From positions 1-64,000 of IMG/VR virus record IMGVR_UViG_3300007511_001983: DNA of 64,000 nt, one strand, 5' to 3'. Each line of letters begins with the position of its first letter. Position 1 is the first letter of the stretch. The notes beneath the pieces are model-generated. The model was not told the origin of the DNA, searched no databases, and saw nothing but the letters and a program-made list of their open reading frames with translations. Position numbers and translations under genes: made by a program. Shown here piece by piece: positions 1 through 64,000 of this stretch. This DNA is from a virus.

Positions 1-2
1 AG

Positions 3-1766
3 CCATTTGAAAAAATGGATGGTCAAAATATTAATTTCACGGTTGACTCCGATGACAACATTCGACTAGCTCGAAACAAAGGAAACATCCAGGCAGGCGG
101 CTTAAGCACAGCTGAATATTCTGCAATGTGGAAAGATCATCCAGCACAAGAGTCATTTATGCGAGGATTCGAGGCAATCCAAGCAGTGCTCAGAGTCTTG
201 TCAAGCGAAGAGAAGCAATCTTTATTCGCCACCGGCAATAGATATCAAAACGCGGAGATCGTCTATCCCGAGGGAAAAAATATCATCAAGTACGATGCAC
301 CAATGATCCGTCTTCATGAGGCTGCAATCCTATTTGATCGTGAATCTGGATTGCAGGTTGAAAACGACCGCGAGGCTTTTGCAGTAGCAAAGAAGCTGGG
401 TGATATCATCGGTCATCTTAAAGTGGCAGTTCGAGGAGAAGAATGGCAAATCAGGAAGCCCAACAATGTAGTTCTTAACGTAATCAATCGGACTCATTTT
501 GAGACTGCTGCAAGCCGCTTAGAAACGCTAGCCGGCTACTACGTTACTCGCCCAATCTCTGACTGGGTTGAAAGCAAGATCAGGCCCGATCTTTTGCAGC
601 AAGGGCTAAATGAAAATGTCATCAATCATGTAGTCAATGCCATGCTGCGCAAGCAAGGTGCAATGACAGCTGTTCAAATCAAGAAGTTAGTTCCAAAAGA
701 TCAAAAGTCAATTGTGTCTCAATACGCAACAAAGTTGACTGCAGCTAAAAGAATCAAAGAGAAGACTGCAGATATCGAGATGATCATTAACGATTTCGCA
801 ATGGAGCTGCTAAGAGACATTCCCTCTGAGTTCGTTAATAATCACAACATCGAAGTTCAGAGAATACAAAGAGAATTACAGCAGTCAATTACGACACTAC
901 AACATGCAGCATCAGCCGGTGACATGTCTGCCAGGGACTTGCTAAGCAAACAAATGCCAAAGCTGGGAAGTGTATCAAAATTAACTTCATCGCTTGAAGG
1001 CATTGTATTTCAATATCCGAAAAACTCAGGCAGAATCTATAAGCTCACCGGTGCCTTTGCAATGACCAACCAGCTAATTGGGCGCGCAACCAGGATGAAT
1101 GTGCCGTCTGGCCCACTGGACAAAACAAAAGCTGCTTCTCAAAAGATTGCACTAATCCCAATGTCGGCCAAGCCCTATCACAAAGGTCATCATATGCAGG
1201 TTCGGCATGCATCGGCAACTTGTGATCATGTATATGTCTATGTTTCCCCTACAGACAGACAAAGAAAAGGAGAGCTCCCCGTCTTTGCCTCAAGCTTGAA
1301 GACATACTGGAGAGATCATATTATTCCAAGCTTGCCCGATAATGTAACTGCAATCACTACGGGATATTCTATGTTTGGCCTGAACCATCACCCGTTAGCA
1401 TCACCCGTGTCAGCTGTATACGCCCACCTTGAGTCTGCAGAATCTGCGGGAAGCAACAATACTTTCTACATATACTCAGATGAAAAAGATACAGGCAATG
1501 CATTCCCAGAAAAAAGCGTAATCAAAAGCGCATCATCATTGCATGCAAATAAGCAAATCAAGTTCCCGGGAGTCGAAGACAAAAATAGCTTGCCCAGAGT
1601 TGCCAGCGGTACAGAAGTCAGAAAAGCAGTGTCAGATAACAACTTTGATACATTCAGAAGCTTAATTCCCGATTTTATGTCAACCAAAGACAAACGAAGT
1701 CTGTTCACGATCCTCAGAATGCCAGAATCAAAAATGGGAAATCTAATGCCAATTTCAATGGGATAG
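3..1766 (+). CDS. Nucleotidyltransferase-like phage protein, 5' end outside window
   Basis: The reading frame is open to the left edge, so the true start lies upstream; an ATG at 15 is only internal. The C-terminal third (about residues 380-570) has the HxGH-type core of cytidylyl/adenylyltransferases, seen as KPYHKGHHMQV near residue 395, followed by a late SGTEVRKAV segment like the family's STxxR motif. The N-terminal 350 residues are largely helical and not recognised. Large T4-like phages carry similar long proteins with a nucleotidyltransferase tail. Substrate unknown. It ends with TAG and is followed by a late-promoter-like ATATTTAT. Confidence 0.7.
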   Translation, partial: PFEKMDGQNINFTVDSDDNIRLARNKGNIQAGGLSTAEYSAMWKDHPAQESFMRGFEAIQAVLRVLSSEEKQSLFATGNRYQNAEIVYPEGKNIIKYDAPMIRLHEAAILFDRESGLQVENDREAFAVAKKLGDIIGHLKVAVRGEEWQIRKPNNVVLNVINRTHFETAASRLETLAGYYVTRPISDWVESKIRPDLLQQGLNENVINHVVNAMLRKQGAMTAVQIKKLVPKDQKSIVSQYATKLTAAKRIKEKTADIEMIINDFAMELLRDIPSEFVNNHNIEVQRIQRELQQSITTLQHAASAGDMSARDLLSKQMPKLGSVSKLTSSLEGIVFQYPKNSGRIYKLTGAFAMTNQLIGRATRMNVPSGPLDKTKAASQKIALIPMSAKPYHKGHHMQVRHASATCDHVYVYVSPTDRQRKGELPVFASSLKTYWRDHIIPSLPDNVTAITTGYSMFGLNHHPLASPVSAVYAHLESAESAGSNNTFYIYSDEKDTGNAFPEKSVIKSASSLHANKQIKFPGVEDKNSLPRVASGTEVRKAVSDNNFDTFRSLIPDFMSTKDKRSLFTILRMPESKMGNLMPISMG

Positions 1767-1774
1767 ATATTTAT
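1767..1774 (+). promoter_or_regulatory. ATATTTAT late-promoter-like motif
   Basis: ATATTTAT ends 20 bases before the ATG at 1795. The same octamer recurs at a similar distance before several other genes in the window, which makes it a candidate phage -10-type late promoter element. Confidence 0.35.
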
Positions 1775-1794
1775 CTTCAGAGGCGGAGATAGAT

Positions 1795-2298
1795 ATGTAC
1801 GATTTTTTAGAATCCCATATGTGGGTTACATACTCACTAACAATGACAATGCTATTCCTTGGATTGCTTAAGACAAAGCTGCTTCACGGGCTCAAGCCCA
1901 TCATTATTGAGGGCAGCAAAATCCCAGCAATACTTTCATATATTGCTCCGCTCACAATCGGAGCCATCTCAATATTCCCATTCGTAATTGCGAGAGCCCC
2001 AAAAGGCACAATGTCTGAGACAACTCGACGACATGAGACAATACACTTCCACCAGACGATGGAGCTATTAATAGTCGGAATGCTAGCAATCTATTTGTAT
2101 GACTATTTTGTCGGGCTAATCAAATATAGAAACGATTGGGAAGGACAAAACAACTCCAGAGGTTGGCCGTATTTATCTGCAGGAAATAAGGCATATCATA
2201 GAACCCGCGCAGAGCAAGAAGCATATGAGTCAGAAGACATTGAGGATTACCTCGTTAATCGCAAACGCTGGGCATGGATCAAAAAATACAAGGTGTAA
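1795..2298 (+). CDS. Membrane protein with HExxH-like motif
   Basis: 167 residues. Two or three hydrophobic segments are visible (about 12-27, 45-66 and 92-107). Between the last two lies RRHETIHFHQ, a zinc-metalloprotease-like H-E-x-x-H followed by a Q, and the C-terminal part has an E-x-E-A-Y-like segment (RAEQEAYESE). This combination resembles small membrane proteins of unknown function that carry H-E-x-I-H-x-x-Q next to a membrane helix. Whether it is a peptidase is unproven. GGAG lies just upstream of the ATG. Confidence 0.65.
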   Translation: MYDFLESHMWVTYSLTMTMLFLGLLKTKLLHGLKPIIIEGSKIPAILSYIAPLTIGAISIFPFVIARAPKGTMSETTRRHETIHFHQTMELLIVGMLAIYLYDYFVGLIKYRNDWEGQNNSRGWPYLSAGNKAYHRTRAEQEAYESEDIEDYLVNRKRWAWIKKYKV

Positions 2299-2321
2299 AT
2301 CGCACCAAGCTGCTGTATAAT
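2293..2321 (+). promoter_or_regulatory. GTGTAAAT-N15-TATAAT promoter
   Basis: GTGTAAAT (2293-2300) overlaps the stop codon of the preceding gene and is followed after 15 bases by a perfect TATAAT (2316-2321). It matches a promoter pattern repeated at about seven sites in the window and would drive the deaminase gene. Confidence 0.55.
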
Positions 2322-2370
2322 ATAAATGATTCAATAAAGGGGTCAGAATACGGAGTCGACGTTATGTCGA

Positions 2371-2778
2371 GTGTACTATAAATTAAAAGCCATTGCTCAG
2401 AATTATTCTGAAAATGCACACAATTACAACATCTCAGCATGCGTCACAGTAGGCAAGACGAGGTTCTACGGCTGGAACAGCTATGACACTCATCCATTTG
2501 CCAAGCGTGAGCTCAAGTGTTCATCTACTGGCGAGAGCGTGGTAAGTTATTGCTACCATGCTGAGGTTCATGCACTTCAAAAGGCACTGAGGTTCACGCA
2601 GAAAATGAAATCCGCTGATATTGCGGTAGCAAGAGTTCTGGCAGATGGAAGCTTTACAATGGCAAAGCCCTGTGAACACTGCCAGGGTAAAATGAGAGAT
2701 ATTGGCATCAATCCATCAAAGATCAAGTATACGAATTGGGATGGAAACTTTGTTACGCTTAATTCGTATGAGTGTTGA
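2371..2778 (+). CDS. Cytidine/deoxycytidylate deaminase-superfamily protein
   Basis: 135 residues. The zinc site of the deaminase superfamily is complete: HAEVHAL (H63, catalytic E65) and PCEHC (C101, C104). Length and spacing fit a free-standing cytidine-deaminase fold. It is distinct from the dCMP deaminase at 22993, so the phage has two deaminases. The GTG start at 2371 is chosen because no better in-frame start exists; GGAG at 2352 is rather far away. Substrate is not determined: nucleoside, nucleotide or base are all possible. Confidence 0.75.
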   Translation: MYYKLKAIAQNYSENAHNYNISACVTVGKTRFYGWNSYDTHPFAKRELKCSSTGESVVSYCYHAEVHALQKALRFTQKMKSADIAVARVLADGSFTMAKPCEHCQGKMRDIGINPSKIKYTNWDGNFVTLNSYEC

Positions 2779-2842
2779 AAATCTACAAATCTCCTGGTTA
2801 TAATCAAATACAAATCACTTATAAAGTGGGAAGGTAAATAAT

Positions 2843-4558
2843 TTGTCACATTCAGATACGAAAGGAGACTTCGGAAGCTTTGTGCGCCCCAATCGATTCG
2901 TCGGTTTACACGGGCACTCAGGCTTCTCGTAGTCGACTTACGACGGACTCGGCTACCCAGCTCAGCATATTGACTTCGTTCTTGACAACGGGATGGATTC
3001 ATGGGCTCTAACAGATCATGGACACGGATCAGGCCTCGCCCACGCCCGGAAGCACTTTTTAAAAATGCAAAAGGCCGGCCGCAAGTATCGGCAGGTATAC
3101 GGTGTTGAGTTCTACTTCGTCGAGGATCTCGATGTTTGGAAGCAAAACTACCTGGGTCACAAAGAAAAAGTCAAGGCTGAGAGAGATGCAAAGAAAGCTG
3201 AGAAGCTTGCAACAACCGATCTAAGCTCTGACAATGAAGATGATCTCAAATCTGAAGGACACACCATTGAGAATGAGGAGGAGTCAAAAGGCGGAGGTAA
3301 GGGGAAACCCGAATGGATGCGCCGCTATCACCTCGTAATCACTGCAAGAAACGCAGCAGGCCTAGCCAATCTTTTCACGCTAGTAAAGAGAGGATACACC
3401 GACGGCTTCTATCGGTTCCCACGAATTGACTTCAAGCTTCTCAAGCAATACAGCGAAGGTCTAACTGTAAGCTCAGCATGCATTGGCGGAATTACCGCAG
3501 GACGAACATTCCAGCAATTCCCGGGCGTTGATTTCATGGATCTTAAGCCTGATTTGCTAGATGACCCGTCAAAGATGAAGAATCTGATGGGTGTGCTCGG
3601 AAACATAACAGATCGGTTTGTCGATGCAGTAGGACAAGACAACTTCTTCTATGAGCTGCAGTTCAATAAGCTCCCAGCCCAGCATCTATCTAACCGTGCG
3701 CTTCTCGAACTACACGATCAGACGGGAATCGGGCTTATCACCACATGTGACTCCCACTATCCCGGCAAAGAATTATGGGAAGCCCGGGAGCTATATAAGA
3801 AGCTAGGCTGGATGGGAAATGATCCGTCACCTTTGCCGAAGTTCGACGAGCTAAAGTGTGAGCTTTATCCAAAAAATGCCTCAGAGGTGTGGGATGAGTT
3901 CGACCGCGACTGGCATGCCTATGACTTTTACAAAGGCAGGGAAGAGCTTATTAGAGATAGTGTAGAGAGGACACACGATATTGTCTGGGATCGTTATGAA
4001 GATGTATGGGTCGACTCTAAGGCTAAGCTACCAAACTATGCTGTGCCTCAAAAGGGACATGCATGCTATCCTGAGGCACCCAAAGATACACCCTTTCAGC
4101 AGCTTGGAAAGCTTGTAAAAGCAGCAATGATCAGTCATGATATGGCCGAAAAACCTGAGTATGTTGCGAGGATCAAAGAAGAGCTAGCTGACATTAAGTT
4201 CCTCGGATTTGAAAACTACTTCCTGACAATGTATGATGTTTTCCACTTGGCCGAGAAGAAAACTCTCTTTGGGCCTGGCCGCGGCTGCTTTTTACCTGAT
4301 ACACGTGTAAAAATGTCCGACGGATTAATGAACACAATTGAAGCAATTTCTCCCGGTGATCACGTAATTGACGCATACGGAGAAAGTCAAGAGGTTATAA
4401 AGAAGTTTGTATATGATATCGAGGAAGATATTGTTGAGCTTGAATTTGATGATGGTATCGTAATTAAGTGCACAGTAGATCATAAGTTCTTGACGTCAAA
4501 TCGAGGATGGGTTGAGGCTCAAAACTTAAGCGACGAAGATGTTATTGTTGATGTTTGA
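2843..4558 (+). CDS. dnaE: DNA polymerase III alpha, N-terminal half with split-intein N fragment (contains in-frame UAG)
   Basis: Encodes the PHP domain and first part of a bacterial-type replicative polymerase. I start it at TTG 2843, 8 bases after GGGAAGG, because translation from there gives the conserved PHP opening FVGLHGHSGFS before a TAG at 2930-2932 and continues in the same frame with YDGLGYPAQHIDF and LTDHGHGSG. Starting at ATG 2993 would remove the first metal-binding HxH. The N-extein runs to GPGRG at 4285. From Cys 4286 the protein becomes an intein N fragment of 90 residues ending at TGA. The partner is the gene at 5548. The UAG is flanked by two UCG codons (see findings). Confidence 0.85.
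2927..2935 (+). other. UCG-UAG-UCG: candidate stop-hopping site
   Basis: The codons read TCG TAG TCG ACT TAC GAC in the polymerase frame. Removing six bases (one TCG plus TAG) gives GFSTYDGLGYP, an uninterrupted PHP motif. Matching codons on both sides of a stop are the take-off and landing arrangement used in ribosomal hopping, as in T4 gene 60. A mutation or assembly error is the alternative. Confidence 0.45.
4286..4555 (+). other. Split intein, N fragment (in Pol III alpha)
   Basis: 90 residues starting at Cys1 (CFLPDTRVKMSDG, block A) with a block B CTVDHKFLT carrying the T-x-x-H pattern, and ending at a stop codon. The insertion point is between GPGRG and SGAGS of the polymerase, a highly conserved motif, as usual for inteins. 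Confidence 0.9.
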
Positions 4559-4565
4559 TATTTAT
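4558..4565 (+). promoter_or_regulatory. ATATTTAT motif upstream of homing endonuclease
   Basis: ATATTTAT followed by AAATA overlaps the end of the N-intein gene, about 54 bases before the endonuclease ATG. It could be a late-promoter-like element; T4 homing endonuclease genes often have their own late promoter. Confidence 0.25.
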
Positions 4566-4619
4566 AAATAGTTTAGTTATTCGACCCGGCCCGATATACT
4601 TATATTGAGAGGGCAAAAT

Positions 4620-5567
4620 ATGAAAACTCGAAAAACACTTTCAAAAGAAAACAAAAAATATATTGACAAACTTCTAGCAGGCAATGACCAGATGTTTATT
4701 AGTCAAGAGATGCTCGAAGTCATTAAGAAAGAAACTGGCCTGACAAGAATGGCGATAAAGCACCAGATATATGATCTTGAATTTGATTATAATTTTGGGT
4801 ATTCATGGGGTGAGTTTGATAACAAGACACCCGGAAAGGCACGAGTTTATTTTAGATGCAAGACGTGTAATTGCAAATACAGCATGTTAGCGATCAAGCT
4901 TAGAGGACGAACGTATAGCAACGACCCGATATGCCCAGATCACTATGCTAAGATTGTGACTTCGTCAAAAGTGTGGCGAGAAAAGAATAGAAGTGCACAG
5001 CTTGTTTCGCAAAATTTACCAGAGGCAAAAGAGAAGCAACGAGTTTCACAACTTCGACGACATGCACAGCCCGGAATGAAAGAAAAATATCGCCAGATCG
5101 GCTTAACACTGTGGAAAGATCCGGAGTATGCAAAAAGAGTATCAAGCTCACTTCGAGAAAAATGGAAAGATCCGGAGTATGCAAACAAGGTGATGAATAA
5201 CTCAAAGCAACAATATCATGGTAGCTACAGCGGAATGAGGTATCAAAGCTTAATTGAACTATCTTTTATTCTGTGGATGGTTAGTGTAAAAAGAAATATT
5301 GGGCGTTATAATCTAGAGGGAATAAAATGGGATGGAAACAGAAGCTATTATCCTGATTTTATTGTTGATGGAAATCTAATAGTTGAAGTCAAGGGGACCT
5401 TAAAGGGATTTATGTATCAAAGAGAAGACGAGATAAAGAGAAAGCAATCTGCTTTAATAGAGTGGTGCAAAGACAGAAAATATGAGCAAAGAATTGTTGT
5501 AAAGAAAGACATACCGAAAGAATTCTACGAGAAGGCAAGGAAAGTGCATGACAAAATTAATCTCTAA
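4620..5567 (+). CDS. Free-standing homing endonuclease, PD-(D/E)XK/Vsr-like
   Basis: 315 residues between the two halves of the split polymerase. ATG 4620 follows AGAGGG by 6 bases and is preferred to the TTG at 4605. A zinc-ribbon-like CKTCNC lies near residue 85 with a later C and H. Two copies of a W-K-D-P-E-Y-A repeat (about residues 165-190) resemble nuclease-associated modular DNA-binding motifs. The C-terminal third has YYPDFIVDGNLIVEVKG, a D...E-x-K nuclease core like Vsr-type endonucleases. Base composition is clearly more AT-rich than the polymerase. Likely role: spreading the split intein to intein-less alleles. Its 3' end overlaps the C-intein gene by 20 bases. Confidence 0.85.
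   Translation: MKTRKTLSKENKKYIDKLLAGNDQMFISQEMLEVIKKETGLTRMAIKHQIYDLEFDYNFGYSWGEFDNKTPGKARVYFRCKTCNCKYSMLAIKLRGRTYSNDPICPDHYAKIVTSSKVWREKNRSAQLVSQNLPEAKEKQRVSQLRRHAQPGMKEKYRQIGLTLWKDPEYAKRVSSSLREKWKDPEYANKVMNNSKQQYHGSYSGMRYQSLIELSFILWMVSVKRNIGRYNLEGIKWDGNRSYYPDFIVDGNLIVEVKGTLKGFMYQREDEIKRKQSALIEWCKDRKYEQRIVVKKDIPKEFYEKARKVHDKINL
5112..5185 (+). repeat. Two direct 23-bp repeats inside the endonuclease gene
   Basis: The 23 bases at 5112-5134 recur exactly at 5163-5185, 51 bases apart. They encode the duplicated W-K-D-P-E-Y-A-x motif, so the protein repeat is a recent in-frame duplication of 17 codons. Confidence 0.8.
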
Positions 5568-5655
5568 AAAGCTTGTTCCGTATGATGGAAAAGTAATTGA
5601 CCTATGTGTTGAAAATTCACACACGTATAACGTTGAAGGAAAAGCAGTTCACAAT
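5548..5655 (+). other. Split intein, C fragment (in Pol III alpha)
   Basis: 36 residues with block F (GKVIDLCVENSHTYNVEG) and the terminal His-Asn (VHN) followed by Ser as +1 residue at 5656. All residues needed for trans-splicing are visible. Confidence 0.9.
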
Positions 5656-8166
5656 TCAGGCGCCGGCAGTTTAGTCAATTACTTGCTAGGAATCACGCAG
5701 ATTGACCCGATTCCATACGGTCTACTTTGGAGTCGATTCCTCGGCAGACACAGGACATCGTGGCCGGATATCGACTCGGATGCAGGAGATCGAGATGCAC
5801 TCATTGATGCCGCCCGAGAGCTGTTTGGTAATGATGCTGTTATTCCCGTAAGCAACTTTAATACACTCAAGCTAAAGTCAATTGTCAAGGATGTTGCTAA
5901 GTTCTATGATGTTCCTTTTCAAGAGGTAAATATCGTCACAGGACCATTACAAGCTGACGTAGAGCCTCATGCTCGAGATGCTAATACTGAGAAGTCGGTA
6001 TTCGTTTTGACCCACGAGGATTGCATGAAGTATTCAGAGAAATATCTTGCTTTCATGACGAAATATCCGCATGTAGAAGATCATGTGAGCACGTTGTTTA
6101 TGGAGCAAAAATCAATTGGCCGTCATGCAGGCGGTGTTCTTATTGCAGATGCACGTGAGCTTGAGAAGACAATCCCACTAATCTCAGTTCGAGGTGACTT
6201 GCAAACTCCGTGGACTGAGGGAATGAACTTCAGAAACCTCGAAGATAATGGGTTCATTAAGTTTGATTTCCTCGGACTCACACTGATGAAAGATGTGGAA
6301 AATTGTATCCGAAGAATCCTCATTAAAGACGGGCAAAAGAATCCATCGTTTATGGATATCAAGGAATTCTTTGATAAAAACTTGAATTGTCGTACTATTA
6401 AGCAAGATGATCCAAGGGTATGGGAGAATGTATATCACCAAAAGAACTTTGCCCCAGGCATCTTTCAGTTTACTGCGCAAGGAGCTCGAAACTTCTGTAT
6501 GCAAGCTAAGCCTGAAAACATTGAGGAGCTCGGTGCAATCACAGCAATTTATCGACCGGGCCCACTGAAGGCAAATGTTCATATTGATTATGTCGCAGCA
6601 AAGAACGACCGAGACAATATCGTGTATGACCACCCAGTGATTGAGAAGATCCTCGGTGCAACTTGTGGATTCATCACGTTTCAAGAGCAGTTCATGACTT
6701 TGGCAGTGGAACTAGCAGGATTTACGCCCGGCGAATCTGATAAAATGCGTAAGACGCTGGTGAAGAAGTCGCTTGACACAATCGGCAAAAAAGGTTCAGA
6801 ACGTGATGCATTGCGCAAGAAGTTTGTTGAAGGTGCTGAGAGATTACATGATCTAGATCCGAAAATCACACATGCACTCTTCGACAAGATCGAGTTCTTC
6901 AGCCTGTATGGGTTTAATAAATCACATGCTATCTCTTACGCAATTGACAGTTACTACGCAGCATGGCTCTTTACTTATCACCCCAATGAGTGGATTGCAG
7001 CTGTTCTTCAATCTGAAAATGGAAGCCCGAAAAATCTGTCAAAAGCAATCCGCGAGGCAAAGGTTCTTGACTTCAAGTTCGAACAGTCAGACATCAACTA
7101 CTCGGGCATTGAGTGGGAATTTAACTATGAAAAGAACGCATTCATTCCGCCGCTAACCTCCATCAAAGGTTTGGGAAAGACGGCGATGGCAGAACTGATT
7201 AAGCATAGACCCTATGCGTCAGTCAAAGATCTGTTCTTTAATAAGCGCGGTGAATGGCGATTCTCAAAGGCAAATAAGACAACCTTCGGAGCGCTATGTC
7301 AAATTGAGGCATTCTCATCACTTGACGAGCTTGAAAGCGGAGATATTGAAAATCACCGACAGCTTTATCACTTGATTGTGGACAATTACGATAAAATCAA
7401 AAAAGCAAATGATGGAAAACAAAAGTGGTTGGATAAGCTTCCTGTCCTCGCTGAAAAAAATTATGAGGAGGTCAAAAAGATTATCAAGGTATTCGAAAAA
7501 TACAAGAATGAAGACACTGCATTAAAAATGAAGGCAGTTGTTGAAGATTCAAATGTCATGGATTGGAACTATATTGACAATCTTTCATCTGAGCTTAGGG
7601 TATACGAGCACAATCAGCCTCGACGACAGCTGCAAGTCGACAGATGCTTCACCCGCCTAGAAGAGAACACTGTAAAAAGAGATAAAATCTTAGATAGGCT
7701 TGATCAATATTTCGATCTCAAAGAAGCAATCAAGGATTATGAAGATATCGAAGACTGGGCAAGAGATGAAAAGATTCGGCTATATCAAGAGATCACGTCA
7801 GCAATCAATAACGAGCTTGTATTTCCGTCTGAAGTAATGGATAGAATCACGAGGACTGATATGCCGTCAGTATGTGAAATTGAGGGCGGCCAAAAGGCTG
7901 TGGCATGGGGTTGCATCGCCGAGGTTCAAAAGAAGAAGACGAAAAAGGGAAAAGATTTCTATCGTCTCAGAATGATCGATGAGCAAAACCGAAATTGCTG
8001 GCTCAGGGTTTGGGGTAAGTTCTTTGATTGGGGCGAAGAAAGAGGGCAGAAGGTTTATTATGAACCCCCTTCATTCTCTTATTGGTTGATGGAAGTTGAC
8101 GTCGATCCGAATTGGGGAGCATCTACTGCAGCATGGAAAATGAGAAGGATACCTCTTGTTGATTAA
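5548..8166 (+). CDS. dnaE: DNA polymerase III alpha, C-terminal half with split-intein C fragment
   Basis: 872 residues. Residues 1-36 are the C-intein, ending in VHN, followed by extein Ser. The C-extein begins SGAGSLVNYLLG and carries the polymerase catalytic motif PDIDSD (Asp74, Asp76), a conserved KFDFLGL near residue 240, fingers and beta-binding regions, helix-hairpin-helix-like SIKGLGKTAM, and a C-terminal OB-fold-like segment (WGCIAEVQKKKTKKGKDF). Together with the half at 2843 the spliced enzyme would have about 1,315 residues, longer than typical DnaE. It is the phage replicative polymerase candidate. The start overlaps the endonuclease stop by 20 bases. Confidence 0.92.
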   Translation: MTKLISKKLVPYDGKVIDLCVENSHTYNVEGKAVHNSGAGSLVNYLLGITQIDPIPYGLLWSRFLGRHRTSWPDIDSDAGDRDALIDAARELFGNDAVIPVSNFNTLKLKSIVKDVAKFYDVPFQEVNIVTGPLQADVEPHARDANTEKSVFVLTHEDCMKYSEKYLAFMTKYPHVEDHVSTLFMEQKSIGRHAGGVLIADARELEKTIPLISVRGDLQTPWTEGMNFRNLEDNGFIKFDFLGLTLMKDVENCIRRILIKDGQKNPSFMDIKEFFDKNLNCRTIKQDDPRVWENVYHQKNFAPGIFQFTAQGARNFCMQAKPENIEELGAITAIYRPGPLKANVHIDYVAAKNDRDNIVYDHPVIEKILGATCGFITFQEQFMTLAVELAGFTPGESDKMRKTLVKKSLDTIGKKGSERDALRKKFVEGAERLHDLDPKITHALFDKIEFFSLYGFNKSHAISYAIDSYYAAWLFTYHPNEWIAAVLQSENGSPKNLSKAIREAKVLDFKFEQSDINYSGIEWEFNYEKNAFIPPLTSIKGLGKTAMAELIKHRPYASVKDLFFNKRGEWRFSKANKTTFGALCQIEAFSSLDELESGDIENHRQLYHLIVDNYDKIKKANDGKQKWLDKLPVLAEKNYEEVKKIIKVFEKYKNEDTALKMKAVVEDSNVMDWNYIDNLSSELRVYEHNQPRRQLQVDRCFTRLEENTVKRDKILDRLDQYFDLKEAIKDYEDIEDWARDEKIRLYQEITSAINNELVFPSEVMDRITRTDMPSVCEIEGGQKAVAWGCIAEVQKKKTKKGKDFYRLRMIDEQNRNCWLRVWGKFFDWGEERGQKVYYEPPSFSYWLMEVDVDPNWGASTAAWKMRRIPLVD

Positions 8167-8347
8167 AGTTGGTGACTTGGTAAAAATTATAAAAGTATCA
8201 ACAGTTGATGATACTCATCTAGGAAAAATAGGAGTATTGATAGTGAATAAGGGCGTTGACAATAGTGGGTATCCACTGGATAAGATTCTTGTTAATGGTG
8301 AAAAGATAAGTATATACCCAGATGGTTACGAGGTAATAGATGATTAA
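8156..8347 (+). CDS. Small G-D-L-V motif protein (isolated member)
   Basis: 63 residues, starting with VGDLVKI and containing a central GKIGVLI and a later KILVNGE. This is the same plan as the large array of small proteins at 52.4-61.8 kb: motif G-D-L-V, then a G-x-I/V strand, then V-L-x-G. The pattern suggests an SH3-like or KOW-like small barrel. The TTG start overlaps the polymerase stop (8164-8166). Function unknown. Confidence 0.6.
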   Translation: MLIKVGDLVKIIKVSTVDDTHLGKIGVLIVNKGVDNSGYPLDKILVNGEKISIYPDGYEVIDD

Positions 8348-9248
8348 GTTTCCGATAAACAAGATCTTCATCGAAGGCCCAGACCTTTCTGGTAAGTCAT
8401 CATTATATAGGTCAATTCATGAGAAATCAAAGTTCAAATGGAACATCGATGACAGATCAACGTTATCAATGTGTGTGTATGCAAACCAGTATGACCGAGA
8501 TGACTTCTATCTCCGCCAGAATCTAAGTTTAGAGCTTTCAAACCTGAACAATCACCTCGTGTTACTACTGCCAGATCTCGGCGTCATTCATGATAGATTT
8601 CTGGATCGCGGCGACGAGTTTCAAGATGCTGATTCATTAGTCGATCTTCACCATAGGTTTGCTAAAGAGTTTGAAAAGGTTTGCATGTTGCCAAACGTTC
8701 ATGCATTCACTTCCGGGACTGCTGAAGAGCAAGCATCAAAAGTCATTGAAAATCTTTGTGAGTGGGAAGCAAGAACACCCAGGCAGATCGGAAAGCTGGT
8801 AAATGAGTTTGCAAAGTTCTCACCCAATCGTGAATGCACCACAATGCAGTTTCACTTCTACGACGACGGGACATTCGAAGGAGTCAATGACAATATTGAG
8901 TTCACGCCCGGCGAAGAAGTATATTACGCCAAAATCCGCGGTAAGCTCATAGGAAAAATTGAGGATGAACTAGCAGGATTAAACTCATATATGCGCAAGG
9001 AAACCAAAACATCCCGAAGGTTCGTATTCGCAGGTGACGACTGCATATCATTTATTCAGGTGCTAGTCAGAGATGGATTAATGGATGTGCACTCAGTATT
9101 CAGGTCGTCAGATACCCAAAGAAAAACTGCAACTGACATTCAGCTCATTCATTACCTAGGCAGAGAGGCCGCCAAAATACTCAGATTGAACACAGATGAC
9201 TATCGATTCCGATTCCGATTTAACATAAACAGTGCACACGTAATATAG
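8340..9248 (+). CDS. P-loop deoxynucleotide kinase fused to thymidylate-synthase-like domain
   Basis: 302 residues. The N-terminal part has a kinase Walker A loop (EGPDLSGKSS, residues 12-21) and a DR-rich segment (HDRFLDRGDEF) like thymidylate kinases. The C-terminal part resembles thymidylate synthase: Cys235 in GDDCISFIQ, then exactly 20 residues later RSSD (255-258), the same spacing as Cys146 to Arg166 in E. coli ThyA. The position equal to ThyA Asn177 is Asp266, the residue type seen in dCMP hydroxymethylases. The protein ends right after a SAHVI segment, so the last TS part is missing. It may act on dCMP or be a degenerate regulatory domain. Confidence 0.65.
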   Translation: MIKFPINKIFIEGPDLSGKSSLYRSIHEKSKFKWNIDDRSTLSMCVYANQYDRDDFYLRQNLSLELSNLNNHLVLLLPDLGVIHDRFLDRGDEFQDADSLVDLHHRFAKEFEKVCMLPNVHAFTSGTAEEQASKVIENLCEWEARTPRQIGKLVNEFAKFSPNRECTTMQFHFYDDGTFEGVNDNIEFTPGEEVYYAKIRGKLIGKIEDELAGLNSYMRKETKTSRRFVFAGDDCISFIQVLVRDGLMDVHSVFRSSDTQRKTATDIQLIHYLGREAAKILRLNTDDYRFRFRFNINSAHVI

Positions 9249-9260
9249 GTAGAACACACT

Positions 9261-9485
9261 ATGATCAACGGAAAGCATATTAACATTGATGAGCTCAAGT
9301 GGTATAAACTAGAGCGAGGAAGACATAGATCACAGCTTGTCATAAATATAGACAAGATTGTTGAGTGTATTAATAATGATTGCTGGTCAGCTGATCTAAA
9401 AGCAGCACTAGCCCAAGCACAATATGCATATGACTCTGCGTCTTTTACAGAATATAAAATAGAACTATTAGAGGACAAAGATTGA
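9261..9485 (+). CDS. Hypothetical protein
   Basis: 74 residues, mixed charged, with no domain I recognise. It overlaps the following gene (TTG inside its stop) and sits in the nucleotide/sugar gene run between the kinase-TS fusion and the QueF-like gene. No export signal or membrane segment. Confidence 0.5.
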   Translation: MINGKHINIDELKWYKLERGRHRSQLVINIDKIVECINNDCWSADLKAALAQAQYAYDSASFTEYKIELLEDKD

Positions 9486-9901
9486 CACAAAAAACAAAGA
9501 AAAAAATCTGGTCGGATTCATCAATACTCAAATCAATTAAAAACCCAACACCAGACTCATACGAAGTAAAAATCAAAGCTCCCGAAGTTACGTTCATGGG
9601 TGGAAAAAATAAGCCAGATTTTGCGTCTGTGTATTTAATTATGTATCCGCAAGATCATGTAGTTGAACTCAAATCTTTAAAGCTATATTTTTATCAATTC
9701 CGTGAAAAGCTCTTTTCATATGAAAGAATAATTAATGTAATTTATGATGATCTCATGAAAGTATACAAGCCAGAAAGATTAAGAGTAATGATAGATTTTA
9801 ATCCTCGAGGTGGAATATCATCAAGATTGACAATCGACTCAGACTGGAAATCTCGAGGCGGAAAAGATAAGTTTAAAAATTGGAATGAGAGCCCGTGGTA
9901 A
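9482..9901 (+). CDS. QueF-like (7-cyano-7-deazaguanine reductase family) protein lacking the usual cysteine
   Basis: 139 residues. It matches the QueF/T-fold family through KPDFASVYLIMYP, VELKSLKLYFYQFR, DDL and NPRGGIS. QueF reduces preQ0 to preQ1 in 7-deazaguanine synthesis using a cysteine a few residues before the PDFA aspartate. Here that stretch reads EVTFMGGKNKPDFA with no cysteine, while the Asp is kept. It may therefore use preQ0 or another substrate differently, or be a binding protein. TTG start overlapping the previous stop; GTG of the next gene overlaps its end. Confidence 0.75.
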   Translation: MTQKTKKKIWSDSSILKSIKNPTPDSYEVKIKAPEVTFMGGKNKPDFASVYLIMYPQDHVVELKSLKLYFYQFREKLFSYERIINVIYDDLMKVYKPERLRVMIDFNPRGGISSRLTIDSDWKSRGGKDKFKNWNESPW

Positions 9902-10341
9902 AAAACAAGCTCAAAGTAGGATTCACATGCAGCAGTTTCGACCTATTGCATCCAGGGCACGTTGTAATGCTCAAGGATTGCAAGAATGTATGTGACTATT
10001 TGATTGTCGGGTTACAAACTGATCCAACGATTGACCGCAAGGACAAAAACAAGCCAATCCAGACATTCCGCGAAAGAGAGCTTATGATTCGCTCTATTAA
10101 GTACGTCGATGAGGTTGCCAAGTATGAGACTGAAGCAGAGCTTTATGAGCTAATCAAGGATTTAAATCCAGAAGTCAGAATTTTGGGAACCGACTGGAAA
10201 GACAAAGAGTTTACTGGGCATGATCTTGAAATTCCGATTCACTGGCACAATCGTGATCATGACTGGTCAACATCAGAATTAAGAAGTAGAATTTACCGAG
10301 TAGAGCTAGACAAAATGGAAAGATTAATGGGGCGTCTATGA
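9895..10341 (+). CDS. Glycerol-3-phosphate cytidylyltransferase-like (TagD-type)
   Basis: 148 residues with a complete small cytidylyltransferase core: FTCSSFDLLHPGH (HxGH at residues 18-21), a PIQTFRERELMIRSIKYVDEV segment and a final WSTSELRSRI replacing the family's ISTTxLxxRI. It would join CTP to a phosphorylated polyol or sugar, giving a CDP-activated product. It overlaps QueF-like and epimerase genes on both sides by 4-7 bases, so it probably works in one pathway with the epimerase, perhaps for glycosylation. Confidence 0.85.
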   Translation: MVKNKLKVGFTCSSFDLLHPGHVVMLKDCKNVCDYLIVGLQTDPTIDRKDKNKPIQTFRERELMIRSIKYVDEVAKYETEAELYELIKDLNPEVRILGTDWKDKEFTGHDLEIPIHWHNRDHDWSTSELRSRIYRVELDKMERLMGRL

Positions 10342-11267
10342 GTAGAAAAGCATTAGTAACAGGCGCAGCAGGATTCATCGGCTCAAACTTGGTTCGAAAG
10401 CTGCTTGAAGAAGGCTGGAGTGTCACGGGTGTCGACGACCTCAGCTCTGGGCATCTTGAGTTAGTTGAGGGTTGTAAGGGCCTCCGACTCATTGTCGATG
10501 ACTTTGCAGGAGCGCAAGCAATAGCTGAGATAGAAAGGGGCGACTACGATGTTGTGTTTCATGTCGCCGCAATCCCACGAGTAAGCTACTCAGTTGAGCA
10601 CCCATCAGAGACAACTCTGACAAATATCGCAAAGACAGTCAAGTTAATGGAAGCATGTCGAGGAACTATTGACAGGTTCGTGTTCTCATCGTCATCGTCA
10701 GTCTACGGCGGCGCCGAGATCATGCCTACACCGACTGATCACCCGCGAGATCCCAAGTCGCCATATGCATGGCACAAGTCGTCAATCGAAGATCTACTTC
10801 GAATGTTCGGCAACCTTCATGATTTTGACTCTGTGTGTCTGAGATACTTTAATGTCTTCGGCCCAAATCAATATGGTGACTCGCCGTATTCAACAGCTAT
10901 ATCTGCTTGGTGTCATGCAATCAAGCACGGAACGCCCCTTCGATCTGACGGAACTGGCGAGCAATCACGTGACATGTGCTATGTTGACAATGTAGTTGAC
11001 ATGAACATTCGGGCTGCAAATCACGCCGAGTCTTTAAGAGGAGAATCATTCAATGTTGCATGCGGAGATCGAACGACAAATAACGAAATCCTCGAGGCAC
11101 TAAAAGAGAGATTCGGAGATCTGGATATCAATCATGCACCACCCCGCCCCGGCGACGTTATGCACACCCAGGCAGATATCTCAGAGACAGAACGAGTATT
11201 TGGATACAAGCCGCTGGTAAAATTTTGGCCCGGGTTCCAGAAAACGCTAGAGTGGTGGGATATTTAA
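10338..11267 (+). CDS. NAD-dependent sugar epimerase/dehydratase
   Basis: 309 residues, full-length extended short-chain dehydrogenase. It has the Rossmann GAAGFIGS at residues 9-16, VDDLSSGH, and the catalytic Y-x-x-x-K (Tyr143, Lys147) preceded by a Ser-rich FSSSSSVYGG. The family includes UDP-glucose 4-epimerase and related UDP-sugar enzymes. Exact substrate is not readable. It follows a cytidylyltransferase with ATG overlap, suggesting nucleotide-sugar metabolism for virion, DNA or host-surface glycosylation. Confidence 0.9.
   Translation: MSRKALVTGAAGFIGSNLVRKLLEEGWSVTGVDDLSSGHLELVEGCKGLRLIVDDFAGAQAIAEIERGDYDVVFHVAAIPRVSYSVEHPSETTLTNIAKTVKLMEACRGTIDRFVFSSSSSVYGGAEIMPTPTDHPRDPKSPYAWHKSSIEDLLRMFGNLHDFDSVCLRYFNVFGPNQYGDSPYSTAISAWCHAIKHGTPLRSDGTGEQSRDMCYVDNVVDMNIRAANHAESLRGESFNVACGDRTTNNEILEALKERFGDLDINHAPPRPGDVMHTQADISETERVFGYKPLVKFWPGFQKTLEWWDI
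11260..11267 (+). promoter_or_regulatory. ATATTTAA late-promoter-like motif (variant)
   Basis: One mismatch to ATATTTAT, 24 bases before the ATG at 11292 of a tagged protein; overlaps the epimerase stop. Confidence 0.25.
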
Positions 11268-11291
11268 TCATACCGACACGAGGATAATGAT

Positions 11292-11603
11292 ATGAAAATA
11301 ACTCTCGCTGAGCTAAGATGCTTAATTAAAGAAGCAATTGCTGATACAGGCGACTCTTTCGACCCACTTTCATTCCTAAGAAGATCAAGGAAGGTAAACT
11401 ATAAACCCCTACCAGATAGCATGCGACGAGAGTATGATGCAGCCACTACGATATTGAGCACCGCAAGTGATACAATGTCTCTTGAAGAGCTTATTCATTC
11501 ACTTGAAACCGACGAGAACCCCATAGAGAGATCTGCCGCTGATCCTCGGTATGCGCAGATTGAGCTAGCATGGATCGAGCACCAGCATGCACAGAAGGCA
11601 TAG
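11292..11603 (+). CDS. Tagged hypothetical protein (LRxLIKEAI N terminus)
   Basis: 103 residues. The N terminus MKITLAELRCLIKEAI belongs to a short amphipathic tag shared by at least eight otherwise unrelated proteins in this window. The rest is hydrophilic and unrecognised. Preceded by GAGG and a late-promoter-like motif. Probably a virion or virion-packaged protein if the tag is a targeting peptide (inference). Confidence 0.6.
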   Translation: MKITLAELRCLIKEAIADTGDSFDPLSFLRRSRKVNYKPLPDSMRREYDAATTILSTASDTMSLEELIHSLETDENPIERSAADPRYAQIELAWIEHQHAQKA

Positions 11604-11612
11604 CAACTTAGA

Positions 11613-12119
11613 TTGGAACTTTCCCTTGGGATAAAGAACAAAAAGATTAGGATCGCGTTCTACAAAGGGCCAATGAACTGGCGAACGTGGATTGTCAAGT
11701 GGCGAACTGGCGGAACATATACTCACTGTGAATTAGTGATGCCGTCAGGCGACTGTATTGGTATTTCACCAGAAGATTCACCGCCAAGAATCAGGATGAA
11801 GCGACAAGAACTACCCGATGATGATTGGGATTTCATCGACATAATGGTCGACAAGATCCAGATCATAAAGATCATTTCGTTTTTCAATAGCACATACGGG
11901 CATAAATACGACTGGTTCGGGATGGTGATGTCATATGCTTCGCCTTGGTTCATCAAACATGAGAGAAAATGGTACTGCAGTCAATGGATTGCGACGCTGC
12001 TCACAGTGTCTGATGTTTATTCATTTAACTATATCAAGATGTCGCCGACAAAACTATATGACATGCTGAGCATGAAAGTCAATAACGGATTAATCGACGG
12101 ATCAGTAGAAGATGCATGA
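11613..12119 (+). CDS. Papain-like/NlpC-P60-type putative cysteine hydrolase
   Basis: 168 residues. The pattern RTGGTYTHCELV near residues 31-43, KYDWFGMV and WYCSQW near residue 120 resembles circularly permuted NlpC/P60 (YiiX-like) enzymes, which use Cys and His to cut amide or ester bonds. The Cys in YCSQW is the likely nucleophile and the His in YTHCEL its partner. TTG start with a weak ribosome site. Next to a tiny membrane ORF and an M23 peptidase, so a wall or envelope role at entry or lysis is plausible. Confidence 0.6.
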   Translation: MELSLGIKNKKIRIAFYKGPMNWRTWIVKWRTGGTYTHCELVMPSGDCIGISPEDSPPRIRMKRQELPDDDWDFIDIMVDKIQIIKIISFFNSTYGHKYDWFGMVMSYASPWFIKHERKWYCSQWIATLLTVSDVYSFNYIKMSPTKLYDMLSMKVNNGLIDGSVEDA

Positions 12120-12198
12120 TCTCTTTTCTAGCGAGTGGTTCAAAATTGCAATGGTTGCATTACTCATCATCGCTCTAAGGGCCTCGGGAAAGCAATAA
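12112..12198 (+). CDS. Tiny single-helix membrane protein
   Basis: 28 residues from ATG 12112, overlapping the previous stop, ending TAA directly against the ATG of the M23 peptidase. It has a short charged N terminus, a hydrophobic run (about residues 10-23: WFKIAMVALLIIAL) and a basic tail. Position between two envelope hydrolases suggests a holin-like or anchor role, but size makes this tentative. Confidence 0.4.
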   Translation: MHDLFSSEWFKIAMVALLIIALRASGKQ

Positions 12199-12681
12199 AT
12201 GATATTAAGTTTAATTTTAGCTGCAAATATTTGTAATAGCCCAATAAAATTAAACACTGGGTATATTTCTTCCCATTATGGCCCGAGGCAAATGATTAAG
12301 AACGGCTTAGTGTCACACCACGACGGAGTTGATATTGCAGCAAAAGTTGGGACACCAATCTATTCAATTCAGGCAGGTAAGATAAAGTCAGTTCATATTC
12401 AAGACGATGGAGCAAAGATTGTCGACACTATTTCAGTTGATGATCAAGGTGTTTCCAGGATTATACGATATGCTCACCTAAGCAAATTTTCTGTCACAGA
12501 AGGTCAGCTTATTGAATCGGGTGGATTAATCGGTTATGTGGGAATGACTGGGAATACAACCGGCCCACACGTTCATATTTCAACAGCCCTTTATGTTCAC
12601 AATAAGGGTAAATACATTCATCAAAATCCCGAAAAAGTTTTAAACCTCTGTAAATACAAGGTGAAAATTGAGTATAAATAA
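12199..12681 (+). CDS. Exported M23-family peptidoglycan endopeptidase
   Basis: 160 residues. A short signal peptide (MILSLILAANICNS) is followed by the LytM/M23 fold: SSHYGPR, HHDGVDIA (zinc His and Asp), GTPIYSIQAGKI, YAHLS and GPHVHIS (HxH). All metal residues are present. The enzyme cuts peptide cross-links in the wall, for lysis or for genome entry. It directly abuts the small membrane ORF and precedes the glycine-zipper protein gene. Confidence 0.88.
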   Translation: MILSLILAANICNSPIKLNTGYISSHYGPRQMIKNGLVSHHDGVDIAAKVGTPIYSIQAGKIKSVHIQDDGAKIVDTISVDDQGVSRIIRYAHLSKFSVTEGQLIESGGLIGYVGMTGNTTGPHVHISTALYVHNKGKYIHQNPEKVLNLCKYKVKIEYK

Positions 12682-12796
12682 AGCAGCTCTGTCAATCACT
12701 AGCAAGGTTTTTAAAAATAAATGAAAAAAAGAGGAAACCCTCTCGAAAAATGTCCGATAATATAGATAGGAAAACAATTAATGGGAGGTTTTCAAA

Positions 12797-13621
12797 ATGG
12801 TAGTTGGAATTAATTCTCTTGGGACACGCGTTAATAAAGCAATGGATAATCTTGGTTACCCAGATGCAATTGGCGATATTGTCGGAGCCCAAACTGATCT
12901 TGCAACCTTTAACATCTCAGGCGCAGTTCAAAACTGGAAAGATCTATTCTCAGGAATGCCGACTGCAAAGTTTCTAACTAAACCATCTGATGCAATTGCG
13001 CGATCACGACAATTGCATAGTGACACATATGCAGCAGGTTCAGGTGGAACATTGGCTACTGCACTCCAAAAGATGGACGGCGAACTCATGGATCTTATGA
13101 AAGCTGCAGGTTCAAAAGTAGGTTCATTAATGAATCAACAAGGGAGTGGCCAAGCTGACCTTGGCGATCTGGTCGGCCCAAATGCACCAATTGAAGACCG
13201 AATTGCAGCTTTCTTGTTCAAGCAAATGAAGGAAAGCGATAAAGCTCTTGAAGCACAAATGAAGAAATACGAAGCTATCGGTAAATCTACCAAAAAGAAA
13301 TCGGGTGGATTCTTTGGTTCAATCAAATCTGCATTCAAATCAGTTGCATCATCTGCATTTTCAATCGGCGGAGGAGCGCTCGGCGGAATGATCGGCGGTC
13401 CAATCGGAACCAAACTCGGTTCTGCGTTCGGCGGCGGATTATTCGGCGGAATGTTCGGCAAGAAAAAAGCAGCTAGTAGTGACAAGGAACATTCAAAATC
13501 AGTAATGAACTTTAAGATTCAGCAATTGATGAACAAAAGGGCACAATTACATGACTTAATATCTAATGTTTTAAAAACGATGCATTCAATGAGCATGAAT
13601 TGCATTAGAAATATAAAATAA
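12797..13621 (+). CDS. Glycine-zipper membrane/pore-like protein
   Basis: 274 residues, ATG preceded by GGGAGG. Hydrophilic N-terminal part, then a long Gly/Ala-rich hydrophobic stretch (about residues 190-225, many G-x-x-x-G steps) followed by GKKKA, which can form membrane-inserting helices. The C terminus (MNFKIQQL...ISNVLK...NCIRNI) resembles the C terminus of the gene at 14603. No enzyme motif. Context with an M23 peptidase and a YscI-like protein suggests a delivery or pore component; this is inference. Confidence 0.6.
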   Translation: MVVGINSLGTRVNKAMDNLGYPDAIGDIVGAQTDLATFNISGAVQNWKDLFSGMPTAKFLTKPSDAIARSRQLHSDTYAAGSGGTLATALQKMDGELMDLMKAAGSKVGSLMNQQGSGQADLGDLVGPNAPIEDRIAAFLFKQMKESDKALEAQMKKYEAIGKSTKKKSGGFFGSIKSAFKSVASSAFSIGGGALGGMIGGPIGTKLGSAFGGGLFGGMFGKKKAASSDKEHSKSVMNFKIQQLMNKRAQLHDLISNVLKTMHSMSMNCIRNIK

Positions 13622-13624
13622 TAA

Positions 13625-13632
13625 ATATTTAT
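13625..13632 (+). promoter_or_regulatory. ATATTTAT motif just before HNH endonuclease
   Basis: Octamer only 4 bases before the assigned ATG, so a promoter role for this start is doubtful; noted because the other two endonuclease genes also have the motif upstream. Confidence 0.15.
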
Positions 13633-13636
13633 CAAT

Positions 13637-14599
13637 ATGTTAGTTGAAACATTTTACATAGTTCCGGCAGATGGAAAACAAAAAAACCCAAGAAAGAAGC
13701 TGGTTGCTAAATTTAGTTGTGATATATGCAGTGAAGAATTTCAATCTTCAAATTCAATAAAAAAGAAGATTAAAAGAAATAATCACTTTTGTTCTAAGTT
13801 TTGTTTCGGTGAATCTTTAAGAAATTCTGGTCATTTAAGACGACAGATAGAAGATACAAATTTAAAAAAGTATGGAGTAAAAAATCCTGCGTCACTCAAA
13901 GAAACTAAAGAGAAAATAGAGAACACTAGATTAAAAAAGTATGGTGTAAAGCACTTGATGCAATCGCAGGAATTCTTAGACAAGAGGGTTAAAACATATA
14001 TTAAGAATCTTGGTGTTGATAATCCGTCAAAATCAAAAGAAGTTCAAGATAAGAAGGTTATGACTAGCATAAAGAACCACGGAGCAACTCATCCGCACAT
14101 GAGTAAAAAAATACAAGAAAAATATAAGAAAACATGTAGGGAGAGGTTTGGTGTAGATAACCCGCTATCAAATAACAGGGTAAGAGAAAAATGCAAAGAA
14201 ACGCTTGTGAAAAGATATGGTGTAGAGTTTTCACTACAGTCTGACGAGATAATTGAAAAATTTTATAAAACAAAATTTGGAATATCAAGAAGCGACTACA
14301 TTGCACAACTGCCAGAGTTTGAAAACTACAAAAGAGAAGTAAGTAAGATCACAAACCAACAACCCATTCACTTGCTAGAAAACTCTAATAAAAATAGAGG
14401 TAAAGGTGAAGACGACTACCAGCTTGATCACATGTTTTCAAAGCGGGAAGGTTTTTTACAAGATATAGATTCAGAAATAATTGGAAATATATGCAATCTT
14501 GAATTCATCCCGGCAAGAGAAAATATATCAAAGGGAAAAGATTGCTCGATATCAAAAGAAGAACTAATAAAAAGATTCAACGAATCAGATAAGGAATAA
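13637..14599 (+). CDS. Free-standing HNH homing endonuclease
   Basis: 320 residues. A Cys-rich N terminus (CDICSEEF...HFCSKFCFGE) is followed by about six repeats of a KKYGVxNPxxSxExxxK-type DNA-binding unit (residues 70-215), then an HNH core: DHMFSKREGF, NLEFIP and EN near residues 258-300. This architecture is common in phage mobile endonucleases. It sits between two structural-type genes and does not appear to disrupt either. AT-rich compared with its neighbours, indicating later acquisition. Confidence 0.85.
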   Translation: MLVETFYIVPADGKQKNPRKKLVAKFSCDICSEEFQSSNSIKKKIKRNNHFCSKFCFGESLRNSGHLRRQIEDTNLKKYGVKNPASLKETKEKIENTRLKKYGVKHLMQSQEFLDKRVKTYIKNLGVDNPSKSKEVQDKKVMTSIKNHGATHPHMSKKIQEKYKKTCRERFGVDNPLSNNRVREKCKETLVKRYGVEFSLQSDEIIEKFYKTKFGISRSDYIAQLPEFENYKREVSKITNQQPIHLLENSNKNRGKGEDDYQLDHMFSKREGFLQDIDSEIIGNICNLEFIPARENISKGKDCSISKEELIKRFNESDKE

Positions 14600-14602
14600 A
14601 AA

Positions 14603-15091
14603 ATGACCGGTATCAATAGATTAAACAGTGGAAATTCAATTCGAGTTAATTCGGCACCGCTTCATACCCGACAAACTGCAAGAAATGATTTTGGGTCACA
14701 GATAGGCCGCGGAGTTGCTAACGGTGCAAATGCTGTAGCTGGCGCTGTTGCAGTTGCTGCACCATTCGTCCCAGGCGGAGCGGTTGTAAGTGCTACCGTA
14801 AATCAAGCAGCAGGCGCCATCGGCAATTACGCCCCAGGTGGAACAATGAATACTCCGGGCCAGATGCCGGGACCAAATACCCAAATTGGTGCTGGTCAAG
14901 CCGGAACCTCAAGCACACAATCACTGATGGATCAAACTAAGCAAATGCAGGAGATGCAGATGTCGTTCAATCTACAATATCTAAATCTTCAAAATAAGAT
15001 GCAAAATGAGAATCGTCAATATAGTACTATCTCAAATGTCCTTAAAGCAAAGTCAGATACTGCTAAGAACGCAATAAATAATATACGCTAA
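14603..15091 (+). CDS. Virion/secretion-type protein with Gly-Ala-rich centre
   Basis: 162 residues. Residues about 35-75 are Gly/Ala/Val-rich and weakly hydrophobic; the C-terminal half is Gln/Asn/Met-rich and helical, with FNLQYLNLQNKMQ and ISNVLKAKSDTAKNAINNI. The ISNVLK...N-x-I-x-N-I end is shared with the gene at 12797. No catalytic motif. Its gene is 3 bases before the YscI-like gene, so the two are probably co-expressed. Confidence 0.6.
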   Translation: MTGINRLNSGNSIRVNSAPLHTRQTARNDFGSQIGRGVANGANAVAGAVAVAAPFVPGGAVVSATVNQAAGAIGNYAPGGTMNTPGQMPGPNTQIGAGQAGTSSTQSLMDQTKQMQEMQMSFNLQYLNLQNKMQNENRQYSTISNVLKAKSDTAKNAINNIR

Positions 15092-15093
15092 AA

Positions 15094-15501
15094 ATGGATA
15101 TCCCTGGTCTTAATATACAGATACCTGCAGTTAATCCTCAAGTATCACCACAGAATATATCTAAGAGTTTCCAGGATGTCCTTAGTGAAGGTTCGTCTTC
15201 TTCTACAATAGGTAATATATCTTCCACCCAAAAGATGACAGAAGTCACACCTACACCAAAACTCCGAGTAGACAAAACAGAAAATACAAACTTCAATAAA
15301 ATATTCTCAGGTTTGATATCTGGGCAAGGGAAACTCGACAAAATAATCAAGCTTGCAACCTCAGGAAAGTCATTCAGTCCTACCGAACTACTTGCAATTC
15401 AAGCAGGAGTTTATAAATTCAGTCAGGAACTTGAATTAACTTCAAAGGTGGTCGAAAAAGCAACTGATGGTGTTAAACAGACTTTACAGACTCAGGTATA
15501 A
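15094..15501 (+). CDS. YscI/HrpB-like inner-rod-type protein
   Basis: 135 residues. The C-terminal 55 residues (GKSFSPTELLAIQ, YKFSQELELTSKVVEKATDGVK, LQTQV) match the pattern of type III secretion inner-rod proteins of the YscI/HrpB family: a helical segment with LLxxQ, SxExxLxSKVxxKAT and a final xxxQ. The N-terminal half is Ser/Pro-rich and disordered, also usual for that family. In a phage this would be a small helical rod subunit of a tail or injection structure. Similarity is by eye and needs profile confirmation. Confidence 0.55.
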   Translation: MDIPGLNIQIPAVNPQVSPQNISKSFQDVLSEGSSSSTIGNISSTQKMTEVTPTPKLRVDKTENTNFNKIFSGLISGQGKLDKIIKLATSGKSFSPTELLAIQAGVYKFSQELELTSKVVEKATDGVKQTLQTQV

Positions 15502-15520
15502 ATCTTTCCTCGCATAGGGT

Positions 15521-15528
15521 ATATTTAT
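15521..15528 (+). promoter_or_regulatory. ATATTTAT late-promoter-like motif
   Basis: 24 bases upstream of the ATG at 15553 of a tagged protein, in a 50-base intergenic gap. Confidence 0.4.
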
Positions 15529-15552
15529 TAATACCTTCCTCGGAGTGTGTAT

Positions 15553-15999
15553 ATGCAAATCAAGTTAAATGAATTACGTCAAATAATTCGAGAAGAACTA
15601 AGCAGAATCAATGAATCATCTGAACATGATCACGAAACGATTTGGGATAAAGCTGACGAAATGTTAAAGTCAGAACTATCTCCTGACGAGATAAGTCAGT
15701 TTATGGGTCTTGCTGCACTTTACGATGAAGGAAAAACATATACAGAAATTCAAGGTTGGCTTCGGTTTAGGCCTCAAATAAAGAGGCTTTTAATTTCAGC
15801 TGCTTTAGGAAACAAACCTAAATCAGTTAAAAAACATTTAAACCGTTTGTCAAAATATTTAGATGAGTATTTAAAAGTATCAAATCAATCTATTGACGAC
15901 CTTCAAGATGACGGCTGGGATTCTTTCGTTGGAATATCTGAAGAAATTATGTCTAATCCAATGAGTGCATCATTTTTAAAAAGGCGATGGAAGTCGTAA
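15553..15999 (+). CDS. Tagged hypothetical protein (LRQIIREEL N terminus)
   Basis: 148 residues from ATG 15553 (the GTG six bases earlier is less likely; CGGAG lies 8-10 bases upstream). The N terminus MQIKLNELRQIIREELSRINE is the clearest version of the shared tag, ending in I-x-E. The remainder is charged and helical with no known domain. Confidence 0.65.
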   Translation: MQIKLNELRQIIREELSRINESSEHDHETIWDKADEMLKSELSPDEISQFMGLAALYDEGKTYTEIQGWLRFRPQIKRLLISAALGNKPKSVKKHLNRLSKYLDEYLKVSNQSIDDLQDDGWDSFVGISEEIMSNPMSASFLKRRWKS

Positions 16000-16005
16000 G
16001 ATACG

Positions 16006-16680
16006 ATGCCTAATATGAAACTAATAATGGAAAACTGGCGTGGGTTCCTAAAAGAATCCAAACACGACGTCAAAGTTCGTCACTTATCATTCGAAATGAT
16101 GCAATATATCAAATCAGGTGAAACAGAAGATCCATTCATAACTGACATAACAATCAAAAACCACAATCTAATCGATCCTGACGACGAGTTTGATGACCCT
16201 GAAACCTGGGACGACGTTGAGGTCACACTTGATGTCCTCCGAGATCCAGAGTGGGGAATTCCGTTCACATTAAACGGAGGAGCTTCAGGCGATGCTATCG
16301 AACTAAACTTGACAATAAATCCAGAATACGAACCAAACATCTGGTCAGATATCAATATCGAACTCCACGATGCCATCCGACACGAAATAGAGCATATAAC
16401 CCAGGATAGAAATCCAAGTAAAGGGCTAAAAGATTCACATCAGGAAAGCACACTTCCATATGCAGAATATCTTTTACTCCCACACGAAATACCGGCCTTC
16501 GTTAACGGCTTCAATGCCAGAAGGAAAAAAATGAAATCTACTTTAACTCAAGCTATAGATGATTTCTTGGTCAAGCATAGGGCAATGTTCACAAACGGCA
16601 AAGAAGACAAAGAAATAAAAAGAGTTAGACAGGTATGGCTCGACTGGGCAAAAGAAAACTTGCCTAACACACCAATGTAA
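16006..16680 (+). CDS. Putative zincin-type metallopeptidase
   Basis: 224 residues. AIRHEIEHITQ near residue 128 is a canonical H-E-x-x-H zinc-binding helix; a later LLPHEIPAFVNGF segment could supply the third ligand. The N terminus (MENWRGFLKES) is a short amphipathic leader ending in L-x-E like the tags of neighbouring proteins. A role as a virion-associated or delivered peptidase is possible. Weak ribosome site; ATG 16015 is an alternative start. Confidence 0.6.
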   Translation: MPNMKLIMENWRGFLKESKHDVKVRHLSFEMMQYIKSGETEDPFITDITIKNHNLIDPDDEFDDPETWDDVEVTLDVLRDPEWGIPFTLNGGASGDAIELNLTINPEYEPNIWSDINIELHDAIRHEIEHITQDRNPSKGLKDSHQESTLPYAEYLLLPHEIPAFVNGFNARRKKMKSTLTQAIDDFLVKHRAMFTNGKEDKEIKRVRQVWLDWAKENLPNTPM

Positions 16681-16681
16681 G

Positions 16682-16689
16682 ATATTTAT
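16682..16689 (+). promoter_or_regulatory. ATATTTAT late-promoter-like motif
   Basis: 23 bases before the ATG at 16713, directly after the preceding stop codon. Confidence 0.4.
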
Positions 16690-16712
16690 TAAATGACTTC
16701 CGGGATTTTATT

Positions 16713-17918
16713 ATGACACTAAATGAAAATGACTTGCGATTGCTAATTAGATCTATTCTGCAAGAGCAAGAAGAGCCTGAAGAAGAAGAAGCGCTCGAAG
16801 TAGAGAAAGAAGATTTGACGCCGTTCGAGATGTCAACAGTTGCAAAAAACAAAGCAGCTATTTTCATACAAGTGCTGAAGTCATTAGGGCTCCCGGTCAG
16901 AGACAAACATGTTAAAGCAAGTATAAAATCTGGAGGCGAAATTCGGGTAGCAATAGATCAGGATGTTACAGAGCCCAAAACTGAAAAAGAGCTCCTGACT
17001 TTCGTCGAACTAGCATTCCAAAAAATACTAGGTAGAGATGTCGAAGTCGAAGTTCTCTCTCCGAATGAGGGAAGAAATACTAGCGGAACATATGCAGGAT
17101 ACAGTGTTGAAGGGCAACCACTAATTTCATTTGGGAATTCTGGATTTGGAAAATCGCAACGGGCCGGAGGGTTCGAATATGAAACAAGAATGGCAGAATT
17201 CCTTAAGGATGAAAACATAGACTTTAAAGCTGACGACAACATGAAGACGTCAGACATAGAGATAAACGGAATTATGATCGAACTCAAAAAACAAGATGCC
17301 GATGGTGGTTCACCAGCTCTTGTGTATGACTTCAACAAATCAGAATTTTATCCGAAGCGTAGCTCAAGTGCAAATAATTACCTTGTAGATATGATCAACT
17401 CAACATTTGACAAAGAAGAGACAAAGCGAAAACTTGATATCATCAAAAACAAAATCAACCTCGACGCTGCTACGCTCCAGTCAGTCACTATGGAGCAGTT
17501 TGAAACAATAGTTCAGCCTTTTCTAGAAAAAGAGGCAAATCAAAATGTATCTAATTCAAAAATTACCTCTGAAGACATAGCGATGTACTATAGAGAAAAA
17601 GGGGCTAAGTTTATTCAAATACGGGGCAAGGGATTATATCATATAGATGAAAAAAATGCTGCAACCCTAGGTGACGGAAGGAAGACATCGCTGTTTACTT
17701 TCCCGGACGACGTCGGTGCAGCAGTTACTTTTAGAAACTATCACGGTGCTCGCGCCCTCCGCCCAAGAATAAAGGGAAGTGCATTCAAGAAGCCGGAAAA
17801 CTCTCCCGTTAGCCTCGACAATCCTGAAGATCGTAAGCTTTTTGCAGCCTGGGCTGAGAAACAAAACCTCAACGAATCTACACAAAATCGCTGGGAACTT
17901 TTAGCGGGAATTAAGTAA
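16713..17918 (+). CDS. Tagged protein with PD-(D/E)XK-nuclease-like core
   Basis: 401 residues. The N terminus MTLNENDLRLLIRSILQEQE matches the shared tag. Around residues 155-195 is FEYETRMAEFLKDENIDF followed by SDIEINGIMIELKKQ, which has the E...D...E-x-K layout of restriction-type nucleases. The rest is not recognised. If the tag targets proteins into the head, this would be a nuclease carried into the host; that is inference. Confidence 0.55.
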   Translation: MTLNENDLRLLIRSILQEQEEPEEEEALEVEKEDLTPFEMSTVAKNKAAIFIQVLKSLGLPVRDKHVKASIKSGGEIRVAIDQDVTEPKTEKELLTFVELAFQKILGRDVEVEVLSPNEGRNTSGTYAGYSVEGQPLISFGNSGFGKSQRAGGFEYETRMAEFLKDENIDFKADDNMKTSDIEINGIMIELKKQDADGGSPALVYDFNKSEFYPKRSSSANNYLVDMINSTFDKEETKRKLDIIKNKINLDAATLQSVTMEQFETIVQPFLEKEANQNVSNSKITSEDIAMYYREKGAKFIQIRGKGLYHIDEKNAATLGDGRKTSLFTFPDDVGAAVTFRNYHGARALRPRIKGSAFKKPENSPVSLDNPEDRKLFAAWAEKQNLNESTQNRWELLAGIK

Positions 17919-17968
17919 TAAATTTAAAAGACATGTGTTATAATCTTTCATAACGTATAGGAGAAAGC

Positions 17969-18811
17969 GTGAAAATCCAAGAGACTCTTGCCTACGAAGA
18001 TGTTCTACTCGTCCCCCAATACTCAGACATTAAATCCCGATCAGAATGTGACACATCAGTCACTCTCGGCTCCGGAGTCAATCTCAAGCTACCCATTATT
18101 GCATCATGCATGGACACGGTGACTGAAGCTGAGATGGCTGCAGCAATCGGTCTTATGGGTGGCCTCGGCGTCATCCACCGGTATAATTCGCCAGAGGAAC
18201 AAGCACAGCAAGTAATAAAAGCAATACAATTATCAGAGCATGAGGCACCTATTGCCGCAGCGATTGGAGTAACAGATGACTATTTTCACCGAGCAGACCT
18301 TCTTGTTAATGCTGGAGCCTCTGCTCTTTGCATTGATGTGGCACATGGTCACCACATTCTCGTAAAAGAGGTGCTAGAGGAGCTTCGTGCTACTCTGGGT
18401 GAGGATTTTTGCTTGATTGCAGGTAATGTTGCCACCCTCGAGGGAATTAACGACCTCGCTGATTGGGGGGCTAACGCAGTACGCTGCAACATCGGCGGAG
18501 GCTGCTTTGTTCCGGGTACAAAAGTTCGAACTGAAAACGGTTTAAAGAATATTGAAAATGTTAAAGTCGGTGATAGAGTCTATACACATACAGGAAATCT
18601 AAAGCCAGTTATTGATACATTAGCTTTTGATAGAAGTGAAGCAATAACTGTGATTAACGATATTGAATGTACATCAAATCATGAATTTTATGTCGTAAAC
18701 AGAGAAGATGTCGAACTTATCAATGAAAACAATATTCACGAGTATGCAAAGTGGATCGCAGCATATGATCTAGACGAACAGCAACATCTTTTAATAAAAA
18801 CATTGGAATAG
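17969..18811 (+). CDS. guaB: IMP dehydrogenase, N-terminal half with split-intein N fragment
   Basis: 280 residues, GTG start 5 bases after AGGAGA, with TATAAT at 17939. Residues 1-178 are the first half of the IMPDH barrel (ASCMDTVTEAEMA, GLGVIHRY, CIDVAHGHH, AGNVAT, NIGGG). The usual CBS domains are absent: IHRY is followed almost at once by APIAAAIGV. From Cys179 (18503) the chain is an intein N fragment of 102 residues (CFVPGTKVRTENG, CTSNHEFYV). The intein interrupts the active-site loop just before S-I-C. IMPDH makes XMP from IMP, the first step to GTP. Confidence 0.92.
   Translation: MKIQETLAYEDVLLVPQYSDIKSRSECDTSVTLGSGVNLKLPIIASCMDTVTEAEMAAAIGLMGGLGVIHRYNSPEEQAQQVIKAIQLSEHEAPIAAAIGVTDDYFHRADLLVNAGASALCIDVAHGHHILVKEVLEELRATLGEDFCLIAGNVATLEGINDLADWGANAVRCNIGGGCFVPGTKVRTENGLKNIENVKVGDRVYTHTGNLKPVIDTLAFDRSEAITVINDIECTSNHEFYVVNREDVELINENNIHEYAKWIAAYDLDEQQHLLIKTLE
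18503..18808 (+). other. Split intein, N fragment (in IMPDH)
   Basis: Starts with Cys1, has block A and B motifs and closely resembles the N fragment of the IMPDH-1 split intein known from marine metagenomes. Confidence 0.9.
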
Positions 18812-18832
18812 GATCAAAATGTATCTACTTGT

Positions 18833-18840
18833 ATATTTAT
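18833..18840 (+). promoter_or_regulatory. ATATTTAT motif before homing endonuclease
   Basis: 21 bases before the ATG at 18862, in the gap between the N-intein gene and the endonuclease gene. Confidence 0.35.
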
Positions 18841-18861
18841 ATACATAGGGAGCCATATTCA

Positions 18862-19872
18862 ATGTGTAGTAAAGAAAAATATTGTAGAGAGTGCGGAGAA
18901 TCAATATCGAGCAAAAAAACATTTTGCGATTCGATTTGCTATGAGAAAAATAGAAAAGTTGATGATATAAAAAAGTGCAATTATTGCAAAGAAGACTTTG
19001 CTTGCCAGGGTTCTAGTCGGCTATACTGCTCTAAAGAATGCAGAACTAAAGGGACGAGAGTTAAAAATGGATATAAGAAAAAGCTCTGTCAAGAATGCAA
19101 AGAAGAAATATTGGGCCGCGGCACCAAATACTGTTCAAACAAATGCAAAGGGCTAGCAAAGGCTGGCAAGAATAACTCATTTTATGGCAAGAAGCACTCT
19201 AAAGAAACCAGGGAGAAGATAAGAAATGCTCTATCAGGAAAGCTATCCGGAGACAAAAATCCATTTTACGGCAAAATACACTCGGATGCTACAAAACAGA
19301 AGATAATTGATGGAAACAAAAAATTTAGAGAAGAAAATAAAGTCTTAGTTCTTGAAAGAACACTGCGACGTCTAGGTTTGACTGAAAGCAAGCTGGAGGG
19401 CCTGTGGCACACGTATTCGACCACACTCGAGTTTAACCAGAGTGATCTTAAAAGACTCGCGGGCAACATAGACATAAGATCGATTAAAAAATATTTGTTC
19501 TTTTTTAATATAGTTGATGAAGATGAATTTGAAAAAACTGTGCATAAGAAAAAGATGGGTCGAGCCGGATCTTCCCCTGAGCGACGATTATATGAAATGT
19601 TATGTGCTAAGTTTGGCAGGAGAAACATAAGTAGGCAATTTAAGATAGAGAGAAAGTTTTATGATTTTATAGTTTTTGGAAAATATTTGATAGAATATGA
19701 TGGTTATTACTGGCATAATAATTCAAAATCAAGAGACGATATTAAGGATGACATTGCAAAAAGAAGTGGATATCCTTTGTATCGAGTAAAAGAGCCAAAA
19801 AATAGAAGCGTTGATTTTATTGATGAAATAGAAAAAATTGAAGGGTTTATAAATGAAGTTCGAATTAGTTGA
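18862..19872 (+). CDS. Free-standing homing endonuclease, zinc-finger/NUMOD3/Vsr-like
   Basis: 336 residues from ATG 18862, which has AGGGAG 9 bases upstream; the TTG at 18829 has no such site. Three Cys-rich fingers (CRECGE, CNYCKE, CQECKE with later C pairs) are followed by two NUMOD3 units (NSFYGKKHSKETREKI and NPFYGKIHSDATKQKI) and a C-terminal Vsr/EDxHD-like nuclease core (SSPERRLYEML, KFYDFIVFGKYLIEYDGYYWH). It lies between the IMPDH halves and overlaps the C-intein gene by 20 bases. AT-rich. Likely mobilises the split intein. Confidence 0.88.
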   Translation: MCSKEKYCRECGESISSKKTFCDSICYEKNRKVDDIKKCNYCKEDFACQGSSRLYCSKECRTKGTRVKNGYKKKLCQECKEEILGRGTKYCSNKCKGLAKAGKNNSFYGKKHSKETREKIRNALSGKLSGDKNPFYGKIHSDATKQKIIDGNKKFREENKVLVLERTLRRLGLTESKLEGLWHTYSTTLEFNQSDLKRLAGNIDIRSIKKYLFFFNIVDEDEFEKTVHKKKMGRAGSSPERRLYEMLCAKFGRRNISRQFKIERKFYDFIVFGKYLIEYDGYYWHNNSKSRDDIKDDIAKRSGYPLYRVKEPKNRSVDFIDEIEKIEGFINEVRIS

Positions 19873-19969
19873 GTTTAAGAAGAGAATGAAGCACTATGAG
19901 GGAAAAGTTCATGACTTAACAGTTGAGGATGATCACTCGTATAATGTTGACGGCATTGTAGTGCACAAT
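19853..19969 (+). other. Split intein, C fragment (in IMPDH)
   Basis: 39 residues with block F and terminal His-Asn, +1 Ser at 19970; closely resembles the known IMPDH-1 C-intein. Confidence 0.9.
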
Positions 19970-20464
19970 TCAATCTGCTCAACTCGCATCCAGACCGGCC
20001 ATGGCGTCCCAGGCCTGCAAACAATCTTTGACTGCTATCATACAGATCGAAACGTAGCAATCATTGCCGATGGCGGCATTAAAAACTCCGGAGATATCGT
20101 AAAAGCTATTGCTGCAGGCGCTGACGCTGTAATGCTAGGTTCACTTCTCGCAGGGACCGACGAAGCTCCCGGAGATATTGTCTACGTCGACGGCGAGAAG
20201 AGAAAGACGTATAGGGGTATGGCCAGCCCCGAAGCACAGTTCAATTGGCGAGGAAGAGCAAGTAGTCTTGAGGGGATTTCAACCACAGTGGCACATAAAG
20301 GCTCAGTGAGGGACATAGTTAGTAACCTAACACAAGGTTTGCGGAGTGGAATGTCATATTCAGGTGCTCGAACAATTACAGAGCTGCAACGACGTTCACA
20401 GTTTATCCGACAAACATCATCGGGAGCAAACGAAAGTGGAACACATATTCTCAATAATCACTAG
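19853..20464 (+). CDS. guaB: IMP dehydrogenase, C-terminal half with split-intein C fragment
   Basis: 203 residues. Residues 1-39 are the C-intein ([18 protein letters not shown], ending VHN); Ser40 starts the C-extein [12 protein letters not shown], which carries the catalytic Cys. Further barrel motifs follow: [32 protein letters not shown] and YRGMAS. Spliced product would be about 342 residues, a CBS-less IMPDH. The 3' end overlaps the amidase gene. Confidence 0.92.
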
Positions 20465-21167
20465 CTTTCTAGAGGTCATCGCACAAACGCTGGTCCCAAG
20501 GAAAGAAGCAGTCAAACTTAAGATAAAGAGCCTAGATAGTGTTGTAGAACCTGTCAAGGAGATTGAAGTGAAAAAGAAAGAACACAGGCAGCGATATCTG
20601 TGGATCCTGGATAACGGTCACGGCCACACAACGCCCGGAAAGCGCTCGCCCAAAATGAACGACGACCGCCAACTATTTGAATATGCATTTAACCGAGATG
20701 TTGTAAGAAGAATTACAGCACAGCTGGATTCACATGGTGTCGCATATTTCAACTTAGTAAAGTCGGACGATGATATGTCATTGCCTATGCGTGTTGCTGC
20801 ATCAACTGCAGCTGATGACCTAGGGCTTGCAAAACTATACATCTCAGTGCATGCAAACGCAGCAAGTGACAATTGGTCATCAGCATCCGGGGTTGAAACT
20901 TATTGCTGTCCCGGATCACCAACCGGTCATTCTTTGGCCGTGATATTCCAAAAACACATTGTTGAGCAAACTGGGTGGAAAGATCGAGGAGTCAAGAAAG
21001 CCAAGTTCTTTGTATTGAAAAAGACAACCATGCCCGCAATCTTAACTGAGAACGGATTCTTCACCAATCGAATCCAATGTGAACAAATGATGACAAATGA
21101 GTATAAAGATAAAGTGGCATATGCACACGTCAAAGCAATACTAGAAATAGAAGAAAAGGGAATCTAA
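20436..21167 (+). CDS. N-acetylmuramoyl-L-alanine amidase (Amidase_3)
   Basis: 243 residues from GTG 20436, after GGGAG and inside the IMPDH 3' end. Zinc amidase motifs are present: ILDNGHGHTTPGKRSP (first His), YISVHANA (third His region) and AILTENGFFTN with the catalytic Glu. The first 45 residues are a basic linker that could contain a weak membrane segment but not a clear signal peptide. It cuts the sugar-peptide bond of peptidoglycan and is the main endolysin candidate in the window. Confidence 0.88.
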   Translation: MEHIFSIITSFLEVIAQTLVPRKEAVKLKIKSLDSVVEPVKEIEVKKKEHRQRYLWILDNGHGHTTPGKRSPKMNDDRQLFEYAFNRDVVRRITAQLDSHGVAYFNLVKSDDDMSLPMRVAASTAADDLGLAKLYISVHANAASDNWSSASGVETYCCPGSPTGHSLAVIFQKHIVEQTGWKDRGVKKAKFFVLKKTTMPAILTENGFFTNRIQCEQMMTNEYKDKVAYAHVKAILEIEEKGI

Positions 21168-21355
21168 TGATTGAAATTGCGAATGAGAAAATCCTCAAGC
21201 TAGAGATCGCCAAGTTTTTGTGCGAGTTTCCAGAAAAGACTGTCAATCTAGACAGCGATGCTGCTGTAAGAATTATGTCATTTGAGCTCGCAAACTATCT
21301 CGTCAAGTCATTCACACCCTCAGAAGAGGCAACACAGCTGCGGTTTGACTTTTAG
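21167..21355 (+). CDS. Small hypothetical protein
   Basis: 62 residues, ATG overlapping the amidase stop by one base (TAATG). Helical, mixed charge, no recognised motif. Located between the amidase and thymidine kinase genes, probably in the same transcript. Confidence 0.55.
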   Translation: MIEIANEKILKLEIAKFLCEFPEKTVNLDSDAAVRIMSFELANYLVKSFTPSEEATQLRFDF

Positions 21356-21364
21356 GATCATCAT

Positions 21365-21937
21365 TTGAAATCACCGGAATTCAAGATATTTGTTGGCCCA
21401 ATGTTTGGATCAAAGACAACCCGTCTAATGGGTGCTGTTGATCGATACAAGTATCAAAATAGAAATGTCATTGCATTTAAACCGAGAATCGACAACAGGT
21501 ATAACGATTCTGAGATCACGACCCATAATGGCGGCAAGATCGATGCAGTAATTGTTGACAATGCTGAGTGTATCTATCAATATCTCGCTGAGTCAGATGA
21601 GATGTATGATGTCGTTGCTGTAGACGAAGCATTTATGATCGAAGGGATATCAGATGTTTTGCTCTGGTTGTTCAGCAAGGGAGTAACGGTTATTGTGTCT
21701 TCCCTTGATCTTGCAGCATCATGCAAACCGTTTGATGAGATTCAAGAGATGCTACCATGGGCCACACATATCGAAAAGTGCCCCGCTGTATGTCCAGTCA
21801 AAGATTGCGGCCAGGATGCTTATTATACCTATAAGAAAACGCAAGGTGGACCCGAGTTAGAAGTTGGTGGCGCAGAAATGTATGAACCGAGATGCTACTC
21901 ACACTACCCACAAATCAACAAGAGGGATTTTGAATGA
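21365..21937 (+). CDS. tdk: Thymidine kinase (type II)
   Basis: 190 residues, TTG start. Walker A VGPMFGSKTT, the VVAVDEAFMIEG Walker B region and VIVSSLDLAASCKPF lasso motif identify a type II thymidine kinase. Zinc cysteines are partly visible (KCPAVCPVKDCG). It phosphorylates thymidine in the dTTP salvage route, complementing the dCMP deaminase at 22993. ATGA overlap with the next gene. Confidence 0.92.
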   Translation: MKSPEFKIFVGPMFGSKTTRLMGAVDRYKYQNRNVIAFKPRIDNRYNDSEITTHNGGKIDAVIVDNAECIYQYLAESDEMYDVVAVDEAFMIEGISDVLLWLFSKGVTVIVSSLDLAASCKPFDEIQEMLPWATHIEKCPAVCPVKDCGQDAYYTYKKTQGGPELEVGGAEMYEPRCYSHYPQINKRDFE

Positions 21938-22818
21938 TACCCAACCCTAGAGATGTTGACCTTGTCATCTATCATGCAAATTGCACTGACGGAATGGCAA
22001 GCGCATATTCAGCATGGAAACTGCTTGGCAATCGAGCTGAATATCTTCCATGCGCCCACGGCGGAACTATCCCAGAGGTCAAAGGAAAGAACGTAGCAAT
22101 ATGTGACTTTTCGTTTAAAAACGCTACAACAAAGAAGATGATCGAAGATGCCGAGTCGCTAGTAATACTCGATCACCACAAGTCAGCGATGGTTGAGCTG
22201 CATGATATCCCGGACGCAATCTTCAATATGGAGAAGTCAGGCGCAGTCATCACATGGGAATTCTTTCACCCTGGAAAAGAACCCCCAAAGTTTATAAAAT
22301 ATGTTCAAGACAGAGATCTTTGGACTTGGGCATTGCCACACTCGAGAGAGTTCTCAGCTGCTTTTGATATGATCCCGTTTGAGTTTGAGGCATTTGACAA
22401 CTTTCTCGATGATTCGGTATTTGATGATGCAGTTCGCCGAGGATCATATATTCTTGCATATTCAAAGACAGTGATCAAGAAGGTTGCATCAAAGGCTCTA
22501 CCAAGAAAGCTATCCGGAAACGACGCACTGGTTGTAAACGCATCTCATTGGATGTCAGAAGTAGGATCAGCACTGTCGCCCCATTGTGATCTTGCTGTCA
22601 TTTGGTATCACGACCACGAAGACAAGAAGATCAAGGTAAGCCTCAGGGCATTCCACGATAATATCGATGCATCAGAAATTGCCAAACAGTTCGGCGGCGG
22701 CGGCCACAAAGCCGCGGCAGGATTTACATACGAAGGCAACATCGAAGACCTGTTTGATAAGCCAAAACGGAAAGCAAAGAAGAAAAGTGAATCAGAAAAA
22801 TCAAAAGACAATTCGTGA
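21934..22818 (+). CDS. DHH-family phosphoesterase (nanoRNase/oligonucleotidase-like)
   Basis: 294 residues. DHH fold motifs: IYHANCTDGMASA (first Asp), ICDFSF, VILDHHKSA (DHH) and, in the C-terminal DHHA1 domain, FGGGGHKAAAGF. This domain pair occurs in enzymes that degrade short oligoribonucleotides, cyclic dinucleotides or pAp. A phage enzyme could recycle nucleotides or remove cyclic-oligonucleotide alarm signals. Lys-rich tail. Confidence 0.85.
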   Translation: MIPNPRDVDLVIYHANCTDGMASAYSAWKLLGNRAEYLPCAHGGTIPEVKGKNVAICDFSFKNATTKKMIEDAESLVILDHHKSAMVELHDIPDAIFNMEKSGAVITWEFFHPGKEPPKFIKYVQDRDLWTWALPHSREFSAAFDMIPFEFEAFDNFLDDSVFDDAVRRGSYILAYSKTVIKKVASKALPRKLSGNDALVVNASHWMSEVGSALSPHCDLAVIWYHDHEDKKIKVSLRAFHDNIDASEIAKQFGGGGHKAAAGFTYEGNIEDLFDKPKRKAKKKSESEKSKDNS

Positions 22819-23014
22819 ATCAATTCTCGTAGCTGCTGAGAATCTTAAGGGAAAGCTGCCACCCCATCCAAAGCATCCAACTGGAAGAAACGAATATGCG
22901 CACATCCCCAAAGTTATCAAAGATATAACTGGTCATTCATATAAAGATCTGCCTGATGAGTATTTCAATATTGTAATGGAAATCATAGACAAATGCGAAA
23001 GGAATCCGTTTTGA
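22787..23014 (+). CDS. Small hypothetical protein
   Basis: 75 residues from GTG 22787, inside the end of the DHH gene. Contains LPPHPKHPTGRNEYAHIPKVIKDITGHSYKDLPDEYF; no known family seen by eye. Its 3' end overlaps the dCMP deaminase start. Confidence 0.45.
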   Translation: MNQKNQKTIRESILVAAENLKGKLPPHPKHPTGRNEYAHIPKVIKDITGHSYKDLPDEYFNIVMEIIDKCERNPF

Positions 23015-23427
23015 CAAAAGGAGATAGGCCTTCATGGGACGATGTATGGATGAGAGTGGCCCGAACAATCTCGGAAAGATCAGTCGATAAAAAGCATCAA
23101 GTGGGGGCAGTGGTTGTAACAGAAGATAACACCCAGCTGCTTTCCCTGGGTTACAACGGTAACTACAAAGGGGGTCCAAATAGAACGGAATCTGATCAAC
23201 CTGGTGAATCTGGGCTTATACATGCAGAGGTCAATGCACTAATCAAGCTTGACTACAATAATCCGAAGGTCAAAAAGATGTATATATCCTTGTCGCCATG
23301 CAGAGCCTGTGCAAAGCTTATAGTAAACGCCGGAATATCAGAAGTTATATATGGAATTTTGTATAGGGACGCCACAGGGCTTGATATTCTCAGAGAAGCA
23401 GGAATTAAAATAAGATATTATGGTTAG
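22993..23427 (+). CDS. dCMP deaminase
   Basis: 144 residues. Complete zinc site: HAEVNAL (H77, E79) and SPCRACAK (C103, C106), plus the dCMP-deaminase N-terminal VARTISERSVDKKHQVGAVVV and YNGNYKGGPN. Converts dCMP to dUMP, the precursor for thymidylate. ATG 22993 overlaps the previous gene; TTG 23011 is a possible alternative. Confidence 0.9.
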   Translation: MRKESVLTKGDRPSWDDVWMRVARTISERSVDKKHQVGAVVVTEDNTQLLSLGYNGNYKGGPNRTESDQPGESGLIHAEVNALIKLDYNNPKVKKMYISLSPCRACAKLIVNAGISEVIYGILYRDATGLDILREAGIKIRYYG

Positions 23428-23451
23428 TGATGCATTAAGCTGGAAAGCATC

Positions 23452-23459
23452 ATATTTAT
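23452..23459 (+). promoter_or_regulatory. ATATTTAT late-promoter-like motif
   Basis: 19 bases before the ATG at 23479, with GGAG in between. Confidence 0.4.
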
Positions 23460-23478
23460 AATCACGCAGGAGAGTAAT

Positions 23479-23745
23479 ATGTCGATTATGCTTACAAGAG
23501 AAAGAATTCTTAAGATTATTGAAGAAGAAAAGCAAAAATTAAAAGATGATAAATGTGATAGTAATAAGCATAATCTCGGAAAATCTCCCGATTTAATAGA
23601 TAGAGGCCTAAGAGTTTGTTGTAAAAAAAGTAGCAAAGAATATCATGTTACTAAAAAAACAGATGATGGCTTCGTCCTCTCAGGACCTGAGGGTCGAAAA
23701 AAAGTCACAACAAAAGAATTAATGAATAGCTATAAGTTAGGTTAA
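23479..23745 (+). CDS. Small tagged-type basic protein
   Basis: 88 residues. The N terminus MLTRERILKIIEEEKQKL is a diverged form of the shared amphipathic tag. The rest is Lys-rich with a CC pair and a short beta-type segment (EYHVTKKTDDGFVLSG). Function unknown. Preceded by GGAG and a late-promoter-like motif; the SOD-like gene follows after 6 bases. Confidence 0.6.
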   Translation: MSIMLTRERILKIIEEEKQKLKDDKCDSNKHNLGKSPDLIDRGLRVCCKKSSKEYHVTKKTDDGFVLSGPEGRKKVTTKELMNSYKLG

Positions 23746-23751
23746 AACTAT

Positions 23752-24438
23752 ATGAAAAAATCAGATGTAGCAAAAAATATACGCGAATCTTTAGGGATTA
23801 ATAATGACAAAATGCTAGAAGAGTCTTTGGTTGTTCAACCCAAACCTTTTTCCATCCCCACTGAGTCACTATCAGGAAAAAATATACGAAATCATTATAG
23901 TCTGTATGAGCAATATACAAAAGACTTTAATCAAATAAGCGCTGAGCTTGATGCAGCAGATAGAAATACTGCTTCATCTAACACATCTAAGTTTCGAAGT
24001 TTAAAAATTGATGAAACTTATAATCTAAACGCTACATATTTGCATGAACTTTATTTTGCTAATATTGGCGATCTTCAAAGTGAAATTACAATGGATACGC
24101 TTTCATTTATGCGCCTTGAAAGAGACTTTGGAAGTTTCGATGATTGGCAAAGAGACTTTGTAGCATGTGCAAAAGCTTCTCGATGCGGCTGGGTTATAAC
24201 CGGATTTAATGTCTATACACATACATACATGAACTATGTGATTGACTTACATTCTGTCAATGTTCCTGTGGGCGTAATCCCAGTCATAGCAATGGATGTA
24301 TGGCAGCACGCATACTATAGTGATTATTTAAAAGACGTGGCAAGCTATACAGTCAATATGATGAAAGAACTAAACTGGAACGTAATTGAGCAAAGATTTA
24401 AAAGAGCAGATGAAATAGCTCAGATCATGAGAGGCTAA
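23752..24438 (+). CDS. Fe/Mn superoxide dismutase-family protein
   Basis: 228 residues. All four metal ligands of Fe/Mn SOD can be placed: His48 (NHYSLYEQY), His98 (YLHELYF), Asp182 and His186 (DVWQHAYYSDY). Spacings (50, 84 and 4 residues) fit the family, and GSFDDWQRDF, CGWVI and NWNVIEQRF are also present. The usual Glu in DVWEHAYY is Gln. About 30 extra residues precede the SOD fold and contain a leader ending MLEES. It may remove superoxide in infected cells or be a structural derivative; it lies among virion-type genes. Confidence 0.8.
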   Translation: MKKSDVAKNIRESLGINNDKMLEESLVVQPKPFSIPTESLSGKNIRNHYSLYEQYTKDFNQISAELDAADRNTASSNTSKFRSLKIDETYNLNATYLHELYFANIGDLQSEITMDTLSFMRLERDFGSFDDWQRDFVACAKASRCGWVITGFNVYTHTYMNYVIDLHSVNVPVGVIPVIAMDVWQHAYYSDYLKDVASYTVNMMKELNWNVIEQRFKRADEIAQIMRG

Positions 24439-24441
24439 AAA

Positions 24442-25098
24442 ATGAATGAAAAAGAATTGCGAAAATTAATATCAGAACAATTTTCAGGAATGATTTTAGA
24501 ACAAGCTGAAGAAGAGACACCAGAAGAATCTGAGGAGTCAGATAAAGATTCAGCTTTAGATTCTATAGATGATCAAATTGATGAACTTTTTTTACAGTAT
24601 GAAAAGCTCTCTCTTCCTAACGAAGAAGAGGCAATTCAAGAAATAGTTCAAAAATGCTCTCTTAGATTTATTCTAGAACAATCAGATGAAGATAAAACTG
24701 AAGAAGACAATGTTGAAGAGGAAGAATCTGAAGAAGATATAAAGGCAGATACTGAAGAAGCAGCTGAAGAAGCTGACGAGGTAGAAGAAGATGAAATTTC
24801 TGATGAAAACGAAGAAGAGATTCCGGAAATTGATATTACTACTTTTGCACTTAAGGTTGCACGCTTAGCTGAGTTACCTGAAAAAGTTTTGGACTTAAAG
24901 GCAGCTATTATCAATAGAGCTGTACAATATCTTGAAACAAACTATAATAAAAATGTTGCTGAAGATTTTGAAAGTGCGCTCATGGATAAGTTCCAACTCT
25001 CAGTCCCAGAAGCAGAAATTGAAAAAGTTATTGATGCTGATCTTCCTGCGCCTCCTGCAGTTGGTGCAGGATCCGGCGGAGGTGGCGCAGGAGGTTGA
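24442..25098 (+). CDS. Highly acidic tagged protein
   Basis: 218 residues. N terminus MNEKELRKLISEQFSGMILEQ matches the tag. Two long Glu/Asp-rich stretches (about residues 26-45 and 75-132), then a helical domain and a Gly-rich tail (GAGSGGGGAGG). Resembles acidic internal, scaffold or DNA-mimic proteins in charge only; function unknown. Confidence 0.6.
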   Translation: MNEKELRKLISEQFSGMILEQAEEETPEESEESDKDSALDSIDDQIDELFLQYEKLSLPNEEEAIQEIVQKCSLRFILEQSDEDKTEEDNVEEEESEEDIKADTEEAAEEADEVEEDEISDENEEEIPEIDITTFALKVARLAELPEKVLDLKAAIINRAVQYLETNYNKNVAEDFESALMDKFQLSVPEAEIEKVIDADLPAPPAVGAGSGGGGAGG

Positions 25099-25380
25099 GT
25101 GAGCAAATATCAAGATTTTGATCGTCGAAAATCTATTCACATAAAACTCTTTGCAGATACACATGCAAAGTTTAGGATAGAGCTGATGAAAAAAAAGCTG
25201 AGTATGCAAGAAGTAATCGAAGCTTTTGCGCAAAGAGTTGTTGCTGAAGATGGATTTGCATTACGAATGCTAGATACGATTGCAAGAAAGAAAAGAGACA
25301 AAGAAATAGAAAGATTATCATCAACAGATGTTGAGTCTCTTTTTGATGTAATTGAAGATAATCAAAGAATTGATGACTAG
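25099..25380 (+). CDS. Ribbon-helix-helix-like small protein
   Basis: 93 residues, GTG start immediately after the previous stop. SIHIKLFADTHAKFRIELMKKKLSMQEVIEAF has the strand-helix-helix pattern of RHH/ParG-type DNA-binding proteins. Could be a transcription regulator or DNA organiser. The 3' end overlaps the next gene. Confidence 0.55.
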   Translation: MSKYQDFDRRKSIHIKLFADTHAKFRIELMKKKLSMQEVIEAFAQRVVAEDGFALRMLDTIARKKRDKEIERLSSTDVESLFDVIEDNQRIDD

Positions 25381-25600
25381 AATGTTTAGAAAAACAAAAA
25401 AAATTAAAGAGCTTGAAAAAAGAATAAATGAATTAGAAAATCTTTGCATGCAACTTTCTACCAATTCATTAATGCTTACTAAGGAATTTGGACTTATGGC
25501 AGAAGCAATTAAAATCTTGCTAGAAAAACAGCAACTAATAGATGCGATAATAGATTCTAGATACAATGTTGTTAGAATTGATGATGATACTATCAATTAG
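25373..25600 (+). CDS. Small coiled-coil protein
   Basis: 75 residues from ATG 25373, overlapping the RHH gene's stop (ATG 25382 also possible). Heptad-rich N-terminal helix (KKIKELEKRINELENLCMQL) predicts a coiled coil. No membrane segment. Function unknown. Confidence 0.5.
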   Translation: MTRMFRKTKKIKELEKRINELENLCMQLSTNSLMLTKEFGLMAEAIKILLEKQQLIDAIIDSRYNVVRIDDDTIN

Positions 25601-25612
25601 CGGAGAAACAAA

Positions 25613-25804
25613 ATGGCAAAAGCATTCATAGATAAATATCTCAATAAGTTTGTATCACGTAAGTTCACTGTATGGTTGACAGCAACAGGACTTCTAGCTT
25701 TTGACAAAGTAGACGGGGATCATTGGGTATATGTTTCAATGATTTACATCGGCACCCAAGCAGTGATAGATGCATTCATTAGATGGAAGGGTAGTAACCA
25801 GTGA
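25613..25804 (+). CDS. Holin-like small membrane protein
   Basis: 63 residues. Two hydrophobic segments (about 17-30 and 36-54: WLTATGLLAF and WVYVSMIYIGTQAVIDAFI) flanked by basic residues resemble small phage holin-type proteins. Clear GGAG ribosome site. Overlaps the next membrane gene, suggesting a lysis or envelope pair. Confidence 0.6.
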   Translation: MAKAFIDKYLNKFVSRKFTVWLTATGLLAFDKVDGDHWVYVSMIYIGTQAVIDAFIRWKGSNQ

Positions 25805-26205
25805 TATTATTCTTTAAAAAACTCTGGGAGCTAATTAAGAGATCCTGGCAGTTCATTGTAGGCTTTCTAATAGCAGTCATTGCAATTATCATAACTGCCG
25901 GCAAAAAAGACGAAGGATTTAAGGTTCTTAAGCGACTTCGGAAAGATGAAAAGACTCTCGATGAAAAGGTCAACGATATCCTCGAAGGAGTCGATGAAAG
26001 AAATAAGAGAATCGATGCTGAGACAAAAAAGAGGGTAGCTGAGATTGAAGACAAGCTAAAAGAAAAGAACGAAGAGCTTGAACAATCTAAGCGAGATGAG
26101 ATAGAAAAGATAGTACGTGAGACAGACGGTAATCCATCTGAGCTAGCAAAAAGATTGAGTGAGCTCACAGGTTTATCAGTTTCATCTAATAACGTAGAAT
26201 TATAA
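25801..26205 (+). CDS. Membrane-anchored coiled-coil protein
   Basis: 134 residues, GTG start overlapping the previous stop. One N-terminal transmembrane helix (about 17-33, FIVGFLIAVIAIIITAG) and a long charged coiled coil to about residue 105. This layout is like an inner-membrane spanin (Rz-like), though spanins are not identifiable by motif. Confidence 0.55.
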   Translation: MILFFKKLWELIKRSWQFIVGFLIAVIAIIITAGKKDEGFKVLKRLRKDEKTLDEKVNDILEGVDERNKRIDAETKKRVAEIEDKLKEKNEELEQSKRDEIEKIVRETDGNPSELAKRLSELTGLSVSSNNVEL

Positions 26206-26221
26206 ATACGGAGATTACATT

Positions 26222-27244
26222 ATGAGTGAGTTTGATTTTATTGATGCATATGAAGAGCCGCAAGCAAACCTTGAGACACTTGCAGCAAATGTTGCAGAGT
26301 CAGCTATTAACTGTGCGTTCGTCGGCGTAGGCGGCGGAGGATGCAAGATTGCAAAGTCATTCTTAGATCTTGGCTTCACAAAGACAGTTCTTCTCAATAC
26401 GACGACTAAAGACTTCCAGACGGGCGTTGATCCAGATCACATGGTCGTTCTTCCTGGGTCTGATGGGCTAGCAAAGAATATTGAGCTTGGACGAAAGGTT
26501 CTGTCAGAGAACAGTGCATTTGTTGAGGATGCATTAAGGACTAAACTAGGCAAGGTTGACTGGTTGTTTGTTTGCGCCGGCGCCGGCGGAGGAACAGGAT
26601 CATCTGCATACACACTTGATCCGGTATTCAAGAGATTCCTTGAGACAGGAGAGGCGACAGGCAAGGTAGTCTATATCGTATCACAGCCATCAGCGCAAGA
26701 GAAACTGAATGCAACAATTAAGGCAAATGCAAAATCATTACATGCTGATGTAAAGAATGACCCACATATAATCATTGATAATGAGAAGCAATTAAATGCA
26801 TTTAGAGGAAAGGTCGGAGTATTGGGCTTATATCCTGCTGCTAACAAAGCATTTTCAAAGATGTTTTGGCAGCTGCTCAAGCTAGCTAGTGAACCATCAC
26901 CCGTCCAAGTATTTGATGGCAAGGATCTAGAGCGATTCCTCGCAGCCCCTGGTCGAATGATTGTAGGTTCTGCAATTTGTGCGCCCGGCCCAAACCTAGG
27001 TGTGCAACTCTATCAGTCATGTATTAATAACTCTCCTTGCCCTACTCCTTCTGGGCATGCTGAGACAGGTGTTCTTCTCCAGGTAATTACTGAGGATCAT
27101 GCAAACGATGCAAGCATAAGCGGCCACCTAGAGGCATCAGCTGCATATGTTGGCGGAAGAACTAACACACTATTTACTGGGATTTATGTTCGAGATGCTC
27201 TCCCAGGTTTGGTGACAGTCTTGGCTTTGGGTGGTCTTAAGTGA
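26222..27244 (+). CDS. Tubulin/FtsZ-superfamily GTPase
   Basis: 340 residues. GTP-binding features of the tubulin/FtsZ fold: VGVGGGGCKIA near residues 36-46, LLNTTTKDFQ (nucleotide-loop position) and the signature AGAGGGTGSS with GGGTGS at 122-127. A DGKDLERFLAAPGRMIVGSA segment lies where FtsZ has its T7 catalytic loop, so hydrolysis may be retained. Phage tubulins (PhuZ, TubZ) form filaments that position DNA or the phage nucleus. This one has no strong tie to either by eye. TATAAATA and GGAG precede it. Confidence 0.8.
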   Translation: MSEFDFIDAYEEPQANLETLAANVAESAINCAFVGVGGGGCKIAKSFLDLGFTKTVLLNTTTKDFQTGVDPDHMVVLPGSDGLAKNIELGRKVLSENSAFVEDALRTKLGKVDWLFVCAGAGGGTGSSAYTLDPVFKRFLETGEATGKVVYIVSQPSAQEKLNATIKANAKSLHADVKNDPHIIIDNEKQLNAFRGKVGVLGLYPAANKAFSKMFWQLLKLASEPSPVQVFDGKDLERFLAAPGRMIVGSAICAPGPNLGVQLYQSCINNSPCPTPSGHAETGVLLQVITEDHANDASISGHLEASAAYVGGRTNTLFTGIYVRDALPGLVTVLALGGLK

Positions 27245-27672
27245 GACTACTTTTAGTCGCCATTCTTTTAGTGGCACCCCATGCATCATATGCAGATTGT
27301 GCTGACCTGACGCCAAGAACACAAGGTCAACCTGCACCGTGTGATGGTGTGCACGTAAAGTCGTCAGCAGTTGCAAAGCTTATAGTAGACAAAGAAGTTG
27401 CTGCGCAGCAATGCCAAAACAGGGTAGATGCGCAAAAACAAACTAGCGAAACTATATGTGCGAGCAATCTTACAAAAAAAGACAATGAAATAACAGACCT
27501 CAAAGATATCCACAAGATAAAAGTAGATATCAAAGATTCACAAATCGATTTTTTGGTCGAAAGACTAGACAAGACCAATAACCCAAAATCAAGCTGGTGG
27601 TTCTCAGGAGGTGTATTGTCAGGAATTGCTTTGACAATGGCATCTGCATGGGCATTAAATCAGATAAAATAG
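27241..27672 (+). CDS. Exported/envelope protein with C-terminal membrane helix
   Basis: 143 residues, GTG start overlapping the FtsZ-like stop. Signal peptide (about 1-19, ending SYADC), an APCDGV motif seen in small phage envelope proteins near lysis genes, a coiled coil (residues 55-110) and a C-terminal hydrophobic segment (SGGVLSGIALTMASAWAL). Possibly part of the lysis apparatus with the genes at 25613 and 25801. Confidence 0.55.
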   Translation: MRLLLVAILLVAPHASYADCADLTPRTQGQPAPCDGVHVKSSAVAKLIVDKEVAAQQCQNRVDAQKQTSETICASNLTKKDNEITDLKDIHKIKVDIKDSQIDFLVERLDKTNNPKSSWWFSGGVLSGIALTMASAWALNQIK

Positions 27673-27684
27673 CAATGCTAGTCC

Positions 27685-27692
27685 ATATTTAT
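27685..27692 (+). promoter_or_regulatory. ATATTTAT late-promoter-like motif
   Basis: 28 bases before the ATG at 27721 of a large tagged protein. Confidence 0.4.
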
Positions 27693-27720
27693 TTTGACTT
27701 ATCGTCCTTGGAGTAAATTA

Positions 27721-29628
27721 ATGGCTGTCAAGATTACTGAAAAAGCTTTACGAGATTTTGTAAAGACGCTGCTTTTAGAAGCACAAAATGAAAAAGAAGC
27801 TGAAGAAAAACTAGCTTTAGACCCTGCCCTTGTTGCAGAAGTTCCTTTAGATCAACCAGATACACCACTTGAGGCAGATCCGGTAGTTTTTGATCATACA
27901 CTCGGCCCACCTGTAGCTGATCCAAGCTATGTTCCAGAAGATTCTGATGCATTAAAAATCTCAATAGAAAAAATGCTAGATGATGTACCTGAAAAATCAG
28001 TTGGTACTGCATATAAAATTGTAAAGAAAACATTAGACAATATGCATAATGTAATTCGACAAAAAGCAGAAATTACTCCTGATAATGTATTTTCACTACA
28101 TGAGGCTACTGCGGCAGAAAAACTACTCTATCTAATATCAGAAGGATTCTACGACAACGTTGGTTCAATGCACGGCGCCGACGGATCAATGAGAAAAGAT
28201 GTTGCAAAGGCTGCATCATATGATGGCGGGTATGGTGAAGTAGATAGAGATGAAGACGAAGAAGATCTCGGTACTCAAGGAGGCATAAGAAAATCGTCAA
28301 CTGATTCATTGTCCTCTGTCGGAAAATCTGGTAATTTAGCTTCAAATATTACAATGGCAGATATTCGAAAGAATGTTGAAAGAATTAAAGCAGATGCTGT
28401 AGCCGCCGGAAAAGCTAGATCCGCTCCCGCGCAAAGTGTTATTTTCGATGGTCTCGCAAAAAGAATTCAAATTGCCAAAGAATTATTCCCTGGAAAGGCA
28501 GATGATATTGATCTTGCAATCGCCCAGGGAGATGATCTAGATACAGAGCTTACATTTAATGAGCTTGAGCAAGTTCACAATATATACATGACATCTCCTG
28601 AGTCTATAGCAATTGATGCATTCTACAAGAAACCTGCAAAGCCCAGCGAGGAAAATCTTCAAGCTTTGCTGGCAAGAGAAAAAGCAATAACAGGTCGTGT
28701 AAAAGATACACTATCATCAATTGAACAAGATATGATCAAAGATAATGACGGAGAACCTGTAGAATCACAAAATGTTTGGCACAAATACCAACAGTCAGAA
28801 GACGGCCGAGAACTAAAAAGAATTGCTACCAAGCTTCATCATCACAAAAAGCGCTCTAGAGATATCGATGCAATGCCTGGAACGTTTATTCCACCGTCAG
28901 CACAAACTGACGCCTCTTTAGCAGCACAAACTGCAGACTTGTTCGATATTGAAAAAGCAATGGGAACATCAGTTTTCAGAAATGTCAAAGACGAAGGATT
29001 TATGAAGCTAATGTTCGGCCTGTCTATTGGCCCGGATGCATTTGAAGAAAAATATGTTGAATTCGTAATAGCACCCCCGGAAGATGCTAAAAAGATAAAA
29101 TCTTTTCTTAGAAAACATACAGATGTTGATGAAATAATGGCAAATCCAGAAGAGGGCGGAGTTGAAAAAGTACTAGGACAGCTAAAAGATAAGCCTTCGA
29201 GTGAGGGAAAAGACAGCTTGCTTGATCAATATTTAGAGCTAGTCTTGCGCTATCTTGCATCTGATATGGAATTCCCTGGTGCCAAGTCATCAAAATTCCA
29301 CTTCAATAAGCAGAATGGCATCGAAGCACTATCAAAAGCTGTTGAAGGTCTAATTAGGCGCAAGGACAAAGGCAGTTATATGCATCTTAAGAAAATACTT
29401 GAAGATCCCATGAATGCAAAAGCAGTCAAAGGTCATCTTGGCAAAGACTGGAGAATGGAGCCGTTCCCAGAGAGCGAAGAAACAAAAGTATCATCTGAGA
29501 TTGAAGTCGAGCCTGAAGAGGCTAAGCCGAAAATCGTACGCAAGGGCAAAACATTCAGAAGAGCAGCAAAGAACGAAAACACAATCAATCTTGATAAGCT
29601 ACTAAGAGATGTATTAGGAAACTCATGA
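27721..29628 (+). CDS. Large acidic tagged protein, probable virion component
   Basis: 635 residues from ATG 27721 after TTGGAG. N terminus MAVKITEKALRDFVKTLLLEAQ matches the shared tag with L-x-E. No enzymatic domain recognised; helical, acidic overall, basic at the very end (KGKTFRRAAKNE). Size, late-promoter-like motif and tag suggest an internal head or structural protein. Overlaps the next gene by 4 bases. Confidence 0.65.
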   Translation: MAVKITEKALRDFVKTLLLEAQNEKEAEEKLALDPALVAEVPLDQPDTPLEADPVVFDHTLGPPVADPSYVPEDSDALKISIEKMLDDVPEKSVGTAYKIVKKTLDNMHNVIRQKAEITPDNVFSLHEATAAEKLLYLISEGFYDNVGSMHGADGSMRKDVAKAASYDGGYGEVDRDEDEEDLGTQGGIRKSSTDSLSSVGKSGNLASNITMADIRKNVERIKADAVAAGKARSAPAQSVIFDGLAKRIQIAKELFPGKADDIDLAIAQGDDLDTELTFNELEQVHNIYMTSPESIAIDAFYKKPAKPSEENLQALLAREKAITGRVKDTLSSIEQDMIKDNDGEPVESQNVWHKYQQSEDGRELKRIATKLHHHKKRSRDIDAMPGTFIPPSAQTDASLAAQTADLFDIEKAMGTSVFRNVKDEGFMKLMFGLSIGPDAFEEKYVEFVIAPPEDAKKIKSFLRKHTDVDEIMANPEEGGVEKVLGQLKDKPSSEGKDSLLDQYLELVLRYLASDMEFPGAKSSKFHFNKQNGIEALSKAVEGLIRRKDKGSYMHLKKILEDPMNAKAVKGHLGKDWRMEPFPESEETKVSSEIEVEPEEAKPKIVRKGKTFRRAAKNENTINLDKLLRDVLGNS

Positions 29629-30020
29629 GTAAAGATTTTTTTAAAAATCTAAGCAAAGATCTCCAGAAAAGTCATCTGGTAAAAAAGCCCTATACTTCTC
29701 GATTGTTAAGAGAAGTCTGTGTTAGTAAAAAATCAGCTGTGACAAAAGAATCCAATGAGTGGGAAATCTTAGAAAGCCCAAGAAGACTATCAAAGATCTA
29801 TAGCTTTAATAAAAGTACTCATGTAAAAGAGTTTATAAGCGAGATGATTGACTATCATTCTCGATATAAGCATGAAGGGGATATTCAAATTAATCAAAAT
29901 AAAGTTTTGGTTGAAGTTCATACAAAAGATTTAAACAATTTAACAGAACTAGACTATGAATATTCTAGAATGGCAGATTTGATTTACAAAGATATCGGAC
30001 ACTATAATGATGAACTCTAA
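29625..30020 (+). CDS. Pterin-4a-carbinolamine dehydratase-like protein
   Basis: 131 residues. After a basic 45-residue leader, the PCD/DCoH fold pattern appears: WEILESPRRLSKIYSF, VKEFISEMIDYHSRYKHEGDIQI, and VLVEVHTKDLNNLTELDYE. In active enzymes an HHP pair is present; here the equivalent reads KHEGD with only one His, so dehydratase activity is doubtful. A binding or structural role in a phage is likely. Confidence 0.6.
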   Translation: MSKDFFKNLSKDLQKSHLVKKPYTSRLLREVCVSKKSAVTKESNEWEILESPRRLSKIYSFNKSTHVKEFISEMIDYHSRYKHEGDIQINQNKVLVEVHTKDLNNLTELDYEYSRMADLIYKDIGHYNDEL

Positions 30021-30378
30021 TGAAGAAAGATTTTTTGCATCAGAAAGTCTTGCAGGTATATTGTCACCCAATCTTTTAGAAGAACCAAAGACTCCCACAG
30101 GAAACTTTTCTTTAATAGTAAAAGACGAAAATTATAGTTTACAAACATACTCTGAAAACGGATCAAATATTTCAATAACTTTTGTATGTAATGATAACAT
30201 GCTATTCAATATTCTTGCGCTTGATAACAAAGAAATAAGTTTGCAATGTGGCGACAATAAATTATCTAGAGATTTAGCAGGATACGAAACAAGCTGGAAT
30301 ATAATTAAAGTAGATAATGAAACTTATGAAGTAAGTTTAGCATTCACAAAAAATCAGACGGGTTTAATAAATGGCTAA
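30007..30378 (+). CDS. Hypothetical beta-rich protein
   Basis: 123 residues, overlapping genes on both sides. Alternating hydrophobic and polar residues suggest beta strands; no motif recognised. In the run of probable structural genes between 27.7 and 31.7 kb. Confidence 0.5.
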   Translation: MMNSNEERFFASESLAGILSPNLLEEPKTPTGNFSLIVKDENYSLQTYSENGSNISITFVCNDNMLFNILALDNKEISLQCGDNKLSRDLAGYETSWNIIKVDNETYEVSLAFTKNQTGLING

Positions 30379-30592
30379 TAAAAATTCAAAAACTAAAACA
30401 GGCATTAAGAAGAAAAATGACGAGACGGCCTCGAGTCCGTTTGATAAATTTATCGACGACCAGATTAAAAGAGAACAAAAAAATACCCAACGACATGAAT
30501 CAATTGCTGATAAGGGAGAAACACCACAGCAAAGATTTAATAAGCGTTATCGTGAGACAGCAGCAAACAGAACTGTCTGGAGTAAAAAATGA
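30371..30592 (+). CDS. Small basic hydrophilic protein
   Basis: 73 residues, Lys/Asn/Arg-rich and probably disordered. No recognised family. Overlaps neighbours by 4-8 bases. Confidence 0.5.
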   Translation: MANKNSKTKTGIKKKNDETASSPFDKFIDDQIKREQKNTQRHESIADKGETPQQRFNKRYRETAANRTVWSKK

Positions 30593-31209
30593 GAAAAACA
30601 ATTACTACAAGCAAGCAACTAAAAGACTTTCTTTCAAATATCATTAGCAACAGTATTGTAATTGCAAAAGATGAATTAGATAAAATAAATGAAAACTCAT
30701 TTACCAGCCTTTTAGAGCAAGAATCAGCAGGACCTGAGGAAGAGCCAGAAGAGACTGAAGAAGTCGAGGAAGAGGTTGAGGAAGAGGCTGAGGAAGAAAA
30801 AAATCCGATGAAAAGAAAGCCAAAGGCTGACCTCGACAGACCAAAAGCAGGATCAGAGGTTCGACTCACGCACATTTTGTCAGCTGTTAATCAAATTAGA
30901 AGTGGCCGATCTTTAAAAGACCCAGATGTAAGAGAAGAACTTAAAGTATACTTTGACGGTCTAGATAACCCAGAAAGAATTGCTCTATCTGAGTTTTTAG
31001 ACGGCCTAACAGACGTTATTGTAAAAGGCGTGCCAGGAGACGAGGCAGAAGTGCCAAGTGAAGAAGTAAAAATGAAAGAACCTGAATCTTCAAAGGAAGA
31101 TAAAGACAATAAAATTGACGACGCATCCAAGAGTGAAAAACCCAAAGATGAAGAAAAGTCAGCTGCCCCGGCAGAAGACCTAACCCCACCCATTCAAGTA
31201 CGGAGATAA
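30589..31209 (+). CDS. Acidic protein with tag-like N terminus
   Basis: 206 residues. N-terminal amphipathic region (KQLKDFLSNIISNSIVIAKDELDKINE) ending in I-x-E, then a Glu-rich stretch (about residues 46-66), a central helical domain and a Lys/Glu/Pro-rich tail. Similar in plan to the acidic protein at 24442. Function unknown. Confidence 0.55.
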   Translation: MRKTITTSKQLKDFLSNIISNSIVIAKDELDKINENSFTSLLEQESAGPEEEPEETEEVEEEVEEEAEEEKNPMKRKPKADLDRPKAGSEVRLTHILSAVNQIRSGRSLKDPDVREELKVYFDGLDNPERIALSEFLDGLTDVIVKGVPGDEAEVPSEEVKMKEPESSKEDKDNKIDDASKSEKPKDEEKSAAPAEDLTPPIQVRR

Positions 31210-31213
31210 TGAA

Positions 31214-31411
31214 TTGCAAATTACAACAATCGAATTAGGCGACGGAAACGTTTTAGAAGTCCAGCACACCCCGGGATTTATCCGCGAGGTATCAAAGTGG
31301 TCTGGGACATCTGCTGAAGAAGTTCAGCCTAATGATATTAAAGCATTCATTAGATCGTCATTTAAAATTGCCTTAGACACCGGCACACTGGAAAAAATAG
31401 AAGCAGTTTAA
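31214..31411 (+). CDS. Small hypothetical protein
   Basis: 65 residues, TTG start after CGGAG. Contains an ordinary-looking short alpha/beta pattern, no motif recognised. Next gene starts 1 base after its stop. Confidence 0.5.
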   Translation: MQITTIELGDGNVLEVQHTPGFIREVSKWSGTSAEEVQPNDIKAFIRSSFKIALDTGTLEKIEAV

Positions 31412-31412
31412 T

Positions 31413-31700
31413 ATGGGCAAAGATCTACTCAGAGACATAATTCGAGAGGAGCTTAACTCTCTAGTTGAAGCCAAGATGCCCACCACAAGAGAGGGTAGTA
31501 AGGTTGTGTACGCCTCTGAGGATCATATCATGTCCCTTGAAGAAGATCTCCGGGAGCTTGTTTCAATTCGCGACCGTTCAACACGACGATCTACTGGTCG
31601 CTGGGCGTTGTCACGCGCCGTTGAAAGAGTTCGCACCGAGCTCAAAAGAGCAAAAAGGATCAAGGCAAAACAGGATCTATTGCTAGCCCAAGAAGACTAA
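31413..31700 (+). CDS. Tagged small protein (LRDIIREEL N terminus)
   Basis: 95 residues. MGKDLLRDIIREELNSLVEAK is a clear copy of the tag with L-x-E. The remainder is Arg/Glu-rich and helical (RSTRRSTGRW), possibly nucleic-acid binding. Confidence 0.6.
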   Translation: MGKDLLRDIIREELNSLVEAKMPTTREGSKVVYASEDHIMSLEEDLRELVSIRDRSTRRSTGRWALSRAVERVRTELKRAKRIKAKQDLLLAQED

Positions 31701-31717
31701 AAATTATTTACAATCGT

Positions 31718-31746
31718 GTGTAAACTCCCTATAGATAGTGTATTAT
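31718..31746 (+). promoter_or_regulatory. GTGTAAAC-N15-TATTAT promoter
   Basis: GTGTAAAC at 31718-31725 and TATTAT at 31741-31746, in a 69-base gap before a strong AAGGAGG ribosome site and the ATG at 31770. Confidence 0.55.
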
Positions 31747-31769
31747 ATCTATGTTAAGGAGGTTCCCAT

Positions 31770-32114
31770 ATGACAAATAATAACTGGGTCCCAGAGATCA
31801 TGTACGAGGAAGGTTCCGAAGGAGCCAGCAATATCCCGTTTATTCAAGTTCCCGAGGACGAGGAGATGCCAAAGCTTCTCTTTATGTTCGAGAGCAGGAA
31901 TACCGGTGAGCTCGAGCCGGGCCCTGAAGGTGAAGAGATGCCTGTTTTTGAATGGGATCTACACCAATATGCAGATATGGCAATTCTTAAGGAGGCACTC
32001 CGACCAGAGTTGTTTGATGAAGTTCGTGTATCTCTAGGGTTGCAGCCGATGGCCGAGGCAGTTGAAGCTGGCCAAAAGATTTCCCAAAACGTTCGAACCA
32101 CGCTGGAAGATTAA
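31770..32114 (+). CDS. Hypothetical acidic protein with strong expression signals
   Basis: 114 residues, very acidic (many EE, PEGEE-type runs). A strong AAGGAGG and the GTGTAAAC-type promoter precede it, so it is probably expressed early and well. No domain recognised. An acidic DNA-mimic role would be pure speculation. Its stop overlaps the nuclease-like gene. Confidence 0.6.
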   Translation: MTNNNWVPEIMYEEGSEGASNIPFIQVPEDEEMPKLLFMFESRNTGELEPGPEGEEMPVFEWDLHQYADMAILKEALRPELFDEVRVSLGLQPMAEAVEAGQKISQNVRTTLED

Positions 32115-32935
32115 TGGAATATATCACTAAAGATGATATTCAATCTACACTTGTCAATATGCAAGAGTTTTATCAAGAGCTTAAAAATGTTTTTTTAAAA
32201 AGCAGAATGAACATTGAAGACAACCTCGGTCGAAGAAACATTCTTATGTCAATGGTTCAAGAAGAGTTTCTTGCTCGAACTCTTGATAAGCGCTATAATA
32301 AAGTTACTGCTGATGGCGCTCCCGGAAAAGCGGACATTGTAATCGAGGATCTAGATAAAGAGATCGAATGCAAGCTTACAACAATTACAAAGTCAGGTTC
32401 AATCAGTTTGCAGTCAGACTATGCTACACTTAAGCAAAAGGGATCGCTTGACTATATCTACTTTATTGCATCACCTGATTTTGAAAGCTTCTCTGTAATC
32501 TATTTTGACGGGCTAACAGTTGATGACTTTAGAAGTCTCTCTCCTGGCGCCAGAGGAAAAGTTGCCATGAAAAAGCATGAAGGCATGAAGAAGGCAAAGA
32601 TTCTATTTGGAAATGTTAAAAATAATAATGAGTCTGAAATTGAAAAGATTGATTCTCTTTTTGATGATGAAGCAAATCGACACAGAAAAAACATGAAAAG
32701 AATCAATGAGCTTAAGTGCAATCTATCATCACGTCTTGAGTCAAAAACAAACACTGGAGGAAGAGAGATTTCTGAGAAGGTTATTAGATCAACTGAGGCC
32801 AATCTAAAGAAAATTTTTGATCGCCAAGAAAGAGAAGTGGAAAGACATAGAAAGAAGATTTCTGTGCTAATGAATCGCAAATCTTATTGGTTGAGTCATC
32901 CAGGAAAATATTCTTTTCTGTTAGAAAAAGTATAA
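32114..32935 (+). CDS. PD-(D/E)XK-type putative endonuclease
   Basis: 273 residues. GAPGKADIVIEDLDKEIECKLT (about residues 74-95) has the D-x(n)-E-x-K core of restriction-like nucleases, followed by SLDYIYFIAS, typical of the next strand. The C-terminal 120 residues are a Lys/Arg-rich helix bundle or coiled coil, likely DNA-binding. Co-transcribed with the acidic gene before it. Confidence 0.6.
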   Translation: MEYITKDDIQSTLVNMQEFYQELKNVFLKSRMNIEDNLGRRNILMSMVQEEFLARTLDKRYNKVTADGAPGKADIVIEDLDKEIECKLTTITKSGSISLQSDYATLKQKGSLDYIYFIASPDFESFSVIYFDGLTVDDFRSLSPGARGKVAMKKHEGMKKAKILFGNVKNNNESEIEKIDSLFDDEANRHRKNMKRINELKCNLSSRLESKTNTGGREISEKVIRSTEANLKKIFDRQEREVERHRKKISVLMNRKSYWLSHPGKYSFLLEKV

Positions 32936-32992
32936 CAATCTAATTCTACATAATAATTAGAATAGAGCGCCATTTTGCGCAAGGAGAAAATC

Positions 32993-33517
32993 ATGGATTT
33001 TAATGCAAAACGTTTATCATTGTTAGCAGGAATCGGAAACCCTGAAGATCGTCACGATATCGTGCAAGAACAAGCTCAGCAGCTTAATGAGTCAATTGAG
33101 GCTCGAAAAGTAGATGAGTCAGAGAGTGATGTTCGAATTGCAGTTCGTAGAACTATTCAAAAGATGATTGCTGAGGGCTCATTGTCGCCTAAGCAGCAAA
33201 AATCTTTAGATAGATTTGAGGATGCACTTCTTAAGGGAGCCGACGCAGAAGAAGATTCTGAAACAGGTGAGATTAAGATAAAGTTTGCTGCTGATGAAAA
33301 AGAAAAAGCCAATGAGTCTGATGATCCAGAAGAGCTTATTGATGCTGATCAAGAATTAGAAGCAGATGAAGAGGCCATCAAAGAAGTGGATGAATCTGAC
33401 GACGAAGCTGTAATCAGTGAAATGGAAGATGGTTCGCTTACTTTAGAAATGGGTGGCAAGACATACTCACTTAAAGAAATTCTTGCAGAAGTCGAAGACG
33501 ACGTAGAAGAGATTTAA
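32993..33517 (+). CDS. Acidic protein with N-terminal leader
   Basis: 174 residues from ATG 32993, 7 bases after AAGGAG. The leader MDFNAKRLSLLAGI is followed by VQEQAQQLNES, an L-x-E site. The middle is helical, the last 90 residues very acidic. May be a head-internal or scaffold-type protein; no firm family. Confidence 0.6.
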   Translation: MDFNAKRLSLLAGIGNPEDRHDIVQEQAQQLNESIEARKVDESESDVRIAVRRTIQKMIAEGSLSPKQQKSLDRFEDALLKGADAEEDSETGEIKIKFAADEKEKANESDDPEELIDADQELEADEEAIKEVDESDDEAVISEMEDGSLTLEMGGKTYSLKEILAEVEDDVEEI

Positions 33518-33580
33518 TAGTTAGTTTTTTAGTAAACAATCTGTGTGCTTATAGTATTATATGCCTATGGAGATTTACTA

Positions 33581-33772
33581 ATGAAATTACACCCAAGTGC
33601 AGTTAAGCGTCTATTGAAAATGTATGATAATTTTGGCGGCTTTCGAGAAGAAACTAAGCTAAAGCAGGCTCTCGAGGCGCTAGATTTGTCATCATATTTA
33701 CAGCAAGCTCCCCCTAATGACGAGGTTTTAGTTTGCACAGATGAATTACAAGAGGCACTAAGGAACCTATAG
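33581..33772 (+). CDS. Small hypothetical protein
   Basis: 63 residues from ATG 33581, 8 bases after TATGGAG. A TATTAT element lies at 33555. Helical, no recognised motif. Confidence 0.5.
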   Translation: MKLHPSAVKRLLKMYDNFGGFREETKLKQALEALDLSSYLQQAPPNDEVLVCTDELQEALRNL

Positions 33773-33773
33773 C

Positions 33774-34193
33774 ATGTCGTCATATGACGTCGGGCAAGTA
33801 GTCTATGTTGTATCTTATAAAAAGATGCAAGTTTTGCCCGTAGTAATATCAGAAGAAGTAATAAGAAATACGCTTGACGGAAAAAAAGTAACGTATCTTA
33901 TTAAGCGAGATCAAACTAGTAAAGTGTATAATCTTTCTGAGATTGATGGTAATATCTATAATAATATTGCTGAAGTAAAAAATGCATTAATAAAAAATGC
34001 TACTCATGCAATTAACGAAATTTGCAATATTGCTAAAAAATCATCTGAAGCTTTTGTTATTCCGACCGATTTAAAGCCTAGCGCACCAAAAGAAAGTCAA
34101 AATAAATCTCTTAATATTCCTACTGATGACGATATTAAAAGTTTTGTTTTAGATAATGGAACACGTGTAAATGTGAATATGGGAGATATTTAG
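33774..34193 (+). CDS. Hypothetical protein with small-barrel-like N terminus
   Basis: 139 residues. MSSYDVGQVVYVV with later VLPVVISEE and KVTYLIKRD loosely resembles the G-D-L-V family plan, without the D. The rest is not recognised. Precedes the Clp ATPase gene by 18 bases. Confidence 0.5.
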   Translation: MSSYDVGQVVYVVSYKKMQVLPVVISEEVIRNTLDGKKVTYLIKRDQTSKVYNLSEIDGNIYNNIAEVKNALIKNATHAINEICNIAKKSSEAFVIPTDLKPSAPKESQNKSLNIPTDDDIKSFVLDNGTRVNVNMGDI

Positions 34194-34211
34194 TTTCAAA
34201 AGGAGAATCTT

Positions 34212-36830
34212 GTGGAACTTGATAAATTTACCCATATAGCTGCTGATATCATAATGTCAGCAATCAATACAGCAAAATCTAGTAAGCACGCACCAACGCC
34301 AGAATATTTACTGGCTGCGATGTTAGTAGCAAATGATAGCCCAGTCCCTTCTATGATGATAAGTCACAAGGTAGACAAAGATAGGGTTTATAAAGAAACG
34401 CAAGATCACCTTTCATCAATGGGCGTAGTAATAGACAGTGATCAAGATAGTAAAAATAATGTAATAAATGTGCATCCAAGATTTGTCGCATTGCTTGAAA
34501 GGGCTAAAAAGTCAGCACTAGATTCAGGGGATTCTTATATTGATACGATGACTGTGTTTAAGCAGTTCTATACAGAGGGAACGGGAAACAAAGCACTAGA
34601 AATTCTAAATTCAAATGGAATGACAATAGAAAAAGCAGTTGCTGCATATAAAAAAAATAGAGGCAACAAAAAGGTCGATACAAGAAAAGAAAGACAAAGT
34701 TCTCGGGCACTTAAAAAATATTGTTCTGACATGATTAAGTCGGCATCTGAGGGAGAGTTTGCCCCAGTCATTGGTAGAGAGTTTGAGACAAGAAGAGTTG
34801 TCCAAATTCTATGTAGAAAAACCAAAAACAATCCTGTTATTATCGGAGAATCCGGTGTAGGAAAAACAGCAATCGTTGAAGGTCTTGCACAAAGAATTCA
34901 TCGAGGCGAAGTACCAGATTTTTTAAAAGATGCAGAACTATATGAGCTAAAGATCTCGTCACTTATGGGCGGTGCCTCAGTTCGTGGAGCGCTAGAAGAA
35001 CGTGTTACAAAACTAATGGATGCAATTGCAGATTCTGAAAAGAACATTATTTTATTTATTGATGAGATTCACACCATCGGCACGTCAGTTGGAGGCGGAA
35101 GCGATACAACACTATCTAATCTTTTCAAGCCGGCTCTTAGTCGAAATAAAATTCGAATCATTGGAGCAACAACACTTGATGAATATAGAAAGTTCATTGA
35201 GACTGACAAGGCCTTAGAGCGAAGACTTCAATCTATCTTTGTAGAACCACCCTCAGTCAGAGAGTCAGTTGCTATTCTTCGAGGCCTCCGCGATACGTAT
35301 GAGGCATTTCACGGACTCAAAATTAAAGATGCATCACTTGTGACCGCCGCGGAGCTATCTGAGCGCTATATCACATTTAGAAACCTGCCCGACAAAGCAA
35401 TCGATCTTATTGATGAAGCACTTGCCAGAGTAAGATCTGAAAATGAAATGACGCCATCTGAGATGTCAGACTTGGCACAAAAGCTTTTGCTTCTTAAGAT
35501 TGAAATTAACTCACTTAAAAAAGAAGATGATGAAGATTCTAAGAAAGAGCTCGAGGAGCTTCAAAAAGAAAAAGCAAATACGCAAGAGCGGTATGACACC
35601 ATCGAAAGAAAGTTCAATACCGAAAAGGGTGTTGTAGAGAACTATCGAAAGGCCCGAGCAGCCAAGCTTAAGGTTGAGGCAAAGATGGCAGACGGAAGAG
35701 CTGGGGGTGAACACATGAATGACGTTTACAAACTCCAGACTGTTGACCTGCCCGAAGTTGAAAAGAATCTCGAGCAGGCGCAAAATGCATTCCAGCAGCT
35801 TCGACAAAACGGCGAGCTGCTAATCAAAGATGAGATTACTCCGATAGAGATCGCACAAGTCATATCAGATTGGGTAGGAATTCCTGCAGAGAGTCTATCA
35901 AAATCAGATCGAGAAAAACTAAATACGCTGCACGAAGATATCTCAAAACTAGTATATGGTCAAGAGGTAGCAACCAACGCAGTATGCAATGCAATAATCA
36001 GATCTCGTGCCGGGCTATCAGATGAGTCACGCCCAATCGGGTCGTTCTTATTCTTGGGCCCGTCAGGCGTAGGAAAGACGTGGCTAGCTAAGTCGCTGGC
36101 TAAACTAATGTTCGATGATTTTGAGCATGTAATCAGAATTGATATGTCAGAGTTCGGTGACAAACATACAGTATCTCGCCTAGTCGGAGCCCCTCCAGGA
36201 TACATTGGCTTTGAGCAAGGTGGGCAACTCACAGAAGCAGTAAGAAGAAGACCGTATTCTATCGTATTGCTTGATGAGATCGAAAAAGCCCACCCAGAAG
36301 TATTTGATATCTTGCTGCAGGTTCTTGACGACGGCCGGCTCACAGATGGCCAAGGTCGAGTGGTTAATTTTAAGAATACCATTATTATCATGACATCAAA
36401 TATCGGATCACACTTGCTTTTAAAATCCTTGCAAGAAACTGGTGAAGTATCAGACGATGTAAGAAATCAGGTTCTAGAACTATTGAAATCTAAATATCGC
36501 CCGGAGATCTTAAACAGAATTGATGAGATTGTTACGTTTGATCCGCTTGGAAAAGACTTGCTCAAAAAGATCGCAAATACATGTCTTGAAGAAGTTAAAC
36601 ATCGATTATCTAAAAAGAAGATTGACATAGAATGGTCGGATAGTTTGATATCGTATATTATGGAACAAGAGTATGATCCAGTTCAAGGCGCAAGAGGAAT
36701 GAAGTCTTACGTAAAGAAAAATGTAGAAACTCACATCGCATCAGCAATCGTTAAACACCATGATATAACTAAATTCAAGATTGATGTTGTTGAAAATCAA
36801 GTGAAAATTCAACCCGTAGAGGATATTTAA
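34212..36830 (+). CDS. Clp/Hsp100 AAA+ unfoldase or disaggregase (ClpB/ClpC-like)
   Basis: 872 residues, GTG start after AAAGGAGA. Clp N-domain (about 1-150), first AAA+ domain with GESGVGKT at 212-219 and LFIDEIHTI, a middle coiled-coil region (about 430-530), and second AAA+ domain with GPSGVGKT at 616-623, LLDEIEKAHPEVF and VLDDGRLTDGQGR. Length is close to ClpB (about 860). No obvious ClpP-binding IGF/IGL loop seen, so a chaperone role is favoured. With GroEL and FtsH it forms a phage proteostasis set. Confidence 0.88.
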   Translation: MELDKFTHIAADIIMSAINTAKSSKHAPTPEYLLAAMLVANDSPVPSMMISHKVDKDRVYKETQDHLSSMGVVIDSDQDSKNNVINVHPRFVALLERAKKSALDSGDSYIDTMTVFKQFYTEGTGNKALEILNSNGMTIEKAVAAYKKNRGNKKVDTRKERQSSRALKKYCSDMIKSASEGEFAPVIGREFETRRVVQILCRKTKNNPVIIGESGVGKTAIVEGLAQRIHRGEVPDFLKDAELYELKISSLMGGASVRGALEERVTKLMDAIADSEKNIILFIDEIHTIGTSVGGGSDTTLSNLFKPALSRNKIRIIGATTLDEYRKFIETDKALERRLQSIFVEPPSVRESVAILRGLRDTYEAFHGLKIKDASLVTAAELSERYITFRNLPDKAIDLIDEALARVRSENEMTPSEMSDLAQKLLLLKIEINSLKKEDDEDSKKELEELQKEKANTQERYDTIERKFNTEKGVVENYRKARAAKLKVEAKMADGRAGGEHMNDVYKLQTVDLPEVEKNLEQAQNAFQQLRQNGELLIKDEITPIEIAQVISDWVGIPAESLSKSDREKLNTLHEDISKLVYGQEVATNAVCNAIIRSRAGLSDESRPIGSFLFLGPSGVGKTWLAKSLAKLMFDDFEHVIRIDMSEFGDKHTVSRLVGAPPGYIGFEQGGQLTEAVRRRPYSIVLLDEIEKAHPEVFDILLQVLDDGRLTDGQGRVVNFKNTIIIMTSNIGSHLLLKSLQETGEVSDDVRNQVLELLKSKYRPEILNRIDEIVTFDPLGKDLLKKIANTCLEEVKHRLSKKKIDIEWSDSLISYIMEQEYDPVQGARGMKSYVKKNVETHIASAIVKHHDITKFKIDVVENQVKIQPVEDI

Positions 36831-36834
36831 TAAT

Positions 36835-37173
36835 ATGGCAAGCTCAAAAAGTATATTAAGTGAACAAAAGTTTGATCGAGAGAGGTCAGATCTAATTCGC
36901 CCAATTGAGGCGCATTACCTCCTCGCGTATCCAAAAGGTGAGTTGCTTAATAATATTCTCACACGTGTACGAGTCCTCTCTGGCGTTGCGACAGTATACC
37001 AGCGTGATACAATTAAAAAGAAGACCGGAAGAAACTACGTTCCAATTGAAATTGGATTTGTAATGCCACCAGGCTACGGCGGCCGAGAAAAGTTTGAATC
37101 TGATTTAATAGAGTCTATTCGAAAGATAAAAGGAATCGGCTCTCTTTCGAAGATAAGAAAACAAACAAAATAA
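36835..37173 (+). CDS. Hypothetical ferredoxin-like-fold protein
   Basis: 112 residues. The pattern LLNNILTRVRVLSGVATV ... VPIEIGFVMPPGYGG ... LIESIRKIKGIGSL suggests a beta-alpha-beta repeat like small ACT/ferredoxin-like proteins found in large phages. No catalytic motif. Begins 5 bases after the Clp gene. Confidence 0.55.
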   Translation: MASSKSILSEQKFDRERSDLIRPIEAHYLLAYPKGELLNNILTRVRVLSGVATVYQRDTIKKKTGRNYVPIEIGFVMPPGYGGREKFESDLIESIRKIKGIGSLSKIRKQTK

Positions 37174-37202
37174 GTGTAAACTCTAAAGCCGTGTGATAGA
37201 AT
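37174..37202 (+). promoter_or_regulatory. GTGTAAAC-N15-TAGAAT promoter
   Basis: GTGTAAAC at 37174-37181 overlapping the stop of the preceding gene; TAGAAT at 37197-37202; drives the exonuclease gene at 37219. Confidence 0.5.
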
Positions 37203-37218
37203 CTTGTCAGGAGATAAG

Positions 37219-38040
37219 ATGCGAATCACTATTTTAGATGGCTATAATTTACTTCACCGAGCTAGATCTGGGTTTATGAAGGGCGAACATGCAGTAACGT
37301 TCATGTTTTTTAGGTCTTTGCGGCCAATTATTGAAAAGCTTTCTCCTGATAAGGTATACTTTGTTCTCGAGGGAACTCCCAAAAAGAGAATTGAGCTTGA
37401 TGAAAATTATAAGGCTAATCGACGTATTGATGAGTCGGACCCTAAATACGAATCACTAATGTCATTCCTCAAACAAAAGGATGAGTGTATTGATCTTCTT
37501 GCAGAAGCATTTCCTTTTACTTTGGCAAGGCACCCCGATTTTGAAGCAGATGATATTATTGCACATTATGCTCGCAAGCATGCGAAAGATGATGTAACAA
37601 TCGTCTCAGGAGATTCAGACTTTATCCAGCTCCTAACCAATGACAACCCGCAGATCAAAATCTACCACCCAATTAAAAAAGAATATATTGAACCGCCCGA
37701 TTACAACTACCTTCACTGGAAGGCTATCCGAGGCGACGCAACCGATAACATTCCCGGAATTCCGCGTCACGGTGACAAGACTGCCGAAAAAATTGTAAGA
37801 GATGCATTTCTTCTGGGCAAGAAAATGGCAGACCCGGAATGGAAAGAGATCTTTCTCAGAAATTTGAGACTCATTAGAATCGATCCACTCACACAAAAAG
37901 AGGCGTCAGAAATTCTAACCAAAGAGGCAGGATTTAATTTGGACACTGCAAAGGAACAATTTAAAAACTGGGAATTTAGCTTTGCTACAAAAGAATCGAC
38001 GTGGGAAAAATATGTCAAGACTTTTAGCGTCTTGAAATAA
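37219..38040 (+). CDS. 5'-3' exonuclease / FEN-type nuclease
   Basis: 273 residues from ATG 37219, 5 bases after CAGGAG. Flap-nuclease motifs: ITILDGYNLLHRAR, FVLEG near residue 55, FEADDIIAHYA, TIVSGDSDFIQLL and AIRGDATDNIPGIPRHGDKTAEKI (helix-hairpin-helix). The acidic metal ligands are kept. Same family as the T4 RNase H and the Pol I 5' nuclease domain, removing RNA primers and flaps during replication. Confidence 0.9.
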   Translation: MRITILDGYNLLHRARSGFMKGEHAVTFMFFRSLRPIIEKLSPDKVYFVLEGTPKKRIELDENYKANRRIDESDPKYESLMSFLKQKDECIDLLAEAFPFTLARHPDFEADDIIAHYARKHAKDDVTIVSGDSDFIQLLTNDNPQIKIYHPIKKEYIEPPDYNYLHWKAIRGDATDNIPGIPRHGDKTAEKIVRDAFLLGKKMADPEWKEIFLRNLRLIRIDPLTQKEASEILTKEAGFNLDTAKEQFKNWEFSFATKESTWEKYVKTFSVLK

Positions 38041-38101
38041 ACATTTAACAAAGCACAGAGTAAATAATGTCTATACTTAAACTACAAGGAAGATGGAAGT
38101 A

Positions 38102-38356
38102 TTGAAAAAGTTATTTAAAATTGTAACCAAAATAGTAAAAACAGGCAATGATACACAAGAAGTCAAAGTCCATATTTGTAAAATGGGTTGCGGGTATAGC
38201 GCAATGAAAGTTGATGAAAATTGGAAGAATTGTCCAGGATGCTCGTATAAGGAAAAGATTGATGAGCAAATTCTACGCCAGGGAACACTTCGAACTAAGT
38301 CCGGCGCGCCCAAGAGAAAAGGCGGAAATTTCCGCGAAGTAAACAAAGAAGACTAA
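38102..38356 (+). CDS. Small zinc-ribbon-like protein
   Basis: 84 residues from TTG 38102, 9 bases after AAGGAAG (the ATG at 38093 is too close to it). One CKMGCG and one CPGC pair about 20 residues apart could bind zinc. Basic tail. Located between the exonuclease and the DNA glycosylase, perhaps nucleic-acid binding. Confidence 0.5.
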   Translation: MKKLFKIVTKIVKTGNDTQEVKVHICKMGCGYSAMKVDENWKNCPGCSYKEKIDEQILRQGTLRTKSGAPKRKGGNFREVNKED

Positions 38357-38370
38357 GACGGAGTATTACA

Positions 38371-39174
38371 TTGCCCGAAGGACCAGAATGTAGACAGATG
38401 GCATTGCAAATGTCAGAGGATGTAAGCAATAAAAAGATTATTGACATCACAGTCTTAAGTGGAAGATATCTTAAAAATCCCGTCGAAGGAATGGAAAGCT
38501 TTCTTAAAGAGTCACCCATAAAAATCAGAGGCGTCGGAGTTCACGGAAAGTTTATCTTCTTTGTTCTTGACGATCAATGGACAATTTGGAGCACACTAGG
38601 TATGACCGGAGCTTGGTCAAGAGAAAAAGCTAAGCATGCCCGAATCAAGCTAGTTCTCGACGATGGACCGATCTATTATAATGATACACGAAACTTTGGC
38701 ACGATTAAGTTTGTCAAAGGGAAGAAAGAAATTGTTGACAAGCTTGAATCACTCGGCCCGGATATCCTGGCAGAGGAATGTTCCGACGAGTTGTTTGCCG
38801 AGAGAATCCAAAGTAAGCCGAAGAAAACAATTGCGCAAGCACTTATGGACCAGGCAGTAGTGTCAGGAGTTGGCAACTATGTGAAGGCGGAGGCTTTGTA
38901 TCTCGCTAAGGTTTCCCCTCATAGAACCTGCGGAAGTTTAACAGAAGCGGATCTGTATAACCTCAACACTGCTGTGCGCTCTGTCCTTATGTCATCCTTT
39001 GAATCTGGCGGAGCTACCATCCAGTCCTACAAAGATTTTCACGGAGACGTAGGAAATGCAACCCAAAATTTTGCAGTCTATGGACAGAAAAAAGATCCGC
39101 TAGGAAACGATGTCGTTAAGGAAAAAACCAAGGATGGACGAACGACACATTGGGTCCCGGAGGTTCAAGAATAG
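38371..39174 (+). CDS. mutM: Fpg/Nei-family DNA glycosylase with zinc-less finger
   Basis: 267 residues, TTG start followed by Pro2-Glu3 (PEGPE), the catalytic N terminus of the family. Helix-two-turn-helix region AQALMDQAVVSGVGNYVKAEALY is present. The C-terminal finger keeps its outline (FAVYGQ, GRTTHWVPEVQ) but none of the four zinc cysteines, as in NEIL1-type zinc-less variants. Excises oxidised bases from DNA. Confidence 0.88.
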   Translation: MPEGPECRQMALQMSEDVSNKKIIDITVLSGRYLKNPVEGMESFLKESPIKIRGVGVHGKFIFFVLDDQWTIWSTLGMTGAWSREKAKHARIKLVLDDGPIYYNDTRNFGTIKFVKGKKEIVDKLESLGPDILAEECSDELFAERIQSKPKKTIAQALMDQAVVSGVGNYVKAEALYLAKVSPHRTCGSLTEADLYNLNTAVRSVLMSSFESGGATIQSYKDFHGDVGNATQNFAVYGQKKDPLGNDVVKEKTKDGRTTHWVPEVQE

Positions 39175-39211
39175 CGTTTACTTGATTAGCATTTGAATGT
39201 AAGATTTCAAC

Positions 39212-39463
39212 ATGATTAACGTGACTCACATAGGCAGCGGCTCAATAAGCGAATATCAGATTGTAACAATGGAAAGCTCATCTTTTAAAACAGTTGCAGA
39301 CTTTGAAGCACTAGATACAAATATGATGTCGTTCTATAAGGTTTATAGAGATATCCTCTCAGTCACGTATAATGTTCGCCCACACGATCTTATACTTCTG
39401 CCAAAAATGAAATATATTTTAAAAAAATGGAGATCAGCAAATGATGACACTACCGGACAATAG
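39212..39463 (+). CDS. Hypothetical protein
   Basis: 83 residues, no recognised motif; C-terminal basic helix (PKMKYILKKWR). Overlaps the next small gene by 23 bases. Confidence 0.45.
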   Translation: MINVTHIGSGSISEYQIVTMESSSFKTVADFEALDTNMMSFYKVYRDILSVTYNVRPHDLILLPKMKYILKKWRSANDDTTGQ

Positions 39464-39626
39464 TCAAGATCAGCTAAGGAAGCTCGGCATTTTAAACGAG
39501 AATGAAGTAGCAATTAAAGAAGGTGATTTATATGTTGCCAAGAACGTATTGACACAAGCCAGGCGAGCAATTGTAGTCCCACAAACAATGCTTGAGAACA
39601 CACAACGAAGAATACTAAGAGACTAA
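39441..39626 (+). CDS. Small hypothetical protein upstream of groEL
   Basis: 61 residues. Helical with no motif recognised. It is directly upstream of the chaperonin gene, where bacteria have groES, but it does not resemble a GroES or T4 gp31 mobile-loop protein. Confidence 0.45.
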   Translation: MMTLPDNSQDQLRKLGILNENEVAIKEGDLYVAKNVLTQARRAIVVPQTMLENTQRRILRD

Positions 39627-41982
<2,356 letters not shown>

Positions 41983-41993
41983 TATGTATTATT

Positions 41994-42176
41994 ATGAAGA
42001 AAAGCATTCTTTTAGCTTTCTATCCTATAATGATCTGTGTATGGTCACTATGCTTCATTCTTGACATTCTTTATTTGCCATTTTCTGAATTGAGATTAGC
42101 TTGGCCTGTATGTGCTGTATATTATGCAATACGCCTTCGTGATGTTAAAGAATGGAGTGATAAACTAGATGAGTGA
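41994..42176 (+). CDS. Small membrane protein
   Basis: 60 residues. Hydrophobic N-terminal segment (about 4-26) and a second weaker one (about 32-47), then a charged tail. Overlaps the next gene by 8 bases. Unknown role. Confidence 0.5.
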   Translation: MKKSILLAFYPIMICVWSLCFILDILYLPFSELRLAWPVCAVYYAIRLRDVKEWSDKLDE

Positions 42177-42606
42177 TTGGCGATGCTTGAATGGCACTCC
42201 TCGAAATCTAAACAAGAGCTTGGAAGTTTATTTGAGGGAAGGATATAAAATACACGTCGGGTGCGACTCACATCAGTATGCAGACTATACACGACTTGTG
42301 TCAGTTATTTGTCTTCGAAAAGGACCCTACGGCGTTGTGACATATCGAAAAGTTCAAAATGAAAAATCGTCCCCTAGCATTTATATGAAACTTCAAAAAG
42401 AAGTGTTAGAATCTTTGGAAATTGCTGAGTTAGTATCTGAACTCGGTTTTGAAGATGTAACAGTTCACTTAGATATCAATCCAAATGATAAATTTCTTTC
42501 AAATAAATTTTATAAAGAATTTGTAAACATGGTTAAAGGTTGTGGGTATAAATGCATTACAAAACCCGACGCATTTGCAGCAGCTATTGCTGATATGTTT
42601 ACATAG
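42169..42606 (+). CDS. RNase H-like protein of the DUF458/YkuK type
   Basis: 145 residues. HVGCDSHQ, YTRLVSVICL, ESLEIAELVSELG, VTVHLDINPNDKFLSNK and TKPDAFAAAIADM match the YkuK/DUF458 family, which has a ribonuclease-H-like fold with conserved acidic residues. Biochemical role of the family is not firmly known. Confidence 0.75.
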   Translation: MSDWRCLNGTPRNLNKSLEVYLREGYKIHVGCDSHQYADYTRLVSVICLRKGPYGVVTYRKVQNEKSSPSIYMKLQKEVLESLEIAELVSELGFEDVTVHLDINPNDKFLSNKFYKEFVNMVKGCGYKCITKPDAFAAAIADMFT

Positions 42607-42620
42607 TATAAGGAAAGAAA

Positions 42621-43010
42621 ATGAATAAATTACTAGAGTTGAGTCGACAAAGGATCCAAGCATTCGACGGATTAAAAGAAAACATCCAAAATATTGCCAG
42701 CAATATTCAGGAGGCTCAAAAATCTCATCTTGAAAGTGCCGAAAAAGAATCGTTAATAGATCTTGCTAATAAGTGGAATACATTAACTGCGCAGGATGCA
42801 AAAGAAAAAGGGCGTCAAGCAGGATATGCAGAAGCATGCAATGACTTTATGCCACTGATGCAAAATCTTTTTACTGTGCTCGATGAACAGCGAAATCAAT
42901 TACAAGAATTGTTTGAAGAGCTCTTAATTGAAGAAGCACAAGATGAAGTTATTGTCGAGGCTGAACCTGTCCCTTTAGTCTCGAAGCGTCGCTCAAAAAA
43001 GCAAAAGTAA
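42621..43010 (+). CDS. Helical/coiled-coil hypothetical protein
   Basis: 129 residues, AAGGAAAG before the ATG. Long charged helices and a basic tail (KRRSKKQK). No motif. Possibly structural. Confidence 0.5.
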   Translation: MNKLLELSRQRIQAFDGLKENIQNIASNIQEAQKSHLESAEKESLIDLANKWNTLTAQDAKEKGRQAGYAEACNDFMPLMQNLFTVLDEQRNQLQELFEELLIEEAQDEVIVEAEPVPLVSKRRSKKQK

Positions 43011-43039
43011 CTAAGCTTGCATACTTTAAGTTATTTCAA

Positions 43040-43138
43040 ATGAATTCACAAAAAAGATTTCATTTGCAAGCGCCTATACAACGTCTTCAAAATCATTTGC
43101 GCGCCGCAATAAATAGAGAAAAATCAAAAAATATCTAG
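43040..43138 (+). CDS. Possible 32-residue basic peptide
   Basis: ATG-to-TAG frame filling most of the 170-base gap between 43010 and 43181; basic (many Arg, Lys, Gln). No good ribosome site, so it may be chance. A TATATAAAGG-like sequence follows it before the Nudix gene. Confidence 0.2.
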   Translation: MNSQKRFHLQAPIQRLQNHLRAAINREKSKNI

Positions 43139-43180
43139 AAGCGATTATTTATCTATAATCTATATAAAGGATAGAAAATT

Positions 43181-43609
43181 ATGAATGTATCTTCTTCTTA
43201 TAAACCTGCAGCAGGCGTCGTAGTTCTTCGTCACATGGATGGCAACTGGAATGTTTTATGCCTTAAAACACGAGCCGGCGATTTAGACTTAACAAAGGGG
43301 ATCATTGATCCAGGAGAAGACCCATTCGAAACTGCAATCAGAGAAGCCAAAGAAGAGGCAAATATATCTGATCTTGCATTTCCTTTTGGAAAAGATGTGG
43401 TTGAAACTGATGCCTGCGTAATGTATATCGGTGTTACAAATCAAGAGCCTGAGATCTTATCAAATCCTCATACTGGAATAAAAGAGCATGCCGGGTATGT
43501 GTGGATGCCAATTTTAGAAGCAGTAAATTCAAATAAAATAAAGAAATTTCTACAACCTGCAGTTGAACGAGCCTTTGAATTGACTTTAAAAGATAAACAG
43601 CGCTCTTAA
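43181..43609 (+). CDS. Nudix hydrolase
   Basis: 142 residues. Complete Nudix box in GIIDPGEDPFETAIREAKEEANI (residues 40-62) within an ordinary single-domain fold. Hydrolyses nucleoside diphosphate derivatives such as damaged dNTPs, Ap4A or sugar nucleotides; the substrate cannot be read. T4-like phages often carry one. Confidence 0.9.
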   Translation: MNVSSSYKPAAGVVVLRHMDGNWNVLCLKTRAGDLDLTKGIIDPGEDPFETAIREAKEEANISDLAFPFGKDVVETDACVMYIGVTNQEPEILSNPHTGIKEHAGYVWMPILEAVNSNKIKKFLQPAVERAFELTLKDKQRS

Positions 43610-43643
43610 AAGTTATATAATAATAAATTAAGGAGATTTAAAA

Positions 43644-43826
43644 ATGAATCAAGATGAGATTAGTAAACTTGTTGGGCTTCGGAAGTATATTATTGAGTGT
43701 CATAACAATCTAGACGGAAAAGGGAATAATAACTCTTTAGTAAAACAGCATGATGTAGCATACGAATATTCTAGAATGATCAAGATGACAGACAGTATTT
43801 TAAAAGAATATGTAAATTTTGAATAA
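43644..43826 (+). CDS. Small hypothetical protein
   Basis: 60 residues, AAGGAG before the ATG. Helical, no recognised motif. Confidence 0.5.
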   Translation: MNQDEISKLVGLRKYIIECHNNLDGKGNNNSLVKQHDVAYEYSRMIKMTDSILKEYVNFE

Positions 43827-43845
43827 TAAAAACGAGGATAAGTAA

Positions 43846-44280
43846 ATGGCATCTAGATGTAAAAATTCAATGGCAGTCAAAAACAAAAAGATAAAACCTG
43901 TATCTGCAGATGATATTGTCGAAACTAAAAGTGAAATAACTGCAATACCCAGATCTGAAATCAAGAATTCTAAAAAGCTTGTTTCAAAAAAGAAACCTGC
44001 TTCGAAGAAAAAGATTTCCAAAAAAGTATCAACAAATTGGGAAGATTCAAAGCCCGATAATCCTGCGGTTGAAAAAGCAGTAAATAAAATCTTAAAGCCT
44101 AAAGCAAAGAAAAAGGCTAAGGTTAACAATGCTCAAACTCCCGAGGATGCAATTATGCAATCTGAGGCTGTGACTCCTGATTTAGAAAAAGCTGTTGTTC
44201 CTAAAAAGAAGGCAGAAAGAAAGTCACCGGTACGTCGAGCAAAGAAAACAACCAAGAAAACAACCAAGAAAAAGAAGTAA
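43846..44280 (+). CDS. Lysine-rich histone-H1-like protein
   Basis: 144 residues, about one quarter Lys, with KKPASKKK and TKKTTKKKK clusters like the tails of bacterial or chlamydial H1-like proteins. No folded domain visible. Probably binds and condenses DNA, or is packaged with it. Directly followed by the adenylyltransferase gene with no gap. Confidence 0.65.
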   Translation: MASRCKNSMAVKNKKIKPVSADDIVETKSEITAIPRSEIKNSKKLVSKKKPASKKKISKKVSTNWEDSKPDNPAVEKAVNKILKPKAKKKAKVNNAQTPEDAIMQSEAVTPDLEKAVVPKKKAERKSPVRRAKKTTKKTTKKKK

Positions 44281-44808
44281 ATGAGATTAAAAAGAGTCGC
44301 CGCCCCAGCCAGAATCTATAAAGATATCAAATCTCTGAGAGAGGGAATCCTCAAGACTGCAGAACCGTCAGAGGTTGTGGTTGCAACGTCAGGCGGATTT
44401 GATCCAATGCATGTAGGTCACTTGCGCTGTATTCAAGATGCTGCCGAGCTCGGTGATATCTTGGTTGTCATCGTCAATAGCGATGAATTTTTGCAACGAA
44501 AAAAAGGATTTGCATTCATGCCCCATCAAGAGAGAATGGAAATCATCGCCGGAATTGCAGGTGTTGATTATGTTGTGGGCTGGGACGATGGATCTCAAAC
44601 TGTGACAGGTGCATTAGATATCCTCCAGCCGGCGATCTTTGCCAAGGGCGGAGACAGAGATGCTGCGTCCAACGTTCCCGAGTATGATCTATGCGACAAG
44701 ATCGGCTGTGAGGTTAAGTTCAACATCGGCGGAGGTAAGATCCAGTCAAGCACCAACCTAATCAGTAACAGCGCCCTTCAATTTGAAACAGACGATAAAA
44801 AGAAATGA
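44281..44808 (+). CDS. HldE/RfaE2-like nucleotidyltransferase
   Basis: 175 residues. TSGGFDPMHVGHLRCIQDAAELGD (HxGH at 44-47), MPHQERMEIIAGIAGVDYVV and IFAKGGDRD match the adenylyl/cytidylyltransferase family of ADP-heptose and related sugar activation. The final IQSSTNLI replaces the STxxI motif. Probably activates a sugar phosphate; third nucleotidyltransferase-type gene of the window. Confidence 0.85.
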   Translation: MRLKRVAAPARIYKDIKSLREGILKTAEPSEVVVATSGGFDPMHVGHLRCIQDAAELGDILVVIVNSDEFLQRKKGFAFMPHQERMEIIAGIAGVDYVVGWDDGSQTVTGALDILQPAIFAKGGDRDAASNVPEYDLCDKIGCEVKFNIGGGKIQSSTNLISNSALQFETDDKKK

Positions 44809-45245
44809 AGCTAATTACATCATTCATATGTCTGACCAAAGATCTGGGCGTTCACAATAACCTCTTCGGGGGAGTCCTTTTGTCACATCTCGATCAAGCC
44901 GGCGGCGTTCTTGCAGCAGAGTCATGCCAGACTCCGAGAATGGTAACAGTCAAAATGGATGAAGTTGAGTTTTTACTACCGGTCAAGGCAGGAAACGTAA
45001 TTAAGATCTACGGTAAGGTTGCAGAATATGGCAACACGTCAATAACGCTGGAACTCGAGGCTCGAAAAGAATCTGCATACACAATGAAGCAAAAGGTTGT
45101 TTGCTCAACACGCATCAAGTTTGTTAGAATCGATGAAGATGGCGACCCAGTTCCGATCTCAGAGCGCGCCAAAAAGGGTGAATCACCTAGCACAACCCGG
45201 GAAAAATTAGAAGAAATTCAAAAATGGCGTGAAGGCCTAAAATAA
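44805..45245 (+). CDS. Hotdog-fold acyl-CoA thioesterase
   Basis: 146 residues. NNLFGGVLLSHLDQAGGVLAAESC is the acyl-CoA thioesterase active-site helix (YciA/Acot type), followed by VEFLLPVKAGNVIKIYGKV. Hydrolyses acyl-CoA esters. In a phage it would adjust host lipid or CoA pools; adjacent to PEP synthase, so part of a metabolic pair. Confidence 0.85.
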   Translation: MKLITSFICLTKDLGVHNNLFGGVLLSHLDQAGGVLAAESCQTPRMVTVKMDEVEFLLPVKAGNVIKIYGKVAEYGNTSITLELEARKESAYTMKQKVVCSTRIKFVRIDEDGDPVPISERAKKGESPSTTREKLEEIQKWREGLK

Positions 45246-45256
45246 AGAACGGTAAA

Positions 45257-47746
45257 ATGTCAAAATATACAATTGATTTGAAGGACCTTCGTCTCACAGA
45301 CATTGAGAAGGTCGGCGGAAAGAGTGCCTCTCTGGGAGAGATGATTCAATCACTGTCTGAGATCGGTGTCAATATCCCGGGCGGCTTTGCAGTTACAGTC
45401 CAGGCATACAGAGACTTCCTCGCAGCTAATGGCCTCGAAGACAAAATCAGAAAGCTAATCGAATCATGCGACGTTGATGACCTTGTCCAGCTCAGGCAAA
45501 TTGGCACTCAGATCAGAGAGATGATTCGTCAGTGTGAGTTCCCAGATGATATGCGCGCCGAGATCAAGATTGCCTATGAGGAGCTCTCCCAGAGATATGG
45601 CCAGGATATCACAGATGTTGCTGTGAGATCTTCCGCCACTGCAGAGGATTTACCGGATGCCTCTTTCGCCGGCCAGCAGGAGACGTTTCTGAATGTTCGA
45701 GGCTGGAAGGGCGTTCTAACTGCAACCCGCAATTGCTTCGCGTCCCTCTTTACTGACAGAGCGATATCATACCGAACCACATTCAATTACGATCACTTCG
45801 ATGTAGGACTCTCAGCTTGCGTTCAAAAGATGGTCAGGTCAGATCTCGGAGCTTCAGGCGTCGCATTCTCGCTGGACACGGAGTCTGGATTCAAGGATGT
45901 AGTTCTCATTAACGGTTCGTGGGGTTTGGGTGAGATGGTGGTGCAAGGAGCTGTATCACCGGATGAGATGCTGGTATTCAAGCCTACACTAAAGAGCGGA
46001 TACACGCCGATCATTGAAAAGCGGATGGGTGACAAAGACAAGAAGATGATCTACTCTGACAACCCAGGTGAGAGAACAAAAATCATCTCTGTCTCACCTG
46101 ACCAGCAAGGATCATTTTGTATCGATGACGAGATGGTTCTCAAGCTAGCCGATTGGGTATGCAAGATTGAAACATACTACACAAACCTCCGCGGAACGTG
46201 GTGTCCGATGGATGTTGAGTGGGCTGTTGATGGTTTGACGCACGAGCTATATATCGTGCAAGCCCGCCCGGAGACAATCCACTCTCAACGCCAGCAAGAC
46301 GTGATAACTGAATATCATGTCAATGACCCGCTCCGCGCCAAACGCTTAATTGCAAAAGGTGTTGCAGTTGGTGATGGAATATCAACGGGTAAAGTTCGAA
46401 TCATGTATTCACTCGACGGCCGTGACGGCGGATCTGACGAGACAGATTTTGAACCCGGCGATGTGCTAGTGACAGAGATGACTGATCCAGACTGGGAGCC
46501 TATAATGAAAAAGGCAGCAGCCATCATCACCAACCGAGGGGGCAGAACCTGCCATGCAGCAATTGTCGCCCGTGAGATGGGAATTCCAGCAGTGGTCGGT
46601 GCCAAAGGTTTAGACAAAAGGCTTTCCACAAAATGCCTAAATGAAGGACAGATCGTTACCGTATCATGCGCTGAGGGAGACGTTGCCAATATTTACGACG
46701 GGATTGTGCTATATGAATCGTTAACCACAAAGCTGAGTGACCTGGCTGAGACCCATACACCGATCATGATGAACGTAGGATCACCCGACCAAGCATTTAA
46801 ATTTGCTGCCATACCCAATGCGGGAGTCGGCTTGGCGCGCGAAGAGTTCATCATCAACAACTACATTCAGGCACACCCGATGGCGCTGCTTAAGCATCGA
46901 GAAGTAGGCGACCCGGAGCTCACAGCAAAGATTGAAGATTTGACGAAGGGTTATGAAAGTGAAGAAGAGTTCTTTATCAAGCGTCTATCGTATGGTATTG
47001 CAAAGATCGCGTCAGCATTCTATCCCAACGAAGTAATCGTCAGGTTTAGCGACTTTAAATCCAACGAATACCGAGGTCTGCTAGGCGGAGAACACTTCGA
47101 GCCTACGGAAGAGAATCCAATGCTCGGCTGGAGAGGCGCATCACGCTATTACTCACCCGAATACCGAGAAGCGTTTGGGATGGAGTGCAAAGCCATTCGT
47201 CGAGTTCGCGAAAAGATGGGCCTGAAGAATGTGACAGTGATGATTCCATTCTGCCGAACAGTCGGCGAACTCCACAAAGTATATGATGTCATGAGTGCTT
47301 ACGGACTTGAACGAGGCCGAGAGGACCTAAAAGTATTTTTAATGGCTGAGCTACCATCCAACGTAATCCTTGCTGGTGAATTTGCAAAACACATTGATGG
47401 ATTCTCAATCGGAAGCAACGATCTAACGCAGCTTACTCTCGGCTTAGACAGAGACAGTGAGCTGGTCCAGCATCTCTACGATGAGAGAGATGACGCTGTA
47501 AAGAAGATGCTAGCAATGGTAATCTGTCAGGCTAAAGCCTGCGGTGTCAAAGTCGGAATATGCGGCCAGGGTCCATCTGATTTTCCAGATCTGGCAGCGT
47601 TCCTTGTTCTGCAGGGAATTGATTCAATTTCTGTGACTCCGGATAGTATGTTAAAGACCCGAAGGGCTATATATGATATAGAGCATAGAAATCTAATCCA
47701 AGGACGGAATAGAGAGTATAATAATCCCAACGAAGGAAATAAATGA
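45257..47746 (+). CDS. ppsA: Phosphoenolpyruvate synthase
   Basis: 829 residues, full three-domain enzyme. ATP-grasp N-terminal part (VGGKSASLGEM, VRSSATAEDLPDASFAGQQ), the phosphohistidine domain with GGRTCHAAIVARE (His433) and the PEP/pyruvate barrel ending GICGQGPSDFPDLA with catalytic Cys. Converts pyruvate and ATP to PEP, AMP and phosphate. A likely host-metabolism gene. ATGA overlap with ftsH. Confidence 0.93.
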   Translation: MSKYTIDLKDLRLTDIEKVGGKSASLGEMIQSLSEIGVNIPGGFAVTVQAYRDFLAANGLEDKIRKLIESCDVDDLVQLRQIGTQIREMIRQCEFPDDMRAEIKIAYEELSQRYGQDITDVAVRSSATAEDLPDASFAGQQETFLNVRGWKGVLTATRNCFASLFTDRAISYRTTFNYDHFDVGLSACVQKMVRSDLGASGVAFSLDTESGFKDVVLINGSWGLGEMVVQGAVSPDEMLVFKPTLKSGYTPIIEKRMGDKDKKMIYSDNPGERTKIISVSPDQQGSFCIDDEMVLKLADWVCKIETYYTNLRGTWCPMDVEWAVDGLTHELYIVQARPETIHSQRQQDVITEYHVNDPLRAKRLIAKGVAVGDGISTGKVRIMYSLDGRDGGSDETDFEPGDVLVTEMTDPDWEPIMKKAAAIITNRGGRTCHAAIVAREMGIPAVVGAKGLDKRLSTKCLNEGQIVTVSCAEGDVANIYDGIVLYESLTTKLSDLAETHTPIMMNVGSPDQAFKFAAIPNAGVGLAREEFIINNYIQAHPMALLKHREVGDPELTAKIEDLTKGYESEEEFFIKRLSYGIAKIASAFYPNEVIVRFSDFKSNEYRGLLGGEHFEPTEENPMLGWRGASRYYSPEYREAFGMECKAIRRVREKMGLKNVTVMIPFCRTVGELHKVYDVMSAYGLERGREDLKVFLMAELPSNVILAGEFAKHIDGFSIGSNDLTQLTLGLDRDSELVQHLYDERDDAVKKMLAMVICQAKACGVKVGICGQGPSDFPDLAAFLVLQGIDSISVTPDSMLKTRRAIYDIEHRNLIQGRNREYNNPNEGNK

Positions 47747-49575
47747 GAAACTCTATAAGAAACGCCAATCCAAGAACGTTGGGACTTTGGTTTATGGCCC
47801 TCGCGATAATTTTCTTTTTATTGTCATCGCCAGGACACAGAGATAGCAACGTAAGAAAAGTCAGCTATACTGAGATGATTCAACTTATTCAGGAGCTGCC
47901 CGCAGGGAAAGATTCAAAATCAACGCTAACGATTAGCGGAGATAGATGGGAACTGATACAGGATGACGACCCCGGAATCACAACCTCAGTAGGCCCAGTT
48001 ACAGAGGGCTTCCTTGATCTGGCACAAAAGCATCATCCGGGCCTAAAGCTGGTAATATCACCCAGAGAAACACCGTCGGCATTTTGGTCATTCCTGGGCA
48101 GCTTCCTTCCATTCGTTCTTATTTTTGGTATCATATTTTTCTTCGTCAAAAATATGACTAAAACACAAGGCAGGGCAATGGACTTCAATAAAAGCAAGCA
48201 TAAGATCATATTGCCAGGTGAAAATAAAAAGAAATTTTCTGACGTGGCTGGGTGTGATGAGGCAAAGGCAGACCTTGAAGAGGTTGTTGACTATCTCAAA
48301 GATCCAGCTAAGTATTATAAGCTCGGCGCCAAACTACCAAAGGGGATTCTATTAGCAGGCCCGCCCGGAACAGGCAAGACACTTTTAGCTCAGGCCCTCG
48401 CCGGCGACGCCGGCGTTCACTTTCTAACCATCTCAGGTTCAGACTTCGTTGAAATGTTTGTTGGTGTTGGTGCATCTCGAGTCAGAGATTTGTTTGAAGC
48501 AGCAGAGATGCTCGCGCCTGCCATTATATTCATTGATGAGATCGACGCCGTCGGTCGCCAGCGCGGTGCAGGCATGGGCGGAGGCAACGATGAACGTGAA
48601 CAAACACTCAACCAGCTCCTCGTCGGAATGGATGGCTTTGAAGAAAACAGCGGGATTATGGTTCTTGCTGCATCCAACCGACCCGATGTCCTCGATCCGG
48701 CACTTCTCAGACCCGGGCGCTTCGACCGCCGCGTTACAGTTGGTCGCCCAGACATTAAAGGCCGCGCAGAGATCCTGAGGATTCATCTCAGAGACATTCC
48801 GCTGGATCCAGGTGTAGATATTCAAGTCATAGCACGATCAACACCAGGGATGACAGGAGCAGATCTAGCTAATCTGTGCAATGAAGCAGCATTGAATGCG
48901 GCGAAGGACAATAGAGAGAAGGTAATTGATACTGACTTCGAAGTCGCCAGAGACAAAGTTACAATGGGATCCCCTCGAAAATCTATGATCATGTCTGATG
49001 AGCAAAAGCTAGCCACAGCAAGACACGAGGCAGGACATGCTGTCGTGGCATTCCATACAAAGACCTCAGATCCACTGCACAAGGTTACCATTATTCCTCA
49101 CGGCGGAGCACTCGGTTTGACAATGCAACTACCCGAAGAGGACAAGCATTGCTCAACACATGAAGAGTATGAAGACAGAATCAAGGTATTGCTCGGCGGT
49201 TATCTAGCTGAGAAGATGTATTACGGCGACAAGGGCTCAACAACAGGTGTCAAGAATGACCTCCAGCGTGTTAAGGCAATTGCTGCAAGCATGGTCAAAG
49301 AGTTCGGTATGTCGCCATTAGGCCCGATCTACAACGCCACCGGAAATGACAGCCCATTCTTAGGTCGAGAAATGGGGACAGCTAGAAAATCAGATCTGAG
49401 CGAAGTGGTTTCTGCCCGAATCGACAAGGAGATCCGGAACGTGATTGAATCATCTCTCGAAGCAGCACAAGATATTTTGACAAAGAACAAAGCAGTAATG
49501 GACAAGATGGTTGATGATCTGATGGAGCATGAAACGCTCAATGCAGACCAGCTTAATAAAGTTCTGTTAACATAA
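47743..49575 (+). CDS. ftsH: ATP-dependent zinc metalloprotease FtsH
   Basis: 610 residues with two transmembrane segments (about 14-28 and 112-130). AAA+ Walker A GPPGTGKT at 206-213, [15 protein letters not shown], second region of homology ([19 protein letters not shown]), and protease site HEAGH at 428-432. Membrane-anchored protease with likely targets among host membrane or regulatory proteins. Full length and all motifs intact. Confidence 0.96.
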
Positions 49576-49588
49576 AGAATGGATTGAA

Positions 49589-49921
49589 ATGAAGCTATCA
49601 TTAGATACTCTCTCCGGAGACGTAGTAAAAAAGACTGACGTATATACCGTCATCGACAACACAGAGCTAAACAATCTTGTTGTCTCAAAAACAATACTGC
49701 ATCCCGAAATGTCAACATCAGGGCACACACATAAAGGACAAGAAGAAGTATATCAATTTATCTCTGGGCACGGTCTTATGTATGTTGGCAAGGAGACATA
49801 TGATGTCAACTCGGGTGTTACAGTGCTTATTCCTGATGGCGAATTTCACAAAGTCGCCAACTCAAGTGAGTATGAGGATCTAGTATTTATTTGTGTTTTT
49901 GACGGCAATAGAAGTCATTAA
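49589..49921 (+). CDS. Cupin-domain protein
   Basis: 110 residues. GHTHKGQEEVYQFISGHG and PDGEFHKVAN give the two cupin motifs with His/Glu metal ligands. Single-domain cupins include sugar isomerases, oxygenases and binding proteins; none can be chosen. Confidence 0.8.
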   Translation: MKLSLDTLSGDVVKKTDVYTVIDNTELNNLVVSKTILHPEMSTSGHTHKGQEEVYQFISGHGLMYVGKETYDVNSGVTVLIPDGEFHKVANSSEYEDLVFICVFDGNRSH

Positions 49922-49961
49922 TAATATAAAATCTTGATTATTAGACTATAATAAATCATAT

Positions 49962-50049
49962 GGAAAGTTGGCCGAGTGGTCGAAGGCGACGCATTAGAAA
50001 TGCGTTGAGGTGCAAGTCTCCGTGGGTTCGAATCCCACACTTTCCTCCA
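49962..50049 (+). tRNA. tRNA-Ser(AGA)
   Basis: Acceptor stem GGAAAGT/ACTTTCC, D arm, anticodon stem ACGCA/TGCGT with loop TTAGAAA, long variable arm and TPsiC arm GTGGG-TTCGAAT-CCCAC; CCA is encoded (50047-50049). The anticodon reads AGA, for UCU codons, with an unusual A at position 34. The base before CCA is T, not the usual G of serine tRNAs. A TATAAT lies at 49947-49952. Confidence 0.93.
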
Positions 50050-50069
50050 ATTTCTCTGAAGGAGATCGA

Positions 50070-50837
50070 ATGAAGAAGCTCGTTTGTTATATGCTAATGT
50101 TCACAGGTTGCAATAGCGGCAATGATTCTGTCACGCAAGAGGTAAAGTCTGAATACTCATATGAAGATGAAATGGTTAGGGTCTACGCTGACGACGTCAT
50201 TCCAGCCATCAAGCTAAATGAGACTGAACAAAATACACGGGATGCTTCTGTAAAAGTCTTCACGCCCGGCATGGGAAGAGGATCAGGCTGCTATGTAACG
50301 TATAAGGGAACAAATCTTGTCATTACTGCCGCCCATGTAATCAATGACTCTAAGACTAATTGGTTTTGGGTTGTCAACAATAAGCAAAAGGTCAAAGCTC
50401 ACGCTGCTTATTTTAATGGTGCTGAGGACATTGCACTGCTAGCTGTTCCTGATGCAAAGATCGCTGATCCTGTCCCGCTTGCAGTAGAGAATACATATCC
50501 CGATATCGGTGAGGAAATAATCTACTCAGGCTGGCCAGGACACCATTCTCTCTTGACGATCCGCGGCGAAGTTGTAGGATATCAAAAAATCAGCAGGGGC
50601 AAAGAGAAGCTTGTCGTTCATACATACGGTTGGCCCGGGGCCTCGGGATCATGTTTCTTTAATGCAGCTGGGGCAGTTGTTGGTATCCTCGTAGCACTCC
50701 CGGTCGAAAGAGGATATGTTCCGCAGCTTCTTGAGAGCATGGTTTACGCAACCCCCATCAAACATCTGGATCTTGACAAGCTCGACAAGGCTCTTTGCAC
50801 CTTGCCTAAAAATGTTCGACCTGAGATGTGTAAGTAG
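50070..50837 (+). CDS. Lipoprotein-type trypsin-like serine protease
   Basis: 255 residues from ATG 50070 after AAGGAGA. Signal peptide with lipobox (FTGC at about 11-14). Catalytic triad readable: His89 (ITAAHV), Asp120 (EDIALL), Ser192 (GASGS). Fold is S1/Deg-like without a PDZ domain. Predicted to be anchored in the cell envelope facing the periplasm; could process surface or phage proteins. Confidence 0.8.
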   Translation: MKKLVCYMLMFTGCNSGNDSVTQEVKSEYSYEDEMVRVYADDVIPAIKLNETEQNTRDASVKVFTPGMGRGSGCYVTYKGTNLVITAAHVINDSKTNWFWVVNNKQKVKAHAAYFNGAEDIALLAVPDAKIADPVPLAVENTYPDIGEEIIYSGWPGHHSLLTIRGEVVGYQKISRGKEKLVVHTYGWPGASGSCFFNAAGAVVGILVALPVERGYVPQLLESMVYATPIKHLDLDKLDKALCTLPKNVRPEMCK

Positions 50838-50843
50838 GCAATC

Positions 50844-51197
50844 ATGTTACTAGCATTTGTTCTCGCCACTTCACTCCCAGCATATCATCCAGCAGCGCCA
50901 ATAAAATGTGTTAAGTACATGCCGGGATCCAATAGTGTCATACCTGATAACGTCGCGTTTAGATATTCGCCCTCGCAATGGCGAGACAACCAGATGAGAT
51001 GCTATTGTGAAGTCGTCCGACCAATCGAAGGAAGATGCATCAGATCAGGCTACAGTAGATCGCAGTGTAAATCACGAACAACAACTTGGGTCAATGAGAA
51101 CTTCCAGATTGTGGATGCCAACAACAATCAAAATCAAGAAGGGCAAGGAAATAATGCAAGACGAAACTTTATCCTCAATATCAGTCCACGCCACTAA
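50844..51197 (+). CDS. Exported cysteine-containing small protein
   Basis: 117 residues with an N-terminal signal-like hydrophobic stretch (about 2-14) and six cysteines (CVKY, CYCE, CIRS, CKSR) suggesting disulfides outside the cytoplasm. Asn/Gln-rich tail. No family recognised. The 3' end overlaps the pilin gene. Confidence 0.55.
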   Translation: MLLAFVLATSLPAYHPAAPIKCVKYMPGSNSVIPDNVAFRYSPSQWRDNQMRCYCEVVRPIEGRCIRSGYSRSQCKSRTTTWVNENFQIVDANNNQNQEGQGNNARRNFILNISPRH

Positions 51198-51606
51198 AAA
51201 AGGCTTCGTGCTGATGGTGACTTTGATGATGCTAGTGATAATCTCTCTTGTAGCAACGATGTTGTGGCATTCGTCGAATACTGAGATGCTTATTGCAGGA
51301 AATTCTCGCAGAGCTATGCATGCAAAACACTCAGCATCGTCAGGTATTAATCATTTTATGGCAATGGATTTCTATGCTGACGACGTTTATGAAATGCTAG
51401 GCAATATGAACGAAGCACAAATTATTAATACTACGACAATCCCGGGAACAAAGCAATCATATGATGTGAAGGTTACTACATGCTGTGATCAAAATGGAAA
51501 TAGATTGCGCAACGGCCTATTCAAAGTAATCAGCTCAGGATATTATGGTAATATATCGGGATCACATGCTGTTCATGTCCTCGAAGCAACAATCAAAACG
51601 GAATAA
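51154..51606 (+). CDS. PilX-like minor pilin
   Basis: 150 residues from ATG 51154 after AAGGAA. KKGFVLMVTLMMLVIISLVATMLW is a pilin-type N-terminal helix after a prepilin-peptidase-like G-F; TEMLIAGNSRRAMHAKHSASSGI is the PilX N-terminal pattern. The Glu5 of major pilins is missing, as in tip-type minor pilins. It could insert into host type IV pili or the inner membrane and change phage adsorption; function is inference. Confidence 0.7.
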   Translation: MQDETLSSISVHATKKGFVLMVTLMMLVIISLVATMLWHSSNTEMLIAGNSRRAMHAKHSASSGINHFMAMDFYADDVYEMLGNMNEAQIINTTTIPGTKQSYDVKVTTCCDQNGNRLRNGLFKVISSGYYGNISGSHAVHVLEATIKTE

Positions 51607-51612
51607 AAAATT

Positions 51613-52434
51613 ATGAGTCAAATTGAATTAAATCTAAAACCCTGGTATCAAGATCTTTGTGATTATTACAGCGTATCCCCAGAGAAAGCCCTTGAGCTAG
51701 GAACAAGAGCAACAGGAAGAAAGCCAGATTTACCAGGATCAGATACATGTGAACCTGTAGCAGACATGACATTTGAAGATATCTGGGAAAGTAAAGATAG
51801 AAAATCTGTAAAAGATGTATTCCAGTTTTATAAAGATCAAGGCGCGTGGAGCGCGTTTAGACAGTGTGTTCGTCATAAAGATTTGGTGCAATTACATTTG
51901 AATTTTTTGGCGCCGTTCCTGTCGTCAGGAGCCCATGTATGTGAGTATGGCTCGGGTGTTGCCCCGTATATGAATACATTGTTGCAAGCAATCACATCAG
52001 AATCAGATTTAGATATATCAATTGCTGATGTTGATTGTGAGCACTTTAATTTTGCAAAGTGGCGTCTAGATAAGCTTTTGAAAGATAGAAATTTAAAAAA
52101 TGTAAATCTTTTCTCTCACACAATTCAGACAGACGATTTGCCGAAATTCCATAAAAACTTAGATTTGGTAACAATTTTTGAGGTTTTAGAGCATGTGCCA
52201 GATCCAGTCGCAGTTATTAAAAATCTTTATAAACAAATGAATGAAAGCTGTGTTCTTGTAGAGAATTTTATTCTAGCACCTGACGTTCTTGAAGGTGAAG
52301 AGTTTGAAGGACCGGATTTAAAATCCGCCGCATTATTGAGAGATGAGTATCTAGATTTTGTAGAAAAGAATTTTGATTTAATTACAAAAGAAGATGCTAA
52401 TCCTAATGCAACTCGTATTTGGAAAAAGAAATAA
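51613..52434 (+). CDS. Class I SAM-dependent methyltransferase
   Basis: 273 residues. SAM-binding motif VCEYGSGVAPYM, IADVDCEHFNFAKW (acidic motif II) and LVTIFEVLEHVPDP (motif IV-like) identify the fold. Substrate unknown; small-molecule or sugar methylation seems likelier than DNA, as no DNA-MTase NPPY-type motif is seen. Confidence 0.8.
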   Translation: MSQIELNLKPWYQDLCDYYSVSPEKALELGTRATGRKPDLPGSDTCEPVADMTFEDIWESKDRKSVKDVFQFYKDQGAWSAFRQCVRHKDLVQLHLNFLAPFLSSGAHVCEYGSGVAPYMNTLLQAITSESDLDISIADVDCEHFNFAKWRLDKLLKDRNLKNVNLFSHTIQTDDLPKFHKNLDLVTIFEVLEHVPDPVAVIKNLYKQMNESCVLVENFILAPDVLEGEEFEGPDLKSAALLRDEYLDFVEKNFDLITKEDANPNATRIWKKK

Positions 52435-52449
52435 AATTGGGCAGTAAGG

Positions 52450-52722
52450 GTGTCGAAAGACAATAGTAAAAAAAGAATCCTCAAACCTGGCATGCTCGTC
52501 AAATGTGTTGCTGGTGATCTGAGTGTGCATGAAAACGCAGTCATTGTCCGCTATCTTGACGAGGTAGAAAAAGAAGATCTCAGCATGCTCACGAACGACA
52601 GAAGTTATTCCACGAGTGACGTCGTCGAGGTGCTGGTGTCTGACGGGCTGATCGTAGTTCACGAGATATACTGCAAGCCTTATGATATCAAAGTTCCGTG
52701 GGATCACGTATTTAAAGGCTGA
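52450..52722 (+). CDS. G-D-L-V family small protein (array 1)
   Basis: 90 residues, GTG start. Opens the array with LKPGMLVKC; later VIVRYL and VEVLVSDG follow the family plan. First of 20 contiguous small genes sharing the motif x-G-[DTSM]-x-[VI]. No catalytic residues visible; a small SH3/KOW-like barrel is inferred. Confidence 0.55.
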   Translation: MSKDNSKKRILKPGMLVKCVAGDLSVHENAVIVRYLDEVEKEDLSMLTNDRSYSTSDVVEVLVSDGLIVVHEIYCKPYDIKVPWDHVFKG

Positions 52723-52728
52723 GTATAT

Positions 52729-52756
52729 GTGCAAACTGCTCCTCATGTAGTATAAT
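52729..52756 (+). promoter_or_regulatory. GTGCAAAC-N14-TATAAT promoter
   Basis: GTGCAAAC at 52729-52736 and TATAAT at 52751-52756, in the gap before the ATG at 52773; probable main promoter of the array. Confidence 0.6.
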
Positions 52757-52772
52757 CACTACGGAGGCAAAC

Positions 52773-52940
52773 ATGAAGCCAGGCACATTAATCAAGCTAT
52801 CAAGTTCTACCCGAAGGGTCGGTCGTAATGCTGGTCAAGTTGGCGTCATTGTAGGGTATGATCGCTTCTCGCAATTCAGGGTTTTGATCAATGGAGAAAT
52901 TATCAAATATCATGAAACCCAAATCGAAGAAGAACTTTGA
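52773..52940 (+). CDS. G-D-L-V family small protein (array 2)
   Basis: 55 residues after GGAGG. MKPGTLIKL, then GQVGVIVGY and FRVLINGE, a near-minimal version of the family plan. Overlaps the next gene (TTG within its stop). Confidence 0.6.
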   Translation: MKPGTLIKLSSSTRRVGRNAGQVGVIVGYDRFSQFRVLINGEIIKYHETQIEEEL

Positions 52941-53176
52941 ACACTCCTCGCCACCCACCAATCCAAGCCGGCGATCTAATCGAATTCATCGGTAACGATA
53001 TAAGCAACTTCCGAAAAGGCGCCCAAGTAAAGCGAACCCTCGCTGTAGTTCTCACTGATGTCGATTCTGCTAACTGGTGGGATTACCGCGTAGACCTCCC
53101 CTGGGAAGGAACCAGGGTTAACGGTGTATATACTAGCCCTTATCACCCGGAGCTATTATCAAATGAAGAAGGGTGA
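52937..53176 (+). CDS. G-D-L-V family small protein (array 3)
   Basis: 79 residues, TTG start. AGDLIEF motif near residue 12, TLAVVLTDVD, and a WWDYRVDLPWEG segment. The stop overlaps the next gene. Confidence 0.55.
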   Translation: MNTPRHPPIQAGDLIEFIGNDISNFRKGAQVKRTLAVVLTDVDSANWWDYRVDLPWEGTRVNGVYTSPYHPELLSNEEG

Positions 53177-53360
53177 TATGATAAAGTTCCTCGACATCTC
53201 GTTCGAGAGTGGTCTAAAGTTTGTCATCCCATCAGGTCAAAGGATCGGGATCATAATCAGAGAATCGTCTGATAAATCCGAATATGACGTTCAATTCCAC
53301 GACGGAAAACGAATATGGGTCAACGCAGAAAACCTGGAGGTTGTAAGTGAAGCCCGGTGA
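53163..53360 (+). CDS. G-D-L-V family small protein (array 4)
   Basis: 65 residues from ATG 53163. MKKGDMIKFLD, GQRIGIIIRE and YDVQFHDGKRIWV show the three conserved strands clearly. Confidence 0.6.
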   Translation: MKKGDMIKFLDISFESGLKFVIPSGQRIGIIIRESSDKSEYDVQFHDGKRIWVNAENLEVVSEAR

Positions 53361-53583
53361 TATCGTTAAATCAAATACGTCGTCAGCCCCCTGGTGGATG
53401 TCCGGTCAATGTGGGATCGTCACAGCATTTCACCCTTTGCCAAAGCCTTTACGTGATTATAGAAACAATAAAGACATCCAGCCAGGTCCAGCCGCTGATG
53501 TTAGGTGGTTAAAGAGCGGCCGCACAAGTAACACCTCAGTTTCAATGCTTGATATTGTTATGAGTAAAGATGAGAATCAATAG
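53347..53583 (+). CDS. G-D-L-V family small protein (array 5)
   Basis: 78 residues, GTG start in the previous gene's end. MKPGDIVKS, GQCGIVTAF and ADVRWLKSG follow the plan. Confidence 0.6.
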   Translation: MKPGDIVKSNTSSAPWWMSGQCGIVTAFHPLPKPLRDYRNNKDIQPGPAADVRWLKSGRTSNTSVSMLDIVMSKDENQ

Positions 53584-53586
53584 AAG

Positions 53587-53814
53587 ATGATTGATATTCA
53601 TTACAACGACTTCAAAACCGGAGACATGGTTCAAATGCTAAGCACGGATGCATTTGGTATCGTTACTGTAGTTGATGTTGATGATGCTGGCACAAACTTT
53701 TATTACGTTATGTGGATGTCTGGTGAAGATCTTGTTTCTCCGCCCTTCGAAGATATCGCGTGGGGTGAAGACTTGACTTTGATTTCGCGAGGAGACAAAA
53801 ATGAAAAAAGGTGA
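53587..53814 (+). CDS. G-D-L-V family small protein (array 6)
   Basis: 75 residues. FKTGDMVQML, DAFGIVTVV and NFYYVMWMSGE. Overlaps the next gene by 14 bases. Confidence 0.58.
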   Translation: MIDIHYNDFKTGDMVQMLSTDAFGIVTVVDVDDAGTNFYYVMWMSGEDLVSPPFEDIAWGEDLTLISRGDKNEKR

Positions 53815-54022
53815 TCTAGTCTGGGCGACAAGGGTGTGGTCTGGCAAGACTGGCACAGTTGGAATATGGAAAGAGGTTGAGCCTTTGCTGGCAGTAATCT
53901 GCGATGTTGATGTTTCACTTGAGTATGAAGAAGACGAATTAGGCTATAGGCTGTTGATTGACGGAAAGAAGAGCGATGCAATTTACTGCGAGTCAGATCT
54001 GGAGTTGGTAGAAAATGCTTAA
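53801..54022 (+). CDS. G-D-L-V family small protein (array 7)
   Basis: 73 residues after AGGAG. MKKGDLVWA, GKTGTVGIW and YRLLIDGKKSD. Acidic loop near residue 50. Confidence 0.62.
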   Translation: MKKGDLVWATRVWSGKTGTVGIWKEVEPLLAVICDVDVSLEYEEDELGYRLLIDGKKSDAIYCESDLELVENA

Positions 54023-54209
54023 ACCCGGCGATCTCGTTCAAATTAGAGACACCCCCTCGACTGGCCCATTCAAAGGTTTTGTTACTAAAGTTGAATCAGG
54101 GTTTTATAAGAGCCACGATGGGGTGTTTTGTTCTCGTCTAACAATCCTTTGGAGTGATGGTTCAAAGACTAGCGATCCTGAACCCTATGTTTGTAAGATC
54201 GATGTTTAA
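54015..54209 (+). CDS. G-D-L-V family small protein (array 8)
   Basis: 64 residues. MLKPGDLVQIRD, FKGFVTKVE and LTILWSDGSKTS, a compact member. Overlaps both neighbours by 8 bases. Confidence 0.62.
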   Translation: MLKPGDLVQIRDTPSTGPFKGFVTKVESGFYKSHDGVFCSRLTILWSDGSKTSDPEPYVCKIDV

Positions 54210-54405
54210 GCCCGGAGACTTCATCAAAGTCAATATATCAGATCAACAATTCCTTCCAAGCTGGCTTCAAGGAAAACTTGCGGTAGTTATAAAAAAGAGG
54301 GATGCACAAGGACCCAGTGAAAATAATTTATACCGTGTTCTAATAAAGGGCGAGCAATGGGTCGTTGCTGAAAAACACTCGTGGAGGATCGATGAAAGAT
54401 TCTAA
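54202..54405 (+). CDS. G-D-L-V family small protein (array 9)
   Basis: 67 residues from ATG 54202. MFKPGDFIKVN, GKLAVVIKK and YRVLIKGEQWVV. Confidence 0.62.
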   Translation: MFKPGDFIKVNISDQQFLPSWLQGKLAVVIKKRDAQGPSENNLYRVLIKGEQWVVAEKHSWRIDERF

Positions 54406-54637
54406 TAGCAGCCAGGCACTTGTCAAAGGCGACATGGTCAAATACACGGGAAACTGGGACGGTTCAAAGTTCAAGCATGGTATCGTTATTGAAGGGCCAT
54501 TCGTGATGGATTTTGCGTTCTCCGTTGCTGGAAAAGAAGCAGAACCTGAATTTGTCAATGTTAAGTGGTGGAAAACTGACGGAACAATCAGAACCCAGAC
54601 AGATTCAATCTATAATCTGGTGAAGGTTAATGAATAA
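54392..54637 (+). CDS. G-D-L-V family small protein (array 10)
   Basis: 81 residues from ATG 54392 after GTGGAGG. LVKGDMVKYTG after a short polar leader; KHGIVIEG and FVNVKWWKTDG. Confidence 0.58.
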   Translation: MKDSNSSQALVKGDMVKYTGNWDGSKFKHGIVIEGPFVMDFAFSVAGKEAEPEFVNVKWWKTDGTIRTQTDSIYNLVKVNE

Positions 54638-54638
54638 T

Positions 54639-54666
54639 GTGTAAACCGCAGAGGGTTACATATAAT
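54639..54666 (+). promoter_or_regulatory. GTGTAAAC-N14-TATAAT promoter
   Basis: GTGTAAAC at 54639-54646 and TATAAT at 54661-54666; second promoter inside the array, before the ATG at 54686. Confidence 0.6.
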
Positions 54667-54685
54667 ACCTATAAAGGATTCATAT

Positions 54686-54961
54686 ATGAAAAAAGGTGAC
54701 TTAGTTTATTTCTCAGAAGTCAAAGCAAAGCCCGATGACTACATCAACTCTCCTCGATTCTGGTCTGACGAAGACGATCAAAGGATTCAGCCGGGCACAA
54801 AGGGCATGATCATATCCTCAGAGATCATAGAGTGCCCACCAGGTGATTTCGACCCTCTAAATGAGTTTCCATACACAGTATTCACTGTCCTTCTAGAAGA
54901 CGGTGTCATGACCCGTGGCTGGACAGCGGGGGCGTTGATCAAGCTCCCAGAGATCAAATGA
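54686..54961 (+). CDS. G-D-L-V family small protein (array 11)
   Basis: 91 residues. MKKGDLVYFSE, GTKGMIISS and FTVLLEDGV, with an insertion between first and second strands. Confidence 0.6.
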   Translation: MKKGDLVYFSEVKAKPDDYINSPRFWSDEDDQRIQPGTKGMIISSEIIECPPGDFDPLNEFPYTVFTVLLEDGVMTRGWTAGALIKLPEIK

Positions 54962-55164
54962 TCATACAAGGCGACCTAGTCAGAATTCAAACCGGATTAC
55001 CTCCTTCACCGTATTACAATAGTGTTATGTCAAAAAAGGCATTTGAAAACCCAATGTTTGTTACAGGTTTAATCTTTAGATACGACCAAAAATTATACGC
55101 AAAAGTTTTAAATGCAGACAAGAAACTAATAGACGTCTATATCGAACATTTGGAGAAGATATAA
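54958..55164 (+). CDS. G-D-L-V family small protein (array 12)
   Basis: 68 residues, ATGA overlap with the previous gene. MIIQGDLVRIQ, VTGLIFRYD and YAKVLNADKKLI. Confidence 0.6.
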   Translation: MIIQGDLVRIQTGLPPSPYYNSVMSKKAFENPMFVTGLIFRYDQKLYAKVLNADKKLIDVYIEHLEKI

Positions 55165-55331
55165 TGAAAAACACATTCAAACCGGGAGATCTTGTACAAA
55201 TGATGTTTGGGCCAGAACATGAACCCGGGATTATAGTTGAAAAATCAAACACCAGCTTATTTCGTGTGCTTATTAGTGGTGAAATCTATCGATCGTCTGA
55301 ATCAATGCTGACGCATGCCCAAGATGAATAG
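55164..55331 (+). CDS. G-D-L-V family small protein (array 13)
   Basis: 55 residues, ATG overlapping the previous stop by one base (TAATG). FKPGDLVQMM, EPGIIVEKS and FRVLISGEIYR; one of the shortest members. Confidence 0.6.
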   Translation: MKNTFKPGDLVQMMFGPEHEPGIIVEKSNTSLFRVLISGEIYRSSESMLTHAQDE

Positions 55332-55584
55332 GTTCACCCCCGGCGACCTAATCCAGGTATTCGACAATTCAGCCCTTGCAAACCGACAACCATATCCAGT
55401 TATCCATCCATATCACAAACAAAAGGGTATCGTAATCAAAACACTTGTAATCCAGGATCCCGAAAGGACATCATCATTCGACGCATTGATGAGCGCGATC
55501 TCGGGTGAATGGCTTGTAGAATGCTTGATTGATGGGGAAATTACCTCTATTGAACCAGAATATCTTAGGCTGGCAGATCAATGA
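55315..55584 (+). CDS. G-D-L-V family small protein (array 14)
   Basis: 89 residues. FTPGDLIQVFD near residue 8, KGIVIKTLV and WLVECLIDGEITS. ATG 55324 is an alternative start. Long insertion between strands. Confidence 0.58.
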   Translation: MPKMNRFTPGDLIQVFDNSALANRQPYPVIHPYHKQKGIVIKTLVIQDPERTSSFDALMSAISGEWLVECLIDGEITSIEPEYLRLADQ

Positions 55585-55796
55585 AACCAGGGGATCTTGT
55601 CTCATCAGCCATTAATCTGCTATATAGAGGAATAATCTTATCACGTGAAGAGGATGACTATAAACAAAATGATTCATACGATCAAACACACTCAGTTAAA
55701 AAGTTCGAAACGTTCCAGGTTTTCTGGTTTGCAGATCGAAAAATATTTAAACACTCACCGCAACAACTGATTCCTGTAAAAGATGTCGCCGAGTAG
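55581..55796 (+). CDS. G-D-L-V family small protein (array 15)
   Basis: 71 residues. MKPGDLVSSA, YRGIILSRE and FQVFWFADRKIF. Confidence 0.58.
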   Translation: MKPGDLVSSAINLLYRGIILSREEDDYKQNDSYDQTHSVKKFETFQVFWFADRKIFKHSPQQLIPVKDVAE

Positions 55797-55808
55797 ATAT
55801 AATAAAAA

Positions 55809-56060
55809 ATGGTGGGTTTCGTAACAATGTTCAAAGACGAGGAAGACAAACTGCAACCTGGTGATATGGTCAAGGTAGGATTCTTTCCGCCTCACAAAAA
55901 AGTCACTGGGCTATACATCACGACCGGCGTAATCGTCGAGAGGTTCAAGACAAAGGGTGATCGACTCGGGAAAGACAGGTTTAAAGTTCTCGTTGAAGGA
56001 AAGCTATTCAAGACACCTCACATCAAACTAATCGAGAAGATAGAAGATGAAGAGCTTTAA
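55809..56060 (+). CDS. G-D-L-V family small protein (array 16)
   Basis: 83 residues (ATG 55827 also possible). LQPGDMVKVGFF, TGVIVERF and FKVLVEGKLFKT. Basic overall. Confidence 0.58.
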   Translation: MVGFVTMFKDEEDKLQPGDMVKVGFFPPHKKVTGLYITTGVIVERFKTKGDRLGKDRFKVLVEGKLFKTPHIKLIEKIEDEEL

Positions 56061-56244
56061 AAAAGGTGATCTGGTTCGGTCAATCATGTCACACTACTTC
56101 TCAACTGTCACGATTGAGGCTGGAGACATAGGGTTTGTTACAAAAATAAACGTAGAGCCAGGAATAACGACTGCGATCTGCCTAATCAACGGTGTCAATG
56201 ATACTGAGTTCTATTTTGAAGAGTTGGAGTTGGCAAATGGTTAA
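56047..56244 (+). CDS. G-D-L-V family small protein (array 17)
   Basis: 65 residues. FKKGDLVRSIM, GDIGFVTKIN and AICLINGVND. Confidence 0.6.
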   Translation: MKSFKKGDLVRSIMSHYFSTVTIEAGDIGFVTKINVEPGITTAICLINGVNDTEFYFEELELANG

Positions 56245-56512
56245 AGGATCTTTCGTCAAAATAATGGATCAAAACGGATCTACTATCGATAGCAAAATCT
56301 ATATCGAAGAAGTGATCCCATACGAGATGCTAAAGAAAGAACCCGATAACGAACACATAAAAGATCGAGTTGTGTCTTGTCGTATGAAGATGACAACTTA
56401 TGATACTGAGGGAAAGCACTTCAATCACAGGCATCACGCAGTTCTTGCGGAAGGTCAAATAAAATACTATAATACGAGTTACTTCACATTGATGCCTGCG
56501 GAGGAATCATGA
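56237..56512 (+). CDS. G-D-L-V family small protein (array 18, diverged)
   Basis: 91 residues from ATG 56237. MVKGSFVKIMD replaces the Asp of the motif by Ser; AVLAEGQIKYY gives the last strand. Long middle insertion. Confidence 0.52.
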   Translation: MVKGSFVKIMDQNGSTIDSKIYIEEVIPYEMLKKEPDNEHIKDRVVSCRMKMTTYDTEGKHFNHRHHAVLAEGQIKYYNTSYFTLMPAEES

Positions 56513-56718
56513 ACAGAGGTGATCTCGTAAGATGCTACGTTCACCCTGATAAGTTCATCCACAAAAGCAAGATCAAAGATATCGTTGGTGTCTTGATTAG
56601 TCATAAAAGGTTTAAGTCGAAGATCACCAAAAACTGGGATAATGAGTTTCAAGTTTTGTCACAAGGTAAGATCCGACGAGTAACTACTGAGCTATATAAG
56701 ATTGAGAAAATAGAATGA
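56509..56718 (+). CDS. G-D-L-V family small protein (array 19)
   Basis: 69 residues. MNRGDLVRCYV, DIVGVLISHK and FQVLSQGKIRRV; basic. Confidence 0.6.
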   Translation: MNRGDLVRCYVHPDKFIHKSKIKDIVGVLISHKRFKSKITKNWDNEFQVLSQGKIRRVTTELYKIEKIE

Positions 56719-56945
56719 ACAACTACTTCCGTGGTGATATTATAAAGATAGTAGAGCTCTATCAGGACAGAGAGACGCTGTATTGGAATCCGATCAGAGA
56801 TACAGTAGGCTTGTTGTTGGAGGAAATCGACGATGATCTGATGCAGGTGTTGGTTGCTGGCAGAAAAGAGACACATGATATCGGGCGAGGGCCCTACACG
56901 AGATACAAAGTGGAAGTGATAAGCAAAGGAAACATCAATGAATAA
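56715..56945 (+). CDS. G-D-L-V family small protein (array 20)
   Basis: 76 residues. YFRGDIIKIVE, DTVGLLLEEID and MQVLVAGRKET. Last of the contiguous block; the next gene starts inside its end. Confidence 0.58.
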   Translation: MNNYFRGDIIKIVELYQDRETLYWNPIRDTVGLLLEEIDDDLMQVLVAGRKETHDIGRGPYTRYKVEVISKGNINE

Positions 56946-57105
56946 CGAAGATAGAGAGACAGCATACTTGCACCAGGTCAGTGATATCCTGAATGAACTC
57001 CGAGATGTGCTAGCAGTAACACATGAGTATCACGGAGATCTGAGGTCCTTGCGCAAGCTGATGAATGAGTTTGATGATTGTAACTATGGTTCAAACCTTA
57101 GCTAG
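56938..57105 (+). CDS. Small helical acidic protein
   Basis: 55 residues, ATG overlapping the previous gene. Helical and acidic with no G-D-L-V motif. Overlaps the GIY-YIG gene start. Confidence 0.5.
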   Translation: MNNEDRETAYLHQVSDILNELRDVLAVTHEYHGDLRSLRKLMNEFDDCNYGSNLS

Positions 57106-57343
57106 CTGGTACGTGTATCTGGTGAAATGTGGCGATGGTTCTCTTTACTGCGGTATCACGACAAACATTGAGCGACGATTAAAGGAACACAACTCCGGCT
57201 CAAAGGGTGCCAAATATACACGATCTCGCCGCCCAGTCAGCTTAGTTCACGTCGAGCCATCAGAAAACCGATCGACTGCATCACGCCGGGAGGCACAAAT
57301 CAAAAAGTTGACACGCAAGCAGAAAGAAGAGCTGATTAAATGA
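57086..57343 (+). CDS. GIY-YIG nuclease-domain protein (YhbQ-like)
   Basis: 85 residues from ATG 57086. WYVYLVKCGDGSLYCGITTNIERRLKEH is the GIY-YIG core (here YVY...YCGIT) with conserved Arg, and the C-terminal Glu sits in SRREAQIKKL. Single-domain proteins of this size are UvrC-like/YhbQ family. It lacks a DNA-binding domain typical of homing endonucleases. Confidence 0.85.
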   Translation: MVQTLASWYVYLVKCGDGSLYCGITTNIERRLKEHNSGSKGAKYTRSRRPVSLVHVEPSENRSTASRREAQIKKLTRKQKEELIK

Positions 57344-58044
57344 CACGCAAATATAAGACTGAGCAGGTTTATTACAGTGATTGGAATGATAAACTCGCGC
57401 CAGGGCATGAAGATTACTGGAACAAGATTAGCATCATCGCTGAGTGGATCGGATATGCGCTGGAAGCATCAATCTCAGGCTATAGTCCGATGTGGAATCA
57501 TCTTGCAACCATCACAGTTCAGCAGACCAAAGAAAAGTTCGGCCAGGCAAGAGTACACACTAACCTTGCTACCCACGAACATGTTGAGCAGCAGTGGAAA
57601 GAAGACCTCACCGATGCCAAGGAAAAGAACAATAGATATCATCGATGGGTGTCCGGCGATCTTGATGAGGAGAACCACAAGGAAATCACGCCGCACATTC
57701 TCAGCTCATTTAAATACAATACCTACCCACTCGATGAACCTACACTTGAAGAGCATGAACAACAATGTCGTGAATATGATTCTGCGCATTATCGACACGT
57801 ATATCAGCAGGCATTTACACTCTGGCCTGAATATGAATACGCAATCTGGTCCGGCGCTGATCACCCCAACTACTTGTTCAATGATATCGAGGAGCTCGAA
57901 GAATACTATGCTAAGCAAGTCGATGATATAAATGAAAGTAGCTACCTAACTGACGATGACAAAGTTGTAGCAACTACCCGATACGAAGAAGAAAAGGCAT
58001 ATGCAATGACTGTCTGCAGGTTCGGAGATCAAAAGGATGTTTAA
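57340..58044 (+). CDS. Hypothetical protein in the small-gene cluster
   Basis: 234 residues, ATGA overlap with the GIY-YIG gene. Charged and aromatic-rich; a TITVQQTKEKFGQARVHT segment is similar in style to phage proteins of unknown function. No enzymatic motif recognised. Confidence 0.55.
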   Translation: MTRKYKTEQVYYSDWNDKLAPGHEDYWNKISIIAEWIGYALEASISGYSPMWNHLATITVQQTKEKFGQARVHTNLATHEHVEQQWKEDLTDAKEKNNRYHRWVSGDLDEENHKEITPHILSSFKYNTYPLDEPTLEEHEQQCREYDSAHYRHVYQQAFTLWPEYEYAIWSGADHPNYLFNDIEELEEYYAKQVDDINESSYLTDDDKVVATTRYEEEKAYAMTVCRFGDQKDV

Positions 58045-58198
58045 AGTCGGCGCCAAAGTTCACCACAAGTCAGCAACGCATCGAATCGGCAAAGTTATTC
58101 AGTCATGCGACTCGGGGCCCTGCAAAATTCTGTGGGAAGGAAATACAAAAGCAGTATGGATTCATGAGCATGCACTGATTCTTTGTGAGACCAAATGA
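58037..58198 (+). CDS. Small G-x-x-V barrel-like protein
   Basis: 53 residues overlapping the genes on both sides. FKVGAKVHHKS, RIGKVIQS and CKILWEGNTKAVW follow the array family plan, with the Asp of the motif replaced by Ala. Confidence 0.5.
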   Translation: MFKVGAKVHHKSATHRIGKVIQSCDSGPCKILWEGNTKAVWIHEHALILCETK

Positions 58199-58935
58199 GC
58201 ATAGGCAAGACAGTTAATGATCTGTATCAGCTCCTCGGGCTTGAGCATCCACGCATCTGGACCAAGTCAAAGATCAAGCACAATAAAATGGGAGGATATT
58301 CTGAGTGCAACTATATGCGACAAACCGGTCGATCTACGCTTAATTGTTTGACTGCGATTGCCCACTTGATGACGGGTGACGATGTCTTGATCCCTGTCCC
58401 AATCGCTCATAGTAAGCGAGTTCAATCCACATTTATTGAAAACATCCTAGCAAAGCTGTCAATCCCAGTCAAAAAATCAAAACGATCGTCAGGCTATCTA
58501 CAAATTGCGGATGGTGCACAAGTTCATTTTGCCTCAATGTCAAGATTGCGCAGATCAGGGGTCACTCATCAGACAGGCCTAGGCGAAGAGCTGAGAGGAA
58601 GAACTGTCGATGTAATCCTTCCAGACAATGCTCTCTTCGATATAATTAATACGACACCGGTGATTGAAGAACGACCCGACGAATTAGTGTTTCTTGACGA
58701 GTGTGAACGTGTATTAGATTACGAGAAAAGAACGATGATAGATACAAAAACATTCACAACAAATTATGGCGAGGTGTTCAGAAACGGTGACCTGATAGAA
58801 CACGGCGATTCAGCAGCAATGATCATAAATCTGTATGAAGGTCGATACAATATGACTGTCCTTATCGACGGCCAAAAGAGATCATGGGTTCGCCAAGATT
58901 TAAATTTGATGCTTAAATGCACTGACGAGGATTGA
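58195..58935 (+). CDS. P-loop-like protein with C-terminal G-D-L-V domain
   Basis: 246 residues. The N-terminal region has RQTGRSTLNCLTAIAHL, a P-loop-like segment, then LIPVPIAHSKRV and FLDECERVL, possibly Walker-B-like, as in small NTPases or terminase-type folds. The last 55 residues carry FRNGDLIEHGD, AMIINLYEG and MTVLIDGQKR, the same small-barrel domain as the array proteins. Fusion suggests the domain is a functional module. Confidence 0.5.
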   Translation: MSIGKTVNDLYQLLGLEHPRIWTKSKIKHNKMGGYSECNYMRQTGRSTLNCLTAIAHLMTGDDVLIPVPIAHSKRVQSTFIENILAKLSIPVKKSKRSSGYLQIADGAQVHFASMSRLRRSGVTHQTGLGEELRGRTVDVILPDNALFDIINTTPVIEERPDELVFLDECERVLDYEKRTMIDTKTFTTNYGEVFRNGDLIEHGDSAAMIINLYEGRYNMTVLIDGQKRSWVRQDLNLMLKCTDED

Positions 58936-58960
58936 ACACCGACCACCCGTAGGTTATAAT
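58932..58960 (+). promoter_or_regulatory. TTGAACAC-N15-TATAAT promoter
   Basis: TTGAACAC at 58932-58939 overlaps the preceding stop; TATAAT at 58955-58960; precedes the ATG at 58981. Confidence 0.5.
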
Positions 58961-58980
58961 AATACATAATGGAGGTGTCT

Positions 58981-59463
58981 ATGGCTAACCTGAAGTGTAG
59001 CATTCTAACATCTGATCGTAAAGAGGAGTTCAAGGATGCATTCAAGCATGCTCGATCATTCTCAGACTACGACCTGACCCAGCATTCAGAGTCAGTATAC
59101 TTTGCAAACACCAAATCACCTTACCTTTTTTGGTCTCATGCCGACTACCCGCTGGTCCTAGCGGGCGATGGGCGCAAGACAAACTTAAGCAAGATCGGCA
59201 AGTTCACCGGCGGCATGGACGAGGTGATTGAAGCACTCGACGTCATGACCTTCTTGCTTACACGCGAGAACGCATACATTCTGCACCTCGACCCGCATAC
59301 CAAAGATCTCTATCGGACAATGGTGCCCAAGATCCGCAAGGTCCAGGTCACCAAAGAGCTCAAGGGCCTCAAGACGATGTCTGAACTCGAAGATCTGCGA
59401 GAGGTCAAACGAAAAGAATACGAGGCCAAGAAAGCTGACGCAGAGGCAGAAGTAGAGGCATGA
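58981..59463 (+). CDS. Hypothetical protein
   Basis: 160 residues from ATG 58981 just after GGAGGTG. Mixed alpha/beta, with a charged helical tail (about residues 130-158). No family recognised. Promoter and ribosome site suggest an expressed first gene of a new transcript. Confidence 0.55.
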   Translation: MANLKCSILTSDRKEEFKDAFKHARSFSDYDLTQHSESVYFANTKSPYLFWSHADYPLVLAGDGRKTNLSKIGKFTGGMDEVIEALDVMTFLLTRENAYILHLDPHTKDLYRTMVPKIRKVQVTKELKGLKTMSELEDLREVKRKEYEAKKADAEAEVEA

Positions 59464-59579
59464 CCCCGCAAGAACTAGTTGGTATCATTACACTAACAAT
59501 CATCGCCGGCATTGCATTGCAGATTCACATACTCAGAATGCTGTCTCGCAAGAACAAAGACGACGATGAATCTAAATAA
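59460..59579 (+). CDS. Tiny single-helix membrane protein
   Basis: 39 residues, ATGA overlap. One hydrophobic helix (about residues 7-26) followed by RMLSRKNKDDD. Typical of small phage membrane peptides; role unknown. Confidence 0.45.
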   Translation: MTPQELVGIITLTIIAGIALQIHILRMLSRKNKDDDESK

Positions 59580-59811
59580 GAAGCAGCAGATTCTACTCGA
59601 CAACACGTTTGCAGATGCAAAAGAGTTCTTAGCAAATCGTGCCCCTCATCTGACAAAAGAGGATATCTCAAACGAGCTTAGGTGGTTCGGGCAATATGAT
59701 ATAATTGAAAAGAAAGCCGGATACCCTGAGTCACTCAAGCTTATGTGGTATTGGCGCGAGATGGCAGATGAATTGCTAGAAGGAATAGAAGAAGATGAAC
59801 AAAACCAATAA
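59566..59811 (+). CDS. Small helical hypothetical protein
   Basis: 81 residues from ATG 59566. Helical, acidic end. Overlaps both neighbours. Confidence 0.5.
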   Translation: MNLNKKQQILLDNTFADAKEFLANRAPHLTKEDISNELRWFGQYDIIEKKAGYPESLKLMWYWREMADELLEGIEEDEQNQ

Positions 59812-60265
59812 GCAAAAGTTTAAAGACCTAGCTGATCTCGCTATAGAGATAGCAAAAGAAAACACTGTCCCATGGTTGAAGAGCCGAGTCACTGAACTTG
59901 AAGATGAGCTTTTGTGCATAGAGGGTAGTTTAATTGCTGAAGAGGGTGAAACGAGAGCTTTAAAAGGCGAGCTTGAGGAAGTTAATCATCTTTGGGCGAT
60001 CTGCAGTGACCGCCTCGACTGGCTCGAAGAAAAGATGGAAGTATATGAAAAGCATTCCGGCACCGTGCTAAGGATGCACTCAGATTACTACCGCGAGTTC
60101 TTTGACATCAAAGAAGATTATGCTTATAAAAGTTCAGGCAAATCCAGGCCAGCAAATACGGCAAGGGTAACGAAAGAATTCCAAATGATCCTGGACGACG
60201 GAATGGTTCGTGCAGCCAAAAAATGGGCAGGCAAAGATAGGGAAGGGGGTGATGAAGATGAGTGA
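59795..60265 (+). CDS. Coiled-coil hypothetical protein
   Basis: 156 residues; a strong coiled-coil pattern across about residues 20-90 (VTELEDELLCIEGSL, ALKGELEEVNHLW). Basic C-terminal part. No known family. Confidence 0.5.
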   Translation: MNKTNKQKFKDLADLAIEIAKENTVPWLKSRVTELEDELLCIEGSLIAEEGETRALKGELEEVNHLWAICSDRLDWLEEKMEVYEKHSGTVLRMHSDYYREFFDIKEDYAYKSSGKSRPANTARVTKEFQMILDDGMVRAAKKWAGKDREGGDEDE

Positions 60266-60491
60266 GATTCAAAAAGGAGATCTGGTGAGATTAACACCCA
60301 TTAATAATAACGATGTTCTATCCGTATTCACCGTGAACAGCTCTCCTATGATCGGAACTGTGATAGAACTTAACACAGAAACGGATGGAGGATTCTCGCT
60401 ATCTGGACATGGGCACGCAACATATCTGGCTGGTGGCGAGTTGAAAATCCTAGATAAGGGAATGTGGCGCGCGAAGAAAATAAAAGAATGA
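60258..60491 (+). CDS. G-D-L-V family small protein
   Basis: 77 residues from ATG 60258 after GGAAGGGGGTG (ATG 60252 is possible). IQKGDLVRLTP, MIGTVIELN and later GGELKILDKG. Member separated from the main array block. Confidence 0.55.
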   Translation: MSEIQKGDLVRLTPINNNDVLSVFTVNSSPMIGTVIELNTETDGGFSLSGHGHATYLAGGELKILDKGMWRAKKIKE

Positions 60492-60892
60492 GCGAGAGTA
60501 AAGAGATCAGCGATGTGCGATGGTTAGAACACGGCAAAGAAGGGTATCTGATGCAATTCTGCACAATAGATGATAAGGTACACCAGCGAGATCCTACAGA
60601 ATATTCAGTAATGATTATGAACGCAATGAGTACCCCCATGGATCTAGCGGTATTAAAAGAGGGAGGTGAGAATGGAGAACCACCCAGATTACCATCCCTA
60701 AATGATATCCCTTGGAGTGAACTTCACGATGGGTTCAAGGAGGCACTTCGTGAGTATAGGGTGTTCGGAGATGATACAAGGGTGATTCGTAGAATGTGGT
60801 TTCGTGAAGATAATGGTGATATAGTTCCAGTTATCGTTAAGAGTGAGAATAGTGTGGAAGTTGGTTTATTCGCCGAGGGCGTTGAGAAATGA
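60488..60892 (+). CDS. Hypothetical protein
   Basis: 134 residues from ATG 60488 overlapping the previous stop. Aromatic and acidic, no recognised motif. Confidence 0.5.
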   Translation: MSESKEISDVRWLEHGKEGYLMQFCTIDDKVHQRDPTEYSVMIMNAMSTPMDLAVLKEGGENGEPPRLPSLNDIPWSELHDGFKEALREYRVFGDDTRVIRRMWFREDNGDIVPVIVKSENSVEVGLFAEGVEK

Positions 60893-61593
60893 GTGCCTCT
60901 GACGAAATCCTACACAATTACACCCTAAACATGGCCAAAGATCACGGCCCGTCATCATACAAAGATGACAAAATGCCCGGAACATATATGGCCGAAACCG
61001 ACGAAGATCAGATCGTGGAAGATATGCTCAACGCTGTCGTTAAGAAGGTTCGTAATCAGACACTAGAAGACCACAAAGAGTTCGGAGACATGTGGAACAA
61101 TCCAGTTAAAAATACTGACCCCAAAGAGATCTTCACCCCAAAGTTCGTCTCAATCCATAATGAAGATGCTAAGTTCTATCCCGTCAGCAAAGGTGACCTA
61201 GTTGAGATCCCGAATCCCGAAGATCCAAATGAAAGCTACAAAGGTGTTCTAATCGATATCTTGAAGCCAAATCCTGCCTGGATCCTCGATCAAAACGATC
61301 AAATGTCAGCGCCCTCAAGCTTGCCAGAAGATATTAAAAAAGCTATGAACGAATCATCTGGGCGTAGCGATAAACACGATATCTACTGGGAATTAAACGA
61401 CGATCAACGAACTGATAAGATGACTCACGAATCTTTGTATGAAGTTCTGGCAAACTCAAAAGTATATAGATTCAGATCAAACAAGATCCGAAAGGTTGGT
61501 GCAACTAAGCTTGTTAACGAAGAAGCCAAGATTGAACAACCCTCAGAGATGAGCTTTCACGGGATGATGGACGCAATGGGAATTACAGGATGA
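60889..61593 (+). CDS. Protein with internal G-D-L-V domain
   Basis: 234 residues. About residues 95-130 contain FYPVSKGDLVEI and YKGVLIDIL, the family motif, in an otherwise unrecognised acidic protein. Shows that the motif occurs also inside larger proteins. Confidence 0.5.
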   Translation: MSASDEILHNYTLNMAKDHGPSSYKDDKMPGTYMAETDEDQIVEDMLNAVVKKVRNQTLEDHKEFGDMWNNPVKNTDPKEIFTPKFVSIHNEDAKFYPVSKGDLVEIPNPEDPNESYKGVLIDILKPNPAWILDQNDQMSAPSSLPEDIKKAMNESSGRSDKHDIYWELNDDQRTDKMTHESLYEVLANSKVYRFRSNKIRKVGATKLVNEEAKIEQPSEMSFHGMMDAMGITG

Positions 61594-61793
61594 TCAACTA
61601 CAGCTTCAAACCGGGTGATCTCGTATTCTATTATGCTGTAGCAACTCTCGACCCGAGAAATAACAAGCCAACATTCCTAATAAGCGAATGGGAAAACGGG
61701 TTCGTTGGCTTGATCGACGGGAAGAGGCACTACATAAATAAAAATTGCCTATGGCGAAGTCAATACATCAATAACAAGATTGTGTATAATTGA
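61590..61793 (+). CDS. G-D-L-V family small protein
   Basis: 67 residues, ATGA overlap. FKPGDLVFYYA, ENGFVGLIDGKRHYI. Confidence 0.58.
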   Translation: MINYSFKPGDLVFYYAVATLDPRNNKPTFLISEWENGFVGLIDGKRHYINKNCLWRSQYINNKIVYN

Positions 61794-61809
61794 AACTGTG
61801 ATATATAAT
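61782..61809 (+). promoter_or_regulatory. GTGTATAA-N14-TATAAT promoter
   Basis: GTGTATAA at 61782-61789 and TATAAT at 61804-61809, before AGAGG and the rhodanese ATG at 61827. Confidence 0.5.
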
Positions 61810-61826
61810 ATCTACAGAGGATACAG

Positions 61827-62075
61827 ATGAAGCAAACATTCTTTTTAGACGTTCGAACCCAAGAAGAACATGCCCGAAGCAATATTCCGGGAGACCTCAA
61901 CATCAGTTCAATCGAAATCCAGAACCACCTGACTGACCTACCGATGGACAAGACAATCTTGATCTACTGCCGATCCGGAAAACGTGCTGAATATACAAAG
62001 CATATTTTGTTAGCAAAGGGGTTTCAAGCTGAGAACGTTGGAACTGTAGAGGCTGCAAGGAAGTTGCATGACTAA
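61827..62075 (+). CDS. Rhodanese-domain protein
   Basis: 82 residues. FLDVRTQEEHARSNIPGDLNI, ILIYCRSGKRAE with catalytic Cys48 and GFQAENVG match single-domain rhodaneses (GlpE/PspE type). Transfers sulfur from thiosulfate or a persulfide carrier. Overlaps the phosphoesterase gene by 8 bases. Confidence 0.85.
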   Translation: MKQTFFLDVRTQEEHARSNIPGDLNISSIEIQNHLTDLPMDKTILIYCRSGKRAEYTKHILLAKGFQAENVGTVEAARKLHD

Positions 62076-62814
62076 GCTCCTCCTCTTGTCTGATCTTCAC
62101 TTCGAATTCCACCGTGACATGCCAGAGTTTGTCGAAGGCCTCGATAACGATGTGGATGTGCTGGTGTTGGCAGGTGATATCACTGTGAATGACCAGATCG
62201 AGGACACTCTGGGCTTGTTCTGTGGCCGGTTCGAAAACGTGGTATTTGTACCAGGCAACCACGAATATTATCACTCAAGCCCACAAGCAATCAGTGATAT
62301 CAGAGATCGATGCCTCAAACGCCATGCCAATCTTGACTGGCTCAATAATAACGTTGCAGTAATCAATGGACAGCGTTTCCTCGGGAGCACAGGTTGGTTC
62401 CGTGATCATCCGACAAACTTCCCTTACGAGCGCAACATGTCAGATTTTAACGTGATCAATGACTTCAAACCGTGGGTATACGAAGAGCAAGCAAGGTTTG
62501 AGCAGTTCCTCGAGGCAAACCTACAAGTTGATGATATCGTTGTGACCCACCACCTGCCGAGTGAGGTATGCATCGATGATTTTTTTAAAGGTTCGTTTTT
62601 GAACCGATTCTTCGCCTGTGACTATTCGAACTTGATTTATAGTCGAGGGCCAAAGCTCTGGATGTATGGTCACACCCATTTCGAACAAGATCAAACGATT
62701 AGTAACACAAGGCTGGTCTGCAATCCTCGGGGATATCCGCACGAAAGAAACGCATTTGATCCCAGCGATAACGGAAAACAAAGCACTTACACAGGTAAGC
62801 TAATTACTGTATAA
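62068..62814 (+). CDS. Calcineurin-like metallophosphoesterase
   Basis: 248 residues. All motifs are present: LSDLHFEFH, LAGDI, VPGNHEYY, VVTHHLP and MYGHTHFEQD. Two-metal phosphoesterase acting on phosphomono- or diesters; substrate unknown, with nucleotide, RNA end or signalling molecule all possible. Confidence 0.88.
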   Translation: MTKLLLLSDLHFEFHRDMPEFVEGLDNDVDVLVLAGDITVNDQIEDTLGLFCGRFENVVFVPGNHEYYHSSPQAISDIRDRCLKRHANLDWLNNNVAVINGQRFLGSTGWFRDHPTNFPYERNMSDFNVINDFKPWVYEEQARFEQFLEANLQVDDIVVTHHLPSEVCIDDFFKGSFLNRFFACDYSNLIYSRGPKLWMYGHTHFEQDQTISNTRLVCNPRGYPHERNAFDPSDNGKQSTYTGKLITV

Positions 62815-62832
62815 TATTACTGCAGCAACCAT

Positions 62833-62840
62833 ATATTTAT
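62833..62840 (+). promoter_or_regulatory. ATATTTAT late-promoter-like motif
   Basis: 27 bases before the ATG at 62868, which also has GGGAGGGG as ribosome site. Confidence 0.4.
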
Positions 62841-62867
62841 TTGTAGACACACCCGGGAGGGGTAATA

Positions 62868-63218
62868 ATGGAAATCAAAGCAAACACACTTCGTCAGATC
62901 ATTCGTGAAGAGCTATCAAAGCTAAATGAGCAACCAGCAGACGGAGCCAATGAGTTCTATTCTGCCAAGGTAGGATTGCTCACCCAACTTATGGACAATC
63001 TAGACGAAGCACATAGCGCACTTGATGCAGTTGCTGAGTTAGCACAGAGCCTCGCAGCACACGAGCAATCAGCCGCTGCAGAAGACGCTGAGTTTATGGA
63101 GCAAATGCTCAAGCTAGAAGATGACTCTGTAAATCATCGTGACAATTCACTTGACCCTGACCTAAGATATGTCAAGGGCGAGCTTGATGCAGTTCAGGCA
63201 ATGTTTCACGGGGAATAA
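62868..63218 (+). CDS. Tagged hypothetical protein (LRQIIREEL N terminus)
   Basis: 116 residues. MEIKANTLRQIIREELSKLNE is nearly identical to the tag at 15553. The remainder is an Ala/Glu-rich helical region. No known family. Confidence 0.65.
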   Translation: MEIKANTLRQIIREELSKLNEQPADGANEFYSAKVGLLTQLMDNLDEAHSALDAVAELAQSLAAHEQSAAAEDAEFMEQMLKLEDDSVNHRDNSLDPDLRYVKGELDAVQAMFHGE

Positions 63219-63224
63219 GAGAAA

Positions 63225-63842
63225 GTGAAAACAACACTCAGCAACCTTAGGCAGATCATTCGCGAGGAGCTCACACGAGTTCTGGCTGAAGCTGATAGTG
63301 ACGGTGACGGTGAACTTAGCCCTGATGAACTCAGGGACTTGGCAGACAAGCTCGACAACGACACGGTTGATATCGTTGATGTAGAAACCGGCGAGGTGCT
63401 TTACATCGGCGCCGGCACTCAAAGAGGTATACCTGCTGCCAAAGCCGATGAGTTTATCGAAAAGCTTAGGCTGTCCGTCATCGTCGACGACAAAGACGGA
63501 ACTGAACGAAGCATCGAGCTGAGCAAGGCCGATTTTGAAAAGCTTGAGGCGCACATCGATGATGTCTATGACAGACCCGAAAGAGAAAAGGCCGCTGCTG
63601 CCCGCAAAGCAGAGGAAGAACGGCTGGATCCCAGAAGGCTCAAAGACGAACTCAGTCGAAGAGCAAAGATCGCCGGCGAAGAATACATGGCGGACAATCC
63701 AGATGCAAGCCTTGAGGATGTAGCTTTAGATCTGGCTGCCTCGGTTCTATACTCATTTGAACAGGATGAGCAAGAAGAGCTTCGATACGCCTTTGACGAC
63801 GACGAATATCAGCTTAACTTGTACGCAGCAGAAAGCATGTAG
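63225..63842 (+). CDS. Tagged protein with EF-hand-like loop
   Basis: 205 residues, GTG start. Tag VKTTLSNLRQIIREELTRVLAE, then a textbook EF-hand calcium loop DSDGDGELSPDE at about residues 25-36. The rest is acidic/helical, with a Lys/Arg-rich middle (about 115-150). Calcium-binding is predicted from the loop alone. Confidence 0.65.
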   Translation: MKTTLSNLRQIIREELTRVLAEADSDGDGELSPDELRDLADKLDNDTVDIVDVETGEVLYIGAGTQRGIPAAKADEFIEKLRLSVIVDDKDGTERSIELSKADFEKLEAHIDDVYDRPEREKAAAARKAEEERLDPRRLKDELSRRAKIAGEEYMADNPDASLEDVALDLAASVLYSFEQDEQEELRYAFDDDEYQLNLYAAESM

Positions 63843-63850
63843 AAAATAAC

Positions 63851-64000
63851 ATGAAGATCACAAAAAGCAGACTACAACAGATCATTCAGGAAGAGCTCAA
63901 GAGAGTTTTGACTGAGAGCAGCGACTGGCACAGTGATGAACATGAAACGCTGGCTGATCGTAAATTTGCTGACAGAGATTGGGCACCACCCGAGGCTGAT
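63851..64000 (+). CDS. Tagged protein, 3' end outside window
   Basis: First 50 residues of a protein starting with MKITKSRLQQIIQEELKRVLTES, another copy of the tag with L-x-E. It is the third tagged gene in a row. The remainder lies beyond the window. Confidence 0.6.
   Translation, partial: MKITKSRLQQIIQEELKRVLTESSDWHSDEHETLADRKFADRDWAPPEAD

Follow-up and report, generated by a model that had tools for sequence, protein, structure and literature searches.

We propose, as a reading with about an even chance of being right, that a stop codon kept in the first PHP loop of the DNA polymerase gene dnaE in at least two bacterial clades, and independently in a jumbo phage, is hopped over by the ribosome. 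This would be the first stop-hop in nature, and it would probably serve as a switch of polymerase synthesis. Translation past the stop, hopping rather than readthrough and any regulatory role are what we infer from the comparison of sequences.

The phage window, the whole stretch of 64,000 nucleotides analysed here (positions 1 to 64,000 of IMGVR_UViG_3300007511_001983), is part of a 73.5 kb record (G000) from a large (jumbo) phage genome. Tubulin-like, GroEL, ClpB-like, FtsH-like and PPDK-like genes are present, and long colinear stretches are shared with a 235 kb relative. A C-family DNA polymerase gene (dnaE) with matches to the PHP, DNA_pol3_alpha and finger domains occupies positions 2843–8166 and is interrupted twice, by a TAG 30 codons into the gene and, at the GPGRG motif, by a split intein (Table 1). 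Split inteins with an endonuclease-like ORF between the halves are a known arrangement (fractured genes). The split intein (4289–5655) is missing from relative L004, and the alignment of the N-terminal polymerase half to relatives stops at 4288. Directly upstream of dnaE a dCMP/cytidine deaminase-like gene is located (2371–2778), and a NUMOD3 and DUF559-type homing endonuclease-like gene is found at 18829–19872.

Table 1. Features of the phage dnaE region (positions in the window).
Feature	Position	Strand	Basis
Candidate ribosome-binding site GGGAAGG	2828–2834	+	Sequence
dnaE leader, 29 codons from TTG; PHP ligands 1 and 2 (HGH, 2909–2917)	2843–2929	+	Sequence, Taq DnaE alignment
TCG, proposed take-off codon	2927–2929	+	Sequence; role proposed from the bacterial parallel
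In-frame TAG stop	2930–2932	+	Sequence; also in sister contig G001
TCG, proposed landing codon	2933–2935	+	Sequence; role proposed
Rest of N-terminal polymerase half: PHP from TYDG on and start of polymerase core	2936–4288	+	Pfam PF02811, PF07733
N-terminal split-intein half (CFLPDT...) and stop codon	4289–4558	+	PF14890, TIGR01445
Endonuclease-like ORF between intein halves	4605–5567	+	phrog_945 endonuclease, weak match
C-terminal intein half (5548–5655), then C-terminal polymerase half from 5656	5548–8166	+	Domain matches

The initial annotation had described a reading frame that starts at TTG 2843, passes through HGHSGFS to a TAG enclosed by two TCG codons and continues in the same frame with TYDGLGYPAQHIDF...LTDHG. 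Both the nine bases and the frame, which stays open to 4555, are present as described. Skipping of six bases, for which an intact motif had been predicted, gives GFSTYDG, and this is indeed what the phage relatives read. In the alignment to Taq DnaE the stop follows PHP metal ligand 2 (His) and precedes ligand 3 (Asp) (ligands according to Table 1 of PMC3666897), and the remaining PHP ligands are intact in the phage gene. Between 2888 and 2929 every difference from relative L004 is synonymous.

The same nine bases occur in a sister contig (IMGVR_UViG_3300009372_003836, G001), which differs from the window record by 38 SNPs over 29,628 bp and is otherwise identical. All 38 SNPs fall into two tracts, 16444–16633 and 2956–3070, the latter with 24 SNPs and beginning 24 bp downstream of the stop. 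At 2991–3070 the window allele encodes several residues that are absent from relatives. Both contigs may come from one phage population. Since a separate assembly with nearby SNPs carries the same bases, the stop is not a one-off sequencing error. Metagenomic contigs and strain variation 24 bp downstream of the site could raise the suspicion of an assembly or sequencing artefact, as could the apparently frame-broken dnaE of relative G004, but with the six bases present in two assemblies that differ nearby, and with bacterial stops recurring in 13 species (see below), such an artefact is hardly conceivable. The dnaE of G004 is found in pieces in different frames (G004:C1:62178-62942), and these breaks are probably sequencing errors in that contig.

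Distant relatives (69–76% DNA identity) read GFS-TYDG or GYS-TYDG in an open frame without insertion. Besides the sister contig, no viral relative with the TAGTCG insertion was found, a search with three patterns revealed no further phages with such stops, and INPHARED contained nothing close to the window dnaE at the level of DNA. Alignment with related phages had been proposed as a check on the insertion. Conservation of the six bases is not observed, the relatives being without them, and their absence does not amount to a refutation but shows only that the insertion is lineage-specific.

Reassignment of the genetic code had been considered unlikely in view of normal TAG usage, and is now excluded as far as testable. 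The six TAG-terminated ORFs cited for this argument all exist, and among 124 ORFs that do not overlap and span at least 60 aa, TAG terminates 25. When the phage genome and a further 27 kb of the sister contig were aligned to the proteins of relatives, about 58 kb were covered, and with gene ends and wrongly extended starts set aside the TAG in dnaE was the one internal stop to emerge. A search of the 73.5 kb record, the additional 27 kb of the sister contig and the relatives yielded no suppressor tRNA. These observations speak against a reassigned code (e.g. code 15) or a phage suppressor tRNA, and the single internal stop in about 58 kb also against general gene decay. The only phage tRNA is Ser(AGA) at 49962–50049 of the window; in three relatives a tRNA-Ser occurs whose anticodon is GGA and whose anticodon arm differs. 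Editing of the mRNA by the deaminase-like gene upstream of dnaE was considered as well; C-to-U conversion cannot remove UAG, and G004, the only one of the relatives searched with a homologue of this gene (about 8 kb from its dnaE), has a dnaE without the insertion.

A single C-family polymerase, with no duplicate, was found in the G000 record, and neither there nor in six related records was a PF00929 proofreading exonuclease detected, so that the phage may well need an active PHP domain. The best explanation for the phage site appears to be a natural +6 stop-hop by which full-length polymerase is made, and we regard it as fairly probable. A ribosome that arrives at codon 29, a UCG, would have UAG in its A site, and in a fraction of cases peptidyl-tRNA(Ser) would detach as the mRNA advances by six bases. 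Re-pairing of the tRNA(Ser) with the identical UCG would then translate 9 nt into one serine and yield a polymerase of full length whose PHP active site is normal. Ribosomes that do not hop would end with a 29-residue peptide, and since these terminate early, hopping may control how much polymerase is made.

Ribosomal hopping had already been claimed in the initial annotation, with the identical codons around the stop as its hallmark. The mechanism is the one best supported by our data, whereas the argument from identical codons is weak evidence when taken from one gene; the support comes from the bacterial dnaE stops described below. Identical codons surround the stop in 14 of 834 cases (1.7%) at the ends of ORFs, and TCG accounts for 0.7% of the codons in the C-terminal part of the phage polymerase gene.

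On the phage evidence alone, a recent nonsense insertion that is tolerated would be a serious rival; either the polymerase would then be made in truncated form from ATG 2993, or the genotype would be doomed. The six inserted bases complete an 8-bp palindrome with one bulge (TCGTAGTC/GAC-T-TACGA), as 55 of 4,096 random 6-mers (1.3%) would do equally well, and because of this palindrome, template switching in a hairpin could have yielded both the stop and the matching codon. The relatives lack the insertion, and dS, saturated in comparison to nearly all of the relatives compared, sets no limit on the age of the insertion. On the other hand, it is carried by two assemblies with different nearby SNPs, the record contains no duplicate polymerase that was found, and the truncation would cost three of the nine PHP ligands together with a structural part of the domain. 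Pol III of E. coli is destabilised when its PHP domain is mutated (PMC3666897). Together with the parallel in 13 bacterial species, this makes a mere nonsense insertion rather improbable.

This parallel was found while the length of the PHP loop was measured in bacteria. Genome G016 reads TCC CTT CTT TAG CTT GAT GGG where S-L-L-D-G is the norm, and its nearest relatives in the set, G076 (TAG), G077 (TAG) and G078 (TGA), also have a stop at this site. In each of these four genomes the stop-bearing dnaE is the sole polymerase-family match. The pattern HLHxH-[ST]-x-[FY]-S followed by 12 free bases and D-G was then applied to 398 genomes of one bacterial phylum. It matched in 13 genomes, and all 13 carry an in-frame stop directly after S-L-L, at dnaE codon 17 (nine TGA and four TAG; loci L100, L118, L120, L121 and L133–L154). 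Past the stop, 12 of them have an open frame of 1,040–1,143 codons, and in the thirteenth it runs to the contig end.

On the DnaE tree the carriers form two clades, with 2 changes (forced by the starred branches) compared to a mean of 11.9 after shuffling. As the carriers fall into two clades, the stop arose twice, or once with subsequent losses, and it has been kept through substantial divergence. Clade A reads CTT TAG or CTT TGA followed by CTT or CTA. In clade B, which comprises 9 of 12 genomes of one class, CTG TGA or CTG TAG is followed by GTG, ATG, CTG, TTG or CCG.

The codon after the stop shares at least two of three bases with the codon before it in all 13 bacteria, against a background of 17% in the same genes. 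In clade B the first base of the post-stop codon is free and T/C-G is kept, opposite to the drift of coding sequence. The pre-stop codons TCC CTC CTG are identical in 9 of 9 species of this clade, as opposed to 7 of 112 comparable residues gene-wide; elsewhere in the gene synonymous sites are nearly randomised, with a single codon in use at 38 of 466 invariant residues. Such frozen codons point to a signal at the RNA level. A conserved six-pair helix between the start region and the codons before the stop in the bacteria, the 3' arm of which hardly varies, is only suggestive. The leader HLHLHTQYSLL is nearly invariant, with one Q-to-E exchange across the 13 species. Upstream of the bacterial stop a strong Shine-Dalgarno-like GGGGGTGG stretch was noticed. 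The ribosomal protein bL9 is an anti-hopping factor; its loss was considered as a cause of hopping in these bacteria and rejected, bL9 being present in all 13 carriers.

Matching codons directly adjacent to the stop, the hallmark of a stop-hop, are thus present on both sides of the comparison, with TCG TAG TCG in the phage and the agreement described above in the bacteria. A skip of six bases restores the canonical protein in either case, GFSTYDG as in the phage relatives and SLLDG with a ligand spacing of 7 in the bacteria, where the hop product would read HTQYSLLDGACK without inserted residues. Every one of the 45 bacterial DnaEs without a stop that were measured has a spacing of 7 between ligands 2 and 3.

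The main rival to hopping is readthrough, in which a near-cognate or host suppressor tRNA would decode UAG and the loop would become two residues longer (FS-X-S-TYDG). This is the simplest form of stop recoding, and a suppressor tRNA could be supplied by the host. Some DnaEs of more distant viral contigs (L008 group) have a ligand spacing of 8, so that a loop longer by one residue does not seem impossible in viral DnaE. Hopping is nevertheless favoured since it restores the spacing of 7, whereas readthrough would give 9. Moreover, if the extra codons were translated, versions with sense codons should exist, and no two-codon sense insertion at the PHP loop was found in the pattern search of the 398 genomes. 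The post-stop codon also tracks the pre-stop codon, which is not expected from readthrough, and the interchange of UAG and UGA at one site makes a dedicated suppressor or selenocysteine unlikely. In the phage, the lack of a suppressor tRNA in the sequences searched above adds to this. Termination seems to be normal elsewhere in the carriers, as no internal stops were present in the listed ABC-transporter matches of four of them. Taken together, we consider readthrough unlikely, and hopping in bacterial dnaE appears somewhat more likely than in the phage.

Termination followed by reinitiation would place the restart just past the stop (NTG in clade B) or at ATG 2993 (phage). Such a restart is suggested by ATG, GTG, TTG or CTG right after the stop in 8 of 9 clade B species, but the stop is followed by CCG, CTT or CTA in the other species and by TCG in the phage, and there is no clear Shine-Dalgarno sequence ahead of 2993. 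In a separate leader the near-invariant HLHLHTQYSLL would be needless, and the invariant HxH ligands would be parted from the enzyme. We therefore regard reinitiation as very improbable.

In prfB (RF2), with its +1 programmed frameshift, a stop likewise appears in frame soon after the start, and that gene too is an important one for bacteria; the CTT TGA C of G078 even resembles the prfB site. In dnaE, however, a +1 shift misses the frame of DG, for which an in-frame skip of six bases is required.

Phage and bacterial stops are situated in the same seven-residue segment, that of the phage two codons earlier, and the take-off codon specifies Ser in the phage versus Leu in the bacteria. Since the DnaEs are only distantly related (24% identity of the phage protein to its single match in the genome collection), the two sites look like convergence or a shared regulatory need. 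Judging from the patterns described, the bacterial stop is clearly maintained, whereas the phage site is known only from two near-identical assemblies.

According to literature, stop-hops in which 9 nt are read as one amino acid were observed on synthetic constructs, and a 2016 review states that no natural in-frame stop-hop is known (PMC5009743). Natural bypassing named there comprises T4 gene 60, a likely case in the Streptomyces phage Hau3 and the mitochondrial byps. In the literature searched, which was covered in part, no paper on an in-frame stop in dnaE or on a natural stop-hop was found. The closest known system is the synthetic stop-hop in E. coli (Weiss et al. 1987, cited in PMC5009743), with a stop between matching codons and 9 nt yielding one residue in the zero frame. 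In contrast, the sites described here are natural, lie in a replicative polymerase gene and are kept in two bacterial clades, and the hop is predicted from their sequence.

T4 gene 60, named as the precedent in the initial annotation, holds only as a distant one. Similar to the case at hand, it is a phage gene with matching take-off and landing codons and UAG directly after take-off, but its gap spans 50 nt and comes with signals from a stem-loop and the nascent peptide (PMC5009743). The phage dnaE gap measures 6 nt and is in frame, and the predicted RNA fold around the phage site is unremarkable and no better than that of shuffled sequences, with no take-off stem-loop of the gene 60 type. The byps of Magnusiomyces capitatus mitochondria are also short inserts in essential genes that are skipped at translation, with codons that are not always perfectly matched. 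They differ in being 81 mobile-like inserts spread over a mitochondrial genome (PMC5009743), whereas in the present case a single site of a single gene is affected and stops are normal in other places.

We regard the stop that bacterial dnaE genes conserve in their PHP loop as a more important result than the phage case. Bypassing as such dates back to T4 gene 60, but its simplest form, the stop-hop, was previously described from constructs only. Natural variants of the stop, the take-off and the landing codon have already been supplied by evolution, which makes the question testable at once. A further question is what led two dnaE lineages that are unrelated to acquire a stop in one and the same loop. 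If the proposal is true, a dnaE gene that works can end up labelled as a pseudogene by annotation pipelines.
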